A stretch of 64,000 nt of DNA from Massilia sp. H-1 (GTDB lineage Bacteria; Pseudomonadota; Gammaproteobacteria; Burkholderiales; Burkholderiaceae_D): NCBI GenBank assembly GCA_024703915.1, contig CP087969.1, forward strand, positions 620,001 through 684,000. The letters run 5' to 3'. The translations under genes were made by a program, and so were the position numbers. Below are positions 1 to 64,000 of this stretch, one piece after another. The notes beneath the pieces were generated by a model that was not told the origin of the DNA, made no database searches, and saw nothing but the letters and a program-made list of their open reading frames with translations. The stretch's first letter is position 1. Each line of letters opens with the position of its first letter.

Positions 1-1011
1 ATGGAAATCAACGGCCGCAAGCTCAAGGTCATCGTCAAGGACGACCAGAGCAAGCCGGACCTGGGCCGCACCCTGCTGGCCGAAGCGTATGGCGACGACA
101 AGGTCGACATCGCGGTCGGCACCAGCTCGTCCGGCTCGGCGATCGCCATGCTGCCGGTCGCCAAAGAATACAAAAAGGTGCTGATCGTCGAACCGGCCGT
201 GGCCGACGCCATCACCGGCGACAAATGGAACCGCTACATCTTCCGCACCGCGCGCAACTCGATGCAGGACGGCCTGGCCGCCGCCTCGACGCTCAAGACC
301 GGCAGCGTGGCCTTCCTGGCCCAGGACTACGCCTTCGGCAAGGACGCCGTCAAGGCTAAGCAAGGAAGCGCTGGCCGCCACCGGCAGCAAGGCCACCGTC
401 GTGCACGAGGAATACGCGCCGCAAAACGCGAGCGACTTTACCGCCTCGGCCCAGCGCATCTTCGACGCGCTCAAGGACAAGCCGCAGCCGCGCGTGCTCG
501 GCATCGTGTGGGCCGGTCCCAACCCGATGAACAAGCTGGCCGACATGAAGCCAGAGCGCTACGGCATCGCCCTCGCCCCGGGCGGCAACATCCTGCCCGT
601 CATGAAGACCTGGAAAAACTACGCTTAAGCACCGAAGGCACGATCTATTACTACTACGCCTTCCCGAAAAACAAAATGAACGACTGGCTGGTGGCCGAGC
701 ACACCAAGCGCTTCAAGGCGCCGCCCGACATGTTCACCATGCCGATGGCTTCGCTGCCGCCAGCGCCGTCTACAACGCGCTCGCCAAGGCTAGCTCCGAG
801 CGACAGCGAGAAGCTGATCGCCGCCATGGAAGGCATGGAGTTCGAGACGCCCAAGGGCAAAATGAGCTTCCGCAAGGAAGACCACCAGGCGATGCAGGTC
901 ATGTACCACTTCCGCATCAAGAAGCAGCAGAAGGACGAGTGGGACCTGCTCGAACTGGTGCGCGAGATCCCGGCGTCGGAGCTGCCGGTCCCGGTCAAGA
1001 ACAAGCGATGA
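1..1011 (+). CDS. livK: ABC importer substrate-binding protein, LivK-like (5' partial)
   Basis: Periplasmic solute-binding component of a branched-chain amino acid-type ABC importer, first gene of a livK-G-F-H-M operon. The window opens inside the gene. The ATG at position 1 is internal, since the signal peptide and the first strands expected of the Peripla_BP_6 family are missing. The segment VGTSSSGSAIAMLPVA and the C-terminal stretch ending PVPVKNKR fit this family. The frame is broken near 355-361 and 623-630, where GCTAAGC and GCTTAAGC replace an expected Ala-Gly hexamer, and again around 735-815. Restoring these sites gives one continuous protein. The TGA overlaps the ATG of livG by the ATGA pattern, so translation is probably coupled. 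Branched-chain amino acids are the family's usual substrate, but the real ligand cannot be read from the sequence. Confidence 0.85.
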   Translation: MEINGRKLKVIVKDDQSKPDLGRTLLAEAYGDDKVDIAVGTSSSGSAIAMLPVAKEYKKVLIVEPAVADAITGDKWNRYIFRTARNSMQDGLAAASTLKTGSVAFLAQDYAFGKDAVKAKQGSAGRHRQQGHRRARGIRAAKRERLYRLGPAHLRRAQGQAAAARARHRVGRSQPDEQAGRHEARALRHRPRPGRQHPARHEDLEKLRLSTEGTIYYYYAFPKNKMNDWLVAEHTKRFKAPPDMFTMPMASLPPAPSTTRSPRLAPSDSEKLIAAMEGMEFETPKGKMSFRKEDHQAMQVMYHFRIKKQQKDEWDLLELVREIPASELPVPVKNKR

Positions 1012-1776
1012 GCAAGCCGTCCCTGTCCACCCGCGACCTGACGATCCGCTTCGGCGGCCATGTCGCGGTCAATCAGGTCACGGCCGATTTCTATCCCGGC
1101 ACGCTGACCGTGATCGTGGGCCCCAACGGGGCTAGAAGCAAGACCACCTACTTCAACCTGATGTCCGGCCAGCTGCTTACCACGTCCGGCCAGGTGTTCC
1201 TGGACGGCGCCGACATCACGCGCCATGGCGCGGCGAAGCGCACGCGCCTGGGCATCGGCCGCGCCTTCCAGCTGACCAATCTGTTCCCGCACCTGACCGT
1301 GATCGAAAACGTGCGGCTGGCGGTGCAAAGCCAGGCCTAAGCATCGGCCTCAATATCTTCTCGGTCTGGTCCAGCCACAAGCTGCTGATCGAACGCGCGC
1401 TGCATTACCTCGGGCGGGTCGCCCTGGCCGACCGGCGCGACGCCTACGTGGCCTCGCTCTCCCATGGCGACAAGCGCAAGCTCGAAGTGGCGATCCTGCT
1501 CGCGCTGGAACCGGCCATCATGATGTTCGACGAGCCGACCGCCAAGGCATGAGCGTGGACGAAGTGCCGGTCGTGCTGGACCTGATCCACCAGGTCAAGG
1601 CCGAGGGCAACAAGACCATCCTGCTGGTCGAACACAAGATGGACGTGGTGCGCTCGCTGGCCGATCGCATCATCGTCCTGCACAACGGCACCCTGGTCGC
1701 CGACGGCAATCCGGCCGAGGTCATGGCCTCGGCCATCGTCCAGGAAGCCTACCTTGGAACACCCGAACATGTCTGA
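1008..1776 (+). CDS. livG: Branched-chain amino acid ABC transporter ATP-binding protein LivG
   Basis: Cytoplasmic ATPase subunit of the liv importer. The start MSKPSLSTRDLTIRFGG is typical of LivG. The Walker A reads GPNGARSKTT where the family has GPNGAGKTT: the codons for Ala-Gly have become GCTAGAAGC at 1131-1139, which adds three bases without changing frame. Further breaks at 1335-1342 (GCCTAAGC) and 1541-1548 (GCCAAGGC) disappear if GCCGGC is restored, giving the Walker B region DEPTAGMSVDE and the H-loop segment LLVEHKMD. At roughly 255 residues the repaired length is normal. The stop overlaps the livF start by eight bases. Confidence 0.9.
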
Positions 1777-2496
1777 ACCGATCCTCCAGCTGTCCGGCGT
1801 GCACACGCACATCGGCGAATACCACATCCTGCAAGGGGTCGACCTGACGGTGCCGCGGCGGCCTGTCGGTCCTGCTGGGCCATGGCGGCGCCAAAGAAAA
1901 ACGACCACCCTGCGCACCATCATGGGCCTGTGGAAGGCCAGCGCTTAAGCAGCATCAAGTTCGACGGGCGCGAGATTGGCGCCCTGTCCACGCCCGACAT
2001 CGCCCAGGCCTAAGCATCGCCTACGTGCCCGAAGCGATGGCCGTGTTTTCCGACCTGAGTGTGCGCGAGAACCTGTACCTGGCCGCCCGCAGCGGCGCTG
2101 GACCAGGCCCGGGTCGACTGGATCTGCGGCTTCTTCCCCGCCCTGAAAAAATTCTGGCACTACCCGGCCGGGAACCTCTCAGGCGGACAAAAGCAGATGG
2201 TGGCGATCGCGCGCGGATCGTCGAGCCGCGCAAGCTGATACTGATCGATGAACCGACCAAGGGCCTGGCCCCGGCCATCATCCAGAGCCTGATCGCCGCC
2301 TTCCGCGAGCTCAAGGAAACCGACACCACGATCCTGCTGGTCGAGCAGAACTTCAGCTTCGTCAAGTCGCTCGGCGACACCGTCTCCGTGATGGACGACG
2401 GCCGCGTCGTGCACGCCATGCGGCATGCGCGAACTGGTCGCCGACCAGGACCTGCAACAGCGCCTGCTCGGGCTCGCGCTCGACTCGCACCAATAG
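1769..2496 (+). CDS. livF: Branched-chain amino acid ABC transporter ATP-binding protein LivF
   Basis: Second ATPase subunit of the liv importer. The N-terminus MSEPILQLSGVHTHIGEYHILQGVDL is characteristic. The Walker A region around 1870-1905 is garbled (WRRQRKTTTLRTIMG for a G-x-GKTTTLRTIMG motif). The frame is also broken at 1943-1950 and 2008-2015 by GCTTAAGC and GCCTAAGC. Repaired, it reads through to FVPE-like and LLVEQNFSFVKSLGD segments and ends in LDSHQ. Walker B is visible as LILIDEPTKGLAP near 2236-2275. It sits between livG (overlap) and livH (10-base gap). Confidence 0.88.
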
Positions 2497-2506
2497 AAAG
2501 GCCGAC

Positions 2507-3551
2507 ATGGACCTCCAGATTCCTCCCGCCGTGCTGCCTGCCGTTCCGGCCGACACCGTCCTGCCCGCGGCCAAACGCGACCTCGCCCCGCTGCTGCTGG
2601 TGCCGGTACTGATGCTGGCCATGCTGCCGCTGGTGGGTAGCTTCCCCACCTGGGTCACGCTGACCATCGCTCTAGCCTGGCCATGGGCATGATGATCTTC
2701 ATCATGGCCAGCGGCCTCACGCTCGTCTTCGGCCTGATGGACGTGCTCAATTTCGGCCACGGCGCCTTCGTCTCGGTCGGCGCGTACGCCGCCACGCTGG
2801 TCCTGATCCCCATGCGCGGCTGGCTCGAAGCCGACGCGCTGCTGATGAACCTTGCCGTGCTGGCCCTGGCCGTCACGGTGGCGATGGTGGCCACGGCGCT
2901 GCTGGGATGGGCGTTCGAGCGCATCATCATCGCGCCCGTGTACGGCCAGCACCTCAAGCAGATCCTGATCACCATGGGCGGCATGATCGTCGCCGAACAG
3001 CTGATCAACGTTATCTGGGGCGCCGAGCAGATCGCCCTGCCCCTGCCGACCAGCCTGCGCGGCGCGATCGTGCTGGGCGACGCGGCGATTGAAAAATACC
3101 GGCTGGTGGCGGTCGTGGTCGGGCTGGTGGTATTTGCCGCCATGTTCCTGGTCCTGAACCGCACCAAGATCGGCCTGTTGATCCGCGCTTGGCGTCGAGA
3201 ACCGCGAAATGGTCGAAGCGATGGGCTACCGCATCCGGCGCCTGTTCGTGGCCGTGTTCGCGGCCGGTTCCGCGCTGGCCTAGCCTGGGCGGCGTGATGT
3301 GGGGCCTGTACAAAGAAACGCTGACCGCGGCCATGGGCGGCGAGATCATGGTCATGGTGTTCATCGTGATCATCATCGGCGGTCTCGGCTCGGTGGGCGG
3401 CTGCTTTATCGGCGCCCTGCTGATGGCGCTCGTAGCCAACTACGCTCGCTTCCTGGCCCCCCAAATTCGCGCTGGTGTCGAACATCGCCCTGATGATCGC
3501 GATCCTGCTGTGGCGCCCTGCCTAAGCATGTATTCCAACCTGCGCCGCTGA
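2507..3551 (+). CDS. livH: Branched-chain amino acid ABC transporter permease LivH
   Basis: Inner-membrane permease subunit of the importer. Several hydrophobic segments are visible, with the family hallmark ASGLTLVFGLMDVLNFGHGAF near 2705-2770 and the permease loop with RAGVENREM after repair. An extra N-terminal region of about 40 residues precedes the first LivH-like helix. Breaks at about 2670, 3187-3193 (GCTTGGC), 3278-3284 (GCCTAGC) and 3520-3527 (GCCTAAGC) all fall at expected Ala-Gly codons. Once they are restored, the protein runs from MDLQIPP to MYSNLRR, about 345 residues. Confidence 0.88.
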
Positions 3552-3560
3552 AAGAACCCG

Positions 3561-4637
3561 ATGCTGACCCGACTCCTCTCCGGCGACCTGCCGCGTAGCC
3601 GCAGCCTGTCCCTGGCGCTGCTGATGATCTTCCTGGGACTGGCGCTGGCGCCCTTCCTGACCAGCGGCGCGCCCCGCTCAACACGGCGGCCACCATCTGC
3701 GTCTATATCGTGCTGGTAGCGTCCTACGATCTGCTGCTCGGCTACACGGGCATCGTCTCGTTCGCCCACACGATGTTCTACGGGATCGGCGCCTACGGCG
3801 TCGGCCTGGGGCTGGCCAGCGTGGAGGAGCCCACCTGGACGGCGGTCTTCAGTGGCCTGCTGATCGCGCTCGCTCTCGCGCTGGTGCTGGCCCTGATCGT
3901 CGGCCTGTTCGCGCTGCGTGTGCGCGCCATCTTCTACGCCATGATCACGCTGGCGGTGGCGTCCTCGTTCGCGGTGCTGGCCTCGCAACTGTCGGACTTC
4001 ACCGGCGGCGAAGACGGCAAGACCTTCAGCGTGCCCGAACTGCTCTCGCCCGGCTACCAGCTGATGGAAGGCGACTTGTTCGGCCGCGCGCTCGACGGCA
4101 AACTGATCACCTACTACATCGTGTTTGCTTAGGCTGCCTGCTGCTGTTCCTGTTTTTGCTGCGGCTCGTGAACTCCCCGTTCGGGCGCGTGCTGCAAGCG
4201 ATCCGGGAAAACGAATTCCGGGCCGAAGCGCTCGGCTACCGCACGGTCCTGTACCGGATCTGGGCCAACTGCCTGGCCGCGCTGGTGGCGGCACTGGCTA
4301 AAGCGCGCTGATGGCGCTGTGGCTGCGTTATGTGGGTCCCAAGACCATGCTCGGCTTCGAGGTGATGACCGATATCTTGCTGATTGTCGTCATCGGCGGC
4401 ATGGGCACAATGTACGGCTCGGTGATTGGTGCCACGCTGTTCATCATCGCGCAAAACTACCTCAAGTCGCTGATGGCGGAAGGCTCGAGCGCGCTCGAAG
4501 GCGTGCCCTTCCTGGCCCAGGCGCTGCATCCGGACCGCTGGATGCTGTGGCTGGGCGTGCTGTTCGTGCTCTCGATCTACTTCTTCCCCGCAGGGATTGT
4601 AGGCAAACTGCGCATGCTCAGGCCATTGCGCCACTAA
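3561..4637 (+). CDS. livM: Branched-chain amino acid ABC transporter permease LivM
   Basis: Second inner-membrane permease subunit, closing the liv operon. The segment SYDLLLGYTGIVSFAHTMFYGIGAY is the LivM signature. The C-terminal part with VVIGGMGTMYGSVIGA and FFPAGIVGKLR is typical. It begins ten bases after livH. Frame breaks near 3680, 4128-4135 (GCTTAGGC) and 4297-4305 separate the pieces; all are of the same Ala-Gly miscall type. Downstream comes a GGGGTCAGACC palindrome rather than a normal terminator. Confidence 0.88.
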
Positions 4638-4655
4638 CGCTCCGCCGGTATCAAC

Positions 4656-4739
4656 ACCGGGGTCAGACCACTTTTCCTTCACAACCGGGGTCAGACCTCA
4701 ATTCTGCAACTAGTTTCAGAATTGAGGTCTGACCCCGGT
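4656..4739. repeat. GGGGTCAGACC palindromic repeat, copy 1
   Basis: A solitary half element (4656-4676) is followed by a full palindrome (4684-4739). The palindrome begins ACCGGGGTCAGACCTC and ends with the reverse complement GAGGTCTGACCCCGGT, enclosing a short loop with AATTCTG and CAGAATT. It can form a strong hairpin after livM. The same core recurs at four other places in this window, always between genes. Confidence 0.9.
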
Positions 4740-4866
4740 GGTGCTGCTGCACCTTCAATCCACATCAATGTTCCGTATCTTTCGGCTCCTATGATTTGAA
4801 CATCAGGGCCTCGCTGCTGTTTCGTGCGAGTCGGAAATTCCCCGCTTTTCCTAGGAAACGCTTCAT

Positions 4867-5049
4867 ATGAATGCTCTTTCGAAACTGCTCGCAGCGGTGG
4901 CGTTCGCATTCGCCCCGCTCCTGCCCACGCTGGCCCATTGCGCGCCGCAAATGACGGTGCTGTCCGCATCGTTCGACGATGTCGCGCGCCTTGCCGGTCT
5001 GTGCGCCCTGGCGCCGCCGCGCCGCCATTTTCAGGAGTTAAGATCATGA
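4867..5049 (+). CDS. Small exported hypothetical protein
   Basis: A 60-residue reading frame with a convincing signal-peptide-like start (MNALSKLLAAVAFAFAPLLPTLAHC, signal end likely near residue 25), followed by a short tail ending HFQELRS. Its last codons overlap the ATG of the next exported protein. It may be a genuine small secreted peptide or the front of a longer gene broken by base-calling error. No family is recognised. Confidence 0.4.
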   Translation: MNALSKLLAAVAFAFAPLLPTLAHCAPQMTVLSASFDDVARLAGLCALAPPRRHFQELRS

Positions 5050-5388
5050 ACGTCAAACTGCTCTTCATCACCTGCGCCCTGGGCGCCCTCGTTCGCCGCC
5101 ACCGCGCAGGAAAGCGCCACGGTCGTGCGCGACGCCGAAACTGGCAAGCTGCGCGCGCCCACGGCGGCCGAACTCAAGGCCTTGCAGGCGAAGCATCCGC
5201 AACCGAAGGAACTGGCTCCGGCCGTATCGAGCCTGCGTCCCGACGGCACGCGCAGCGTCAATCTGGGCGAACGCGGCATGGTGTACACGGTCGCGAAGCG
5301 CAATGCCGACGGCACGCTGAGCCGCCATTGCGTCAAGGATGGCAAGAGCGCCACCAACCGCGAGGAGGACCATCATGAACATCCCTGA
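5046..5388 (+). CDS. Exported protein resembling post-PEP-CTERM-1 domain proteins
   Basis: A secreted protein of about 113 residues. It starts MNVKLLFITCALGAL and needs one frame repair near 5088 to continue as a signal peptide ending FAATAQE. The mature part begins VVRDAETGKLRAPTAAELKAL. This pattern recalls the small exported proteins annotated as post-PEP-CTERM-1 in Massilia and relatives; I recognise it from memory only. The rest is rich in Lys, Asp and Arg and ends EEDHHEHP. The stop lies 11 bases inside the next gene, so the two are probably co-translated. Confidence 0.6.
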
Positions 5389-6810
5389 CCTACGCTGGCT
5401 GCGCGCCACCGCCCTGGCCCTGTCGCTCGCCCTTGCAGCGGCACCGGGCGTGCAGGCTGCCACCAACATCATCATCGTCAATAGCAACGCGCCCGGCGTG
5501 GGCTTCAATGATCCGGCCCCGGCCCCGCCGGTCGGCGGCAACAGCGGCCGCACGCTCGGCGAACAGCGCCTGATCGCGTTCCAGCACGCGGTCGATCTTT
5601 GGGGCGCGACCGTCACCAGCGCCGTCCCGATTCGCATTGCCGCCTCGTTCGAGCCGCTGCCCTGCGACGAATCGGGCGCTGTCCTTGGTGCGGCTTAGCA
5701 CCAGCGAAATCTTCTCCGATTTCCCGCACGCGCCCAGGCCGAACACCTGGTATCCGGGCGCGCTGGCCAGCAAGCTGGCGGCCGAGGACATCGCCACGCC
5801 CGGCCAGGCCCACATTCAGGCGCGCTTCAATTCGCGCCTCGGCTTGTTCGCCGACTGCCTGCCCGGCTCCCCCTTCTATCTGGGCCTGGACAACCAGCAT
5901 GGCGATCAGATCGACCTGGTCGCCGTGCTGCTGCACGAGATCGCGCACGGTCTGGGCTTTCAGGGCTTCACGGACGAAGAAACCGGCGAGCAGTTCGAGG
6001 GCCTACCCTCGGTCTGGGACTTCTTCCTGGTCGACAGCCGCAACGGCAAGCTATGGGCAGACATGAGCAATGCGGAGCGCCGCCTGTCCGCCGTGAGCGG
6101 CAATTTCCTCGCGTGGAACGGGCCGAACGTGAAGGCCGCCGTGCCGCAGGCGCTGCTGCTTAAGCGCCGAACCTGGATATCAGCGGCCCCGCAGCCGGCT
6201 GCCGCCACCGGCGACTACGAGGCGGGCGACGCGTCCTTCGGTCCGCCGCTGTCCACCGATGCCGTCACCGGTGAACTGATGCCGGTACTCGATCAGCCGG
6301 ACGGCCGCGGCCTGGCGTGCGAGCCGCTCGACGCGCAGAACGCGCTGGCCGTGCGCGGCAATATCGCACTGGTCGACCGCGGCACCTGTGCATTCACGGT
6401 CAAGGCGCGCAATGTGCAGGAGGCGGGCGCGCGGCATGGTGGTGGCGGAGAATGCGCCCGGGCCGGTGCAGTCGCTCGGCGGCAGCGACGCGAGCATCAC
6501 GATTGCTTCAATGCGCATCGGCTTCGAAGCGGGTATCGCGCTCAAACAGGCATTGCAGCAGCGCGCGCGACAAGTCGGGCGTGATCGCGGGCCTGGGCGT
6601 CGATCCGCAGCGCCTGTCGGGCACGGACCCCGCGCGCCGGGTGCGCATGTACAGCCCGCAGGAGTATGCGCCCGGGTCGTCGGTCTCGCACTACACGGTC
6701 GATACGCGGCCCAGTCAGTTGATGGAGCGATGGTCAATCAGGATCTGCCGCATGTGCTCATCGCGCCTCGGGACCTGACCTATCCGCTGCTGCAGGATAT
6801 CGGCTGGTGA
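5375..6810 (+). CDS. Secreted PA-domain protein with HExxHGLGF metalloprotease motif
   Basis: Exported protein of about 475 residues. A signal peptide (LALSLALAAAPGVQA) is followed by a region with LLHEIAHGLGFQGF near 5932-5967. This is a zincin-type HExxHGLGF motif, giving two His ligands and the catalytic Glu. The C-terminal half (about 6285-6560) has the protease-associated pattern ALVDRGTCAFTVKARN and a second segment GMVVAENAPGPV. The protein ends LTYPLLQDIGW. Frame breaks lie near 5693, 6160-6167, 6193 and 6430-6570. In this bacterial family the PA domain sits in loops of the peptidase domain. Substrate unknown; extracellular protein degradation is inferred. Confidence 0.75.
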
Positions 6811-6832
6811 GCTGTCGCCTTTCTGCGGGCGT

Positions 6833-6864
6833 AAAAAAAGCTGGCACGCGGCCAGCTTTTTAAT
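6833..6864. terminator. Bidirectional rho-independent terminator
   Basis: The stem AAAAAGCTGGC pairs with GCCAGCTTTTT around an ACGCG loop, with runs of A and T on either side. It lies between the convergent stop codons of the PA-domain gene and ppa and can serve both. Confidence 0.85.
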
Positions 6865-6878
6865 CCAGACAAAAACCC

Positions 6879-7418
6879 TTACAGGTTTTCTGCCTTCTTG
6901 AACGCTGCAACGCCGTTCAGGATTTCTTGTTTCGCATCTTCCGGGCCGAACCAGCCTTCGATCTTGACCCATTTGCCTGGCTCCAGATCTTTGTAGTGCT
7001 CGAAGAAGTGCTGGATCTGCTGCAGGCGCAGGTCGTTCATGTCTTCCGGCTTCTGCCAGTGCTTGTAGATCGGCAGGATCTTGTCGACCGGGACCGCCAG
7101 GATCTTGGCATCGCCATCGCTTCGTCGGTCATTTTCAGCACCCCGATGGCGCGGCAGCGAACCACGACGCCAGGAATCAGCGGGAACGGGGTGATGACCA
7201 GCACGTCGCATGGGTCGCCATCGTCCGAGATGGTGTTCGGCACGTAGCCGTAGTTGCACGGATAGTGCATCGCGGTGCCCATGAAGCGGTCGACGAAGAT
7301 CGCGCCCGATTCCTTGTCCACTTCGTACTTGATCGGATCGGCATTCATCGGGATTTCAATGATGACATTGAAATCGTTCAGGCACGTCGTGGCCGGAGGA
7401 GACTTTATTCAAACTCAT
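6879..7418 (-). CDS. ppa: Inorganic diphosphatase (soluble, family I)
   Basis: Hydrolyses pyrophosphate to two phosphates in the cytoplasm, pulling biosynthetic reactions forward. Family I features are clear: [21 protein letters not shown], the signature [14 protein letters not shown] with its metal-binding Asp residues, and the C-terminal [16 protein letters not shown]. The start chosen is MSLNKVSSG, which matches family N-termini. One inserted base at 7380 separates that start from the main frame, and a second break lies near 7110. The length, about 178 residues, is normal. Confidence 0.93.
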
Positions 7419-7480
7419 GGGGGATCCTTAGTGCGGAATTGAAGTGATGGCGTGATTATAACGAAATTTCAGGGGAAGAT

Positions 7481-7506
7481 TGGTGCGCCGCAGCAACGGC
7501 GCACCA
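7481..7506 (-). terminator. Rho-independent terminator after hemY
   Basis: Read on the minus strand, GGTGCGCC and GGCGCACC form a stem just after the hemY stop. It ends the hem operon. The T-run is short and interrupted, so efficiency is uncertain. Confidence 0.55.
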
Positions 7507-7509
7507 TTT

Positions 7510-8708
7510 TCAGAGAATGCTGGCCAGCGCGCACTGGCGGAAATGGGCGTTTGCCTCTTCGTGCTGGCCCAGGGCCTCGTGCATTTGCGCCAGCTTCAGA
7601 TGGGCTTCACGCACCATGCGCGGCTCGGTCGCGTCCGACAGGGCTTGCTCCAGATAGCGCTGGGCTTTACCCCACAGTTTCTGCTTCCAGGCACAGCGAA
7701 CCGAGGGTGAGCGCCAATTCGGCGTCGGTCGGGCGCTGCTTGATCCAGGTTTCGCAGTGCTCGATCTGGGCCAACAGCGTCGGCGATCCGGCCGCCCCGG
7801 CCGCGTCGCGGTAGGCGCGCACGACACGGTCGTCCCATTCGACGCGCAGCGCTTCTTCGGCAGTGGCGCGCTTCGTCGTGCAGGCCGCGCGCATTGAGCG
7901 CAGTCGCGGCGCGTGCGGCGATGTACGGCTTGACCCGGTCGGCGCTCGGCACCGTGGACCAGACTCGCATGATCGATTCGGCGTCGTGCGAGCTGTCCGA
8001 CAGCAGCGCTTCGTACGCCAGCTCGCGCAGGCGCGACGACAAGGCCGGATGCAGCGCCTTGTGCTTGTCGAGCGAACGCACCAGGCGCAGTACTTCCGGC
8101 CAGTTCTTGGCCTGCTGATGGGCCTTCATCGACCATTGCAGCGCGTGGATGTGGCGCTGGCCGCTGGCATTGAGTTCGGCCACCGCGTCCAGTGCCGCTT
8201 CCGGCTGATGGTCGTCGACCAGCAGTTCCGTCATCGTCATCAGGCGTGCGGTCTTGAGGGCGTTGTCGTTGACGACGCCGAGCCAGCCAGTTGTCGCTGC
8301 TCGCTCGCCTGGCGCATGCGGTGCGCGGCGCGGGCGCCGATCAGCGCAGCCAGGCCAGGCGTTTTCGGGCAGTTCGGCGGCGCGGATGGCGGCCTTTTCG
8401 GCGTGGCCGAAGCGGCCTTCGAACAAGGCCTTGAGCGCATCGCGCAAGCCCTTGTTGCCGTCGCGTTCACGCTTGCGCTGGCGGTAGGCGGCGACCTTGC
8501 CCGGCATGGCGACCGTGGCGCGCAGTGCGCGCAGCATGCCGTACATGACCATGAACAGGACTGCGGTCAGGACCACGAACAGGTTCAGCGACATGTCGAT
8601 CCGGTGCGGCGGGTAGAAAAAGACGACGTTGCCGGGATTGAAGCGCGCCGTCACGGCAACGCCGATTGCAGCGGCCATCAGGGCGACTAACCAGAGGAGT
8701 AAACGCAT
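7510..8708 (-). CDS. hemY: HemY: inner-membrane TPR protein of haem biosynthesis operon
   Basis: Membrane-anchored tetratricopeptide protein of the proteobacterial hemCDXY operon; it is not the Bacillus protoporphyrinogen oxidase of the same name. It starts MRLLLWLVALMAAAIGVAV with two N-terminal transmembrane helices (residues about 1-22 and 42-62). TPR-like helices follow, including GRFGHAEKAAIRAAELPENA and ALNARGLHDEARATAEEAL. The tail is KLAQMHEALGQHEEANAHFRQ. Frame breaks near 7690, 7868, 8280 and 8350 split the coding sequence. The start lies four bases from the hemX stop. The exact biochemical role is not established for the family. Confidence 0.85.
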
Positions 8709-8711
8709 GGC

Positions 8712-9919
8712 TTAAGGCTTCGACTTGTAGTTGCGCACAGCGTTCAGGCTGTCCGACAGCGATGGCATCTCGATCGCGAGGTTATGGGCCTGCACCTGGC
8801 GCAGCAGGTTCTGGGCGCTCTGGGTACTGGCGGCGCGCACGTCGAAGTACTTGGTCAGCGCGTCCTGCACGGCCAGCAGGTCGGTGCGGAACGCGGTCTC
8901 GCTGCGCGACATGAGCGCCAGGCGCGCGTTCAGCAGGCGCAGCTTGAGGTTCTCGCGCATGAAGTAAGCCTGCTCGGGCGAGAGCATCAGCGCTTCCAGG
9001 CGAATCGATCTTGCGTACCCGGATCAGCTGACGGATATCGGTCCACATTTCGTCGGACCAGGCGCGCCAGGTGGCCTGGGCGCGCAAGCGTAAGTGTCCG
9101 GCGCAGGCGCTGCTTAAGCACGGCCTTGGCGTCTGCCTTGGCCTTGCCGTCCATTTTGCGCGGCTTGACCACGGGCGCCAAGCAGCACCGGCTTTTCGTC
9201 GGCCAGCATCGGCAGCGTGTCGATCAGGCCGATCGCGTTGTCGATACGCAGGGCCACGCCCACGGTGTCGACCGTCGGCAGCGCCTTGAGCTTGTCGATG
9301 TCCTTGGCGATGGCGCGGCGGATGGTGATGAATTGTGGCTTGTCCGAGCGCGACAGCGAACGGTCGGCGTTTTGCAGCGCGATCAGCGCGCCCTGTACGT
9401 TGCCCGACAATTGCAGCTGCTGGCTCGCGGTCGAGAGTACCTGTTCGATTTCAGCCAGCGCCCATTCGTCGCGGTTCTTCGACAGATCCTGGTACAGCTG
9501 CTCGAGCGCCAGTTGCTGGCTCTGGGCTTCTTGCTGGCGGTTCTCCAGCGTGGTGACTTTTTCCTGCAGCACCTTGGCCAGGTCCTGCACCGAATTGGCG
9601 GTGGCGGCGGTCTGGGCGTTGACCACTTCGCCCTTTTGCACGCTGCGCGCCATTTCCATGCGCAGACGCTGCAGGCTGTTGCGGGGTCGACCAGGCGTGG
9701 GCGGCCAGCAGCAGCACGATCACGATCACCGAGACGGTGATCGGACGCTGAAGGATGTCGGTAATCGAAGGTCCGGCTAAGCGCCCCGGCGGCCGGTGCA
9801 GGCAGCCAGCAGCGGCGCGGCAGGCGGCGGCGCGCTGGCGTAGGCCGCTGCAGGGGCGCTCGGATGGGTGGCGGCGGGTGCTTAAGCGCTGGGTCTGGAA
9901 TGGTAGGCAATTCGTTCAT
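8712..9919 (-). CDS. hemX: HemX family protein (uroporphyrinogen-III C-methyltransferase-like)
   Basis: Membrane protein of the hem operon. It starts [18 protein letters not shown], with a Pro/Ala-rich cytoplasmic N-terminus and a single transmembrane segment encoded around 9680-9740. A long periplasmic coiled coil follows (SVQDLAKVLQEKVTTLENRQQEA...). The C-terminal region MLSPEQAYFMRENLKLRLLNARLALM is the HemX signature. Although often named a methyltransferase, no SAM-binding site is visible here. Breaks occur near 9175, 9110, 9000 and 9690-9880. Its ATG overlaps the hemD stop (ATGA). Confidence 0.85.
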
Positions 9920-10691
9920 GGTCGTGATTGTAACGCGGCAAGCAGTCGTTCGTCGCCTGATCCACAGAGTGTCAGTCGGGTCAATCCAAGCGAGCTTGCC
10001 GTTTCGGCAATCCTGGCATGCGGAATGATGACCCGTTGTTGTTGCATTTTTGCTACATATTCAGGCTCGCCCAGCTCGCCAACCAGCGCCAGCAAACCGC
10101 GCAGGGCTTCCGAGCTGGTGATGATCCAGTCGTTCTGGCGCTCCAGCAGCGCGCAACTGGGCCCGCAATGCGGGCGTCATGGGCGGCACGCTACGCCGGT
10201 AGGCCGCCACCGTGGACACGGTCGCAGCCGGCCGCGCGCAAGCCGTCGGCCATCAGTTCGCGCCCGCTCTCGCCGCGCACGATCAGCACTTCCTTGCTTA
10301 GCCAGGGCCGCCAGGTCGAGCGTCTGCAGCAGGTTTTCCGAATCGCTGCGCGCCGGGTCCTTGGGACTGACGATGCGCGCATTGCTGTCGTCGATGCCAT
10401 GTTTGGCCAGGGCGGCGCGGCTGCCCTCGCCCAGCACGGCCAGGGTCACCCCGGGCTTAGGCCACTGGCCGATATGGGCAAACGCGGCATCGATCGCGTT
10501 GGGCGAGACGAAGGCCACCAGCGCATAGCGTTCCAGGCCTAAGCCAGCGTGCGGATCAGCGCCGACTGGTCGTCCAGCGGGAAGATCTCGAGCAGCGGCA
10601 GCAGCACCGCTTCGCGGCCCAGCGCCGCGACCGCGCGCGCCAGCGCATTGGCCTGCGCCCGCGGGCGCGTAATGACGACGGGGTCAGGCAT
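9916..10691 (-). CDS. hemD: Uroporphyrinogen-III synthase
   Basis: Cyclises and isomerises hydroxymethylbilane to uroporphyrinogen III. It begins [20 protein letters not shown], the usual HemD start, and contains [14 protein letters not shown] and [13 protein letters not shown]. The C-terminal [13 protein letters not shown] and the final [13 protein letters not shown] are recoverable. Breaks lie near 10295, 10457, 10543 and 10225. At 10225 an extra T after GCCGGC destroys an AAGATV-type reading. The start overlaps the end of hemC by eight bases and the stop overlaps hemX, so the four hem genes are one transcription unit. Confidence 0.87.
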
Positions 10692-11682
10692 CGGCGGCGT
10701 CGGCCTCGGCTTTGCAGACGGCCAGGATCGCGTTGGCGTCCTGGTCGGCCAGCAGTTTGGATACCTGTTCGCCCAGCGCTTCCGGCGCGTCGGCCGGGCC
10801 GGACAGCTCGGCGCTGGCCATGCGGGTGCCGTCGGGCGTGGCGACCATGGCGCGCAGGCGCATGGTGCCGGCTGTCCACCGTGGCAAACGCGGCCAGCGG
10901 GATCTGGCAGCTGCCGCCGAACACCTTGGACACCTTGCGCTCGGCCGCCACAGCCTGGGCGGTGGCGAGGTGATTGAGCGGGGCCAGGATCGCGTGCAGG
11001 TCCAGGCCATCGGCGCGCTCGGCGATTTCGATCGCCATCGCGCCCTGGTAGCCGCAGGGCCTACAAGCTCGTTTCCGGCTCCAGCAGCGAGCGGATGCGC
11101 TCGGGCAGGCCCAGGCGCTTGAGGCTTGGCGGCGGCCAGGATGATGGCGGCGTAGTCGCCCCGGTCCAGTTTGCCCAGGCGCGTGTCCAGATTGCCGCGC
11201 AGGGGCTGGATCACCAGGTGCGGGTAGCGGGCCGCGATCAGCGACTGGCGGCGCAGGCTGCTGGTGCCGACCACGGCAGCCACTTCTACAGGTCGGCCAG
11301 GCTGTCATAGTTATTGGAAACGAAGGCGTCGCGCGGATCTTCGCGCTCGAGCACGGCGGCCAGGGCGAAGCCTTCCGGCAGGTCCATCGGCACGTCCTTG
11401 AGCGAATGGACGGCCAGATCGGCCCGTCCTTCGGCCATCGCCACCTCGAGTTCCTTGACGAACAAGCCCTTGCCGCCGACCTTGGACAGGGCGCGGTCGA
11501 GGATCTGATCGCCCCGGGTTGTCATGCCCAGGATCTCAATGCTGCACTGCGGATATAATAGTGCTAATCGCGCGTACATGCTCTGCCTGCCACATGGCCA
11601 GGCGGCTTTCCCACGAAGCGATCACAAGCTTGGAGGGCGGCTGCGGTAGTTGTTCAGTTGCTTTCAAAACGGATTCTTTCAC
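10684..11682 (-). CDS. hemC: Hydroxymethylbilane synthase (porphobilinogen deaminase)
   Basis: Polymerises four porphobilinogens into hydroxymethylbilane. Family motifs include [45 protein letters not shown] and SSLRRQ. No ATG precedes the first motif in frame, so I chose a GTG at 11680-11682 ([10 protein letters not shown]); an in-frame stop lies just upstream. Breaks near 11565, 11289, 11125, 11060 and 10870 interrupt the frame. At 10870 an extra T follows GCCGGC. First gene of hemCDXY, divergent from ppc. Confidence 0.9.
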
Positions 11683-11809
11683 TGTCGTTAAACCCTAACC
11701 GGCATGGCGTCAGTTATCGGCTCTTGCATAAGATCACAAATTTTATCATGCGCCCCCTTTGCAGAACCTGGCCATAAGCCTTTGCACCAACAATTCACTC
11801 TGGTCCAAC

Positions 11810-14621
11810 ATGGTAAATCTAGCTGCTGCTCAAGAAACCCAACCTGTCCTCGATAAGGACGCACCACTGAAAGAAGACATCCGCCTCCTCGGCCGCCTGC
11901 TGGGCGACGTCCTGCGCGACCAGGAGGGGGAGGACGTGTTCAACGTTGTCGAGACCATTCGCCAGACGGCGGTACGCTTCCGCCGCGAAGCCGACGCCAA
12001 GGCCGGCGAAGACCTGACCGCCCTGCTCCACAAGCTCACCCGCAACCAGACCATTTCGGTGGTGCGCGCCTTCTCGTATTTCTCGCACCTGGCCAATATC
12101 GCCGAAGACCAGCACCACATTCGCCGCCGCCGCGCCCACCTGCTGGCAGGCTCCGCGCCGCAGCAAGGCAGCGTCAGTTTCGCGCTCAGCAAGCTGAAAC
12201 AGGCTTAGCGTCGAAGGCGATACCGTGCGCACCTTCTTCCAGGATGCGCTGATCGCCCCCTGTACTGACCGCCCACCCGACCGAAGTGCAGCGCAAGAGT
12301 ATTCTCGACGCCGAGCATGACATCGCGCGCCTGCTGGCCGAACGCGATCTGCCGCTCACGCCGAAAGAACGCGTGGCCAACACCGCCCTGCTGCACGCGC
12401 GTGGCGACGCTGTGGCAGACGCGCATGCTGCGCTACTCCAAGCTGACGGTGGCCGACGAGATCGACAACGCCCTGTCCTACTACCGCATCACCTTCCTGC
12501 GCGAACTGCCAGGCCTGTACGACGACATCGAAGAGGAAATCGGCGCCCACTATCCCGGCGAGAAGTCGTCGCTGGGCGACGCTGCGTATGTGCAGATGGG
12601 CAGCTGGATCGGCGGCGACCGTGACGGCAACCCGAACGTCAATGCTTAAGCACCATGCAGCACGCCTGGCGCGCCAGGCCACGACGATTCTCGATTTTTA
12701 CCTGGACGAAGTGCACGCGCTGGGCGCCGAGCTGTCGATTTCGACCCTGATGGTCGGCGCCAGCCCTGCCCTGCAGGCCCTGGCCGACGTCTCGCCCGAC
12801 CACTCGCCGCACCGTAGCGACGAGCCGTACCGGCGCGCCCTGATCGGCGTCTACGCCCGCCTGGCCGCGACCGCGCGCGCCCTGGGCGCGACCAACATCC
12901 TGCGCAAGGAAGTCGGCCACGCCGAGCCGTACGTGCAGGCGACCGAGTTCTCGGCCGACCTGGACGTGCTGGCCGAATCGCTGCGCACCAACCACGGCGC
13001 CCTGCTGATCAAACCCCGCTTGTCCACGCTGCAGCGCGCCGCCTAAGCATCTTCGGCTTCCATCTGGCCTCGCTCGACATGCGCCAGACCTCGGACGTGC
13101 ACGAGCGCGTGCTGGCCGAACTGTTCGCCACTTCGGGCGTCGAAGGGCCTACGGCAAGCCTCGATGAAGCGGGCAAGGTCAAACTGCTGCTGGCCGAACT
13201 GGCCCAGCCACGCCTGCTCTACTCGCCGTATTCGGAATACAGCGAAGAGACCGAGTCCGAACTGACGATCCTGCGCGCCGCCAAAGAGATCCGCCAGCGC
13301 TACGGCGCGCGCGATCCGCAACTACATCATCTCGCACACCGAAGAAGTGTCCGACCTGCTGGAAGTGCTGCTGCTGCAAAAGGAAACGGGCCTGCTGCGC
13401 ATTCGCGCCAAGGAGCTCGACGCGATGGTCATTCCGCTGTTCGAGACCATTCCCCGACTTGCAGCGCGTCCGGCATCATGGATGAATGGATGGCGATCCC
13501 GCTGGTGAAGGAACTGATCGCCAAACAGGGGCAGCTGCAGGAAGTCATGCTCGGCTACTCCGACTCGAACAAGGACGGCGGCTTCCTGACCTCGAACTGG
13601 GAGCTGTACAAGGCCGAAATCAACCTGGTGCAGGTGTTCCAGCGCGCTTGGCGTCAAGATCCGCCTGTTCCATGGCCGCGGCGGCACCGTCGGCCGCGGC
13701 GGAGGACCGAGCTACGAGGCGATCCTGGCGCAGCCGAAAGGCACCGTCAATGGCCAGATCCGCCTGACCGAACAGGGCGAGATCATCGCTTCCAAGTTCT
13801 CCAACGCCGAGATCGGCCGCCGCAACCTGGAACTGCTGGTCGCCGCCACGCTCGAAGCGAGCCTGATGCCGCATGCGACCGAGGGCGATCTGGCTCAGCG
13901 CCTGGCCGGCTTCGAAGCGATCATGGCCGACTTGTCCGAGCGCGCCTATAAAGCCTACCGCAACCTGGTCTACGAGACCCCGGGCTTTACCGACTACTTC
14001 TTCGCCGCCACGCCGATCGCGGAGATCGTGGAACTGAACCTCGGTTCACGCCCGGCCTCGCGCAAATCAACGCGCCGCATCGAAGACTTGCGCGCCATTC
14101 CCTGGGGCTTCTCCTGGGGCCAGTGCCGCCTGCTGCTGCCGGGCTGGTACGGCTTCGGTTCGGCCATCACGCAGTGGATCGAAGAAGGCCAGCGCGACGA
14201 GAAAATCGCCACCCTGCAGGCCATGTTCCGCGAATGGCCGTTCTTCGCCACCCTGCTGTCGAACATGGACATGGTGCTGGCCAAGACCGACCTGGCCATC
14301 GCCTCGCGCTATGCGGAGCTGGTGGCCGACGTCGAACTGCGCGAGCGGATCTTCAAGCGCATCGCCGCCGAACACGGCACCGCCCTGCGCTGCCTGGAAA
14401 CCATTACCGGCGCCAACGAACGCCTGGTAGGCAATCCGCTGCTGGCGCGCTCGATCCAGAACCGCTTTGCGTATCTGGACCCGCTGAACCACTTGCAGGT
14501 CGAACTGATTCACCGCCATCGCGCGGTGGCGGGCGACCTGGCGCAGATCGATGAACGTGTCCATCGCGGCATTCACTTGTCGATCAACGGCGTGGCGGCA
14601 GGCTTGCGCAACACCGGCTGA
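11810..14621 (+). CDS. ppc: Phosphoenolpyruvate carboxylase
   Basis: Carboxylates PEP to oxaloacetate with bicarbonate, replenishing the TCA cycle. The first catalytic motif [13 protein letters not shown] (after 12260) and the second motif [14 protein letters not shown] (near 13665-13705) are present. [16 protein letters not shown] and the C-terminal [17 protein letters not shown] and GLRNTG are also present. About 930 residues after repair is normal. Breaks of the GCCGGC type occur at 12203-12209, 12644-12651, 13041-13048 and 13646-13652; others at 12261, about 12405, 13317 and 13457 are small indels. Start [11 protein letters not shown] was preferred to an upstream TTG because conserved sequence begins soon after it. 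Confidence 0.93.
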
Positions 14622-14639
14622 TCGGCTCACTGCAAGATC

Positions 14640-14674
14640 AAGCGCGCCCGAAGCGATTCCGGCGCGCTTTTTTA
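14640..14674 (+). terminator. Rho-independent terminator after ppc
   Basis: The stem AGCGCGCC pairs with GGCGCGCT across the loop CGAAGCGATTCC, followed directly by six T residues. It sits 20 bases after the ppc stop. Confidence 0.9.
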
Positions 14675-14760
14675 TTGGCGCTGGCTTGATCTTCGCCACC
14701 GACAGGAGTAAAAAGGGAAGGCGTGTATTGACATCAACTTCCGATTCCTCATGAGAACTC

Positions 14761-15535
14761 ATGCCTCAAAATAAACGTTTGCGCATCGCAGCCACCCTGT
14801 GTGCGCTGCTCTGGTCGTGCGCCTCCTCGCTGCACGCCACCGAAGTCCACGTCGCCTTCGGCGAAAAAATCGCCCCCTTCTGCTTCCCCGAAACCGATTC
14901 CGGGATCGAACTCGACGTCATGCGCGAGGCGCTGGCCTTCCGCGGCCACACGATGGTGCCGCACTACTACTCGTTCGCGCGGGTGCCGGTCGCATTCAAG
15001 GCGGGCGATGTGGACGCCTCCATGACCGACCTGGGCGAAGACATGGCGGCCTGGGGCGCCTGGTACGGCGAGCCCTCGGTTTTTTACGACAATGTGTTCT
15101 TCACCCTCGGCGAACGCAAGCTGACGATCCGCAAACCGGACGATCTGGCTAAGCCTGACCGTGCTGTCCTTTCCGGGCGGCGCCAAGCGTTACCCGGAAT
15201 GGCTGGACAGCGTCAAACGGGGCTTAGCCACTACTACGAGCAGAACGACCAGGCCCTGCAAGTGCTCACGCTCGACCGCGGCCGCTACGACGTGGTCCTC
15301 AGCGACCGCAACATCTTCCGCTACAACACGCTGCAGCTGAAACTGAACCGCAGCTTCCAGACCGAAGAACGTCAGCATCCACGAGTTCGTCAAACTCAAT
15401 CCCCTCGATTACCGGCCCGTGTTTCATGACAAAAAAGTGCGCGACGATTTCAATCTCGGCCTTCGCCACCTGAAGGACAGCGGGCGCTTCGAGGCGATAT
15501 ATCAGAAGTACTTGATCGAGCCCAAAAACGACTGA
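14761..15535 (+). CDS. Periplasmic solute-binding protein, family 3 (transporter substrate-binding domain)
   Basis: Secreted protein of about 255 residues. A signal peptide (RIAATLCALLWSCASSLHA) precedes a type-II periplasmic binding fold starting VHVAFGEKIAPFCFPETDSGIELDV. Typical features are MTDLGED, YDVVLSDRNIF and the C-terminal GLRHLKDSGRFEAIYQKYL. No transporter genes are adjacent, so it may be an orphan sensor or a binding protein for a distant permease. Frame breaks at about 15150, 15220 and 15370. The ATG at 14752 gives only a short frame and was rejected as start. Confidence 0.8.
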
Positions 15536-15804
15536 TGCAAATTTTCCACGTTTGAAACAATTGGAGAGAGTTGATGACAAATCGCTATGTAAAATAGGCC
15601 TTGGATAGTAACCAGGGTGCGACGACCTCGCATCTCTCTCCTGACTAGCCCATTCGCGCACTTGAAGAAATTCACGTGCGCTTTTTTGCCCGAACTGAAA
15701 GTTCGTTGCGCGCAAGCCGCAGAAACTTAACGTTAACATCAGTGTTATTGCGACACAGCAATTTAACAATGGCTACATTCCCCATTGTTCGGTACCCTCT
15801 TGGC

Positions 15805-17873
15805 ATGAACGTCTTCCATCTCCGCCGCCCCGCCTCGATCCTGCTCGCAATGTGTTGCCTGCTCGCCGCGCTGGGCGCCAACGCGGCGCCAGGGGGTATC
15901 GAGGCGCTGAAGGCGCAGCTCGACACCAAAGCGGGGCAAGAGCCTGCCACCGCCATCCCCCTGGTGCGCGCCGCGCTCAAGGACAAGGCCACGCTGGCGC
16001 CTGCCGATACCCTGTGGTTGCTGTCCCATCTGAGCGAAGCGCTGCAGGCGCAACAAGCAGCTCGACGAAGCGCTGCTGGTCGCACGCGAAGGCCAGGCCG
16101 CGGCAGGCAAGAATCCCCGGGAACAAGTGCGTTTCGGCAGGCTGGTCACGCTCTTGCTGCACGACGCGGTCAAGGATCCCGCCGCCATTCGCGAATTCGA
16201 AAAGATCGCCCCCTTGCTGCCCGACCTGGCCAAACCGGAGTCGACCAAGGCCAGCAAGCTGGTCGCCGCCGACGCGTGGCGCATGGGCGGCATCGTCCTG
16301 ACATCGCTGGGCCAACTGCCAGAAGCCATGGATCTGCTGATGCGCGCCTTGCGCATCTATGATGCGAACGACGACCAGGAGTTCGAGACAGGTCGACTGC
16401 CTCAATGCGATCGCGCTGGTCCATTTCAAGACCGGCTAGGCTGGAAGAAGCATTGCGCGAAGTGGACCGCTCGATCCAGATCGCCGCAAAGGCCAAGATG
16501 TCCGACGCGCTCTCGCGCGGCTATTTGCGCAAGTCGCACTTCCTGTCCACCATCCTACCGGGTCGACGAGCAGTACCAGGCCTTGCTGTCGGCGCGCACG
16601 CTCGCGCAGTCGGAGAAAAACGACTACAACCTGGCGGTGATCGCCACCAATCTCGCCGACGTGGCGCTGCAGAAGAAGGATTACGTGGCCGCATTGCAGG
16701 TATGCCGAAGAAGCGCTCCCGCTGGTGGAAAAATCGCAGGACCTGGAATCGGTGCGGGTGTGCTGGATTAACAAAGGCATCGCGCTGAACCGGCTTGGAC
16801 GCCCCGGCGGGATCGCCCTCATCCAGCGCGCCATCGACGCGTTTTCCAAAGAGCCGGGCGGCATGGACGTTGCCGCCGAAGTGACGGGCATTCTTGCCGA
16901 AGAATATGCCTTCAACCGCGAATTCGAGAAGGCCTATGCGGCGTCTTCCGAGTTTCATAAGCGGATGGAAGCGGTGCGCAAGGCCACCGACCTGAAACGC
17001 ATCGCCGAAGCCGATGCGCGTTACCAGACCGACAAGAAGCAACGCCAGATCGAGCTGCTCGAACAGGATCAGCGCGCCCAGAAGCGCTTTCAGCTGCTGG
17101 GCATCCTGGCTAGAACGTGCTGGGTCTGCTGACCATCGTCGTCCTGCTGATCAGCCGGGTCTATCTGGAAGCGCGCTTACCGCTCGGTGCGCGACATGTC
17201 GCTGTCGGACCCGCTGACGGGATTGCGCAACCGCCGCTACCTGGCCACCCGCATCGACGAGGATCTGGCGCAGATCGAGCGGCAGCGCATCGCGCACGGA
17301 CGCCAGCATGGCGCCGAATCCCTGCACAATGCCGATGTCGTGTTCATGATGATCGACATGGACCATTTCAAGAAGGTCAACGACGAGCATGGCCATGCCA
17401 TGCATGATGCGCTGCTCAAACAGTTCTCGGCCATCCTGCTGCAGGAAGTGCGCGATTCCGATACCGTCGTGCGCTGGGGCGGCGAGGAATTCCTGATCGT
17501 CGCCAAGCAATCCTCGAACGCCGAAGTGCATCAGCTGGCCGAACGGGTGCGCGCGCGGGTCGCGGGCTGCGATTTCGATCTTGGCAACGGCGTCATGCTG
17601 CGCAAGACCTGCTCGATCGGCTTTGCCAGCTACCCCTTCCCGCCGCCGGACACGCCACGGCCGCGCTGGGAAGACGTGGCTGCGATGGCCGACCAGTGCC
17701 TGTACGCCGCCAAGGCCAGCGCGCGACGTGTGGGTCGGGATCGTGCAGCGCGGGCCGGTCGGCCGCATGCCTAAGCCGGGCTGGACGTGCGCGCCCGCGT
17801 GAAGGATGGACTATTCGAGCTGCAGCACAGCGACGGGCGCGCCATTGTCTGGCCGGAAAGCGCCGCGCATTAA
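15805..17873 (+). CDS. Diguanylate cyclase with periplasmic TPR sensor region
   Basis: Makes the second messenger cyclic di-GMP from two GTP. A signal peptide (LAMCCLLAALGANAAPGG) is followed by about 380 residues of TPR-like helices and a coiled coil (RYQTDKKQRQIELLEQDQRAQ). A transmembrane helix (LLTIVVLLISRVYLEA, near 17120-17170) leads into a GGDEF domain. That domain shows DPLTGLRNRRYLATR, MIDMDHFKKVNDEHGH and the active-site loop RWGGEEFLIV near 17473-17502. A C-terminal tail of about 50 residues follows. The frame is broken near 16055, 16388, 16555, 16700, 17110 and 17178. The periplasmic TPR part presumably senses a protein partner; the signal is unknown. Confidence 0.88.
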
Positions 17874-17878
17874 GCGCC

Positions 17879-18046
17879 CTATTGCTTCATCACACCCTTG
17901 ACGAATTTCCAGATGGCGCCGTTGAGCAATGCCAGAACGGCAAGGGAAAGGACCAGTACCCCGGCATCGCCCGGGTCAGCTGCAGCGCCGGACTCGCGAA
18001 AAGCGAGTTCAAGAGTCGATCGTATCGATTCCAGGCCCGGCGCCAT
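17879..18046 (-). CDS. Possible small single-pass membrane protein
   Basis: A 55-residue frame beginning MAPGLESIRSTLEL, with one hydrophobic helix (AGVLVLSLAVLALLNGAIW) and a basic end FVKGVMKQ. It converges on the GGDEF gene with a five-base gap. Codon usage is compatible with the neighbours, but no homologue is recognised and the length makes it uncertain. Confidence 0.35.
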   Translation of the reverse strand: MAPGLESIRSTLELAFRESGAAADPGDAGVLVLSLAVLALLNGAIWKFVKGVMKQ

Positions 18047-18125
18047 TGAGCAGGCAATCAAAGCTGCGATAATTGATGCCGGAGCCAGCGCAACTGGTCC
18101 AACGAACACGCTATTGGGAATGTAG

Positions 18126-18542
18126 ATGCACAAGTTTATACCGCATGGGGAGTTCAAGCTGCGCCTCGAAGGCCGGGTACTTGTGTCGGAATTGGTTGGC
18201 CCCTGGAACCTGGAGCTGGTCAACACCTGGATGAAGGCAGCCCACCCGATGGTCAAGCAACTGGCGGCCACGGGGCCGCACGTCCACATGACCATCGTCA
18301 CCGGTTCGCTTTTATGCCCGCCAGAGGCACTCGACCGGCTGGCCGAAGTGATCGTCTATACGACCGCGCACATGCGCTGCATCGGCAACCCGGTGGTCGC
18401 CGCCGCCAACGTCGAAGGCCGCGCACTGTTCGAGCCGATGTATGCCCGCATTTACGATGGCAGTCCGCCGCGCGGCCTGTTTTACGATTACGAGAGCGCC
18501 AGAGCGTGGTCGCTCCGGATCCTGGCTGAACAGGGATTCTGA
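18126..18542 (+). CDS. Hypothetical protein (about 138 aa, possible STAS/SpoIIAA-like fold)
   Basis: An uninterrupted 138-residue protein starting MHKFIPHGEFKLRLEGRVL, without signal peptide or membrane segment. The alternation of strands and amphipathic helices (LVGPWNLELVNTWMKAAHP, then HVHMTIVTGSLLCPPEALDRL) vaguely resembles SpoIIAA-like/STAS proteins; this is a guess from pattern only. It stands alone, with no operon partner. Confidence 0.6.
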   Translation: MHKFIPHGEFKLRLEGRVLVSELVGPWNLELVNTWMKAAHPMVKQLAATGPHVHMTIVTGSLLCPPEALDRLAEVIVYTTAHMRCIGNPVVAAANVEGRALFEPMYARIYDGSPPRGLFYDYESARAWSLRILAEQGF

Positions 18543-18622
18543 ACGTTCAGCGCCGCCCTCCCTCTACCTGAAATTCACGGATCACGTCCTGCCGGTCGGG
18601 CTGCTCGCTCAGGCCCGCAAGT

Positions 18623-19294
18623 TCAGAACAGCGATTGCGCGCGATTGCCGGACGGGTCTTCCAGCTGCGCATGCACGGCCAACCGGTAACTGCCACGCCG
18701 CCAGGGCGCGGCTGGCGTAAAGATCCAGCGCCGCGCGCCCGTCGACAGGCGCGCTGCTTCTAACAACGCGGCGCATGCCTTGATCAAGCACGGCAATCAA
18801 GGCGACGGCGGTACGGTCCACTTCGTCGTCGAGCTCGACGATCAGCGCGGTCCGCGTCCCGGCAGCGACAGATCCGATCCGCCACGCCTCCGGCTGCGCT
18901 CCCTGCCGGTCCGCTTCGCGCACACGCCATTGCTTGACGGTTTTCCCGTCCAGCTTCAGCACGATGCGCTCGCCGCTGCCGAGCACCGGTCCGCGCGTCG
19001 CGCTTGCCACCAGGCCACTCTTGACGCGTCCGGGATGCAGCAGAACGGTCAATAACTTCCCGTCGGGCGACCACAGCTCCTGCTCCAGGAGGGGCTGCAG
19101 GATCGTGGTTCCGTCATCGCGTTCGAGCCGAAGGCGCGCCAGAACCGGCCCGGGGACGGGCGCGGCGAACTGCAGCGAGATCCGCAGCAGGCTGGCTTAA
19201 GCACTGCCGGACCATCGGGAAATACCCGGACCGCAGGCGCCGCCGCAACGGCCAGCGGAAAGGCAAACGCCAGGGCCAGCAGCAATCTGCGCAT
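18623..19294 (-). CDS. Exported hypothetical protein
   Basis: Secreted protein of about 223 residues with signal peptide MRRLLLALAFAFPLAVAAAPA. The middle reads WSPDGKLLTVLLHPGRVKSG and LDGKTVKQWRVREADRQG. After a frame break near 18745 it ends with RWIFTPAAPWRRGSYRLAV and LEDPSGNRAQSLF. The final pattern, aromatic residues with Pro-Trp and a Leu-Glu-Asp..Gly-Asn stretch, is typical of Ig-like beta-sandwich domains of exported proteins. It starts only three bases after the neighbouring exported gene, so the two form an operon. Function unknown. Confidence 0.65.
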
Positions 19295-19297
19295 GCC

Positions 19298-20521
19298 CTA
19301 CTCCGCCTTGATCAATTCGGGATAGCCTTCCTGCTTCATCAGCATATCCTGCACGGGTTTGAGGTACTTCAGCTGGAACTCCTTGCCCGTGTAGCTGTAC
19401 TGGGGGAAGTTGTACTCGGAGATGAAGTCGCTCAGGCGGAAACCCATGGCCTTGTCGACGGTGACCAGCTCCAGCGTGCCCTTTTCCAGCTGGCGGCGCA
19501 CCATGATGAGCGACTTGTCATCAAAGTTATCGATCCGCACGGCACCGACCAGCGGTGCTTGCATCGAATCGACCCCGCTGATCACGCCAAAGGGAATCGG
19601 CTTGTCGATTTCCGGTCTGGCGTTGGCCGCTTCGATCTGGCTGACCTGCATGAGATTGGCAACGCGCTCGTAGTTGAGCAGCATGACCATCTGTTCCTGT
19701 TTGCCCGGCTCGCCCCTGCTAAAGGTGAGCATGTCCGCCGGGGTATTGCCGTAGCCGAGTTCGGCGATGGCCTTGCCGCGGATGTGTGCGCCATCCTTGA
19801 TCTCGTCGAGTGCGATGGTCACCAGCGGCGTGCAGGTATAGGCGGCAACCAGATAGGTCTTGCCGCCAAAATCGGCGAAGGACATGGCCCGGATCGGCGC
19901 CCGGGTCTCGATCTGGTTATGGGTGGTATGGAAGATCTCCACCGAACTCATGCCTTGGCCCGCTGTGAACGGATAAGCGATTCTGCGCAGCGTGGACTGA
20001 AAATCCTGGTTCGACAGACCGGCGACGAACAACTCGCCGTTGCGCCACTTCATGTCGGTGACCGTAAAGCTGCGCTCAGGGAATATCGTTCCAAAACGAA
20101 TGGCCGGAACTGCTGGGATTTTTCAAGGGCAGCGAGGTGGCGCGCCCGCCGCCAGATCGATCCGGCGTGCCTTGCTGTCATTGCTGACGATAAGCAGCGC
20201 GGGCTTTTTCTTCGCGCCTATGCTCACAGCCAGGTAGACCTCGGCGGTGCCGGGACGCACCACCATGTCTTCAACAACAAAGCGCTCTTTTCCCACGACC
20301 CGGCCGATGACGGCCTCCAGGTCGCGCACATTGAAGGTCGTTCCGGCGCTCACCGGGGCGGCGCCGGGCAGCGTGACGGCGTGCAGCGCCGCGCGCTTCC
20401 AGTCGGCAAGGAAGATCGTGTTGGAAGGCCCGAACTCGAGACGCGAGATCGATTGAATGTCGCCCGCATGGGCAGCGGTGGACAGCAGCAGGGATAGGCC
20501 GAGGGTAGAAAGCGTACGCAT
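19298..20521 (-). CDS. Exported hypothetical protein, probable beta-propeller
   Basis: Secreted protein of about 405 residues. A signal peptide (LSTLGLSLLLSTAAHA) precedes repeated strand-rich units such as SRLEFGPSNTIFLADWKRAAL and MKWRNGELFVAGLSNQDF. These suggest a propeller that reads as a sequence-level repeat of periplasmic sugar or lactone-binding type. It ends VQDMLMKQEGYPELIKAE. One frame break near 20090-20130 separates the N-terminal third. Divergent from a LysR regulator, which may control it. Confidence 0.65.
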
Positions 20522-20615
20522 GGAAAGCTCCTTTTTGATGACGAAATGATGTTAGCATGCAGTTTCGAGAACCAATATCATTAGAAAAGAACACATGGTT
20601 CTTTGAAAGAGAACG

Positions 20616-21543
20616 ATGAGCAATCCATTTGAAGAACTGAGAACCTTTGTCGCTGTCGTCCAGGGCCATACTATCAGCGCGGCGGCGCGAACTGGGGCTG
20701 GTCAAGTCCGCGGTCAGCTTGGCGGCCTGTCCGACCTGGAAGACCGGCTCGGCGTGCGCCTGGTCAACCGCACCAGCCGCACCCTGACCCTGACCGAAAG
20801 CGGCGCCGAACTGTACGAACGCGCCTTGCGCCTGATGGCCGATCTGCAAGACGCGGAACAGGTCGTCTCGCAGGGCGCGGCCAATGCCATCGGCACACTC
20901 AGGATCTCGGTTCCCGTCTCGCTTTCCGCGCACTGCCTGGCGCCCGTGCTGCACGAATTCATGGCGGAGAATCCGCAACTGGCGATCGAGATCGACAGCA
21001 ATGACCGGCATGTCGACCTGGTGCGGGAAGGCTACGATCTGGCGCTGCGCATCACCAAGCTCAAGGATTCATCGCTGATCGCGCGCCGCCTTGCCCCGAT
21101 CCACCACGCCTTGTGCGCCAGCCCGGCCTACCTGGCACGGGAAGGCATGCCGCGCTCGCTGCGCGACCTGGCGCACCATCATCTGATCGGCTACACCTTT
21201 ACCGAGCCCCGCAACTGCTGGACCTTCAAGGATGGAGAACAGCTGAGCATTGCCCCTGCGCTGACCATCTCGAACGGGGACGCGATCCGCGAATCGGCAA
21301 TCGGCGGCTGCGGCATTGCTTATCTGCCGACCTTCATCATCTACGCCGCCGTGCGCGAGGGAAAATTGCGGGTAGTGCTGCCGGAAACCGTGCGGGGAAC
21401 CGATCGCCCTCAGTGTCGTCTATCCGTCCAGCCGTCACGTGGCGACCAAAGTGCGGCGCTTCATCGACTTTTGCGCACGGCGGTTCGGGGACACGCCGTT
21501 TTGGGACGAGATCATTGCCTTGCCTGGCCAGCATCGCCCGTAG
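20616..21543 (+). CDS. LysR-family transcriptional regulator
   Basis: DNA-binding regulator of about 308 residues. The N-terminal winged helix-turn-helix starts MSNPFEELRTFVAVVQGHTISAAA. After a repair near 20690 it continues VKSAVSLRLSDLEDRLGVRLVNRTSRTLTLTE. The substrate-binding domain includes LRISVPVSLSAHCLAPVLHEF and ends FWDEIIALPGQHRP after a second repair near 21400. Divergent from the two exported-protein genes with a 94-base AT-rich spacer, a common LysR arrangement. Confidence 0.88.
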
Positions 21544-21613
21544 GCTCGTCCGCGCCCCCTGAAACGACGCAGACCCGGTCGCTTGAAATATACGGCCAGA
21601 AAAATCGCGGCAT

Positions 21614-21641
21614 AAAAAAGCACCTCCGCAGAGGTGCTTTC
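21614..21641. terminator. Bidirectional terminator between lysR and rpoD
   Basis: AAAAGCACCTC pairs with GAGGTGCTTT across a CGCA loop, preceded by an A-run. It lies between two convergent genes. Confidence 0.85.
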
Positions 21642-21672
21642 AGATGGCGCCAGGCGCTGATGCGCAGTCGGA

Positions 21673-24128
<2,456 letters not shown>

Positions 24129-24562
24129 TGAAACTCCAGTCAATAATCCACCCGACCCGGAAAATGGGTCAGACAGAGCGTAAAGGGTGGCCCGCGCTAA
24201 GGGCGATTTTGGCCGCTGAGGCCGCTGTGTGGCAGAACGAAAAAAGCCCGCTAGCAAATACGGGCTTTTATTACCTACTCAAAAGAGAATAGAAAGAACA
24301 AAGGCCATTATGCACTAACGCAAGTTATCGCGATAATTGATATGTTGAATACCAGATATAACGAAAGCTGATACTTGCGGGACGCCGGGCTGTCCTCTTT
24401 CATCTTCTGACACGTCTGCGCTGCATCAAACTACGCGCAGGGCAAGGGGTCGATCATACACGATTTCGCGCCCTTCCGCTCATCTAACGGCAGGGTTCGC
24501 ATGAATAAAATCCCCGCACTAGGCAATGTGCCCATGCTATCCTTCCGGTTCCAGCTCTTACA
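24129..24562. other. Intergenic region upstream of rpoD and proQ
   Basis: A 434-base gap between divergent genes. It contains a hairpin at 24242-24270 (AAAAGCCCG and CGGGCTTTT) that looks like a terminator but lies upstream of rpoD. An AT-rich stretch around 24290-24370 could carry the rpoD promoter. I see no tRNA, small RNA or further coding frame. Confidence 0.5.
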
Positions 24563-25058
24563 ATGAAGTCAATGAATACAACTAGTCTTGTCGCCGAGTC
24601 GGCCGACGCACCGGCGCCTGCCACTCCCGCAGCAGCTCCTACCCTGACCGCCCGTTCCCTGCTCAAACAGTTCCAGCAACAGTTTCCAGCCTTCCGCGAT
24701 TGCCTGCCGCTCGCCATCGGGATCGATAAACAGATCCTGGCGCGCATGCCCGAACTGGACCGCAAGACCATGCGTACCGCGCTCGGCATCCATACCGGCT
24801 CGCTGCGTTACCTGCGCGCCATGGAAAAGGCCACCGTTCGCTTCGACCTCGACGGCACCATCGCGCCGAAGTGACCGACACCCACCGCGCCCACGCCAAG
24901 GAAACCTTGCAGCAACGCTTCAAAAAGAAGCCGAGCGCAAGAAGGCCGAACGCGACGCCGCCCAGGCGGAAGAAGCCAACAAGCTGCGCCAGGAAAAGCT
25001 GCAGCAGCTGGCATCCAAATTTTCCGCGCAACAGCTAATCACCGTTAATGACCACTGA
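24563..25058 (+). CDS. proQ: ProQ/FinO-family RNA chaperone
   Basis: RNA-binding protein with the ProQ domain LTARSLLKQFQQQFPAFRDCLPLAIGIDKQIL and MRTALGIHTGSLRYLRAM (about residues 30-90). After a break at 24868 a highly charged Lys/Glu-rich tail (ERKKAERDAAQAEEANKLRQEKLQQL) follows and it ends AQQLITVNDH. Binds structured RNAs and 3' ends in characterised relatives. The stop overlaps the next gene by eleven bases, giving an operon with the exonuclease. Two possible starts, 24563 and 24572, differ by three residues. Confidence 0.88.
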
Positions 25059-25626
25059 ATCAGACGAATTGTTGCCGCCTTACGACGGCATCCAACTTGC
25101 TGACGTGCGCATGGTGAAATCGGCGAAGGACGCGGCGGATGCGCTGGCGGCCTTGTCGGCGATGGACGTGATCGGCTTCGATACCGAATCGAAGCCGACC
25201 TTCGTCAAGGGGGAAGTGTCGACCGGCCCGCACCTGGTGCAGCTGGCAACCGACCAGACCGCGTTCCTGTTCCAGATCGGCCCCGAGCGATGGGTGGACG
25301 TGCTCAAGGCCGTGCTCGAATCGGCGTCGATCCTGAAAGTGGGTTTCGGCTTGCAGGATGACGTCAAGCGCCTGCGTGCCAAGCTGGGGATCGAAGCGGC
25401 CAACGTGCTCGACCTGTCGACCGCGCTGCGCAAGAAGAACGAGCGCAACACGCTGGGCGCCAAGACCGCCGTGGCGCGCTACTTCGGCCAGACCCTGCAA
25501 AAATCCAAGAAGATCACGACCACCAACTGGGCCCTGCCGCGGCTGTCGGAAAAGCAGATCCTGTACGCCGCCGACGACGCCCACGTTGCCCTGAAGATCT
25601 ACCGCCACTGGCGCGCCGCCACCTAA
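25048..25626 (+). CDS. RNase D-like 3'-5' exonuclease (DEDDy)
   Basis: Stand-alone exonuclease domain of 192 residues. The DEDD motifs are visible: VIGFDTESKP (Exo I with Asp and Glu), KVGFGLQDDVKRL (Exo II) and YAADDAHVALKIY (Exo III with the DEDDy Tyr). It lacks the HRDC domains of full RNase D, so it belongs to the short Rnd-like group found in many proteobacteria. It overlaps proQ, which suggests a shared role in RNA processing; that is inference. Confidence 0.9.
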   Translation: MTTESDELLPPYDGIQLADVRMVKSAKDAADALAALSAMDVIGFDTESKPTFVKGEVSTGPHLVQLATDQTAFLFQIGPERWVDVLKAVLESASILKVGFGLQDDVKRLRAKLGIEAANVLDLSTALRKKNERNTLGAKTAVARYFGQTLQKSKKITTTNWALPRLSEKQILYAADDAHVALKIYRHWRAAT

Positions 25627-25644
25627 TCCCCAACAATTTCACAA

Positions 25645-25738
25645 TCAGGGGTCAGACCTCAATTCTGAAAGAATTTCAGAATTGAGGTCTGACCCCGATT
25701 ATGAAAGTATTTCTGAATTGAGGTCTGCCCCCGGGGTT
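25645..25738. repeat. GGGGTCAGACC palindromic repeat, copy 2
   Basis: TCAGGGGTCAGACCTC and its inverse flank an AATTCTGAAA loop (25645-25699). A third, degenerate inverse half follows (GAATTGAGGTCTG... to 25738). Located between the exonuclease and the cytochrome genes. Confidence 0.88.
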
Positions 25739-25777
25739 GCTGGCATGGTGGGGCGATGGCGTGCGACAATCTACCTC

Positions 25778-26474
25778 ATGCCTTCCATTCTTCGCTTCGC
25801 TTTGCTCGCTGCCTGCCTGCTCGCGCCGCCGCTGCTGCGGGCCGATCGGCTTCTACCGTGCTGCCCGATACCATGGCCCAGCGCCTCATGGCCTGCGCGT
25901 CTTGTCACGCAAAAAAGACGTCAATGACCAGTATTTCCCCCGCATTTCGGGCAAACCGGCCGGTTATCTGTACAACCAGCTGATCAATTTCCGCGAAGGA
26001 CGGCGCCAGTTTCCGATGATGACTTACATGGTCAATCACATGTCGGACGCCTACCTGCAGGAGATCGCGGCCCACTTCGCGGCCGAGCATCTGCCCTCCC
26101 CGCCGCCGCAACCGTCCGACGCCAGCGCCGCCGCGCTCGAACGCGGACGCGTGCTGGCCACGCAGGGCGATCCCGCGCTCAAGGTGCTTAGGCCTGCGTC
26201 GCCTGCCATGGCCAGAAGCTGACCGGCATCGCGCCAGCTATCCCCGGTCTGCTCGGCCTGCCGCGCGATTACATCAACGCCCAGTTCGGCGCCTGGCGCA
26301 ACCAGAGCCGGCGCGCTGGCGCCCGACTGCATGGCCGAGATCACCAGCCGCCTGAGCCTGACCGATGTCAACGCCGTCGCGAGCTGGCTCGGACTGCAGC
26401 CGCTGCCTTAAGGATCCGCGTCCGGGTGACGTCATCGCCAAACCGCTGCCGGTCGCGTGCGGGAGCGTGCCATG
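25778..26474 (+). CDS. Di-haem c-type cytochrome
   Basis: Periplasmic electron carrier of about 230 residues. It starts MPSILRFALLAACLLAPPLLRA as signal peptide. Two CxxCH haem sites are visible: MACASCHAK near 25890 and, after repair at 26190, CVACHGQK. The pattern YFPRISGKPAGYLYNQLINFREGRR is typical of cytochrome c4-like domains. The apparent stop at 26409 follows a CCTTAAGG miscall. In the shifted frame coding continues (DPRPGDVIAKPLP) to a TGA overlapping the next ATG, so I extended the gene. Partner of the tri-haem subunit that follows. Confidence 0.82.
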
Positions 26475-27750
26475 AAGAAGACCATCCTCCTGATCAGCTA
26501 CTTCGTCGCAGTGCTGCTGGTCCTGACCGTGATCATCGCCTGGCCGCGCGAAGAGAAAATCGCCTCGTCGTCAGCTAGCCGCCACCGCCGCCACGCTTCC
26601 CAACATCGCGCGGGGGCTTACCTGGCCAAGGCCGACGACTGCATGGCCTGCCACACCACGCGCGGCGGCGTGCCGTACGCGGGGCGGACGCGCCATCGAA
26701 ACGCCGTTCGGCCGCCTGGTCGCGCCCAACATCACCTCCGACCGCGACACCGGCATCGGCAGCTGGACCGCCGACGACTTCTGGCGCGCGCTCCATAACG
26801 GCAAATCGCGCAACGGCCGCCTGCTCTACCCGGCCTTCCCCTACACCAGTTACACGAAGATCACGCGCGACGACGCCGACGCGCTGTTTACCTTCATGCA
26901 GACCATCCCGGCCCACAAGGCGAAGAACCAGGAGCACGGCCTGCGCTTCCCCTACAACCAGCAATTCATGCTGGCTTAGGCTGGCGTCTGCTGTACTTCA
27001 AGTAAGCCGTCTACGCCGACATCAAGACCCGCAACGCGCAATGGAACCGGGGTGCCTATCTGGTCGAGGGACTCGGTCATTGCGTGGCCTGCCACAGCAG
27101 CCGCAATCGGCTCGGCGCCAGCGATACCGGCCTGTCCGGCGGGATGATCCAGACCCTGGGCTGGTACGCGCCCTCGCTCACCTCCGACCAGGAGGCGGGA
27201 CTGGGCAGCTGGGAAGTGCCGCATATCGCCCAGCTGCTGCAGAGCGGCGTCTCGCAGCGCGACCGTGTTCGGGCCGATGGCCGAAGTGGTGCAGCAAAGC
27301 CTGCAGCATCTGAGCAGTGACGACGCGACCGCGATGGCGGTCTATCTGAAGGCCCTGCCAGCGCAGCTTACCGCGCCGCCGCTCGAAATGCCGACCGGGC
27401 CGCGCGTGGAGCGCGTGATCGAGCAAGGCAAGAAGCTCTACGAATCGCACTGCATCGAGTGCCATGGCGCCAACGGCAAAGGTTTGCCGCCGCATTATCC
27501 GCCGCTGGCAGGCAACCGGGCGCTGACCATGAAAGAGTCGGTCAATCCGATACGGATCGTGCTCAATGGCGGCTTTGCGCCAGTCACGGCTGGCAATCCA
27601 CGTCCCTACGGCATGCCGCCTTACGGGCCTCTGATGAATGATGCGGAAGTGGCGGCGGTGGTGTCCTATCTGCGCGCCAGCTGGGGCAACAAGGCGCCGC
27701 CGGTCACCCCGTCCGAAGTGAACCGCTACCGCAGCGTCCCGCTGGACTAA
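26471..27750 (+). CDS. Tri-haem cytochrome c (alcohol/gluconate dehydrogenase cytochrome subunit-like)
   Basis: Membrane-anchored periplasmic protein of about 425 residues with an N-terminal helix (TILLISYFVAVLLVLTVIIAW). It has three haem sites: CMACH near 26640, CVACH near 27087 and CIECH near 27451. The motif ETPFGRLVAPNITSDRDTGIGSW is characteristic of the cytochrome subunit of membrane dehydrogenases such as gluconate 2-dehydrogenase and alcohol dehydrogenase. No dehydrogenase subunit is adjacent, so the electron donor is unknown. Breaks near 26575, 26690, 26976 and 27258. Overlaps the upstream cytochrome gene. Confidence 0.87.
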
Positions 27751-27753
27751 AAA

Positions 27754-27805
27754 AACCGGGGTCAGACCACTTTTTCCAAAATGGAAAAGTGGTCTGACCC
27801 CGGTT
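27754..27805. repeat. GGGGTCAGACC palindromic repeat, copy 3
   Basis: A near-perfect palindrome AACCGGGGTCAGACCACTTTTTCC with its inverse, only a few loop bases. It lies 4 bases after the cytochrome stop and directly before the convergent ATPase gene, so it can act as a bidirectional terminator hairpin. Confidence 0.9.
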
Positions 27806-27822
27806 GTGCTGTGCGAAACGGA

Positions 27823-28978
27823 TCAGGCGGCGTCGAGCATCGTGCTGTAGCACGCGTCGGCAAAGCCGATGCGGTCGGTGGTGGCGTTGCGCGGTCTTCC
27901 ATGCTGATCTTTTTATCGCGCAGCAGATTGACCAGCGCCGAATTCATCGAATGGCAGCTAGAACGTTGAACTTGCCGGTGCCGCCATCCATCAGCGTGCG
28001 CACTTCGCCCACGCGGCCCGATTCCACGATGCGCACCACTTCCGGATTGGAAGTGAGGCATTCGGTCGCCAGGTAGTAGCGTTCGCCCTGGGTCGATGGC
28101 AGCAAGGCCTGGCACAGGACGCCGCGCAGCGCGCTCGCCAGTGCCTGCGATTGCGCTTCCGAGTTGCCCAGCAGGCGCAGCATCTTTTGCAAACCCAGTT
28201 CGGTCGAACGCGCATGCAGCGAGGCCAGGACCAGCGGGCCCGATTCGGCCAGCGCCAGCGCCTCCTTGGCGGTTTCGGCATCGCGGATTTCGCCGATGAC
28301 GATCACGTCCGGACGCTCGCGCAGCGTCGAGCGCGCGCCGGAAAGTAGCTTTCGACGTCGCCGTCATGGCCCACTTCGCGCTGGGTGATGATGCAGTGGC
28401 GCTGCGGGATCAGCGTCTCGACCGGATCTTCAATCGTGATGATGTGGCCGGAACGGGTCTTGTTGATCTGGTCGAGCATCGAGGCGATGGTCGTCGATTT
28501 GCCCTGGCAAGTGTCGCCGATGATCAGCACCAGGCCGCTGGTGAGCTTGGCAAAATCCTGCTCGGCCGCGCGCAGGCCCAGCGTGTTGAGCGCCAGCGGC
28601 TCTTTCGGAAAGCGGCGCACCACGCAACCGAGCCGCTTCTTGCCCTGGAAGGTGAAGCAGTTGGCGCGGATGCGCGCCGTGTGCAGGTCGATCAGAACGG
28701 TCGAAGGCGCGGTCGGCGATGCGCTCGGACCAGTTCGGCTCTATCACTTCGAAGAACTCTTCCAGCTCTTCCTTCGTGATCGGCGAATCGGTGACGGCGA
28801 CCAGGCCTTTCGGCTGGCGCAGCATCAGCGGACTATTCTGGTGGATGATAATGTCGCTGAAAATCAGCTTCGAGTTCAGCAAGTGCAGGATCTGCTCGAC
28901 CAGCGTACCGAAAACCGGATGGTCTTCGTTTTCGATGTAGGTCAGGGTGCGAATTTGCGAGGACTGGTGGTTTTCCAT
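27823..28978 (-). CDS. PilT/PilU-type twitching ATPase
   Basis: Cytoplasmic hexameric ATPase of the GspE/PilT family, likely driving type IV pilus retraction. Walker A is GDTCQGKSTT, where PilT usually has GPTGSGKSTT. The Asp box is IITIEDPVE. After a break near 28337, Walker B VIVIGEIRDAETAKEAL follows, then LASALRGVLCQALLP. It starts MENHQSSQIRTLTYIEN and, after a break near 27890, ends CYSTMLDAA. The N-terminal half and the C-terminal tail are closer to PilU than PilT in my judgement. No pil genes are adjacent. Confidence 0.83.
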
Positions 28979-29105
28979 CTGGCGGTAGTCTCTTCTATCA
29001 GCGACAAAATTGTGCGACTAATTATAAGACGAGTCCGCAGATGCGGTGAGGAAAGATTGCAGGCAAAGATACAAAAAATGATGCGGAAAAACCGCACTCT
29101 TTCCC

Positions 29106-29748
29106 TTATTTGCGGAACGGCCGCTCGAAACCCGTTTTCAGGTCGGTCGACATGCGCACGCCCTGGGTGACGACCCAGACTTCGTCAGGCGGTTCGTCGC
29201 CTAGCCAGCGCGCCCGAGACCACCGCCAGGCCCTCGCCTTTGCGCACCAGTTCATCGGCGCGCTCGTAGACATTCTTGCATCCGGTTTCGGCCAGCAAGG
29301 CTTGAACAATGGGCACTTTCCAGGCGTCGACACCGGCTGCCTGGAACTGGCAGATCAGGTAGCTTAGCCTTGCCGCCGAACTGGTTGACCAGCAAGCCAG
29401 GCAAGCCATCGGCTTCGGCGTTAACCAGGCGCACCACTTCATCGGGACGTGCCTTCTTGGCCGCCGCCGCGCTCTTTTCGAGGGCCGCCTTGACGCGCCG
29501 CTTGATCAGGGCGTGATCGATCGGTTCGTCTTCGCGGAAGGTCCAGACCCGGGCCCGGATCTGCGACTTGGCGTTGTACGCCGCGCGCCAGAAACTGCTG
29601 CGACGAGGACTGGACGATGGCCGTGCCACCAGGCTTCATCTTCTCGTTCGGCTTGCCGTCCACTTTTCGACTGCGGAGGCATAAATCCAGGTTTCATGCC
29701 GATGAGCAAGCTTTTTTCCTTGCCCTGTTTGATGGTGATGATAAGCAT
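29106..29748 (-). CDS. Short RlmI-like protein (N-terminal half of 23S rRNA methyltransferase)
   Basis: About 213 residues after repair of breaks at 29365, 29595, 29205 and 29662. The start MLIITIKQGKEKSLL and segments FREDEPIDHALIKRRVKAAL and RLVNAEADGLPGLLVNQFGG match the PUA-like and linker domains of RlmI-type 23S rRNA cytosine methyltransferases. The catalytic SAM-binding half is absent: the frame ends TGFERPFRK, where the family continues into its methyltransferase domain. Either a truncated gene or a stand-alone RNA-binding relic. Confidence 0.65.
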
Positions 29749-29808
29749 GAGTTTCCAGTGATATGTGTTTCAAGCGCACATGATACCCGCTTGAAGCCCC
29801 CTCGTCGC

Positions 29809-29880
29809 CCTCATGAAGGCGGGGCCCATAGCATGTTGCCGAAGTTGTTCAGCATGGTATGGGTCCCCGCCTTCATGAGG
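29809..29880. repeat. Long imperfect inverted repeat
   Basis: Arms CCTCATGAAGGCGGGG (29809-29824) and CCCCGCCTTCATGAGG (29865-29880) are perfectly complementary and extend inward through CCCATA.CATG with few mismatches, around a loop of roughly 15 bases. It forms a 72-base hairpin between the RlmI-like gene and the tetR operator. It is unrelated in sequence to the GGGGTCAGACC family. Confidence 0.8.
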
Positions 29881-29940
29881 ACGATGTGGCGGCAAGCAAT
29901 TAGAGGCCGCCCTCTAGCCAGGCACGAAATTGTTTGCCAT

Positions 29941-29956
29941 TAGACCGATCGGTCTA
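29941..29956. promoter_or_regulatory. TetR-type operator palindrome
   Basis: TAGACCGATCGGTCTA is a perfect 16-base palindrome 14 bases before the tetR ATG. Palindromes of the form AGACC..GGTCT are known operators of TetR-family regulators, so autoregulation of the tetR-hydrolase operon is the likely role. Confidence 0.8.
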
Positions 29957-29969
29957 TAGCATCCAATGC

Positions 29970-30556
29970 ATGACGACTCCCGACGCAAAAACCCGCCTGA
30001 TCGCCGCCATGGTGGACGCCATGCAGCGCCAGGGCTACCACGGCAGCGGCCTGACCGAGCTGCTGGCGGCCGCCAAAGCGCCCAAGGGCGTGCTCTACCA
30101 CCATTTCCCGGGCGGCAAGACCGAACTGGCCGTGGCCGCCGTCGACGCCACCGTCGAGCGCCTGTGCCTGCTGCTCGATGAACGCATGAGTTCGGGCGAC
30201 CCGGCCGTGGCCGTGATGGCCTGGATCAACGGCGCGCAAAAGCGGCTCGCAGGCAGCGGCTACGAAAAAGGCTGCCCCCTGGCCACCATCGCGCTCGAGA
30301 CGACGGCCGCCGATGTCGAGATCCGCGCCGCCCTGGGCGCCGGCTTTTCGCGCGTGCGGCTGCGCATGGAGAAAGGCTTGCTCAAGGCCGGCTACCCGGA
30401 AGCGAGCGCCAGCGCCCTGGCCGCCCTGATCCTGGCCGCCTACGAGGGCGGCCTGCTGCAGGCGCGCCCCATGCACCCCCCGAACCGATGAATTTAGTGG
30501 GCGAGGCCCTCCTCTCCCTCCTGACGCTGCACCGCCCCAAGGAGCAAGACCAATGA
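29970..30556 (+). CDS. TetR-family transcriptional regulator
   Basis: Repressor of about 195 residues. The N-terminal helix-turn-helix is TRLIAAMVDAMQRQGYHGSGLTELLAAAKAPKGVLYHHFPGGK. The C-terminal ligand domain contains CPLATIALETTAADVEIRAAL, as in LmrA/YxaF-type regulators. The apparent end at 30491 follows a garbled Ala-Gly stretch; in the shifted frame coding continues (LVGEALLSLLTLHRPKEQDQ) to a TGA overlapping the next ATG. I take that as the true end. Probably represses itself and the hydrolase through the palindrome just upstream. Confidence 0.87.
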
Positions 30557-31441
30557 ACTTCCCCACTGAAGTGCTGACCCTGACCACGGCCGACGGCTAT
30601 CCGATCGCCGCCACCCGCTACCCCGCGCAAGGCACGACGCGCGCCCACCTGGTGGTCATGCGCGCCACCGGCGTGCCGCAAGGCTTCTACCGCCGCTTCG
30701 CCCAGTTCGCCAGCAGCCAGGGCTATGCGGTCATGACGATCGACTACCGCGGCATCGGCCGCTCGAAACCGGCCTCGCTCAAGGGCTTTCGCATGGACTA
30801 TCTGGACTGGGGCCGCCAGGATCTGGCCGCCGCGGTCGAGGCCATGAGCGCGCCCGGCCTGCCGCTGTACATCGTCGGCCACTCCTACGGCGGCCATGCC
30901 TTCGGCCTGCTGCCCAACCATCACAAGGTCGACGCCCTGTACACCTTCGCCACCGGCGCCGGCTGGGACGGCTGGATGCCGCTGGCAGAGCGCCTGCGCG
31001 TCAAACTGATGTGGGGCGTGATCGGCCCCGATGATCGTGCGCCTCAAGGGCTACCTGGCCTGGAGCTGGCTGGGCATGGGCGAAGACTTGCCGGTCGACG
31101 TGTACCGCCAGTGGAAGCACTGGTGCAGCTTCCCGCGCTACTTCTTCCAGGATCCCGAGATGAAGCACCTGGCCCATGCAGCTCGACAGCGTGCGCAGCC
31201 CGATCATGGCCTGCAACGCCCTTGACGACCTGTGGGCGCGGCCCAAGTCGCGCGACGCCTTCATGAGCGGCTACCGCAACGTCCAGTGGCTCAAGACCGA
31301 CATCGACCCGCGCCTGGCCTAAGCATGGGACCGATCGGCCACATGGGCTACTTCAAGCAGCAATGCCAGCCCCTGTGGCAGGGCGCGCTCGACTGGCTCG
31401 AGCACAATGGCCGCAGCAGCCCGGCCGGGCTGTCGCCCTAA
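30553..31441 (+). CDS. Alpha/beta hydrolase
   Basis: Serine hydrolase of about 290 residues starting MNFPTEVLTLTTADGYPIAATRYPA. The oxyanion region, VMTIDYRGIGRSKP, and the nucleophile elbow GHSYGG (about 30880-30898, Ser nucleophile) are clear. The final His is likely GHMGYFKQQ near 31339. Breaks at 31030, 31180 and 31320. It overlaps tetR and is probably its regulated target. Substrate unknown; carboxyl ester or lipid-like substrates are typical of such TetR-linked hydrolases. Confidence 0.82.
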
Positions 31442-31545
31442 ATTGCAGTCTGTCCGGCGCGCGGCAGTTTGTCACAAACGCCGGGCGCACGCGACCGGGG
31501 TTTCTTATGATGCACAGCATCGACACATTCAAGGAGACCCACAAC

Positions 31546-32320
31546 ATGAACACCACTTCCACCCTGCGCCAGATCGCCCTCGCCGTTGCCGTTGCCGCCT
31601 GCGCCATCCCTGTCACCCAGGCCCTGGCCTCCCCGCTCGACTGGATCATTCAGCGAACGCGTGCAAGGCAGCGGCGTGGTCAAGAAACAAAGCCGCGAAC
31701 TGGCCCACTTCACGGGCGTCAATCTGGGCCTGCTAAACCAATATGGAATTGCGCATCGGCGCCACCGAAAGCATCACCATCGAGACCGACGACAATCTGC
31801 TGCAGCACATCGAAACCGTGATCGAAAACGGCACCCTCAAGATCCGCACGACCAAGCGCAATACCAATCTGTCGAGCCGCACGATGAAGATCATCGTCAC
31901 GGCCAAGGACATCGACCGCATCGCCCTGGGCGGCTCCGGTTCGATCGAATCCGACGCGCTCAAGGCGGCCAAGCTGTCGATCGACCTGGGCGGATCGGGC
32001 TCGATCAACGTCAAGGCCATGGACGCCGACTCGGTCGCCGTGAGCGTCGGCGGCAGCGGCAATCTCAAGTCCGGCGGCGGCAACGCGGGCACGGTGTCGG
32101 TATCGATCGGCGGCTCGGGCGACGTGGACCTGGGCCAGCTCAAGGCGCGCGAAGCGAGCGTCAGCGTGGCCGGTTCGGGCGAAGCGACCGTCTGGGCCAG
32201 CAATGCGCTGAGCGTGACGATCATCGCTCCGGCGACGTCAACTACTACGGCGATCCAAAGATCAGCCGCTCCGTGGTCGGCTCCGGCGGCACGCGCCGCC
32301 TGGGCGGCGCACCGCGCTAA
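31546..32320 (+). CDS. GIN-domain (DUF2807) exported protein
   Basis: Secreted protein of about 255 residues: signal peptide IALAVAVAACAIPVTQALA, then a right-handed beta-helix made of repeated GGSGSI/GGSGNL/GGSGDV turns between 31930 and 32200. This is typical of the head-GIN/DUF2807 family, whose role is thought to be adhesive or auto-transporter-like. Breaks at 31655, 31735 and 32228 split the frame. Its stop is eight bases from the convergent receptor stop, with no visible terminator. Confidence 0.82.
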
Positions 32321-32327
32321 GCCCGCG

Positions 32328-34580
32328 CTACAGATCCCAGCGCAGCTCCGCCAGGACGGTGCGCTGGGTGTAAGGGTGAAACGCCCAGTAGGTCGCGTTA
32401 TTCAGATTGTCGACGCCGACCGCCGCGCTCCAGTGGCGGTCGAACCGGTAGCGCAGGCGCACATCGGCCACCGTGTAGGTCGACACGCCGGTATAGGTAT
32501 CGCCATGCGGATCGCTGTTGTCGAGCGTGCCGAACTGGCGGCCGCTGTAGCGCACCCCGAAGGTCGCACTCCACTTGTCATCCAGGCGCCACGCCGCCAT
32601 CAGGTTGGCGCGCCAGTCCGGCACCCGCGGCTGGCGCTTGCCCACGCTGGCGGGAAAGCCCTGGTTCTCCGCGATGATCGAATCGGCCCAGGTCACGCTG
32701 CTGTTGACGGTCAGCCCCGGCACCAGCACATCGTCGGCCTGGTGCGCCAGTTCCAGCCCGTGGGTGCGAACCTGGTCCACGTTCTGCACCGTGTTGACGG
32801 TCGGCGTCAGCGCCTGCGAATAGAGCGCGTCGCGGGTGGTCTCGTGGAACAGGGTCAGGCGCAGCACGTCGTCGGCGCGGGTCCGTTCGGCGCTCAGTTC
32901 ACCGGTCCATGACTTTTCCGCGCGCAGGGCCGGATTCGTGTTGACGATTACCTGGTCGACAATCGAGCCCTGGAACAGCTCGGACGCGGTCGGATTGCGC
33001 ACCGCGCGCCCGAGCGATGCTTTCAGCCCCCACTCCGATTCGCCTTTCCAGGCCAGCGCCGCTTTGGGCGACCAGCTGTTTTCAGCCCGCGCGCGCAGCG
33101 GCAGCGGCGCCACCGAACTCGCGTTCGACATCTCGCCCCCGAAGGCCTGCCAGTGCTCGTAGCGCAGGCCGAGCGTGGTCTTGAAGTCCTGGCTCCAGCG
33201 CCAGGCGTCCTGCAGGTACAGGCTTTGCAGGCGCGTGTTGCCATTGAAGGTGGACAGGCGCCCCGCCGCCGCGCCGCTGCGCCAGTCGGCCGTGGCGCGC
33301 ACGGCATTGCGCAGCATCGCCGTTTCGCCCTGCAGGCCCATTTCCACCACGTGGGCAGGAACCGGGCGCCAGATGCCCTTGAGCGCGTAGGTCTGCCAGC
33401 CGCTGCCCGACAGGTCGGTCAGGCTTCCCCGGCCCGCGCTGTCCAGGCCAGCCACCGGCACCAGGGGCGTCCGTACGGCGTCGCGCACATAGTCGTATCT
33501 GCTGGCGGCGAGCTCCCAGTCCCACACGCCCTTGCTGTGCTGCTTGAGCGAGAGCCCGTGCATCAGGTGCACCAGGCTGCCGGTGGACGGGGCCATGTCG
33601 GCGGCGCGCAGATCGTAGCGGCGGCCGCCGATATTGATCTGGCCGTTGGCGTCGCCCAGGCCTCACCGGCGCGCCGGACGCGTCGCGCAGATACGATTCG
33701 GTGGCGCGGCGCGCCTCGTTGCCCCACCATCCGAGCGTATAGCTGGCGCGCAGGATGGGCGAGATGTCCCATGCCAGCTTGACCTTGGCGTGGTCCTGCA
33801 CCGTGTGCGAGCGGCCGCTGGCGCCGATGATCCACCAATCCTTGTTGGCCGGATTCTTGTCGGCGATGGCGCCGCTGACCGGCAGGCCGGCGTCGCTCAC
33901 GCTGCTTAGGCCGAGAGCAGCTTGTTGGCGAACGACAGCGGCTGGCCGCGGCTGTCCAGGCGCGAGACGTCGACCCACCAGGACCACGCGCCCTGGCGGT
34001 TGCCCAGCGAGGCGCTGCCCTGGCGGCCGCCGAAACGGTCGTCGCTGCCGTAGGCCGAAAACGGCTGGCTGAAAGCGGCCATGCGCACATGCGCCTCCAG
34101 CTTGTCCGGCATGCGGGTCTGGAAGTCGACCACGGCACCGACCGCATTGCCAGGATAGGCGGCCGAAAACGGACCGTACAGCACATCGACCCGCTCGATC
34201 TCTTCCGGCGAGACCAGCCCCAGCAGCGCGGCGTGAAGGTGGCCCCGTTGCCGAGCAAATTCGAGAGCAGGATGCCGTCGGCGTACACCAGCGAGCGCGC
34301 TGTTGCCGGTGCCCGAAGCACGGCTGGCCAGCACGGCGTGGTCGTAGTCGCCGATATAGCGCTTGCGCACGTTCAGGCTCGGGAAGTACTTGAGCGCGTC
34401 CTCGCTGTCGGTGGCGTTGATGCGCTGGGCGATCTGTTCGCCGTTGATGCTTTCAATAGTGGTGGGAATGGCGGTCGGCAGCGAACTGGGACGGCCGCCC
34501 GAAATCAGGACGATGGGGGCGTCGGCCAGCGCGGCGGGTACGGCGCAGGCGGCCGCGATGAAGATGCAGGTATGTTTCAC
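32328..34580 (-). CDS. TonB-dependent outer-membrane receptor, probably for copper
   Basis: Outer-membrane beta-barrel of about 745 residues. A signal peptide (TCIFIAAACAVPAALA) precedes a plug domain with VLISGGRPSSLPTAIPTTIESING and RSLVYADGILLSNLLG, IERVDVLYGPFSAAYPGNAVGAVVDF. The barrel ends with the terminal-strand pattern LAELRWDL. The GTG at 34578-34580 is the best start because the signal peptide begins there. Breaks near 33660, 33907, 34235 and 34300. It heads an operon-like group with DUF2946 and PCu(A)C genes, the usual company of OprC/NosA-type copper receptors, so copper uptake is the most likely function. Confidence 0.83.
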
Positions 34581-34685
34581 GTTGTATTCTCTTTGGCATG
34601 CGAACGGAGAAACCGCGCGCAAGGCGGCCAAAAGCCAGCCTGCGTCAGCGGGATCAGGGAAAGGCGGCAAGCTGCCGCCGTTACG

Positions 34686-35081
34686 TCATGCGAAAGAAGG
34701 CGGACCGCGGGGAGGCGCGGCAGTGAGCGCCAGTAATGGCGTCGGTGAACGATAGAACAGATATGGCCGCAGGCCATGGTTGGCGCTGAGACCGAGACCG
34801 CTGAACATGACGGGGACCAGCAGATCGCTGCCACCATGCGGCAGGCAGTAGGCGCAATGCTCCATGCCCGCCCCCCATGCCGCTGCTTAAACAAACTTGT
34901 TGATGACATTGCCCTTGCCCGCAGGCTCGGTCACGCACATGGACGAGAGGAACAGATCACCGTCGGCACGTACGGCACTGACCAGGTGAGACACCGACGG
35001 GGCGAGCGTGTTCAGCAGGACCGCGAAACACGCGATCCTGATCCACAGTTGCCACCTGGCCGGATGCCGGAAATAGTTCAA
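34686..35081 (-). CDS. DUF2946 protein
   Basis: Small membrane-associated protein of about 130 residues. A hydrophobic N-terminal helix (WIRIACFAVLLNTLAP) is followed, after a frame break at 34885, by the hallmark MEHCAYCLPHGGS with a C-x-x-C pair that probably binds metal, then LLVPVMF. It starts at a TTG nine bases after the PCu(A)C stop. DUF2946 genes regularly sit beside copper receptors and chaperones, supporting a copper role. Confidence 0.72.
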
Positions 35082-35089
35082 TGCGTGGC

Positions 35090-35546
35090 TTAAGCATGCC
35101 CGCTTCCAGGGACCGCGAAATTGATGGGCTTGACGGGCACCTTGACGGTGATCGCTTCGCGCTTCTTGCCGGGATGCTCGACCTGCAAGGTCAGCATGAT
35201 GGTATCGCCCGCCTTGAGCTGCTGCTTGAGGCCAACGAGCATGATGTGATAGCTGCCCGACGCCAGATTGACGCCCTTGCCCGGCGGCAGATCGATCCCG
35301 TCGACCTGCTGCATTTTCATCATGCCGCCCTTCATGTCCATCTGATGCAGTTCGACCTGGGCCGCCACCGGCGAGCTGACGCCGACCAGACGCGCCTGGG
35401 TCGACGACTCCACGCGCATGAACGCACCCGAGCTTTTTTGCGCAGGCACGGTGGCGCGCACCCAGGGCGCAGGTCACGCTGACGGCAGCCAGGACGGGCG
35501 CGCTCAGCGACGAGAAAACGATCAGGGCGGAAAGGATTTTTTTCAT
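35090..35546 (-). CDS. PCu(A)C periplasmic copper chaperone
   Basis: Exported protein of about 150 residues. A signal peptide (MKKILSALIVFSSLSAPVLA) precedes, after a break near 35465, VRATVPAQKSSGAFM. The copper site is visible as VELHQMDMKGGMMKM and later SYHIMLVGLK, matching the H..M...M...H.M pattern of the family. In relatives it delivers Cu(I) to cytochrome oxidase. It is adjacent to DUF2946 and the TonB receptor. Confidence 0.88.
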
Positions 35547-35580
35547 GAGTGGACGTCGTAGATTCGACCGCGATTATAGC

Positions 35581-36123
35581 TTAGCGTTCGGCTTTGAAGT
35601 CTTCGCGCTCGACCAGCACGGTGTTGACGCTGTCGGTCAGATAGATCTGGCCATCCTGGATCGTGCACTGCAGCTGCATGTTGCGGTTGGCCATGGCCTG
35701 CAACTGTTCGCTCGCGTCCGACGGAATATTGATCACACTCAGTTGCTTGGCACGCTCAAGCTTGTTGGCGATCTGCTTGTACCAGATATGGCTGGTCGCG
35801 CTGTAGCTGTAGACCACCACTTTCTGACTGCGGCCGCAGGCTTTCATCAGGCGCTTGTCGTCCGGCTGGCCGACCTCGATCCACAGCTCGATGGCGCCGG
35901 TCAGATCCTTTTGCCACAGGTCCGGTTCCTCGGTATCGAACAAGCCCTTGGTGAAGGTCAGCGAATCGCTGGCGTGGATGGCGAACGCCAGCAGACGAAT
36001 CATCATGCGTTCGTCGGTTTCCGACGGATGGCGTGCCAGCGTCAGGAGATGCGTCTGATAGTAATTGCGGTCCATGTCCGCAATTTGCAGTTCCGCCTTG
36101 TAGATTGTTGCCTTGAGTGCCAT
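35581..36123 (-). CDS. yaeQ: YaeQ family protein
   Basis: A complete 180-residue protein, one of the few uninterrupted here. It begins MALKATIYKAELQIADMDRNYY and contains RLLAFAIHASDSLTFTKGL, EPDLWQKDLTGAIELWIEVGQPD and VVVYSYSATSHIWYKQ. These are hallmarks of the YaeQ family, which has a PD-(D/E)xK-like fold; the cellular role is not settled. It lies 18 bases downstream of purU on the same strand. Confidence 0.93.
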   Translation of the reverse strand: MALKATIYKAELQIADMDRNYYQTHLLTLARHPSETDERMMIRLLAFAIHASDSLTFTKGLFDTEEPDLWQKDLTGAIELWIEVGQPDDKRLMKACGRSQKVVVYSYSATSHIWYKQIANKLERAKQLSVINIPSDASEQLQAMANRNMQLQCTIQDGQIYLTDSVNTVLVEREDFKAER

Positions 36124-36141
36124 TGATGCAATGCCCTTGAA

Positions 36142-37009
36142 TTATTTGAAGACGACAGTCTTGTCGCCGTTTTGCAAAATACGGTGTTCCACGAACCACT
36201 TCACGGCGCGCGCCAGTACCACGCACTCGACGTCGCGGCCGATCGCCGACAGCGTCTCGGCATCCATCGCATGGTCGACCCGCTCGACGTCCTGCTCGAT
36301 GATCGGTCCCTCGTCCAGGTCGCCCGTGACAAAGTGGGCGGTGGCGCCGATCAGCTTGACGCCGCGGTGATGCGCCTGGGCGTACGGCTTGGCGCCCTTG
36401 AAGCTGGGCAGGAAGGAATGGTGAATATTGATCGCGCGGCCGCGCATCGCTTCGCACAGGCCGGGCGACAGAATCTGCATGTAGCGCGCCAGCACCACCA
36501 GATCGATCTTGTGGGTCGCCATCAGATCGAGCACGCGCTTCCTGGGCTTGCTTGGTCGCCTCGTCGGCGCCAGTTGCCAGTGGCAAGTGGTGGAAGGGAA
36601 TATTGTAGCTGGCCGCGAGCTGGTAGAAATCCATGTGGTTCGACACGATGGCGGGAATCTCGACCGGCAGCAAACCGCTCTTGTAGCGGAACAGTAAATC
36701 GTTGAGGCAATGGCCGATCTTCGACACCATCAGCATCACGCGCGGCTTGGCGCGGGCGTCGTGCAGCTGGCCGTTCATGGCCATCTGGCTGCACAGGGCG
36801 GCAAAGTCGGCGCGCAGCGCGGTGTCGCCGACCTGGCTGTCTTCCAGCGCAAAATGCACGCGCATGAAGAACAGCTTCGACTCGGCATCGCCAAACTGGG
36901 CGGAATCGATGATGTTGCAGCCATGTTCAGCGAGGAAGCCGGAAACGCGGTGCACGATGCCGCGCTGATCCAGGCACGACAGGGTCAGAATGTATTCGGG
37001 ATGCGTCAT
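36142..37009 (-). CDS. purU: Formyltetrahydrofolate deformylase
   Basis: Hydrolyses 10-formyl-THF to formate and THF, balancing the one-carbon pool. An N-terminal ACT domain ([26 protein letters not shown]) is followed by the transformylase fold with [35 protein letters not shown], where the catalytic His and Asp lie. It ends [11 protein letters not shown]. One break near 36540 separates the halves. About 289 residues is normal. Confidence 0.93.
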
Positions 37010-37150
37010 GTTCAGGGGGTAGCCGATGGAGTGGGATGCCAACCTCATATTGTCGCATGCGGAGGGGAAAACCGGCCAATCATAAAAAAGCACGGGCGTG
37101 CGTATTTGGAGTATAGTTAGCGAATTACAACTCAATCGGAGACCTTTTCC

Positions 37151-38191
37151 ATGTCCACCACCGCCCTGATGAACCAGCAGTTCCGCCTCGCCGCCCGCCC
37201 GGTCGGCATGCCCAAGCGCAGCGACTGGCAAGAACTGACCGAACCGGTACGCGAGATCACCGATGGCGAAATCGTCGTCAAGGCACTGTATCTCTCGCTG
37301 GACCCGGCGATGCGCGGCTGGATGAACGAAGGCAAGTCCTACATCCGCCCGGTCGCGATTGGCGAAACCATGCGCTTGTGGCGGCGTTGGCGTGGTGGTG
37401 GCAAGCAAGTCGGACAAATTCGCCGTGGGCGACCACGTGTCGGGCGGCATCGGCGTGCAAGCCTACTGGACCGGCGCGGCCAGCGACAAGACGGCCGCCT
37501 TCTTCAAGATCGACCCGCGCCTGGCCCCGCTGACCACCTGGCTCAATACCCTGGGCATGCCTGGCATGACCGGTTACTTCGGCCTGATCGAATCGGGCCA
37601 GCCAGAAAGCCGATGAGACCGTGGTCGTTTCAGGCGCGGCGGGCGCAGGTCGGCATGACGGTCGGCCAGGTGGCCAAGCACCTGGGCTGCCGCGTGGTCG
37701 GCATTGCGGGCGGCAAAGAGAAATGCGACTTCATGGTCAAGGAAATGGGTTTTGACGCCTGCATCGACTACAAGGCGGGCCCGAACGCCGTCAAGGAAGG
37801 CCTGAAAGAACACTGCCCGGCCGGCGTCGACGTCTATTTCGACAACGTGGGCGGCGACATTCTCGACACCGTGCTCACCCGCATCAACCTGCGTGCGCGC
37901 ATCGTCATCTGCGGCGCGATCTCGCAATACAACAACACGACCGCGGTGAAAGGCCCGGCCAACTACCTGTCGCTGCTGGTCAACCGTGCGCGCATGGAAG
38001 GCATCGTCGTCTTCGACTACGCCGACCGTTACCACAAGGGCGTGGCCGCCATGGCCAAGTGGATGCAGGAAGGCACCTTCAAGAGCAAGGAAGACGTCGT
38101 TGACGGCCTCTCGACCTTCCCCGAAGCGCTGCTGATGCTCTTCGAAGGCAAGAACTTCGGCAAACTCTGCCTGAAAGTCGCCTCCGAATAA
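37151..38191 (+). CDS. NADP-dependent oxidoreductase (zinc-independent MDR family)
   Basis: Cytoplasmic enzyme of about 342 residues like YncB/leukotriene B4 12-hydroxydehydrogenase and curcumin reductase. It has LYLSLDPAMRGWMNE, GVGVVVASKSDKFAVGDHV and the nucleotide-binding VVSGAAGAVGMTVGQVAKHLGCRVVGIAGG near 37625-37720. The C-terminus is KNFGKLCLKVASE. No zinc-site Cys cluster is present. Breaks at about 37378, 37612 and 37645. Likely reduces alpha,beta-unsaturated ketones. Stands alone between purU and a repeat. Confidence 0.88.
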   Translation: MSTTALMNQQFRLAARPVGMPKRSDWQELTEPVREITDGEIVVKALYLSLDPAMRGWMNEGKSYIRPVAIGETMRLWRRWRGGGKQVGQIRRGRPRVGRHRRASLLDRRGQRQDGRLLQDRPAPGPADHLAQYPGHAWHDRLLRPDRIGPARKPMRPWSFQARRAQVGMTVGQVAKHLGCRVVGIAGGKEKCDFMVKEMGFDACIDYKAGPNAVKEGLKEHCPAGVDVYFDNVGGDILDTVLTRINLRARIVICGAISQYNNTTAVKGPANYLSLLVNRARMEGIVVFDYADRYHKGVAAMAKWMQEGTFKSKEDVVDGLSTFPEALLMLFEGKNFGKLCLKVASE

Positions 38192-38200
38192 ATTTCACTA

Positions 38201-38254
38201 TCAGGGGTCAGACCTCCATTCTGAAAGTATTTCTGAATGGAGGTCTGACCCCGA
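38201..38254. repeat. GGGGTCAGACC palindromic repeat, copy 4
   Basis: TCAGGGGTCAGACCTCCATTC and its inverse flank a short TGAAAGTAT loop, starting ten bases after an oxidoreductase stop. The stem carries compensated differences from copy 2 (CCATTC/GAATGG against CAATTC/GAATTG), so pairing is preserved. Confidence 0.9.
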
Positions 38255-38410
38255 ATCTGCAATGTGCTTGGCCGCCGGGGTAGTTGACCGCGCGTCTGGT
38301 GCAAGTTCCTGGAACTTGGCCGCCTCTTCATCGTCTACCTCCTGCTCATTCGAAGCACGCACACCATTGCTGCGATGGTGTCCCCATGTCGTTTTTGATC
38401 GAGGTAGCCA

Positions 38411-38819
38411 ATGCCAAGTAATTCCAATCGTCCCTCATTTCAGCCCGGATTCGAAGCCCAGGTGAACTTCATGACCGAGCTGACGCGCTCGACCTCCGAT
38501 TCGGTCCGCAAATTGAGTGAACTTAATCTCCAGTTCGCACAGCAACTGATGCAGGACTCGTTCGAGGCCACCACCCGCATGCTGTCCTGTTCCAATCCTT
38601 TCCAGCTGGCCGCCACCGCCGCGCATGCCGCGCAGCCGATGGTCACCCACTTGCGTCATTACCAGCATCAGCTGGTCAACTTGCTCAGCGGATCGCAGAT
38701 CGATATCTCATGCCAACACCGCCGCCTTCCTGCCCGAGGCCAGCCGCTACACGCGCGACCTGGCCAGCAGCATGGCGCTTCCCGACGGCCCCAGCGACAG
38801 CACGCTAGGCGCCAGCTAA
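38411..38819 (+). CDS. Phasin family protein
   Basis: Amphipathic helical protein of about 135 residues that would coat polyhydroxyalkanoate granules. The N-terminal FEAQVNFMTELTRSTSDSVRKLSELNLQFAQQLMQDSFEATTRML is the Phasin_2 pattern. One break near 38708 separates the C-terminal segment AAFLPEASRYTRDLASSMA. No pha synthesis genes are adjacent. Followed 18 bases later by a hemerythrin gene. Confidence 0.82.
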
Positions 38820-38837
38820 CCGTCCCAGGAGTCCACC

Positions 38838-39396
38838 ATGCCTACCCAAGGAAAGCAACAAGGCGGATCCGGCTTCGACGCGCTCGACCTCCTCAGGGCC
38901 GATCACGACCGGGTCCGGGATCTGTTTCGCGAGTTTGACAGCATAAAAGGCAACGACGAAGAGGACGAACGCAAGTCCGAACTGGTCGACGAAATCTGCT
39001 ACGAACTGACGCTGCACACCATGATCGAGGAAGAAATCTTCTACCCCGGCCTGCGCGCGGCCATCGACGACAGCGACCTGATGGACGAAGCCGACATCGA
39101 ACACGCTTGGCGCCCGTGAACTCATCAGCCAGCTCGAAGTCATGTACCCCGGCGACGACCACTTCGACGCCACCGTCACCGTCCTGGGCGAAGAAGTTCT
39201 GCACCACATCGGCAAGGAAGAAGACTTCATGTTCGCGGCGGCGCGCAACAGCGGCATCGATCTGGCCGATCTGGGCGAGCAGCTCGCCGCGCGCAAGGAA
39301 GAACTGGACGAGGACCTGTCGGCGCCACCGCAAACCATCGAGCCCATGGAGCCGCACGACGGTGCGCGCCGCCGCCCGCCACGCGCCCCCAACTAG
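38838..39396 (+). CDS. Hemerythrin (HHE) domain protein
   Basis: Four-helix di-iron protein of about 186 residues. The His ligands sit in LLRADHDRVRDLF, ELTLHTMIEEEIFYP and EVLHHIGKEEDFMF, with the expected Glu residues. A GCTTGGC miscall at 39105-39111 breaks the frame at EHAGARELI. In relatives these proteins bind oxygen or nitric oxide, or sense iron. It sits between phasin and KGG stress protein genes, suggesting a stress-response cluster. Confidence 0.88.
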
Positions 39397-39480
39397 CCGG
39401 AACTATTCATTTTGACGCTCCCTCTAAACCACGGGCACATGACCAGCCCGACACACCGATGACCACACCAGGAGACCAAC

Positions 39481-39829
39481 ATGGCGACTAGCAAAGACAG
39501 TGGCAACAAGAGCGGCGGCTCGGCGGGCAACGCAAAAGAGCGGCGCCGCACCGGCCAAGCGCGGGTTCGCAGCAATGGATGAAAACCAGCAGCGCGAAAT
39601 CGCCAGCAAGGGCAGCCAGGCCGCGCATCAAAAGGCACGGCGCATGAATTCGATTCCGAGGAAGCCAGGCGCGCCAAGCCAAAAGGCGGCGAGGCTGTCA
39701 GCCGCGACCGCGAACACATGGCCGACATCGGCCGCAAGGGGGCGAAAGCCGCCAGTCGGCCGCCCGCAACAACAAGGAAGGTGCTTAAGCAACGCCAAGG
39801 GTTCACGCCAGGGCGGCAAGGAGGAATAA
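39481..39829 (+). CDS. KGG-motif general stress protein
   Basis: Small hydrophilic protein of about 115 residues. It starts MATSKDSGNKSGGSAGN, then after a break at 39540 has GFAAMDENQQREIASKGSQAAHQ and repeated Gly-rich units of the KGG type (ARQAGRKGGEAVSRD, DIGRKGG). It ends SRQGGKEE. The KGG family (Pfam KGG, stress-induced bacterial acidophilic repeat) is linked to stationary-phase and desiccation stress. Breaks also at 39630 and 39755. Confidence 0.85.
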
Positions 39830-40172
39830 TCTTCCGCGCTAAGCTAGTCAACGCGATGCTTGCTCACGTGTGTCGCACCGGGCCGGATCGGGAGGGAGTC
39901 TTCCCCCCGGTTCAGGTTCCGGGATGGGCCATTCCCACTTCACCATCGTCGCCCTTGTCATCGCGGCTGTCGATGTAAGCAATCTCATTTTTGCACTGCC
40001 TTCATTAAGCAAAGAATAACAAACAGTCTGAAGGCTGGCTCATCGAGTGTCCGTGGATCAATATTTAATGACCTATGGCGACTTCCCGCCCATTTCTCTT
40101 CTATCCTCATGTTAAGATTTCTGCCTAGCCTCGCGGTTCATGCGATCGGCATGCACCAGTAATGGAAAGACA
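39830..40172. other. Intergenic region before the SUFU gene
   Basis: No convincing gene. A 31-codon frame at 39923-40018 would give a single hydrophobic peptide (starting MGHSHFTIVALVIAAVD). The stretch from 39990 to 40140 is AT-rich and likely holds the promoter of the downstream gene. Confidence 0.4.
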
Positions 40173-41264
40173 ATGGAATCGCAGGATAACAAGCTGGCAC
40201 CAGAACAAACCACGGCTCCCGAAGCCATAGGCCGCAACGCCATTACCGCAACCCTTGCAACCCTTTACAAGGGACGCCAGCCGAAGTATTACGAGAATCC
40301 CCATCCGTGGAAACAAGGCGGCCCCGATCCGCTCGACGGCATCAGTGTCTGGCAGCGCGCGGAACCCATTCCGCACTGGCACTACGTCACCTACGGCTTT
40401 TCCGAGCAGAATTCAAAAGTGCGCAAGGATGGCAAGAGCGGCTTCGGTTTCGAGCTGACTTTCCGGCTCGCATCCGATGCGCGCGACAGCGAGCCGCCCA
40501 TCTGGCCGATTCACATGCTGCAAAACCTGGGCCGCTACGTCTACCACAGCGGCAATGGTTTCCAGCACGGCCACCGCCTCAGCGCGAATGGCCCGATCTC
40601 GCTCGGCACGCCGACCCTGCTGTGCGCGATGGGCTTTTCGCACGACATGGAACTGCCCACGATCGACACGCCCAACGGCAAGGTCGAATTCCTGCAAGTG
40701 ATCGGCATGACGGCCGAGGAAGAAGTAAGCGCCCAGAAATGGGACACGCGCAAACTGCTCGAACTGATGCTGCCGTATATGCCGATGTGGATTACCCACC
40801 TGCACCGCGCGTCCTTCCTCTCCTTCCCTGCGATCCAGGCCAAGGTGCTGGCCGGGATGCAGCGCGATGGTTCGTCGAGCGGCATCGTGTTTACTGACCT
40901 GCTGCTGCTCGAAGAAACCAAGCGCTTCCTGCGCCAGCCGCAGGCCCGGATCACGCTTGGCGCCTACCTGGTCGGCCAGTTGTCGCAGCTGCTGCCGCTG
41001 CGGCTCGGCTACGGCAAACCGTTTGCGCTGTGCGGCCCGGAGTGGCGCATCCAGTTCGATCTGACCAAGCGTAAAAATCACTGGCGCATCGAGCGCGGCG
41101 TGGTCCGCCTGTTCGTGACCGCGGCCACCGTCCAGGAATTCGCGACCCTGCTGCATCAGCGCCAGGGTGTCTACAAGCTGCCCTCGTTCCCGTTGATCCT
41201 GTGGGACGTCAAACAGACCACGATCCGAAACGCCGCAGGCGAAATCGTCGACATCCTCGGCTGA
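40173..41264 (+). CDS. Suppressor of fused (SUFU) domain protein
   Basis: An intact 363-residue cytoplasmic protein. The SUFU pattern is clear: IPHWHYVTYGFSEQNSK, SGFGFELTFRLAS, PPIWPIHMLQNLGRYVY and GNGFQHGHRL, followed by the C-terminal half of the long bacterial form. Named from an animal Hedgehog regulator; in bacteria such proteins are often found among immunity-type genes, and no function is established here. Start at 40173 has a GGAAAG ribosome site nine bases before; an upstream ATG at 40140 has none. Confidence 0.85.
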   Translation: MESQDNKLAPEQTTAPEAIGRNAITATLATLYKGRQPKYYENPHPWKQGGPDPLDGISVWQRAEPIPHWHYVTYGFSEQNSKVRKDGKSGFGFELTFRLASDARDSEPPIWPIHMLQNLGRYVYHSGNGFQHGHRLSANGPISLGTPTLLCAMGFSHDMELPTIDTPNGKVEFLQVIGMTAEEEVSAQKWDTRKLLELMLPYMPMWITHLHRASFLSFPAIQAKVLAGMQRDGSSSGIVFTDLLLLEETKRFLRQPQARITLGAYLVGQLSQLLPLRLGYGKPFALCGPEWRIQFDLTKRKNHWRIERGVVRLFVTAATVQEFATLLHQRQGVYKLPSFPLILWDVKQTTIRNAAGEIVDILG

Positions 41265-41282
41265 CGCACCAGGCCAGCTGCC

Positions 41283-42392
41283 TCACTCGGGCAGCTGCAC
41301 GATGCAGGGCGTGCCGAGCAAACCTGTCAGGGCCTGGTCGATGTGCTGCACCAGCGCGGCAAAGCGCGCCTGCGCCAGGCGGCCCTCCACCACCACATGC
41401 AGCGCGCGTGTTTTCCGTGATGCGCACCACGGTCCCGTCGAGCATGACGGTGAAGTCCTTGTAGTCGTCGGCGTCGCTGCGTGCCAGCGCCACGGCGGCG
41501 CCGCCCATCAGGTAGCGCGCCTCGTACAAATCGAAATCGGGTTCCATCCCCAGCGCCTGCGCAAGTCGCGCGGCGGCCATGCCGTCGCCCCCGGTCCAGC
41601 CCTGGGACTCCCACAGCGCCTGGCGAAATTCAAACAGGTGATTGCGGCGCCCGTCCGCCGGCAAGGACGATGCACTGCTGCCAGTCGCTGCGCCGTTCGC
41701 AGGTCCAGTTCCAGGTCGCCAGATCGAGCCGCCATGTGTGCAGGTTGGCTTCGGGGTAGGCGTCCGCGCGCGGCATGACCGCGCCGCCGCCAATGGCAAT
41801 GGCGCTGCCACCGTCGCACAGGCGCGCCGCATGGCGGGCGATCCAGCCGGGCCCCTCGCCGGTGGTGGCAATACGCGTGATGGCAAACGTACGCAGCGAG
41901 AGCGAATACACCGGCGTGCAAGCGTGGCGGCGCTGTGCTTCGTAGCCGAGCGCGCCGATGATGACGATCTGCTCATGCGGCCAGCGTGGCCGAATGAAAA
42001 TCGAGCGGCTCGAAGACGTCCATCGGATAGGCCTACACGTGGACGCTGCCGTCCGGCTTAAGCACACGACAACGTCGTTATAGATATGGAAGTCGGGATC
42101 GTCGTGATCCTCGTGTTCGCCGCCGATGCACACCAGCGTACCGTCGGGCAGCCGCACGCGCGCCTGGCCGAAGCGCCGGAACGACCAGCATGGTCCCACC
42201 ACGGTACTGCACGGTCCCTCCAGCGCTTCGTTGGCGCGAAAGCCGCACAGCCGCGTGTGCACCAGCCAGGTCCACACGGGATTGTCCATCCGGCTCGGAT
42301 TGGCCGTGCCCGCCCGCGGCGCGCCAGGCGAGAAAGGTCGCCAGGTCAAAGCCCGGCGCCATCGCCTGCTCGGAGTCGTCCCGTTCGATCAT
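41283..42392 (-). CDS. Kelch/galactose-oxidase-like hypothetical protein
   Basis: About 365 residues, without signal peptide, starting MIERDDSEQAMAPGFDLATFLAWRAA. Blade-like units recur: VRLPDGTLVCIGGEHEDHDDPDFHIYNDV, EQIVIIGALGYEAQRRHA and GGSAIAIGGGAVMPRADAYPEANLHTWRLDL, each ending in the Trp/Leu pattern of kelch repeats. It ends LLGTPCIVQLPE. Breaks at 42310, 42190, 42030-42060, 41665 and 41408. Convergent with the SUFU gene. No enzymatic residues are recognisable. Confidence 0.65.
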
Positions 42393-42535
42393 GCCGCGTC
42401 CTATCCAGGTGGAAAGTTTTCCATTCTATCAATGTTGTCATTTATATGCCAATTGGATCGTCGCCAGCGCGGTTTTTTAATCCCTTCTATAATTTCAGGA
42501 ATTCCTGAAAATTCAAAACTCAACGACAGGCACAC

Positions 42536-43128
42536 ATGAACAATTTGACGCCGCTGGCGCAGAAATTCATCCTCCACTTCGGCGAAATGGGCAGCCGCTG
42601 GGGCATCAACCGCACGGTCGGCCAGATGTACGCGCTGCTGTACGTGAGCGGCAAGCCCCTCAACGCCGACGAAATTGCCGAATGCCTGCAGTTTTCACGC
42701 TCGAACGTGTCGATGGGCCTGGAAGGAACTGCAGTCCTGGCGCCTGGTCAAGCTGCTGCACCAGCCCGGCGACCGGCGCGAATACTTCGAACCGCCCAAG
42801 GACGTGTGGGACATTTTCAAGGCGCTGATCGAAGAGCGGCGCCGCAAGCGAAGTGGAACCGACGCTGTCGATGCTGCGCGACGCGCTGCTCGAGACGCCG
42901 TCGACCGAGGCCGACATCGTCGCCCAGCAGCGCATGCGCGAGATGTACGAGCTGATCGAACTGTCGAGCTCCTGGTTCGACGACGTGCAGCGCCTCTCGC
43001 CCGACACCCTCACCTCGCTCATGAAGATGGGTTCCACCGTCGGCAAGCTGCTCGACGTGGGCGACACCGTGCGCGGCACCTTCCGCAAAAAGAGCGAGCA
43101 GCAAGGCGCTCCGGACCGGGACAAGTAA
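42536..43128 (+). CDS. GbsR/MarR-family transcriptional regulator
   Basis: Winged helix regulator of about 197 residues. It opens LTPLAQKFILHFGEMGSRWGINRTVGQMYALLYVSGKPLNADEIAECL with the recognition helix SRSNVSMGLKELQSW. One break near 42728 and one near 42850. It is directly upstream of the cytochrome bd genes, with a one-base gap to cydP, so it probably controls them. Confidence 0.87.
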
Positions 43129-43129
43129 G

Positions 43130-43342
43130 ATGGAGCCCCGACCGAAAGGCATGCCACTGGCCGTGGCGATCACGCTCGCGCTGATCGTCAAGATCATCAT
43201 CCTGATGATGCTCCACAAGGCCTTCTTCTCGGCCCCGCAAGCGAAAAAAATGCGGATGCCCACCGCCGCCGTCGAACAGCATCTGCTCGGCGCCAGCCCT
43301 CCTCCTTCTGTTTCACCATCCGCCACCAGGGTCCAGCCATGA
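43130..43342 (+). CDS. cydP: CydP-like small subunit of cytochrome bd operon
   Basis: A 70-residue protein with one hydrophobic helix ([25 protein letters not shown]) followed by [21 protein letters not shown]. This matches the small CydP proteins that precede cydA in many proteobacteria. The last 15 residues vary. Its stop overlaps the ATG of cydA. Assignment rests on the helix and position. Confidence 0.7.
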
Positions 43343-44898
43343 TCATCGATGATGTCGTCAGCCTGTCGCGCCTGCAGTTCGCCGCGACCGCCATGTATCA
43401 CTTCCTGTTTGTCCCGCTTACACTCGGCCTGTCGTGGATCCTCGTGATCATGGAATCGGTCTACGTCATGACCGGCAAAGAGATTTACACGACATGACCA
43501 AATTCTGGGGCAAGCTGTTCGGGATTAACTTCGCCATGGGCGTGACCACCGGGATCACGCTCGAATTCCAGTTCGGGACAAACTGGGCCTACTACTCGCA
43601 CTATGTGGGAGACATCTTCGGCACCCCGCTCGCGATCGAAGGCATGATGGCCTTCTTCCTCGAATCGACCTTTGTCGGCCTGTTCTTCTTCGGCTGGTCG
43701 CGCCTGTCGAAGGTGCAGCACCTGGGCGTGACCTTCCTGGTCGCGCTGGGCTCGAGCCTGTCGGCCCTGTGGATCCTGATCGCCAACGGCTGGATGAACA
43801 ATCCGGTCGGCGCCGAGTTCAACTTCGAAACCATGCGCATGGAGCTGGTCAGCATCAGCGACGTGATCTTCAATCCGGTCGCGCAGGTCAAGTTCGTGCA
43901 CACCGTCGCCGCATCGCTACGTCACCGCCTCGATGTTCGTGCTCGGGATCTCCGCCTTTTACCTGCTGCGCGCGACATCCCGTTCGCGATCCGCTCGTTC
44001 GCCATAGCCATCGGCTTCGGGCTGGCCTCGACGCTGTCGGTGATCGTGCTGGGCGACGAATCAGGCTACACCGCCGGTGAGGTCAACAAGGTCAAGCTGG
44101 CCGCCATCGAAGCCGAATGGGAAACCGAAGCGGCAGCCGGCAGGGCCTGACCGTATTCGGCATGCCCAACGACCAGCACGAGCGCACCGACTACGCCGTC
44201 AAGATTCCCTACGTGCTCGGCCTGATCTCCACCCGCTCCACCGACAAGCAGGTCACCGGCATCAAGGACCTCAAGGCCCAGCACGAAGTACGGATCCGCA
44301 ACGGCATGAAGGCCTACGCCGCGCTCTCGCGCCTGAAGGGCGGCGACAAGTCGCCAGAAGCGCGCGCCGACTTCCTGCGCCTGCAGCCGGACCTCGGCTA
44401 CGGCCTGCTCCTCAAGAAGTACACGCCCAACGTGACCGACGCGACCGAAGCCCAGATCAAGGCCGCCGTCGGCGACACGATCCCCAAAGTCGCGCCGCTG
44501 TTCTGGTCATTCCGGATCATGGTCGGACTGGGGATGCTGTTCCTGTTTATCTTCAGCGCCGCGTTCTGGTTCCTGATCCGCAAAAAACTGTCGCAGCAGC
44601 AGCTGGCTGCTCAAGCTGGCGGTGGTGGCCATTCCGCTGCCCTGGATCGCCGCCGAAATGGGCTGGATCGTGGCCGAATACGGGCGCCAGCCGTGGACCA
44701 TCGCCGGGATCCTGCCGACCCACCTGTCGGCCTCCTCGCTGCAGCCCGCGAACCTGTATTTCAGCCTGGCTAAGCTTCCTCGGCTTCTACACGCTGCTGC
44801 TGGTGATCGAAATGGGACTGATGATCAAGTACACGCGCCAGGGGCCAAGCAGCCTGCACACTGGTAAATATCACTGGGAAAAGCTGGAGGCCGCATGA
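43339..44898 (+). CDS. cydA: Cytochrome bd ubiquinol oxidase subunit I
   Basis: Membrane subunit that oxidises quinol and binds haems b558, b595 and d. It starts with [28 protein letters not shown], carrying the axial His. It includes [52 protein letters not shown] and, after a break at 43918, [13 protein letters not shown]. The Q-loop region is short. The end [24 protein letters not shown] is typical. Breaks at 43490, 44138, 44610 and 44772. Overlaps cydP and cydB by four bases each. Confidence 0.93.
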
Positions 44899-46043
44899 TC
44901 TTCGACTACGTCACGCTCAAAATCATCTGGTGGTGCTTCGTCGGCGCCCTGCTGCTCGGCTTCGCCCTGACCAACGGCTTCGACTTCGGGGTCGGCATGT
45001 GGCTGCCCTTCCTCGGCAAGGACGACATGGAGCGGCGCGTCATCATCAACGTGATCGGCCCGACCTGGGAAGGCAACCAGACCTGGTTCATCGCCATGCG
45101 CATGGCGCCATGTTCATGCGGCCTGGCCGCTGGTATATGCAGCCGCCTTCTCCGGCTTTTACGTGGCCCTGATGCTGCTGCTTTTCGCCCTGTTCTTCCG
45201 GCCGGTCGGCTTCGACTACCGCAGCAAGGTGGCCGATCCGCGCTGGCGCAGCGCCTGGGACTGGGGCCTGTTCATCGGCGGCTTCGTGCCACCCCTGATC
45301 TTCGGCATCGCCTTCGGCAACCTGCTGCAGGGTGTGCCCTTCCACTACGACGACACCATGCGGATGGAATACACGGGCGGCTTCCTGGGCCTGTTCAATC
45401 CCTTCGGCCTGCTCGCGGGCGTGCTCGGCGTGGCCATGCTGGCCATGCACGGCGCGGCCTACTTGCAGCACAAGACCGAAGGTGTGATCGCGGCGCGGGC
45501 GCGCAAGGCCGTGATCGGGGCCGGCGTGGTTGCCTTCACCGCCTTCGCGCTGGCTAGAAGCGTGTGGGTCGCGACCGGGCTCGAAGCCTACCGCATCGTC
45601 AGCGCGCCCCCGCTCGACAGCGCCTTCATGCCGACCGCGAAAACCGTGGTGCGCGCCATGCTGCCTGGATGGACAACTACGGCCGCTGGCCCGCGACCAT
45701 CCTGTTCCCGCTGATGGGACTGGGCGGCGCGCTGCTGGCGATCGCCTGCAGCGCGGCCCGCAGAAGCCTGGCCGCCTTCCTCGCGACCGGCACCTCGGTG
45801 GCCGGGATCGTGCTGACGGCCGGCGCCGCCATGTTCCCCTTCATCATGCCGTCCTCACTGGCACCGGGCAGCTCGCTGACCGCCTGGGACGCCGTGGCCA
45901 GCCATAAAAGCCTGGCCGTCATGTTCTGGGTGATCGTGATCATGCTGCCGGTGGTGATGCTGTACACCTCGTGGGTGTACGGGATCATGCGCAGCAAAGT
46001 CACTGCGGCCTATGTCCGCGAAAACGAACACGAAAGCTATTAG
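44895..46043 (+). CDS. cydB: Cytochrome bd ubiquinol oxidase subunit II
   Basis: Second membrane subunit of the bd oxidase, about 380 residues. It starts [40 protein letters not shown] and has GPTWEGNQTWFI. The C-terminal LYTSWVYGIMRSKVTAAYVREN is typical. At 45553-45561 Ala-Gly is replaced by Ala-Arg-Ser through GCTAGAAGC, an in-frame example of the miscall. Breaks at 45103 and 45663. Follows cydA with a four-base overlap and precedes cydX by nine bases. Confidence 0.93.
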
Positions 46044-46052
46044 GAGACGCAC

Positions 46053-46220
46053 ATGTGGTATTTCGCCTGGATTCTCGGTATCGGGCTGGCCCTGTCGGCC
46101 GCCATCATCAACGTCATGTGGCTCGAGGCGAACTACGCGTTCGGCCTGCGCGACGAAGACACCACGCGCGAGCGCTTCAGAGCAGGCCAGCCGCGACGGC
46201 TGATCAGGCGGCGGCCCTGA
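46053..46220 (+). CDS. cydX: CydX small subunit of cytochrome bd oxidase
   Basis: Small membrane subunit starting MWYFAWILGIGLALSAAIINVMWLEAN, the diagnostic CydX/YbgT sequence, nine bases after cydB with a GGAG ribosome site. It stabilises the haem d oxidase in characterised bacteria. The reading frame as written runs to 46220 and overlaps the converging LuxR gene. A one-base change near 46178 would end it at 46203 with QASRDG, which I think more natural. Confidence 0.88.
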   Translation: MWYFAWILGIGLALSAAIINVMWLEANYAFGLRDEDTTRERFRAGQPRRLIRRRP

Positions 46221-46928
46221 CCGGCGGCGCGACGATAGCGTTCCAGGTCCTCGGCCGTCATCTTGCGGCCAACGATGCCGAGGCGCGCCCGGATATTCTG
46301 AATCACCTCGCGCACCGTGCTGGTGGACAGAGCGAGGCGGTCGGCAATCGTCTTGGGCAGCAAGCCCTGGGCATGCATGATCGCGATCTGCATCTCGCGT
46401 GTGGTCAGCGGCAGAAGGCGCGACGGCTCTTCCACGCCCTGGCGCTGGCAGCATGCGCGCTGCCAGCGGTACAAGAGCGCTTCGGCACCAGGTGGCGGGC
46501 CCACTCCGCGTCTTCCGGCCCGAAGCCGGGATCGGCATCGCGGCGGTAGAGCGTGATCCACGCCAGTCCGAACGAATTGTCGACCCCGGCCAGCATCAGC
46601 TGTCCGAAGCCGTGCTTTTGCAGATAATTGGCGATCAGCTTGCTTGCGCAGGCGTGCATGACGCTGCCCCGCCTCGCGTTCGCTGAGGGCGCGGTAATCG
46701 TCGACCGAAATGGTTTGCACGATGCGCGGGTAGGCGGCGAACAGCTGGCCGACCACGTCCTCGCCCGCCACGGCCGGGTACTCGGCGATGAACGACGGCG
46801 CAATATTGTGGCAGCCGAGCACCTGGGTGATGGTGACGGAGCCGTCGGCGTTGCGCGTCCCGGCCCCGGCCAGGAGCGCATCGAAGCGGACACATTCGGA
46901 CAAGCTTAGCTACTGCGGTTTCCAACAT
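46133..46928 (-). CDS. LuxR-family transcriptional regulator
   Basis: Regulator of about 250 residues. The N-terminal ligand-binding-like part is SECVRFDALLAGAGTRNADGSV with GQLFAAYPRIVQTISVDDYRAL. After repairs near 46665 and 46485 the C-terminal LuxR helix-turn-helix is LPLTTREMQIAIMHAQGLLPKTIADRLALSTSTVREVIQNIRARLG. The start at 46928 requires restoring GCTAAGC at about 46908-46914 to Ala-Gly. The last 30 residues overlap cydX antisense and may be an error; a stop near 46203 is possible. Adjacent to, but not clearly part of, the bd operon control. Confidence 0.8.
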
Positions 46929-46989
46929 CGCCATTCCCTCATTGCCCGTGGCAAACATGATCAAGTTCGCAATTATGCCGCCATACCAA

Positions 46990-47068
46990 CACCGGGGTCA
47001 GACCACTTTTTCGCGCGGCAATCTTGCAACACCACGTGTTCAAATAAAAGTGCTCTGACCCCGGTGTG
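46990..47068. repeat. GGGGTCAGACC repeat pair, copy 5
   Basis: ACCGGGGTCAGACCACTTTTT at the left and AAAAGTGCTCTGACCCCGGTG at the right form inverted arms around a 38-base loop. This is the most degenerate copy. It sits directly before the truncated YgjP-like gene, and so marks the last core-type sequence before the accessory region. Confidence 0.85.
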
Positions 47069-47082
47069 GTAGAGTGCGCGCC

Positions 47083-47492
47083 ATGCAAGAGCTTAAATTT
47101 TTTGGGGGCGTATTCGGAGCAGACCCGGACCCAGGTGGCGCAGCTGATCGCGCAGAACCGCCTGGCCGATGTCCTGCGCCAGCGCTACGGCGCCGCCCAC
47201 ACCATCCGCACCGACAAGGCCCTCTACGATTACATCCAGGAGCTCAAGAACGAGTTCCTGCGTAACGCCGATCCGATCAACAAGGTCGCCTTCGATTCGA
47301 AGATCCACGTGATTCAGCACGCCCTCGGCCTGCACACGTCGATCTCGCGTCCAGGGCAACAAGCTCAAGGCCAAGCACGAGATCCGCGTGGCGACCATGT
47401 TCAAGGATGTCCCGATCGAGTTCCTGCGCATGATCGCCGTCCACGAGCTGGTACGCACAAGTAATCGTCCTCCAATGGTGACGTACAACTAA
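47083..47492 (+). pseudogene. Truncated YgjP-like M48 metallohydrolase (resident copy)
   Basis: High-GC copy of a YgjP/SprT-like zinc hydrolase. It opens LKFLGAYSEQTRTQVAQLIAQN (after a T-run slip at 47100), continues through FDSKIHVIQHALGLHTSISRVQG and reaches MIAVHEL. There it departs: the family sequence HELAH becomes HELVRTSNRPPMVTYN and stops. The junction falls right after the codons for HEL near 47449, so the second zinc-binding His and the whole C-terminus are lost. The TAA overlaps the ATG of a second, complete copy. Confidence 0.8.
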
Positions 47493-48015
47493 TGCAGAAA
47501 ATGGACACACATCGTCTCAAATATCTTGGGGCTTATTCAGAAGAAGTACGGTCACAGGTGTCCCAGCTTCTTGAACAGGACAAAGTCGGGAGCATACTTC
47601 TAAAGCGCTATCCCATCGCCCACCAAATCCGTACAGATGGCGCGCTGTATGCGTATGCTCACGATTTAAAGAGTAGACATTTAAGCAATGCAGACCCAAT
47701 TACCAAAGTAGCATACGACAACAAGATTCGAGTGATTAACCATGCACTTGGACTTCACACATCTATATCACGGGTTCAAGGCACAAAGCTAAAGGCAAAG
47801 CGAAAATCCGCATATCCACGATTTTTAAGCTTGTTCCTCAGGAATTTCTGACCATGATTGTTGTGCATGAGCTGGCTCATTTCAAATTCAAAGACCATGA
47901 CAAAGCGTTCTATAAGCTATGTACCCATATGGAAGCCAACTACCATCAATACGAATTTGACTTAAGGCTTTACCTCACACTGTTGGACTCAGGTGGCCCA
48001 AAACTTTGGGACTAA
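47492..48015 (+). CDS. YgjP-like M48 metallohydrolase (complete, low-GC copy)
   Basis: Complete relative of the truncated upstream gene, roughly half identical in sequence but clearly lower in GC. It shows LKYLGAYSEEVRSQVSQLLEQDKVG, NKIRVINHALGLHTSISRVQG and, after a one-base loss near 47798, the full zinc motif VVHELAHFKFKDHDKAFYKLC. It ends LLDSGGPKLWD. It appears to have arrived with the island and would replace the lost activity. In characterised relatives the substrate is debated (nucleotide hydrolase or protease-like). Confidence 0.82.
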
Positions 48016-48134
48016 TCTGCTACTACGCACTTCGCCTCAAATTACTTGCAATTTCCCGCAAGAAGAGATTGCTTGCCCAACCGTCCACAGGTACATGTGC
48101 TACATTGGCCAACTAACAAAAGACAAAACAAATC

Positions 48135-48332
48135 TTATACTGCTTCTTCGTTTTCAATCCTATCAATAAGATATTCAATTTGGCGATTGTTCTTGCTCAA
48201 TCCGTAATAAATCGCCGAATCCCAATTGTTTGGAGTTGAATGCTTATCGTCCGAAATTTCCCGCATCTCATCTAGTCGCTCAGACAGAATTTCGTGGCTT
48301 ACTCTTGGATAAGTCGCTTTCCGCAACAACAA
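48135..48332 (-). CDS. Small hypothetical protein
   Basis: A 65-residue acidic frame with many charged residues (SERLDEMREISDDKHSTPNNWDSAIYYGLSKNNRQIEYLID). No ATG begins it; a TTG is used here. It lies 16 bases downstream of the HNH gene and may be its own gene or the shifted C-terminus of the HNH protein. No family is recognised. Confidence 0.4.
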   Translation of the reverse strand: MLLRKATYPRVSHEILSERLDEMREISDDKHSTPNNWDSAIYYGLSKNNRQIEYLIDRIENEEAV

Positions 48333-48348
48333 ATGCAGTCATGGAGCG

Positions 48349-48956
48349 TTAGAAATTTTGGCCCACACATTTGCCGCATACGACAACAGCTTGGTCTTTG
48401 CATGGATAGTCTGAATATGATAATTGAGCGCAGTGTTGTGCAAAAAGGTTAAGCATAACCTTAATCTTAATATCGGGGCTACTTACGTCACCCTCAAAAG
48501 ATAGATATATTAACCGTTCAGACATGCAACGGTCAAAATAGGGGTGAAGTAATCTCTCTCCGTTTATCTGTCCTTTGTAGTTCTTCCCTTTATGCAGATT
48601 GCAATCACAAGCGGATACCAAATTAGGAATAAAGAACGAAAATTCCGGATAATCTTCTTTCGGAATAAAATGGTCTACTTGCCCAGGAGGTTTAGTACTA
48701 CCGCACAACGGACAAACATCAGTTCGCACCTCATTCCGAATTTTAGCGATATATTCAAGTCCTTTGATTTCACCTTCGTAATGCGTAATTAACGACTTCT
48801 TGAGATTGTCAGGCATGATGACAGGTTCTGGGATTTCCCACGGGTCTCCACCAACTGCGACATATTTTCCATAGGAAGCTGAAATCACGGGTAACGAATC
48901 TAACAAGAACCCAAAACTTCCAAGTGCTGATTTTCAGAAAGTGTTTTTAATACCAT
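48349..48956 (-). CDS. HNH endonuclease, PtuB-like
   Basis: Nuclease of about 200 residues. The zinc and catalytic core reads CPLCGSTKPPGQVDHFIPKEDYPEFSFF then NLVSACDCNLHKGK, a classic C..C, DH, N, H pattern. The start MVLKTLSENQHLEVLGS at 48954-48956 needs one base repair near 48908 and places the ATG 38 bases after the ATPase gene. The pairing of ATPase then HNH protein, in this order, is the architecture of Septu (PtuA-PtuB), so anti-phage nucleic-acid cleavage is the likely job. It lacks any recognised extra domain. Confidence 0.75.
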
Positions 48957-48994
48957 GAAATCATCAACGCCCAGGTTGGGCAAGCCTGAATAAA

Positions 48995-50220
48995 TCATTT
49001 TGTGAACTTGCTTTCGCCATGAAGAAATTGGCGGATGTGAAGTACGGCTTCGCTAGATAACTCAGCTTTCAACATAGTTTCCCAATCCGTGTACTTCTCG
49101 GGATTTACTCGGATTTCATTCGCAATTTTTTTTACATTTTCGATAACCAATTCATCGGCGAAAATAGATGCGGATATCGACCCCACATCCGCCCCCAGCG
49201 TCTTCAACCGGGGTTTCATCACGTTTATTGCGCCACTTGACTCATGATAGACAATTTTTACCTGCTCTGCAGGAACTTCACGAACCACATAAGGTGAGTG
49301 AGTCGCCACGATGGCAACCGAGTCGGTAGCACTCAATATAGAATCCAACATCGCCATGAATTGGGAAATAAGTTGAGGATGCAAATGGGTTTCTGGCTCA
49401 TCAATCAAAACGAGAGAGCCGCCGACCACGTTATAGGATAATTGCGCTGCCAATCGTAAGAATGAAAGTTGCCCACTACTAAGTGGCACCAAGCGGTCAT
49501 CTTGTGACATTAAAATGACCCCAGAAGCCTCCAGTGCCCTTCTTGCCTCAAGGCGTACATGTTCGCTGGAGGCCGTTAGGTCCTCCAGCGCAACAGTGCG
49601 GCTCGTTGGACTCTCGGCGCCCAACTCCGCAGCAGCGATTACTAATGCTGATACGGGAAGTACATTACTAATCGCGCTTGAAGAGTGTCCACCTGGGCCG
49701 TTCCAACTCGTCGCTAGACCAATGGCTGCGCGAAAGCCGATATAGCGTTTCAGGGAGTGAGTCCTCTATCGGGGAGTCATCTTTAAAACTGGTTGAAAGC
49801 TTGAGATAGTCGACCTGAGAATTTTCAGGCTTTCGGGGGAACGTGTATTCAGTCTCCCCAGGAGTGCGAATGGCTATTAATCGGGGAAACCTTTGGCAAG
49901 AAATGATAGCAAAACTGGTCCAAGTAGCGTTCACAAATATGGTTCAGCATGCGACTTTTGCCAACGCCATTTTTCCCAATCAAGACGGAAATGCGTTGTG
50001 GAAATAACCCTTCATGACTAAATTCGAACACCAAGGGAACACTTGAAGAAAATCCAGAGAAGCCAGAAAGCGGTAGTTCCAATTTGACTGGGGCCAACGA
50101 AATTTTTTCCCACGATATTCCTAAGAGAGCTTCGAATCCATGATGAAAGGCGTTATATCCGCCTTCGGACCGTATCAACGAAAAGACAAAAATATCTGAT
50201 TTTATTGCGCTCTCGCGCAT
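48995..50220 (-). CDS. AAA/ABC-type ATPase, PtuA-like
   Basis: About 405 residues. Walker A is LIGKNGVGKSRMLNHI (near 49940-49990). The ABC-signature-like VPLSSGQLSFLRLA lies near 49470. Walker B is LVLIDEPETHLHPQL and the switch His is in VATHSPYVVRE. This combination marks the OLD/RecF-like ATPases of Septu and similar systems. It starts MRESAIKSDIFVFSLIRSEGG. Breaks at about 49870-49930 and 49630-49680. Its start overlaps the upstream small gene by 19 bases, and it precedes the HNH gene, so the three are one operon. Confidence 0.75.
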
Positions 50221-50622
50221 TTCAGCCTTTCTGGCTCGAAACTGGTCTGAACTAAGTCGCCGAGAGCGGACAATATCTCTTTCATGAAATCCAATCCATA
50301 TGTCTCAATCAAGTCACGGTATGATTCAACATCTGGCTGGAAGCGAGAAAAATTCTGGAAAATCCTCGGCAGGAAAAACTTCCGCAGACTTGTTGTAGAA
50401 TCTTTTTATCAACACATCAAACGGAGATTCATTCGTTCCCAAGAACCCCATTCGAAATCTTCGCCAGTCGTAACGCCCATTTTGTATGACGGCATAGTCA
50501 AATTGCGAATGAATCCCAAAATCGTTCCAATTATCGTCCGCAGGTCGCACCAAGATGCCGGTGAGTTGAAGATGTACGCGACTCGAAGCGTTCTTAGAAA
50601 AATATACCTTTAACTTGTCCAT
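50202..50622 (-). CDS. Unknown protein co-encoded with PtuA-like ATPase
   Basis: About 140 residues after repair of a slip in the T-run near 50352. It begins MDKLKVYFSKNASSRVHLQLTG and includes DYRWRRFRMGFLG-like aromatic stretches, then an acidic helical C-terminus (DLIETYGLDFMKEILSALGDLV). No catalytic motif is seen. The stop overlaps the ATPase start, implying translational coupling. Standard Septu has only two genes, so this may be an added sensor, regulator or specificity subunit; that is inference. Confidence 0.6.
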
Positions 50623-50665
50623 GATTTCACCTCGGCCAATCGTACTGAGTTAATTTTCGCTTTCA

Positions 50666-52996
50666 TCAGCTAAGCTTCAAGAAGTCTCCAGGTCCGATGT
50701 ACTCGAAGGTGAATTTGTCTGCGGCTCCTGTTGCGGTCGATAAAAATATTCCCTGTGCATTAGGATTCGGATGCCACGTTAGCACTCCGACCTCACGATA
50801 ATCAGCAGTGAATACACATCTCTCTTTGCCAGGTCCGCCGCCAACGTGTAGTGGCGTGCCGGGTGCCATCAGGTGCGCCAAACCAAGACACCGGCCCATC
50901 GTATTTTACGGACGTCCACGCCTTCTTTGCCTTGATTTCTTTAGCGCTAACGAAGTCAACCCAGATGCGATGCGATTCTTTAGTTGGCCAATCCGGAAGC
51001 ATTGCTAACGCTTGGACCTCATCGGAAGCGAGCCATTCGGCGAGCCTGCTCGGGGAGTCGAAAGTGGCCCCGGTTCGTTCTACGGCTTGAATCGCGCCTA
51101 ATCGGGGAAGCAAATCCCGCCTGTATAAGTAGCGCGGCAGGCATCAGCATGGTACCCGTCTCAAGCGCCATGACCACGTTCATGCGCGTGAAAAATCAGA
51201 TAGATTCATTACTGTATCGGCGCGATTCTTCATCAAAGTGCGCGGCGTGGCGAACCCGAACCGCTTCCATAGCCCACGGAATATTGAATACAAATGCCTG
51301 TTCGATAAAAGTAATGACTGCATCACTATCACCACCGACAATGGTTGTCAGCGGTTTCCCATGCAACCACGCAGTCATTATTTCAGGCCAATTATCGACT
51401 ACTTTTTTGGGTGCAAAAGGAGCAATCAAGAGCGCAATTTCAGCAAATTTAATTATTGCCTCTACTGCCATTTCAGGATGTCCGGTAGCGATTCCTACGT
51501 TAGCAATGAGAAGCAATTGCTCTAATTCCGCAGCATGTTGGTCGAGTGCTTTACCTGTAGCCAAGCCAACCCCGGCCAAGAAATACCCACGACGCTCTGT
51601 AGGGGTCGTGTTGCCCCAAATATGTTTCGTGCGAGCGACTAGGCCGCCAATCAAAGCCTTCTGAGTGCTTTCGTTTTTTTCGTGCCAACCGCCTGTAGAA
51701 TAACGAAGACTTCAGAATTTGGTCGAGCGCAGATTCAATATCATCTTCCGATACGTCCGACTCTCCAAACAAGCTAAAAATCGCTGTATCGAGACTCATC
51801 AAATGGGATGGCCATTTGGCCTTTTCTGCCTCATGAACCGTCAGTTTTTCGTTCGTCAAGATAGGAAACTCCCAAGCAGCCTGTCCAGCAACATATTCTA
51901 AGAGCGTACTTGGCTGCGTCCCCAATTTCTTACTCATGCGACTAAGCAGTGTGTAGATAAGCCGGAGCAAACCACTTTCCATCTCTCGGCCGCTTTGATT
52001 GCCAATCAACGCTTTCCACGCAACGCCACGTTTGACGGGTTCATCAAACATCGGATACAGCACAAGGCCTTCGATGTCGATGTAAGCACGGCCAGCGCGG
52101 CCAACTACATTCCTGAACTCGGCAATATCTATGCTCGCACCGTTCCTGACGTGGCCGTGAAAGATAAGACTGGTTGCGGCCAAATTGAGCCCCTGAGCAA
52201 GCGTCGGCGACGAGACTGTAATCTTCAATACGCCGTCACGAAGCAACCGCTCAACTTCCTTTCTATACGGAGTTGGAAGCGCGCCATGGTGGACTGCGAC
52301 ACCAAGTCTGAGGCATTTAAGTATTTCGTGGTCCGCTCCGAACCATTCTGCTCCGACAGCTAAAGCGGTTTGCCGCCATAAAATTCCCGTCAAGCGCTTT
52401 GCTAATAGTTTCAAGCAGCGGATTATCGAGGTCCTCCTCCCCCAGCAAATTGACCTCAGGCACTCCGGCCAGCGATGCTATCAGAGATTCATCGGAGCCA
52501 ATGCCTGAACTAAACCATCGTGATATGTCCAATGCTAGGCTGTCCAAATCCCGAAGCATTAGCTTGGCCAAGCATGCCTCCGAAATGGAGAAATTCAAGT
52601 TTCCAGTTCCTTGATGCAGGAGGGAAAATGCTCTGGCCGAGAAACGTCCGAGGTGATATGCCGCTGCAGCTATCAGTCGATGAAAGTCGCGTTCAGTGTC
52701 ATGCGCGCCCTTACCTATCACTGCCTCCACAGCTTCCCCGGCTACTTCGAAACCACGGCGTGCCAATGCCTGGTCGCCGCCAAGCTCAGCATAGCGTAGC
52801 GCGTGGCTCAACAACGAGTAGCCGTAAGCCAAAAGGTCTTCCGACAACCCGGCACTGAATTTTGGCGAGCCATTAGGAAGCTCACCATCTCGCCAAATGA
52901 TGGCCCTGGACTGCCCCGCGCCATCAATTTGTGGCGAAATCCCGGTTCCACAGCAGCTTCAATATTGGCTCGCAATTCTTCTAGGGTTACCGCCAT
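50666..52996 (-). CDS. HamB-like superfamily 2 helicase lacking the P-loop domain
   Basis: About 775 residues as reconstructed. The N-terminal part (SEDLLAYGYSLLSHALRYAELGGDQALARRGFEVAGEAVEAV) resembles the leading domain of Hachiman-type helicases. The second helicase lobe is clear: VAVHHGALP, LKITVSSPTLAQGLNLAATSLIFHG and FRNVVGRAGRAY (motifs IV, V, VI) at about 52300-52090. Between them, at about 52360, no Walker A and no DEAD/DEAH box exists: the first RecA domain is gone. Breaks at 52360, 51690, 51150, 50880 and 52850. Begins 48 bases after the hamA stop. ATP-driven action is therefore doubtful in this copy. Confidence 0.7.
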
Positions 52997-53044
52997 TATT
53001 TTTCCACCGTCTCGAAAACATCCTTGACAAAAATCTGGTGCGAA

Positions 53045-53761
53045 TCAACTTGTAGCGACATAACTCTGCTGCGTCTTGCCAACATAATTCGTCAAGTTAG
53101 TTGTCAGCAGTTTCGATGGATTGTTTCCAGAAAACGTAAACAGCATATGTGTCACTTGCGAAACCTTTAGGCCATCCTTTAGTAGGGCGTCGTCTAGCGC
53201 ATTGCGTAGTTCCACTTCAGCAGCACCGGTTAAGCGGTCAGCGACAAAAGAAATAGCATGGGCTGATGGCAAGTCTTTATTTGAATCCAATGCTGACCGA
53301 GCCTCTTCGATGACTGAGGTACTCATTGCCGCGCGACTCTTCACCTCGGCTTTCAGGACATTAAGTGTTCGTCCGGGCCCGTTCAAATTGAATGCAAGGA
53401 CGTCCTCACCACGCATGGACATGTTGCGATGGTCCTTCCACCTGAGGCGCTTGATTCCTAGCTTGAATGCAGTCCCTTCAATGACATAGGCGTTGCAGAG
53501 TACCTCGCCGAGGTCTCCTGACCGAATCTGCTTCGACGTGGGAAGTTTTTCTTGAACGTAGTTGGCGACCGCAGGGCGGCCAAGTCTATTGAGAAGGCCC
53601 GACAAACGGTCGGGGTCAGCGTAGTAGCCAGGTAGAGCTTTTGCCAAAACACCTACTGCATGAGCCCGCTTGACGGGGTCCACCTTTAGCAATTTCAACA
53701 TGTGTGTCGAGACCGGGGTATCCGTCGGCGCACACCACCTGAGAATTTGCTCATGGACCAC
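53045..53761 (-). CDS. HamA-like DUF1837 nuclease of Hachiman-type defence
   Basis: An intact 238-residue protein. The nuclease pattern of the DUF1837/HamA family is visible: IRSGDLGEVLCNAYVIEG (Glu), MRGEDVLAFNLNG (Asp) and NVLKAEVKSR (E-x-K), a PD-(D/E)xK arrangement. A GTG start is used, with AAGGAG a few bases upstream; no ATG is available in frame. It is directly followed by a HamB-like helicase gene on the same strand, which is the Hachiman order. DUF1837 membership is from my recognition of the motif and operon, not a search. Confidence 0.72.
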   Translation of the reverse strand: MVHEQILRWCAPTDTPVSTHMLKLLKVDPVKRAHAVGVLAKALPGYYADPDRLSGLLNRLGRPAVANYVQEKLPTSKQIRSGDLGEVLCNAYVIEGTAFKLGIKRLRWKDHRNMSMRGEDVLAFNLNGPGRTLNVLKAEVKSRAAMSTSVIEEARSALDSNKDLPSAHAISFVADRLTGAAEVELRNALDDALLKDGLKVSQVTHMLFTFSGNNPSKLLTTNLTNYVGKTQQSYVATS

Positions 53762-54163
53762 AGCCTCCTTACGTTGGCTATGTGCAAGTGCTCATAGCAA
53801 AGTTCTATATTGGAATTTTTTCTTAGTAAGAATGGGTGTTAATAAGCTGGTGGCCCATTCCCATTGGAATCAACAGGTTAGCACCTGATTCGTTGCGGCG
53901 CATCAATTAATTGAGGCCGACCAGCCTTCGATTCATCAAAATAACTCCCCGTCAACCGCGCCTTTCACCGGTATCCACACGCCAGCCATCCTCGAGCTTC
54001 GCCACGATTCATAGCGCTATGTACTCGACATTAATTGTTGCCATCCAGCAGTTGCTCATGCAAAGTGATGGATTACCATCATTTTCAATACTGGCAATAT
54101 TCGTCTTTGAAAACATTGGAGGCAACGCCTCCGACAGTCGGACAGCTTCATAACAGGAAACTA
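53762..54163. other. Divergent intergenic region between hamA and the NTPase gene
   Basis: About 400 bases separate two divergently transcribed defence operons and probably hold both promoters. It is AT-rich, with an ATTAATTGAGG stretch around 53905. Short frames here have no similarity I can recognise. AACAGGAAACTA just before 54164 supplies the ribosome site of the NTPase gene. Confidence 0.45.
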
Positions 54164-57100
54164 ATGGACTACTTCAATTTGAACCGCCAATTCGTCGAGC
54201 GAGAAAACTACAACGCGGACGAACTCATTGCCGCCGAGGTGAGCGGCAAACGTGCGAATTGGTCGAAATTATTGGAGTGCCGTGCCTGTGTGGTTGTCAT
54301 GCCTAAGCAAACTTTGGGAAAACTACCGAGATGCAACATCGGGCGGCGCAAATGCGTGACGTCTCGGATACCGCGGTATTCATCGCACTTCGTAGGTTAG
54401 CCGACCGCAAGAGCATCGAAAAGACGCTTACGGCCGAAGACTTGCAGATATACAACGCATGGAAATTGTCTACGTCTGGGACATTGACCCTATTTGTTGA
54501 TTCGCTTGACGAGGCCGCGGCCGGACAGAAAGACAGCATCGAATACCTCGTTAGCGACCTAGCAGATGTAGTGACCTGGCCTAACGAGCGAGTCAAATGG
54601 GTATTCTCTACTCGGCCCGCAGTATTGACCCCGGCAGTCTTTGCCAAGCTTTCTGAAATTCTTGGACAACCCACATCAACCGTCCCCTCGACCCAATCGA
54701 CTGGTTCCATCGACGACGGGGCTTCGACGATTTCCACCACGGATGTTGCTGGCGGTCCCCAACCATACAAACTACGCATTTTTTCGATGGCGCCGCTAGA
54801 GCGCAAACAGGCTGAGACCTACCTGAATGGACGTCACCCTACCCTCGCTGCAGGCGAGCTTTTGAGTTTGGCTCATGCGAACGGGGACTCGCCGGTTTCA
54901 CGAGGAGTCCAGGCGGTCTGGACATCCTGGCAAACATTGATATGCTTTCCAACCCGCCGGATTCCCTGACTGGAAGTATTCAATCGGGTCATGAGCGCAA
55001 TTCAAATATTGCACGGGGCCGATTCCCGTTTGGCTGATGCCGGGCAAATCTCCCCTGCGTTGCTCGGCAGGGCAGCACAGAGACTCGCATCTGCTTCCCA
55101 AGTGTGCCAGTTGGTGAACATTGAGATGCCCGTGGCCACGTTGGACATCCCCGAAAAAGCACTCTCAGCTAGGCTGATTGCGACGCCCATGTTAAATGAG
55201 GCCGCAATCAACCAGCTTCTGAACTCACAACTATGCATCGACGTTGGCTTTCATCAGGTAAAAATTTACCCTGACGAGCTAGCACCGTTCTTGGCAGCTC
55301 AGCGATTGGCTTCTCTCGTGGAATCTGCCGACCAAGCACTGAAGCTCGTTCAAAACTTTACATGGGTTGCCCCCAGTGGTGAACAGGGTGTCCATCGGGA
55401 GTACCTGCCTCTGATGGGTTGGCTTGCCACTTTGAACCCGCATTGCCGGGCCGTCATCCTCCGCTACGACCCTCAGGCATTAGCATTCTTCGGCGACCTT
55501 CGAAACCCCTCCGTGCCGTTGGCTGACGCCCAAGAAGCGCTGACGCAAAGTATTCGACGGATTGTGGAAATGGGCGACCACCCGGGTAGGGGCATATACA
55601 CCTTGACGTCTGAAAATCATTGGCAAGCCGGACCTGCGCGCTTGGCGCCGCTGATTTCGAGCCTGTTCGATGAGTTTGGTGAGCACTACTGGGCCCACGA
55701 TGTCCTCATGGACATTGCGACTGCCTGCAAACTTGATGCGTTTCAGCGCAAAGATAATGCGTAGGCATTCACAACAGTATGTCCGCTTGCTCGAAGACCG
55801 TGACGATGTCCGATACCTTCTGGAACTCGGCAATGTGAAAGACCTGGCAGGCCTAGCCTCCGCAGTTAAGGCCAGCCAAACGGTGCGGGAAGGAACGGCT
55901 TCCTTACTTCTTGAAAGACTTGGATGGGCGCACTTTTCGCCATCGGAAGTTGCTCGGCTCATTGACAAACAGTTCTCGACGGGGAACGTGGTTTCAGCAT
56001 GGGCTACATACTGGAGTCCGGTAGTTTGCTGGACGCGGCTACCGATGAGCAACTCTACCAACTCTGTAGGGGCTTGGTGGCTCGCTGTTCACGGCTTCGC
56101 AAGTGCAACGAGCGCCGCGGTCACGACGACTCCCAAGCCGAGGACCGATTCGTTGAATCAGTCGTCGGCACCGTTGTTCAATTGCTCCACCGAACGAATA
56201 CGACAATCGCTCGAAAAGCCGCTCTCCTGTGTCTTGTGTTGCAACGTGTACTGTCAGAAGGGTATTTTAATTTCGCGGACAGAGGCGAATTTCGAAAGGC
56301 ACTTGAGGCGAACACGGTCGTACGGAGGACGCTGCTTGAACTGGTGGCAAGGCAATCGGGCTTGGATGACCATAACCTGCTTTTGTCCGTAATCAGGTAC
56401 AACCGCGTGCGGTTACGTGCCAGAGGATATTGCGTTTGTTGGTAGTGCCCGACTTTCCCGGGTTTATGCGGAGCATTTGGCGTTTGTGGCAGCGCAACCG
56501 CAGCAGCCAAAAAGCGCTCAGAAAACATCTCGGCAAGATAGGCTGACGATTGGCACTGGAAGCGAAGAAGTCACTGAAGAGGATGCGGAAGACCCTTAGC
56601 GATGGAACGGCAGCCCGTGGCCTTGAATGGGTTGCCGGGTGGCTGTTACAGACGAATCCGCACTCTCGTTATGGCGAGGTCAACTTCGAGATTTTCGAGC
56701 GTGAAGCCGGTAAGCAAATTGCCGATTCAGTTAGGCTGGGATTGAGTCAAGTTTGGCGAAAACAAGCCCCTCGTTTCGATGAGCAGCAGCCCAGGACAAC
56801 GTACCACATTGCCGCAGCAGGCTTGCAAGGGCTTCATCTTGACCTTGGGTTGGGCGACAACCTACCCAGCCTCACAGACGCCGAAATTCGGCGTGCCCTT
56901 CACTATGGAACCTTCGAAATCAATGGCTATCCGAAGTGGTTCTGGCCTTTAGTTGAGGCTCACCCGGTTATCGCCGCGTCTGAGCTGCAGTTGATTGCAA
57001 GCGAAGCCCCAAATGGTCCAGTCTCAACGGAGCATGCTGAAGAACTCTTCACCTCACTTGCTCAGGCGCCGACCGTGATTCGTGAGTCCTTGAGTCCATC

Positions 57101-58462
57101 GGCCTGGGCCTACTTGGCGAACGCCGGACCGTCCCACGAATATGTCTCAGATAAAATTCTTCAAACCGTGATGTCCTTTCCAGGGGCGATTTCGCGCGCC
57201 GATTTCGGGCGAATCACCATGAGCAAGCTGGAAGCAAGCCTTCAAAGAACCGCTGCCCGATGACATGGATGTTGTACGCAACGCGCTTCGGGCTGAAGCT
57301 GTCCTGTGGGCGGGTCATTGGCTCACCAGTTACCCGACGGAGTTTCAGCAAGCCGTGAGCAGCTGGGGGCCAAGGAATCCTGCCTCCGTAAAAGCTTTTA
57401 TCAGTGAACTTGCAGGCACATTTCGGCCACGACCGAAATGCCGTACTGGCGAAAATTGCGCAGGAAAGTGATGCGGGCGTTCTGGTCCTGGAGGACATGT
57501 ATGCTTGGACGGTCTGGGCCGTGGACCCCACGAACGACATTAAGCGCCCAACCGGCATTGTGTACAGCTCAGGAGCGCGGGACAAGGCGCAGCACTTCCG
57601 TGATGGATTGATTGGCATCATTGCTTCCGCAAATTCGCAGAGCGCGTACGACGTGTTGGGGCGAATTCGTGACTCAGCGACAGATACCCTTCCCATGTAC
57701 CTCCGACGTGTTCAATTCGAACTTCATGAACGCCAGTTCATGCGCAATCCCCTTCCTCAAACTTGCTACGACCAGTTTGAACAAGATTTCCGAGCGCAAG
57801 TAACCGACTCATTGTCTTTCGCAATGTCAGTCCACTCCGACCTTCAGGCGCTGAAGTACGACATAGAGCGGGGCGAGCACAGTCTACGCAATTTCTTTAG
57901 CGCGCTAGATTTCAAGGCAGTAAATACGAAAGGTGCCGAGGGAGAAAAAGCAGGTCTTGCATTGGAAGCAGACTTCCAGCGCCTCTTGGCAAGTGAATTA
58001 AATCATCATGCTCGAGGACGTTATTCGGTTTCAGTCGAGTCGCATACGGCAGAGGCGAAGCGCCACGACGTCCTATGCAGCCGCAATGATTGGCGCGCCT
58101 CCATAGAGCTGAAGATGTCCGAGCGCTGGACTTTGGAGGAATACCTGGTTGCACTGGAGCGGCAGCTGGTCGGTCAATATATGCGCCATAACTTGGCTAC
58201 GACGGGCTTCCTAGTGATTGTATTGCAGGCTAAGAACAGAACCTGGAAGAATCCGACGACCGGAAAAATGATAGGCTTCGACGAATTATTGGCTATCCTT
58301 GCTGCGAAGGCCCAGGAGCTCGAAAGCAACGACCGGTCGCGTTACTTGAGAATCATCGGTATCGACGCAACTAAGCCGAACGATTTCCGAAAAGAGGCGA
58401 CGAAACAGAAACCTGCGCCGATTAAAAAGTCGCCCCCAGCAGCCAAAAAATCAGTCCGATGA
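54164..58462 (+). CDS. NACHT-like NTPase with C-terminal PD-(D/E)xK nuclease
   Basis: Reconstructed protein of about 1430 residues, the largest gene here. N-terminal NTPase: Walker A PANFGKTTEM (needs GCCGGC restored at 54301-54308), Walker B LTLFVDSLDEA near 54482 and sensor WVFSTRPAV near 54598, as in NACHT/STAND ATPases. A long helical middle (about 54900-57700) has no clear repeats of a named family. The C-terminus (about 57940-58200) carries LALEADFQRLLASEL, AKRHDVLCSR and ASIELKM, a PD-(D/E)xK nuclease triad; a Lys/Pro-rich tail follows. Breaks near 54890, 54970, 55765, 56000, 56415, 56590, 57250 and 57415. Its TGA overlaps the DUF4238 ATG. Confidence 0.75.
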
Positions 58463-59509
58463 GTGACCGCAAAAATCATCATTTCGTGCCGCAGTTCTAC
58501 TTCAGGCGTTTCTCAGCTGACGGTAAAAGTGTATGCGCCATGACTAAAGCGACAGGTCGGCTCATAGCCCAGGCGCCGATAAAGAGCCAAGCTAGCAAGA
58601 ACAACTTCTACGGGACTCCCGAAGTTGAGAATGTTCTCAGCGAAATCGAAGGCGAATGTAGCAAGACGTTGCGTACGCTCACGGACCTTGCCGACCCCGC
58701 AATGCTCGATAATGAAGATGTTTCCCGCTTGCTCCTGTACATCGCGTTGCAACGCTCGCGCACAATGAGCGCACGCATGAACGGCCAGAATTTTCAGGAC
58801 AAGATGGCGCGCTTGCAGTTAGAAGTGGAACTCAACAATAGCACCGAAATTGATGACGATACCAAGAAGTTGATGTTGGAAAATTTGGAGCACATAGGGG
58901 TTGACCCCGTGCAGGCGCAGCGACTTCAAATGAGCATAGCAGTCGAGGCCATGCCGCGCACTCGAAGACCTACACCCAATCATTCTGGACAACAAGACAA
59001 ATCGCCCTTTCATATTTGGTGACGCACCTGTCGTTTTTTACAACGCCTACTACAGAAACGTCAAACTTCGCGGTGTGCTTGGATTATCCACTCCAGGACT
59101 ATTGGTAGTCCTCCCCCTCAGTGCTGAAAAATGCCTGATGCTTGTCGACTCAGCATGCTACAAAATTCAAAAAATACGAAACAACCGAGTACAACTCCGA
59201 GAATTTCACGATGTGGCGGCGCTTAACAAGCTCCAGCTTCACGCAGCTTCTAGCTGTATTTATTTTGGGGATTTTCAATATTCCCCCTATGTTTCGGAGA
59301 TTTGGCGGCAAGAGAAACAACGCTTTAGACCACATGCGGGTGTCGTCGTCGAAGCGCCGGGTGTCGATGCTTCTAACGGCGAGTCTCTCGGCGAGATTGT
59401 GCATGGGTTCGAACCGCAGTTGCCGTTTCTTTTCTCACTATCGTTTCTTCAACATACAGTCCTGGGAGATAAGGACTATCGCATAGGGCGCCACGAGGAC
59501 ATGTATTAG
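58459..59509 (+). CDS. DUF4238 domain protein
   Basis: About 350 residues. It opens with the family signature MSDRKNHHFVPQFYFRRFSADG, followed by VCAMTKATGRLIAQAPIKSQASKNNFYGTPEVENVLSEIE. After a break near 58960 it continues HPIILDNKTNRPFIFGDAPVVFYNAYY to the C-terminus IGRHEDMY. The ATGA overlap with the NTPase-nuclease gene means the two are translated together. DUF4238 proteins have no established biochemical function; location suggests a partner in defence, possibly a sensor or regulator. Confidence 0.72.
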
Positions 59510-59830
59510 CATTTTGCACTATCCCACAAGAGCACGTTGACTGTTGCAATTTATGCAGTCATGATACTAACGACTCTCATTGTTTAGCCTATGAGGTGAT
59601 TCGTAAGGAACGCATACTAATCTCCTGTGACACGTTGAGGGTTGTAGCCCTACCGGGTGGGACCTGCGGAAGCGGACCTCCAGGTTCTAATTTGTAGTAG
59701 CTCGGACTTGACCAGACACATTACGTCCGACAAGCTGTAGCACCCGCCCCGTTGCTGGTGTTCACGATTCTACAAAGCGGCCCCTTAACGTTTTGTTAAA
59801 GCTGCGGGATTAGGCGTCGGCCTCGATGAA
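59510..59830. other. Intergenic region between DUF4238 and HEAT-like genes
   Basis: About 320 bases between convergent genes. It holds a short inverted repeat CTTAACGTTTTGTTAAAG (59785-59803) that may act as a terminator. I see no RNA gene or reading frame of substance. Confidence 0.4.
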
Positions 59831-60430
59831 TTAGTTAGACGCTTGGATAGCTGCAACTGCCAGTCTCGCTCTACCAAGCAAATTAGAGGCGCTGAGTTGA
59901 TGGTCGATAAACGCTTGAACCGCTGGCAGTGCAGCAATAGCGCGAGGGCCCATACACTCAAGCGCATATAGTGCATTGAATTGGATTTCAGGGTCCGTGA
60001 TAGATAACCGCTTAATAAGCTCGGGCACTGCGGAAGGCACTAGCTCTTTTGAGCGATAGTAGTCCCACATATCAGCATCCTCCCAGATGAAGTCTTCATA
60101 CGACTTCACCACGTGGCTACAATAGTTCATGTACCGCGCATGCTTGTTCTGCGCATGCAGCGCTTGGAAATGTTGACGTACGGCGTAAAGCACCTCTGGA
60201 AATTTCAGTTCACGCATGCAGAACGGGAGCAACTCGGCTGGGGATGGTACTTCTCCCGTGGCCATAAGAATGAACTGTTGGGCAAAGAATTCTTTGTGTT
60301 CCGGATGCGCCAGAACCAGCTGCAACATGCCGAGCAAAAACGGCTCTAAAGCACGGCAGTCACCAAAGGATTCTTCGTCTGCTTCAATCGAAGCCAGACG
60401 AAACCCTTCAAATTGCGCACTTATCGACAT
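59831..60430 (-). CDS. HEAT-like helical repeat protein, immunity-type
   Basis: An intact 199-residue cytoplasmic protein starting MSISAQFEGFRLASIEADEE. The C-terminal third has HEAT-like helices (VPSAVPELIKRLSITDPEIQFNALYALECMGPRAIAAL). The acidic composition and lack of a catalytic motif resemble immunity proteins of polymorphic toxins; that is inference. First of a minus-strand series of small genes. Confidence 0.6.
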   Translation of the reverse strand: MSISAQFEGFRLASIEADEESFGDCRALEPFLLGMLQLVLAHPEHKEFFAQQFILMATGEVPSPAELLPFCMRELKFPEVLYAVRQHFQALHAQNKHARYMNYCSHVVKSYEDFIWEDADMWDYYRSKELVPSAVPELIKRLSITDPEIQFNALYALECMGPRAIAALPAVQAFIDHQLSASNLLGRARLAVAAIQASN

Positions 60431-60588
60431 GCGGTCTTCCCCTTATGAAAACGTTGACTCTGGTCTAGGTCGATGGTAAGAAGATGCCCTTCTAAAATAT
60501 CCTGAAATTTCACTGACACTCCATCAGATTTCCTCACCTGCACATTTGGACGCTTATGGACCGTCTGGTTCTGGCCGATGGCTACACC

Positions 60589-61198
60589 TTACCCGACACG
60601 TCGCCTGAAGATTGTGACGTCACTGCTCGTCGCGTAAGCAAATGAGTTGCCGCTCCACGAAAATCCGTACGCACGCAAATAGTCCGAAGCCACCGTCACA
60701 CATCCCACCTGATGTCCCTCGATTACAGCTGACCTATACGGTGAACAGAAAATCAAATTGGACTTAGGCCACTCCGGGGAAACAATCTCCAAGGTCTCAC
60801 CGCGTCGGTTTGACGTCGGTAGGCCACCACCATTTAGCCCAGTAATATAGATTGCTTCATCTTGAAGTGGTCCGATACCCTGGCACACGAGCTCCGCAGG
60901 CTTATACCAGTCTCCATCGACTTCATCATCGCGTGCGATTTTTTCTCCCTGAGCACAGTCGATTACGCCTCTGCCACTGCTCGAAACCACGAGAAGAAGT
61001 TCCGCGGTTTTGGAGAAGCCAATTTCCGTTAAACCGCCCACTGCAAATTTTCCCACCGCTTCCCAACCCTCTGGAGACTCACAGGAAGGTAAATTGGAAA
61101 GCAAAGAAATAAGTCTTTCATGATTCTTTTTTCGTATTCGTTCATCGGAAGATTTTGAAGTTGATAAATTCTCGGCAGTCCGGTTCTGGCTGGTTCAT
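60589..61198 (-). CDS. Hypothetical protein, immunity-like
   Basis: About 200 residues. The main frame reads SCESPEGWEAVGKFAVGGLTEIGFSKTAELLLVVSSSGRGVID and ends YATSSDVTIFRRRVG. It recalls WD- or propeller-type beta units. No ATG lies in frame. An ATG at 61196-61198 gives MNQPE and joins the frame after a one-base repair near 61185. Function unknown. Confidence 0.5.
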
Positions 61199-61207
61199 GA
61201 CATGTGC

Positions 61208-61664
61208 CTAACTGGCTCGATGTTCAGCCAGCCAACGGTCAGTATCTCGATGCTTGTCTAGTCCTACTGAATTAAATTCGTCCTTGCCTGGCCTCGCCTT
61301 TACGCCGAGGAATCGCAATGCCACATTGATGGCATTTGCCGAAATTACAGGGGTACTCACGCAACCATTGCGCTCAATCATGACGTACGCCTGAGTGCCC
61401 TGGCCACCAAATATTTCAGCCTCGATATAGGCAATGTCGCCGATCGACGCCAAGTTGTCGCCATAACGACCGCAAGGTCGTGGGGATTTCCATTGCTCCG
61501 TCGTCTGTCAAAGGTAGAAATGGAATTTCATATCGCTCCTGCACAGTCGTCCCCAGCGGAATCAACTGCACGTTTTCACTCAGGTCGACTACCTCAAGGC
61601 CCTCCGGCAATGATGATGGGAAGACTCCTGCGGAGCGACGAGTGCTTGTATTGAATATCCCATT
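61208..61664 (-). CDS. Hypothetical protein, immunity-like
   Basis: About 150 residues: LPEGLEVVDLSENVQLIPLGTTVQERYEIPFLPLTDDG, then after a one-base slip near 61452 LASIGDIAYIEAEIFGGQGTQAYVMIERNG, ending DRWLAEHRAS. The start is uncertain. ATG at 61664 (MGYSIQALVAP) needs another repair near 61612, while a TTG at 61610 reads directly. A strand-rich protein; no family recognised. Confidence 0.5.
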
Positions 61665-61710
61665 TTCGTTTTCTACTATTAAACGCCCCGACGCGGGCCG
61701 CGCTGCCTTA

Positions 61711-61731
61711 CTGGCTGTTCCTGGCCGATTG
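61711..61731. repeat. Cassette-junction short repeat, copy 2 of 3
   Basis: CTGGCTGTTCCTGGCCGATTG, downstream of the KptA stop. Related copies lie at 60562-60579 and 63548-63569, each 9 to 40 bases after the stop of a minus-strand gene in this cluster. The shared core is CTG.TTC.TGGCCGAT. Confidence 0.5.
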
Positions 61732-61770
61732 TACGCGGTCGCATTGCTGGCGTCACGGCAACTGCCGCCC

Positions 61771-62326
61771 TTATTCCAGCAAGCGAATGAATTGTGGTGG
61801 GACTGCCTTTGTTAGCCACACACCGTTCTGAGAAAGGTAGAACCGGTGTCCTGCAGGAACTCATCGCTTTCGCGTTGACAATCAATATAATCGGCCTACC
61901 GTGTCGCGCACCGACTTGTTCCACGACATTCGCATCACTCGAGAGATGTACTTGTAGCCGCTGAGCTGAATGCAAACCGCTCATCTGAATTGATGCCAGA
62001 AAACGGCTTGCTGTGCCATGGTAGAGTCGGTCTGGCGGGACTGTTGGCTCAAGACCAAGCGAAACGGCTATTGAATGACCTTGATTAGCTCGAATTCGTT
62101 GGCCGTCTTGACTCAATGAAAAGCGCTGCTTATCGCTCGTTGCCACGATGCCTTCGATTGTCCGCTGGTCAAGAGGTTGTCCAGCGGCGTTCGCCAGATT
62201 CACCAATTCATCTATTGACGCCCACCCCTCACTATCAAGGGAAAGTCCAATTTGCTCTGGCTTATGGCGAAGAACTAGACTCAGGAATTTGCTGCTCGAA
62301 TCAAGCCCTGCCTTTCCTTTACTCAT
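61771..62326 (-). CDS. kptA: RNA 2'-phosphotransferase (Tpt1/KptA)
   Basis: Transfers the 2'-phosphate of RNA to NAD+, yielding ADP-ribose cyclic phosphate. The N-terminal domain SSKFLSLVLRHKPEQIGLSLDSEGW carries the catalytic Arg-His, followed by RANQGHS and LYHGTA with the remaining active-site residues. After a break near 61850 the end is HRFYLSQNGVWLTKAVPPQFIRLLE. Start MSKGKAG overlaps the stop of the preceding gene. Bacteria rarely need this repair, so its place among immunity-like genes is notable. Confidence 0.88.
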
Positions 62327-62657
62327 CGTTCCACTCACGATGTTCTGGCAGCATGACCCGTTCTATCCATTCTGCCAGACTGTTATAGATGTCTGTTCCT
62401 GGCCAAGGCAAGCGCTCCTGGCTTTTTGACCAAGTTAGGTGCACATCTGCCACACGACCGCTTCCATCTAATAGCTCAAAAAGCGCGTCATCGCCGTTGC
62501 CTCTAGCAAGTAATTTCACGGGGACGCCGTAAAGTATGTGGCCAGATGGCACTTCGATTGCCAACTGCGCTTGCCAGCTTTGGCTAAGTTCCTGGCCTAA
62601 TTTTTCGACTGACCACCACGGTTCTAACCATTCCATAACTTCGCTCGCTGACGTCAC
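62319..62657 (-). CDS. Hypothetical protein, immunity-like
   Basis: A 112-residue frame with a GTG start: TSASEVMEWLEPWWSVEKLGQELSQ, then GHILYGVPVKLLARGNGDDALFELLDGSGRVADVHLTW. This small-barrel pattern is common in immunity proteins. It overlaps the kptA start and follows the next gene by three bases, so the three are co-transcribed. No family name is offered. Confidence 0.6.
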   Translation of the reverse strand: MTSASEVMEWLEPWWSVEKLGQELSQSWQAQLAIEVPSGHILYGVPVKLLARGNGDDALFELLDGSGRVADVHLTWSKSQERLPWPGTDIYNSLAEWIERVMLPEHREWNDE

Positions 62658-62660
62658 GCA

Positions 62661-62957
62661 TTAGATGAAAAATTCTTCCTTGGGACTGCCTTCGTCAAGG
62701 TCGCCAAAAACCAATGTGACCTTTGCTCCTTTCATAAACGGCAAAGCGCAGAGGTCCTGAGTGATGAACTCAAAAAGCTTCTTCGAGGATGGCCCGGCGA
62801 AGACGCCCTCAGCGTCGCCGCCATCGACTGCCATGTCATCGCCAAGGTACTCCCCAACCCCACACGCGGCCATCGCAATGCGACACTTTGAAATAAAATC
62901 GGAATAGGGAATGATGTCTCGAATTCCGTGTTTAAAGTAAATGACGAGATGCTCCAC
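62661..62957 (-). CDS. Hypothetical protein, immunity-like
   Basis: About 98 residues from a GTG start (EHLVIYFKHGIRDIIPYSDF), with IAMAACGVGEYLGDDMAVDGGDAEGVFAGPSSKKLFEFI and VTLVFGDLDEGSPKEEFFI. The acidic, small strand-helix layout suits immunity proteins. A longer frame reaches 62999 with another start. Confidence 0.6.
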   Translation of the reverse strand: MEHLVIYFKHGIRDIIPYSDFISKCRIAMAACGVGEYLGDDMAVDGGDAEGVFAGPSSKKLFEFITQDLCALPFMKGAKVTLVFGDLDEGSPKEEFFI

Positions 62958-63038
62958 TGCAATTCCTCCCTTTTTCAAACGATGGTCGAGCCAACACAAC
63001 TGGCCTTGTCGAATATCTCCGCTCTTGGCCGGAATAGC

Positions 63039-63530
63039 TCACCAAAATTTCCATCTGGGTTTGTTGGTCGGAGGAGTGTCCCCACGAGCTTTGAGTTGCC
63101 GGTGCAATTGGCCCATCAAGCTCTGATAGACCAACATTGAGAAGACCTGCAAATTTTCGACTTTCATGTCGCCGCCCAAGTAGGGATGCACTCGCCAGCC
63201 TATGCGTTCGGCCTCGTCCGGCAGTAGGTTATTTCCAGCAGCAATAGGTTGCCAGTCTGCGCAAAACTCTTCGTTTATCCATTCTGCTGACCTTTTCATT
63301 GCATTGTAATGTTCGGAGTTGGTTGCAATTTGAACGTAGTCTCCCTCTAGCACAGACAGTCGCCAAATTGACCCATCAGGCGAGCCAAATACCCAGTCGG
63401 CCATGACAGTGAGGAAAAGAGGCGTATCTCGCTCGGGAACTAACCATGTCCATTCCGCTAAAAGTGCGGGAAGGTCATAACGGTCGGCCGGAACCATAAA
63501 AGCTCGTTCGTTCATAGGGTCTTTGCTCAT
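63039..63530 (-). CDS. DUF1851 (Tdi1-type) immunity protein
   Basis: An intact 163-residue protein. It contains WVFGSPDGSIWRLSVLEGDYVQIATNSEHYNAMKR and the C-terminal family pattern IGWRVHPYLGGDMKVENLQVFSMLVYQSLMGQLHRQLK. This is the pattern of DUF1851, the domain of Tdi1, the immunity protein of the T6SS effector Tde1. Named from recognition of this pattern. No matching toxin is visible in the window. Confidence 0.78.
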   Translation of the reverse strand: MSKDPMNERAFMVPADRYDLPALLAEWTWLVPERDTPLFLTVMADWVFGSPDGSIWRLSVLEGDYVQIATNSEHYNAMKRSAEWINEEFCADWQPIAAGNNLLPDEAERIGWRVHPYLGGDMKVENLQVFSMLVYQSLMGQLHRQLKARGDTPPTNKPRWKFW

Positions 63531-63594
63531 TTAATTCCGGTTACCACGTCGTCTGCTTCTGGCCGATTGCGCCAGCAATGGTAACAGCCAACGA

Positions 63595-63985
63595 CTACAT
63601 TGAAGGGAACTTGTCGTCGCCAGTAAGCGTAACGCCATAACAAGTTGCACCAACGTACTTAGTCCCTTCCAGGCGTGCCCCTTCGCAATTTACGGCTTCA
63701 ATTGCCGCTTGTTCTGAATGACGCTCCGGTAAGGTCAGCGTTCCTAAAGTTCGCGCATTTAACGTTGCATTCTCGGAAGCTCACACCGCGTAGACTGGCC
63801 CCCTCGAAATTCGAATCAAAGAACCAGGAGAGCCGCTCGAACGATGCGCCGTCTAGAGTTATGCCGGAAAGGTCTGCCTCACTTAGTTCCGTATCCGGAA
63901 ACGCTCGCTCACCAGCTGCGTAACGTGCCAACAGTTCTTGGACTGTCGCGGGTGGAACATATTTGCTTTCTATTTTCTCAGTCAT
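63595..63985 (-). CDS. Pentapeptide-repeat protein
   Basis: About 130 residues. The N-terminus MTEKIESKYVPPATVQELLARYAAGERAF is followed by A-(D/N)-L-x-x coils: LSEADLSGITLDGASFERL, FEGASLRGVSFRECNVKCANFRNADLTGASF. After a frame slip near 63715 it continues NCEGARLEGTKYVGATCYGVTL and ends DDKFPSM. The quadrilateral beta-helix may act as immunity or DNA mimic. The last gene of the window. Confidence 0.75.
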
Positions 63986-64000
63986 AACGAGCTTCTTGGA

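Follow-up and report, generated by a model that had tools for sequence, protein, structure and literature searches.

The window, a stretch of 64,000 nucleotides from Massilia sp. H-1, carries on its plus strand, at 54164-58462, the coding sequence of a HyoA-like NACHT protein of about 1430 residues with a C-terminal PD-(D/E)xK domain. A gene of the DUF4238 family (PF14022) follows on the same strand at 58459-59509, and the two genes share an ATGA stop-start overlap, located at 58459-58462 in the open reading frame list and by tblastn, in agreement with the preliminary description. Outside this gene pair lies a divergent neighbour on the minus strand, HamA of the Hachiman system (53045-53761; PADLOC 1.5e-83, Pfam 7.5e-9), together with a frame-broken piece of the HamB helicase (51551-52414, minus strand; PADLOC 4.4e-105); the neighbour first described as Hachiman-like is thus confirmed. 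A PtuA/PDC-M01A-like ATPase also belongs to the defence surroundings, as does a weak HNH match.

Reading frames of the NACHT-nuclease gene

The NACHT-nuclease gene was delimited by ordered matches to the NCBIfam HyoA profile (NF058534) and by tblastn with the relatives L116 and L119, which give seven and eight segments, respectively, in changing frames, three frames being used. Intact relatives of the gene include L116, from Duganella lactea, and L117, from Acidovorax kalamii. The preliminary description presented a protein of about 1430 residues. The coding sequence and its motifs are indeed there, but the breaks had been read across silently, although resequencing was advised: there is no single open reading frame of 1430 codons at 54164-58462, and the longest pieces are 352, 257, 240, 237 and 212 amino acids. 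In addition, the DNA shows that the Walker A motif is not in the frame of the N-terminal start codon at 54164.

The seven to eight frame segments, with stops in all frames, raise the question of whether the gene is a true pseudogene that decayed in Massilia sp. H-1. The rpoB gene of the same genome, the one housekeeping gene compared, is itself in five pieces and three frames and changes frame four times over 4.1 kb; the six or seven switches in 4.3 kb of the NACHT-nuclease gene are slightly more numerous. Genome completeness is 48%. Silent sites hold most of the differences between the window gene and its relatives (pS 0.77-0.87, pN 0.17-0.25 in two stretches, with pS saturated), and an intact pair gives similar values (pS 0.82, pN 0.23, pS again saturated), so that pN/pS is about 0.2-0.33 as against 0.29. 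Every catalytic motif is retained. Because rpoB is likewise fragmented, completeness is low and the silent-change excess is like that of the intact pair, assembly error is likelier than decay as the source of the frame breaks. The pseudogene reading is highly improbable and was set aside on the rpoB breaks and the pN/pS comparison. Promoter and terminator scans gave counts at about shuffle level (4 versus 3.5 and 9 versus 6.5 in shuffled sequence).

Domains of the encoded protein

At the N-terminus, the Walker A motif ANFGKTTE (54307-54330, plus strand) was read by eye from the DNA, and its GK(T/S) is kept in relatives. The Walker B motif LFVDSLDEA (54490-54516, plus strand), counted from the open reading frame 54331-54969, is conserved in the alignment, and a STRPAV motif is also found in the translations. 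Pfam NACHT stays below threshold: of five HyoA-like relatives, no more than two match it, and weakly (0.0034 and 0.013), and L116 has no match. The predicted fold of the N-terminal part of L116 is NLR-like. A Foldseek search with this model ranks NLRC4 first (E 1.6e-6), and in a VIA search ranks 1-22 are all NLR-family structures (Z 10.2-11.4, rmsd 4.0-8.6, 250-368 residues aligned), with NLRC4, NLRP1, NLRP3 and NOD2 among the close ones; by the tool's own warning, Z values below about 13 may reflect an arrangement common to helical models. Both Walker motifs, and the fold of nucleotide-binding and helical domains in the L116 model, place the protein among NACHT/STAND proteins.

Bacterial NACHT proteins usually have the effector first and the sensor last. 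In intact L116, the Walker A motif is at residues 48-55, and there is therefore no room for an N-terminal effector domain. The N-terminal effector of the usual layout is missing here and the nuclease is C-terminal. The middle region (55751-57423, plus strand), outlined by tblastn segments, has the lowest identity to L116 (34-55%). On the basis of the L116 model, in which residues from about 410 to 700 form helices, it may be an alpha-helical sensor.

The nuclease domain (57935-58405, plus strand) is defined by alignment A3, model topology and structural matches. Its signature residues are E188, D222, E235-x-K237, Q254 and Y259, in the numbering of the piece starting at 57404, and E188, D222, E235 and K237 are kept at 90% or more in the alignment; the RHDVL and ELK motifs are found in the translations. 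The window's C-terminal model, of moderate quality (pLDDT 72.8), shows a helix at 178-203, strands at 208-211, 223-227 and 230-238, a helix at 244-259 and a strand at 265-274. Sequence and model thus both point to the D...ExK active site and core fold of PD-(D/E)xK nucleases. A second-look structural search of this model with VIA gives BamHI as the best match (Z 8.3, rmsd 4.6, 148 residues aligned), with OkrAI, Can2, Card1, McrC and HamA among the other matches; the tool itself flags such Z values as middling. Plain Foldseek with the nuclease piece gives zero nuclease matches under E 0.001, and sequence search against solved structures gives chance-level matches only. Chance occurrence of the motifs is ruled out by the ordered profile match and the conserved residues. 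Hence the proposed order, NTPase first and nuclease last, is supported, also by the structure prediction suggested as its check, with a nuclease topology in the window model and an NLR-like fold at the L116 N-terminus.

The protein ends in a basic tail (58373-58459, plus strand) with 10 K/R and 2 D/E in 29 residues. In a sister subclade its place is taken by an H-NS C-terminal domain, detected in L122 at 7.3e-11; the motif occurs in four relatives, which group together as a single subclade (support 100/100), and the remaining clade members looked at have basic tails. A Massilia homologue is among the proteins with the H-NS domain. Since the nuclease in this clade precedes a basic tail or an H-NS DNA-binding domain, DNA is suggested as its target. 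H-NS is a host silencer of foreign DNA. Perhaps the tail, H-NS or basic, steers the nuclease to AT-rich foreign DNA, and selectivity comes from the tail and not from abortive killing. This is unlikely on balance: the tails vary and might merely aid DNA binding or solubility, and in many HyoA-like proteins the tail is all but absent. A literature search for H-NS with NACHT, nuclease and antiphage led to one paper, PMC9122126, which mentions H-NS and NACHT once each.

Relationship to HyoA and EruA

The preliminary description knew of no named system with this pair. NCBIfam, however, names two, HyoA (NF058534, 'NACHT domain-containing antiphage protein HyoA') and EruA (NF058535, 'NACHT domain-containing antiphage protein EruA'). 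Against the HyoA profile, four pieces of the window gene align in order, at 56-222, 285-459, 849-1080 and 1124-1429 of 1430, with E from 1.6e-13 to 1.1e-50 and a total of about 364 bits for a gene in pieces that is not scorable whole; profile positions 460-848 have no matching window piece. The effector-last order had also been regarded as a reversal of what most described NACHT or STAND defence proteins show. It is already found in HyoA proteins that score over the cut-off (L051, L052, L053, L010, L007 and L012), which have an N-terminal NACHT and a C-terminal PD-(D/E)xK domain as in the window protein; this protein alignment left out eight long open reading frames without a BLAST match to L068.

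The window protein resembles HyoA in its length of about 1430 residues, in domain and motif order and in patchy spread. The cut-offs are 1200 bits for HyoA (an equivalog model) and 1000 bits for EruA, and five relatives (L116, L118, L120, L122 and L125) fall below both, with 416.5-487.6 bits against HyoA and 58.4-112.1 bits against EruA. EruA, likewise an antiphage NACHT protein by name, is thus much more distant, with weak matches along the protein. The window clade comprises ten rows, with 100/100 support and a long stem, in the tree built from 36 nuclease domains, and its basic or H-NS tails further set it apart from HyoA. Because the relatives score far under the HyoA cut-off and form a separate, fully supported clade, the window clade is, judged by sequence, a separate family that is sister to HyoA. 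With scores well under an equivalog cut-off, its function may have drifted.

At E 0.001, weak fragments included, the HyoA model finds matches in 40 genomes of the family set of 392 and in 37 of the phylum set of 398; among 14 control genomes it matches one, that of Methanosarcina acetivorans, below the cut-off. No relative was found with the window piece alone in genome contigs or with alignment profile A2 in viral contigs, there was no DNA match in E. coli genomes, and no PADLOC model matched among the NACHT proteins scanned. To our knowledge, no clade member has been tested against phage. Literature searches found no antiphage paper under the names HyoA or EruA, and both are absent from the main text of the DefensePredictor paper (PMC13092281). 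In an E. coli regulator paper, EruA denotes something else.

The DUF4238 gene and the proposed mode of action

The DUF4238 gene is read in two frames, 58459-59022 and 59075-59509 (plus strand). The first piece matches PF14022 at 1.3e-24 (87.6 bits versus a cut-off of 27) and the other at 0.0069, below the cut-off; a genome search for DUF4238 finds the two pieces at 1e-23 and 5.4e-10. At E 1 or better, the two frame-broken pieces have no PADLOC match. When two intact DUF4238 proteins were scanned, that of L092 matched the PADLOC model DUF4238-Pers (4.8e-8) and that of L114 did not.

An ATGA overlap usually implies co-translation. Combined with the common strand, this would fit a two-gene system in which DUF4238 acts, for example, as a second effector or regulator through coupled translation. 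In Rhizobium sp. NXC24, there is another DUF4238 gene that overlaps Gabija gajAB at its end. A DUF4238 protein can also defend on its own, according to the part of PMC9122126 available. The window's DUF4238 gene shares the Pfam family with that system (DUF4238-Pers in PADLOC), but the system described there is one gene alone and the window pieces are without a PADLOC match.

The preliminary description proposed a conserved pair, to be refuted if DUF4238 neighbours were not conserved, and a neighbourhood search showed that they are not. DUF4238 is seen adjacent to the nuclease in none of ten close relatives. Apart from the window's own, no adjacent pair was seen in 31 HyoA/EruA-like genomes (a set that includes four of the ten close relatives; DUF4238 somewhere in 5), in a second set of 31 HyoA/EruA-like genomes (DUF4238 somewhere in 7) or in nine close relatives (three also in the first set; DUF4238 somewhere in 2). 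The first count followed the removal of 8 genomes out of 40, whose HyoA matches were weak or partial, and the second the removal of 6 out of 37 (two already covered, four weak). For G107, G376, G405, G610, G496, G757 and Cupriavidus G811, which have the two genes on different contigs, coordinates served to judge adjacency. The two genes of G107 each lie at a contig end, in an orientation that excludes the order nuclease then DUF4238; the contig-end check left out G610, G496, G757 and G811. Conversely, 18 other DUF4238 loci have no HyoA/EruA-like sequence, one of them (L096) with only 190 bases upstream. As a control, the DUF4238 profile finds the gene of L101, which was not in its build, and misses a frame-broken one in L103, a locus without an open reading frame in the DUF4238 motif search. 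A two-gene system is accordingly improbable, and a new named pair was rejected, the DUF4238 neighbourhood not being conserved; an ATGA overlap in a single genome is no evidence of a system. Most likely, the DUF4238 gene is a separate defence gene stacked behind the NACHT nuclease in this genome.

The NACHT-nuclease gene itself probably encodes a single-protein antiphage nuclease whose family is sister to HyoA and EruA. The analysis shows the homology and the domain order, the nuclease signature and its predicted fold, tails that are basic or of H-NS type, and the silent-change excess; an antiphage role, a trigger, oligomerisation and a substrate of DNA rather than RNA are proposed from the HyoA and EruA names and from the biology of bacterial NACHT proteins. 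Of these, the clade 6 proteins bNACHT25 and bNACHT32 likewise combine NACHT with a PD-(D/E)xK nuclease, which is N-terminal there, and degrade DNA upon activation, as stated in the part of PMC12169576 available. In the proposed mechanism, the NACHT NTPase (about residues 1-500) would rest in an ADP-bound state and the helical middle part would sense a phage product. ATP exchange would then lead to oligomerisation, which would bring the C-terminal PD-(D/E)xK domains together, and with the basic DNA-binding tail these may cleave phage and probably host DNA in an abortive response.

Judged by the spread of HyoA-model matches, the effector-last layout is widespread among bacterial NLR-like proteins. 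HyoA and EruA are already known as named antiphage NACHT proteins, and the window clade adds a sister branch with DNA-binding tails. A bolder proposal, and a distinctly unlikely one, is that of a third NACHT-first nuclease family in which the C-terminal DNA-binding tail, an H-NS domain in one branch, steers an NLR-like nuclease to AT-rich invading DNA, translationally coupled here to DUF4238 as second effector. The H-NS fusion raises the question of whether an immune nuclease has borrowed the host's recognition of foreign DNA.

A divergent HyoA-like protein in a broken reading frame

The forward-strand stretch 54164-59509 holds the coding sequence of a NACHT protein followed by that of a DUF4238 protein, and both are frame-broken. 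The NACHT gene is found as ORF pieces at 54331-54969, 54991-55764, 55670-56392, 55999-56445, 56550-57263 and 57404-58462 (+), and the DUF4238 gene as pieces at 58459-59022 and 59075-59509 (+). Aligned to the intact Duganella lactea relative (L116, 1449 aa), the NACHT gene falls into seven segments in three frames, and into eight when aligned to the Rugamonas rubra locus L119; the Walker A sequence (54307-54330) is out of frame with the start codon at 54164. The coding sequence of the ∼1430-residue NACHT-nuclease of the preliminary description is present, but not as one continuous ORF. The source is a single 5.8 Mb contig of 48% completeness, with the window at 620001-684000. The rpoB gene of the same genome is likewise fragmented (five pieces, three frames, four switches per 4.1 kb, versus six or seven per 4.3 kb in the NACHT gene), so that the broken frames seem to be a trait of the assembly, the comparison being with one housekeeping gene. 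Silent changes are in excess: pS is 0.77 and pN 0.20–0.25 for the nuclease piece versus relatives, 0.87 and 0.17 for 54991-55752, and 0.82 and 0.23 for an intact pair, values meaningful in direction alone because synonymous sites are saturated.

Pieces of the NACHT gene gave no above-threshold match to Pfam and no match to PADLOC. The nuclease piece matched 36 plasmid records by tblastn, with 23–32% identity among the 20 matches listed. Seven of eight retrieved plasmid records have an annotated gene of 1432–1477 aa; in the eighth, from Burkholderia glumae, an IS5-like transposase gene sits within the homologue. All six plasmid homologues scanned with NCBIfam match HyoA, a NACHT domain-containing antiphage protein, at 972–1724 bits, three of them above the cut-off of 1200. 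Window pieces match HyoA collinearly (E 3.8e-14, 1.6e-13, 4.9e-26 and 1.1e-50); in the same NCBIfam scan, pieces 54035-54400, 55670-56392 and 55999-56445 have no HyoA match. HyoA and EruA, names known here from NCBIfam entries, already represent the NACHT-first, nuclease-last kind, and the window protein, which has the same order, is a real, divergent member of it. The earlier remark that no named system was known for the pair is not upheld. HyoA-model matches, weak and partial ones included, occur in 40 of 392 whole genomes of the family (nine above cut-off), in 37 of 398 phylum genomes (seven above cut-off) and in one of 14 control genomes, below cut-off.

The NACHT and nuclease ends

Of 30 aligned proteins, 29 have N-terminal Walker A and Walker B motifs; the exception, L060, lacks its start. 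An AlphaFold2 model of residues 1-700 of the D. lactea protein (pLDDT 74.9) has NLRC4 as top Foldseek match (E 1.6e-6), and NLRC4, NLRP1, NLRP3, NOD2 and other NLRs occupy ranks 1–22 (Z 10.2–11.4) in VIA, a second structural comparison. Motifs and model bear out the proposed NACHT-like NTPase. Walker A lies close to residue 50, so that no effector could fit ahead of it at the N-terminus.

A model of the C-terminal piece of the window protein itself (352 aa, pLDDT 72.8) shows, past residue 178, a helix, three strands, helix, strand, helix and strand. E188, D222, E235 and K237 are each conserved to at least 90% across 11 aligned rows (two partial), and the D...ExK motif is found in 29 of 30 aligned proteins; L071 ends before it. 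Foldseek gave no match below 0.001 for this model. VIA placed BamHI first (Z 8.3), with Can2, Card1, McrC, HamA and Shedu also matched, middling Z values that count only jointly with the D...ExK motif. About 43 of the 50 VIA matches listed are what we take to be PD-(D/E)xK-fold proteins. Predicted fold and motif agree on the PD-(D/E)xK nuclease first read from the sequence.

The window protein continues past the nuclease for 29 residues, of which 10 are K/R and two D/E. Basic tails are also found in the same clade in L068 (the L116 gene), L117, L118, L120, L124 and L125. The motif of an H-NS C-terminal DNA-binding domain replaces the basic tail in Massilia rhizosphaerae (L069, the L122 gene), Limnobacter humi (L121), Cupriavidus sp. 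LEh25 (L123) and L070, assigned by Pfam Histone_HNS in L122 (7.3e-11), the one of the four scanned with Pfam, and by motif in the other three. These four are monophyletic (support 100/100), and specialists may find this subclade surprising. Among the other HyoA-like proteins, many stop a few residues after the nuclease, though basic tails also occur in some.

By analogy with bNACHT proteins, as described in PMC12169576, the helical middle part would sense a putative trigger, NTP-driven oligomerisation would follow, and the C-terminal nuclease may cleave DNA, its candidate substrate, with the basic tail assisting; the outcome would presumably be antiphage.

Close relatives

A profile search of genome contigs yielded ten loci of 44–71% identity, from D. 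lactea, Acidovorax kalamii, Paucibacter, R. rubra (two), a proteobacterial MAG, L. humi, M. rhizosphaerae, Cupriavidus and Ramlibacter; the close-relative set is ten genomes, G172 included. Intact clade members are 1423–1478 aa. The Cupriavidus homologue is split over two ORFs, and the Ramlibacter ORF starts upstream of the likely true start. Five close relatives score 416–488 bits against HyoA, where the cut-off is 1200, and 58–112 bits against EruA. In a tree of 36 nuclease domains, the window and nine close relatives form a 10-row clade (stem 1.61) with support of 100/100, which covers the clade and not its placement among HyoA-like groups, the tree being midpoint-rooted and carrying a long-branch warning.

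The R. rubra HyoA-like gene is cut at contig ends (L119/L071, L124/L104), and the two loci are apparently one interrupted gene. By eye, ORFs at the ends of one contig resemble parts of a transposase, as though the gene were split by an insertion element. In Ramlibacter alkalitolerans, a DRT type I reverse transcriptase (L125:8203-12270; PADLOC Drt1a, 1343 bits) lies directly 3′ of the HyoA-like gene on the same strand. In D. lactea, an LA2681-like HEPN protein (L116:8424-9998, −; Pfam 3e-60) is convergent with the closest HyoA-like gene.

DUF4238 and neighbouring genes

The ATGA overlap between the NACHT and DUF4238 genes (58459-58462) is real. A conserved neighbourhood of the two was not found: PF14022 (DUF4238) is present in six of 32 HyoA/EruA-like genomes and adjoins the NACHT gene only in the window's own. 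In a phylum sample it occurs in seven of 31 genomes, the nearest being ∼12 kb from a NACHT gene on the same contig. Two of nine close-relative genomes (Duganella, Cupriavidus) have PF14022, on a contig other than that of the NACHT gene, and the tenth, G172, has none. A DUF4238 profile built here, run with a control, turned up no copy in the surroundings of HyoA/EruA-like genes (50 loci, some of which overlap), and 18 other DUF4238 loci have no HyoA/EruA-like sequence. A nameless two-gene pair is accordingly rejected, as the ten close-relative genomes have no adjacent DUF4238 and HyoA/EruA are already named. The plain reading is of separate defence genes stacked together. DUF4238 by itself protects against T7, according to PMC9122126. 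In one of the 18 other loci, on a Rhizobium sp. NXC24 plasmid (L114:2506-7128), a DUF4238 gene shares 14 bases with the 3′ end of gajB (Gabija gajAB); DUF4238 may thus now and then be appended to defence operons.

At 48349-50220 (−) in the window, a weak HNH match adjoins a frame-broken PDC-M01A/PtuA-like ATPase. This is a possible Septu-like system beside Hachiman, which makes the window resemble a defence island. Downstream of DUF4238, at 61679-62338 and 63039-63530 (−), are a KptA/Tpt1 RNA 2′-phosphotransferase (1.3e-38) and a sub-threshold match to a T6SS Tdi1-type immunity protein.
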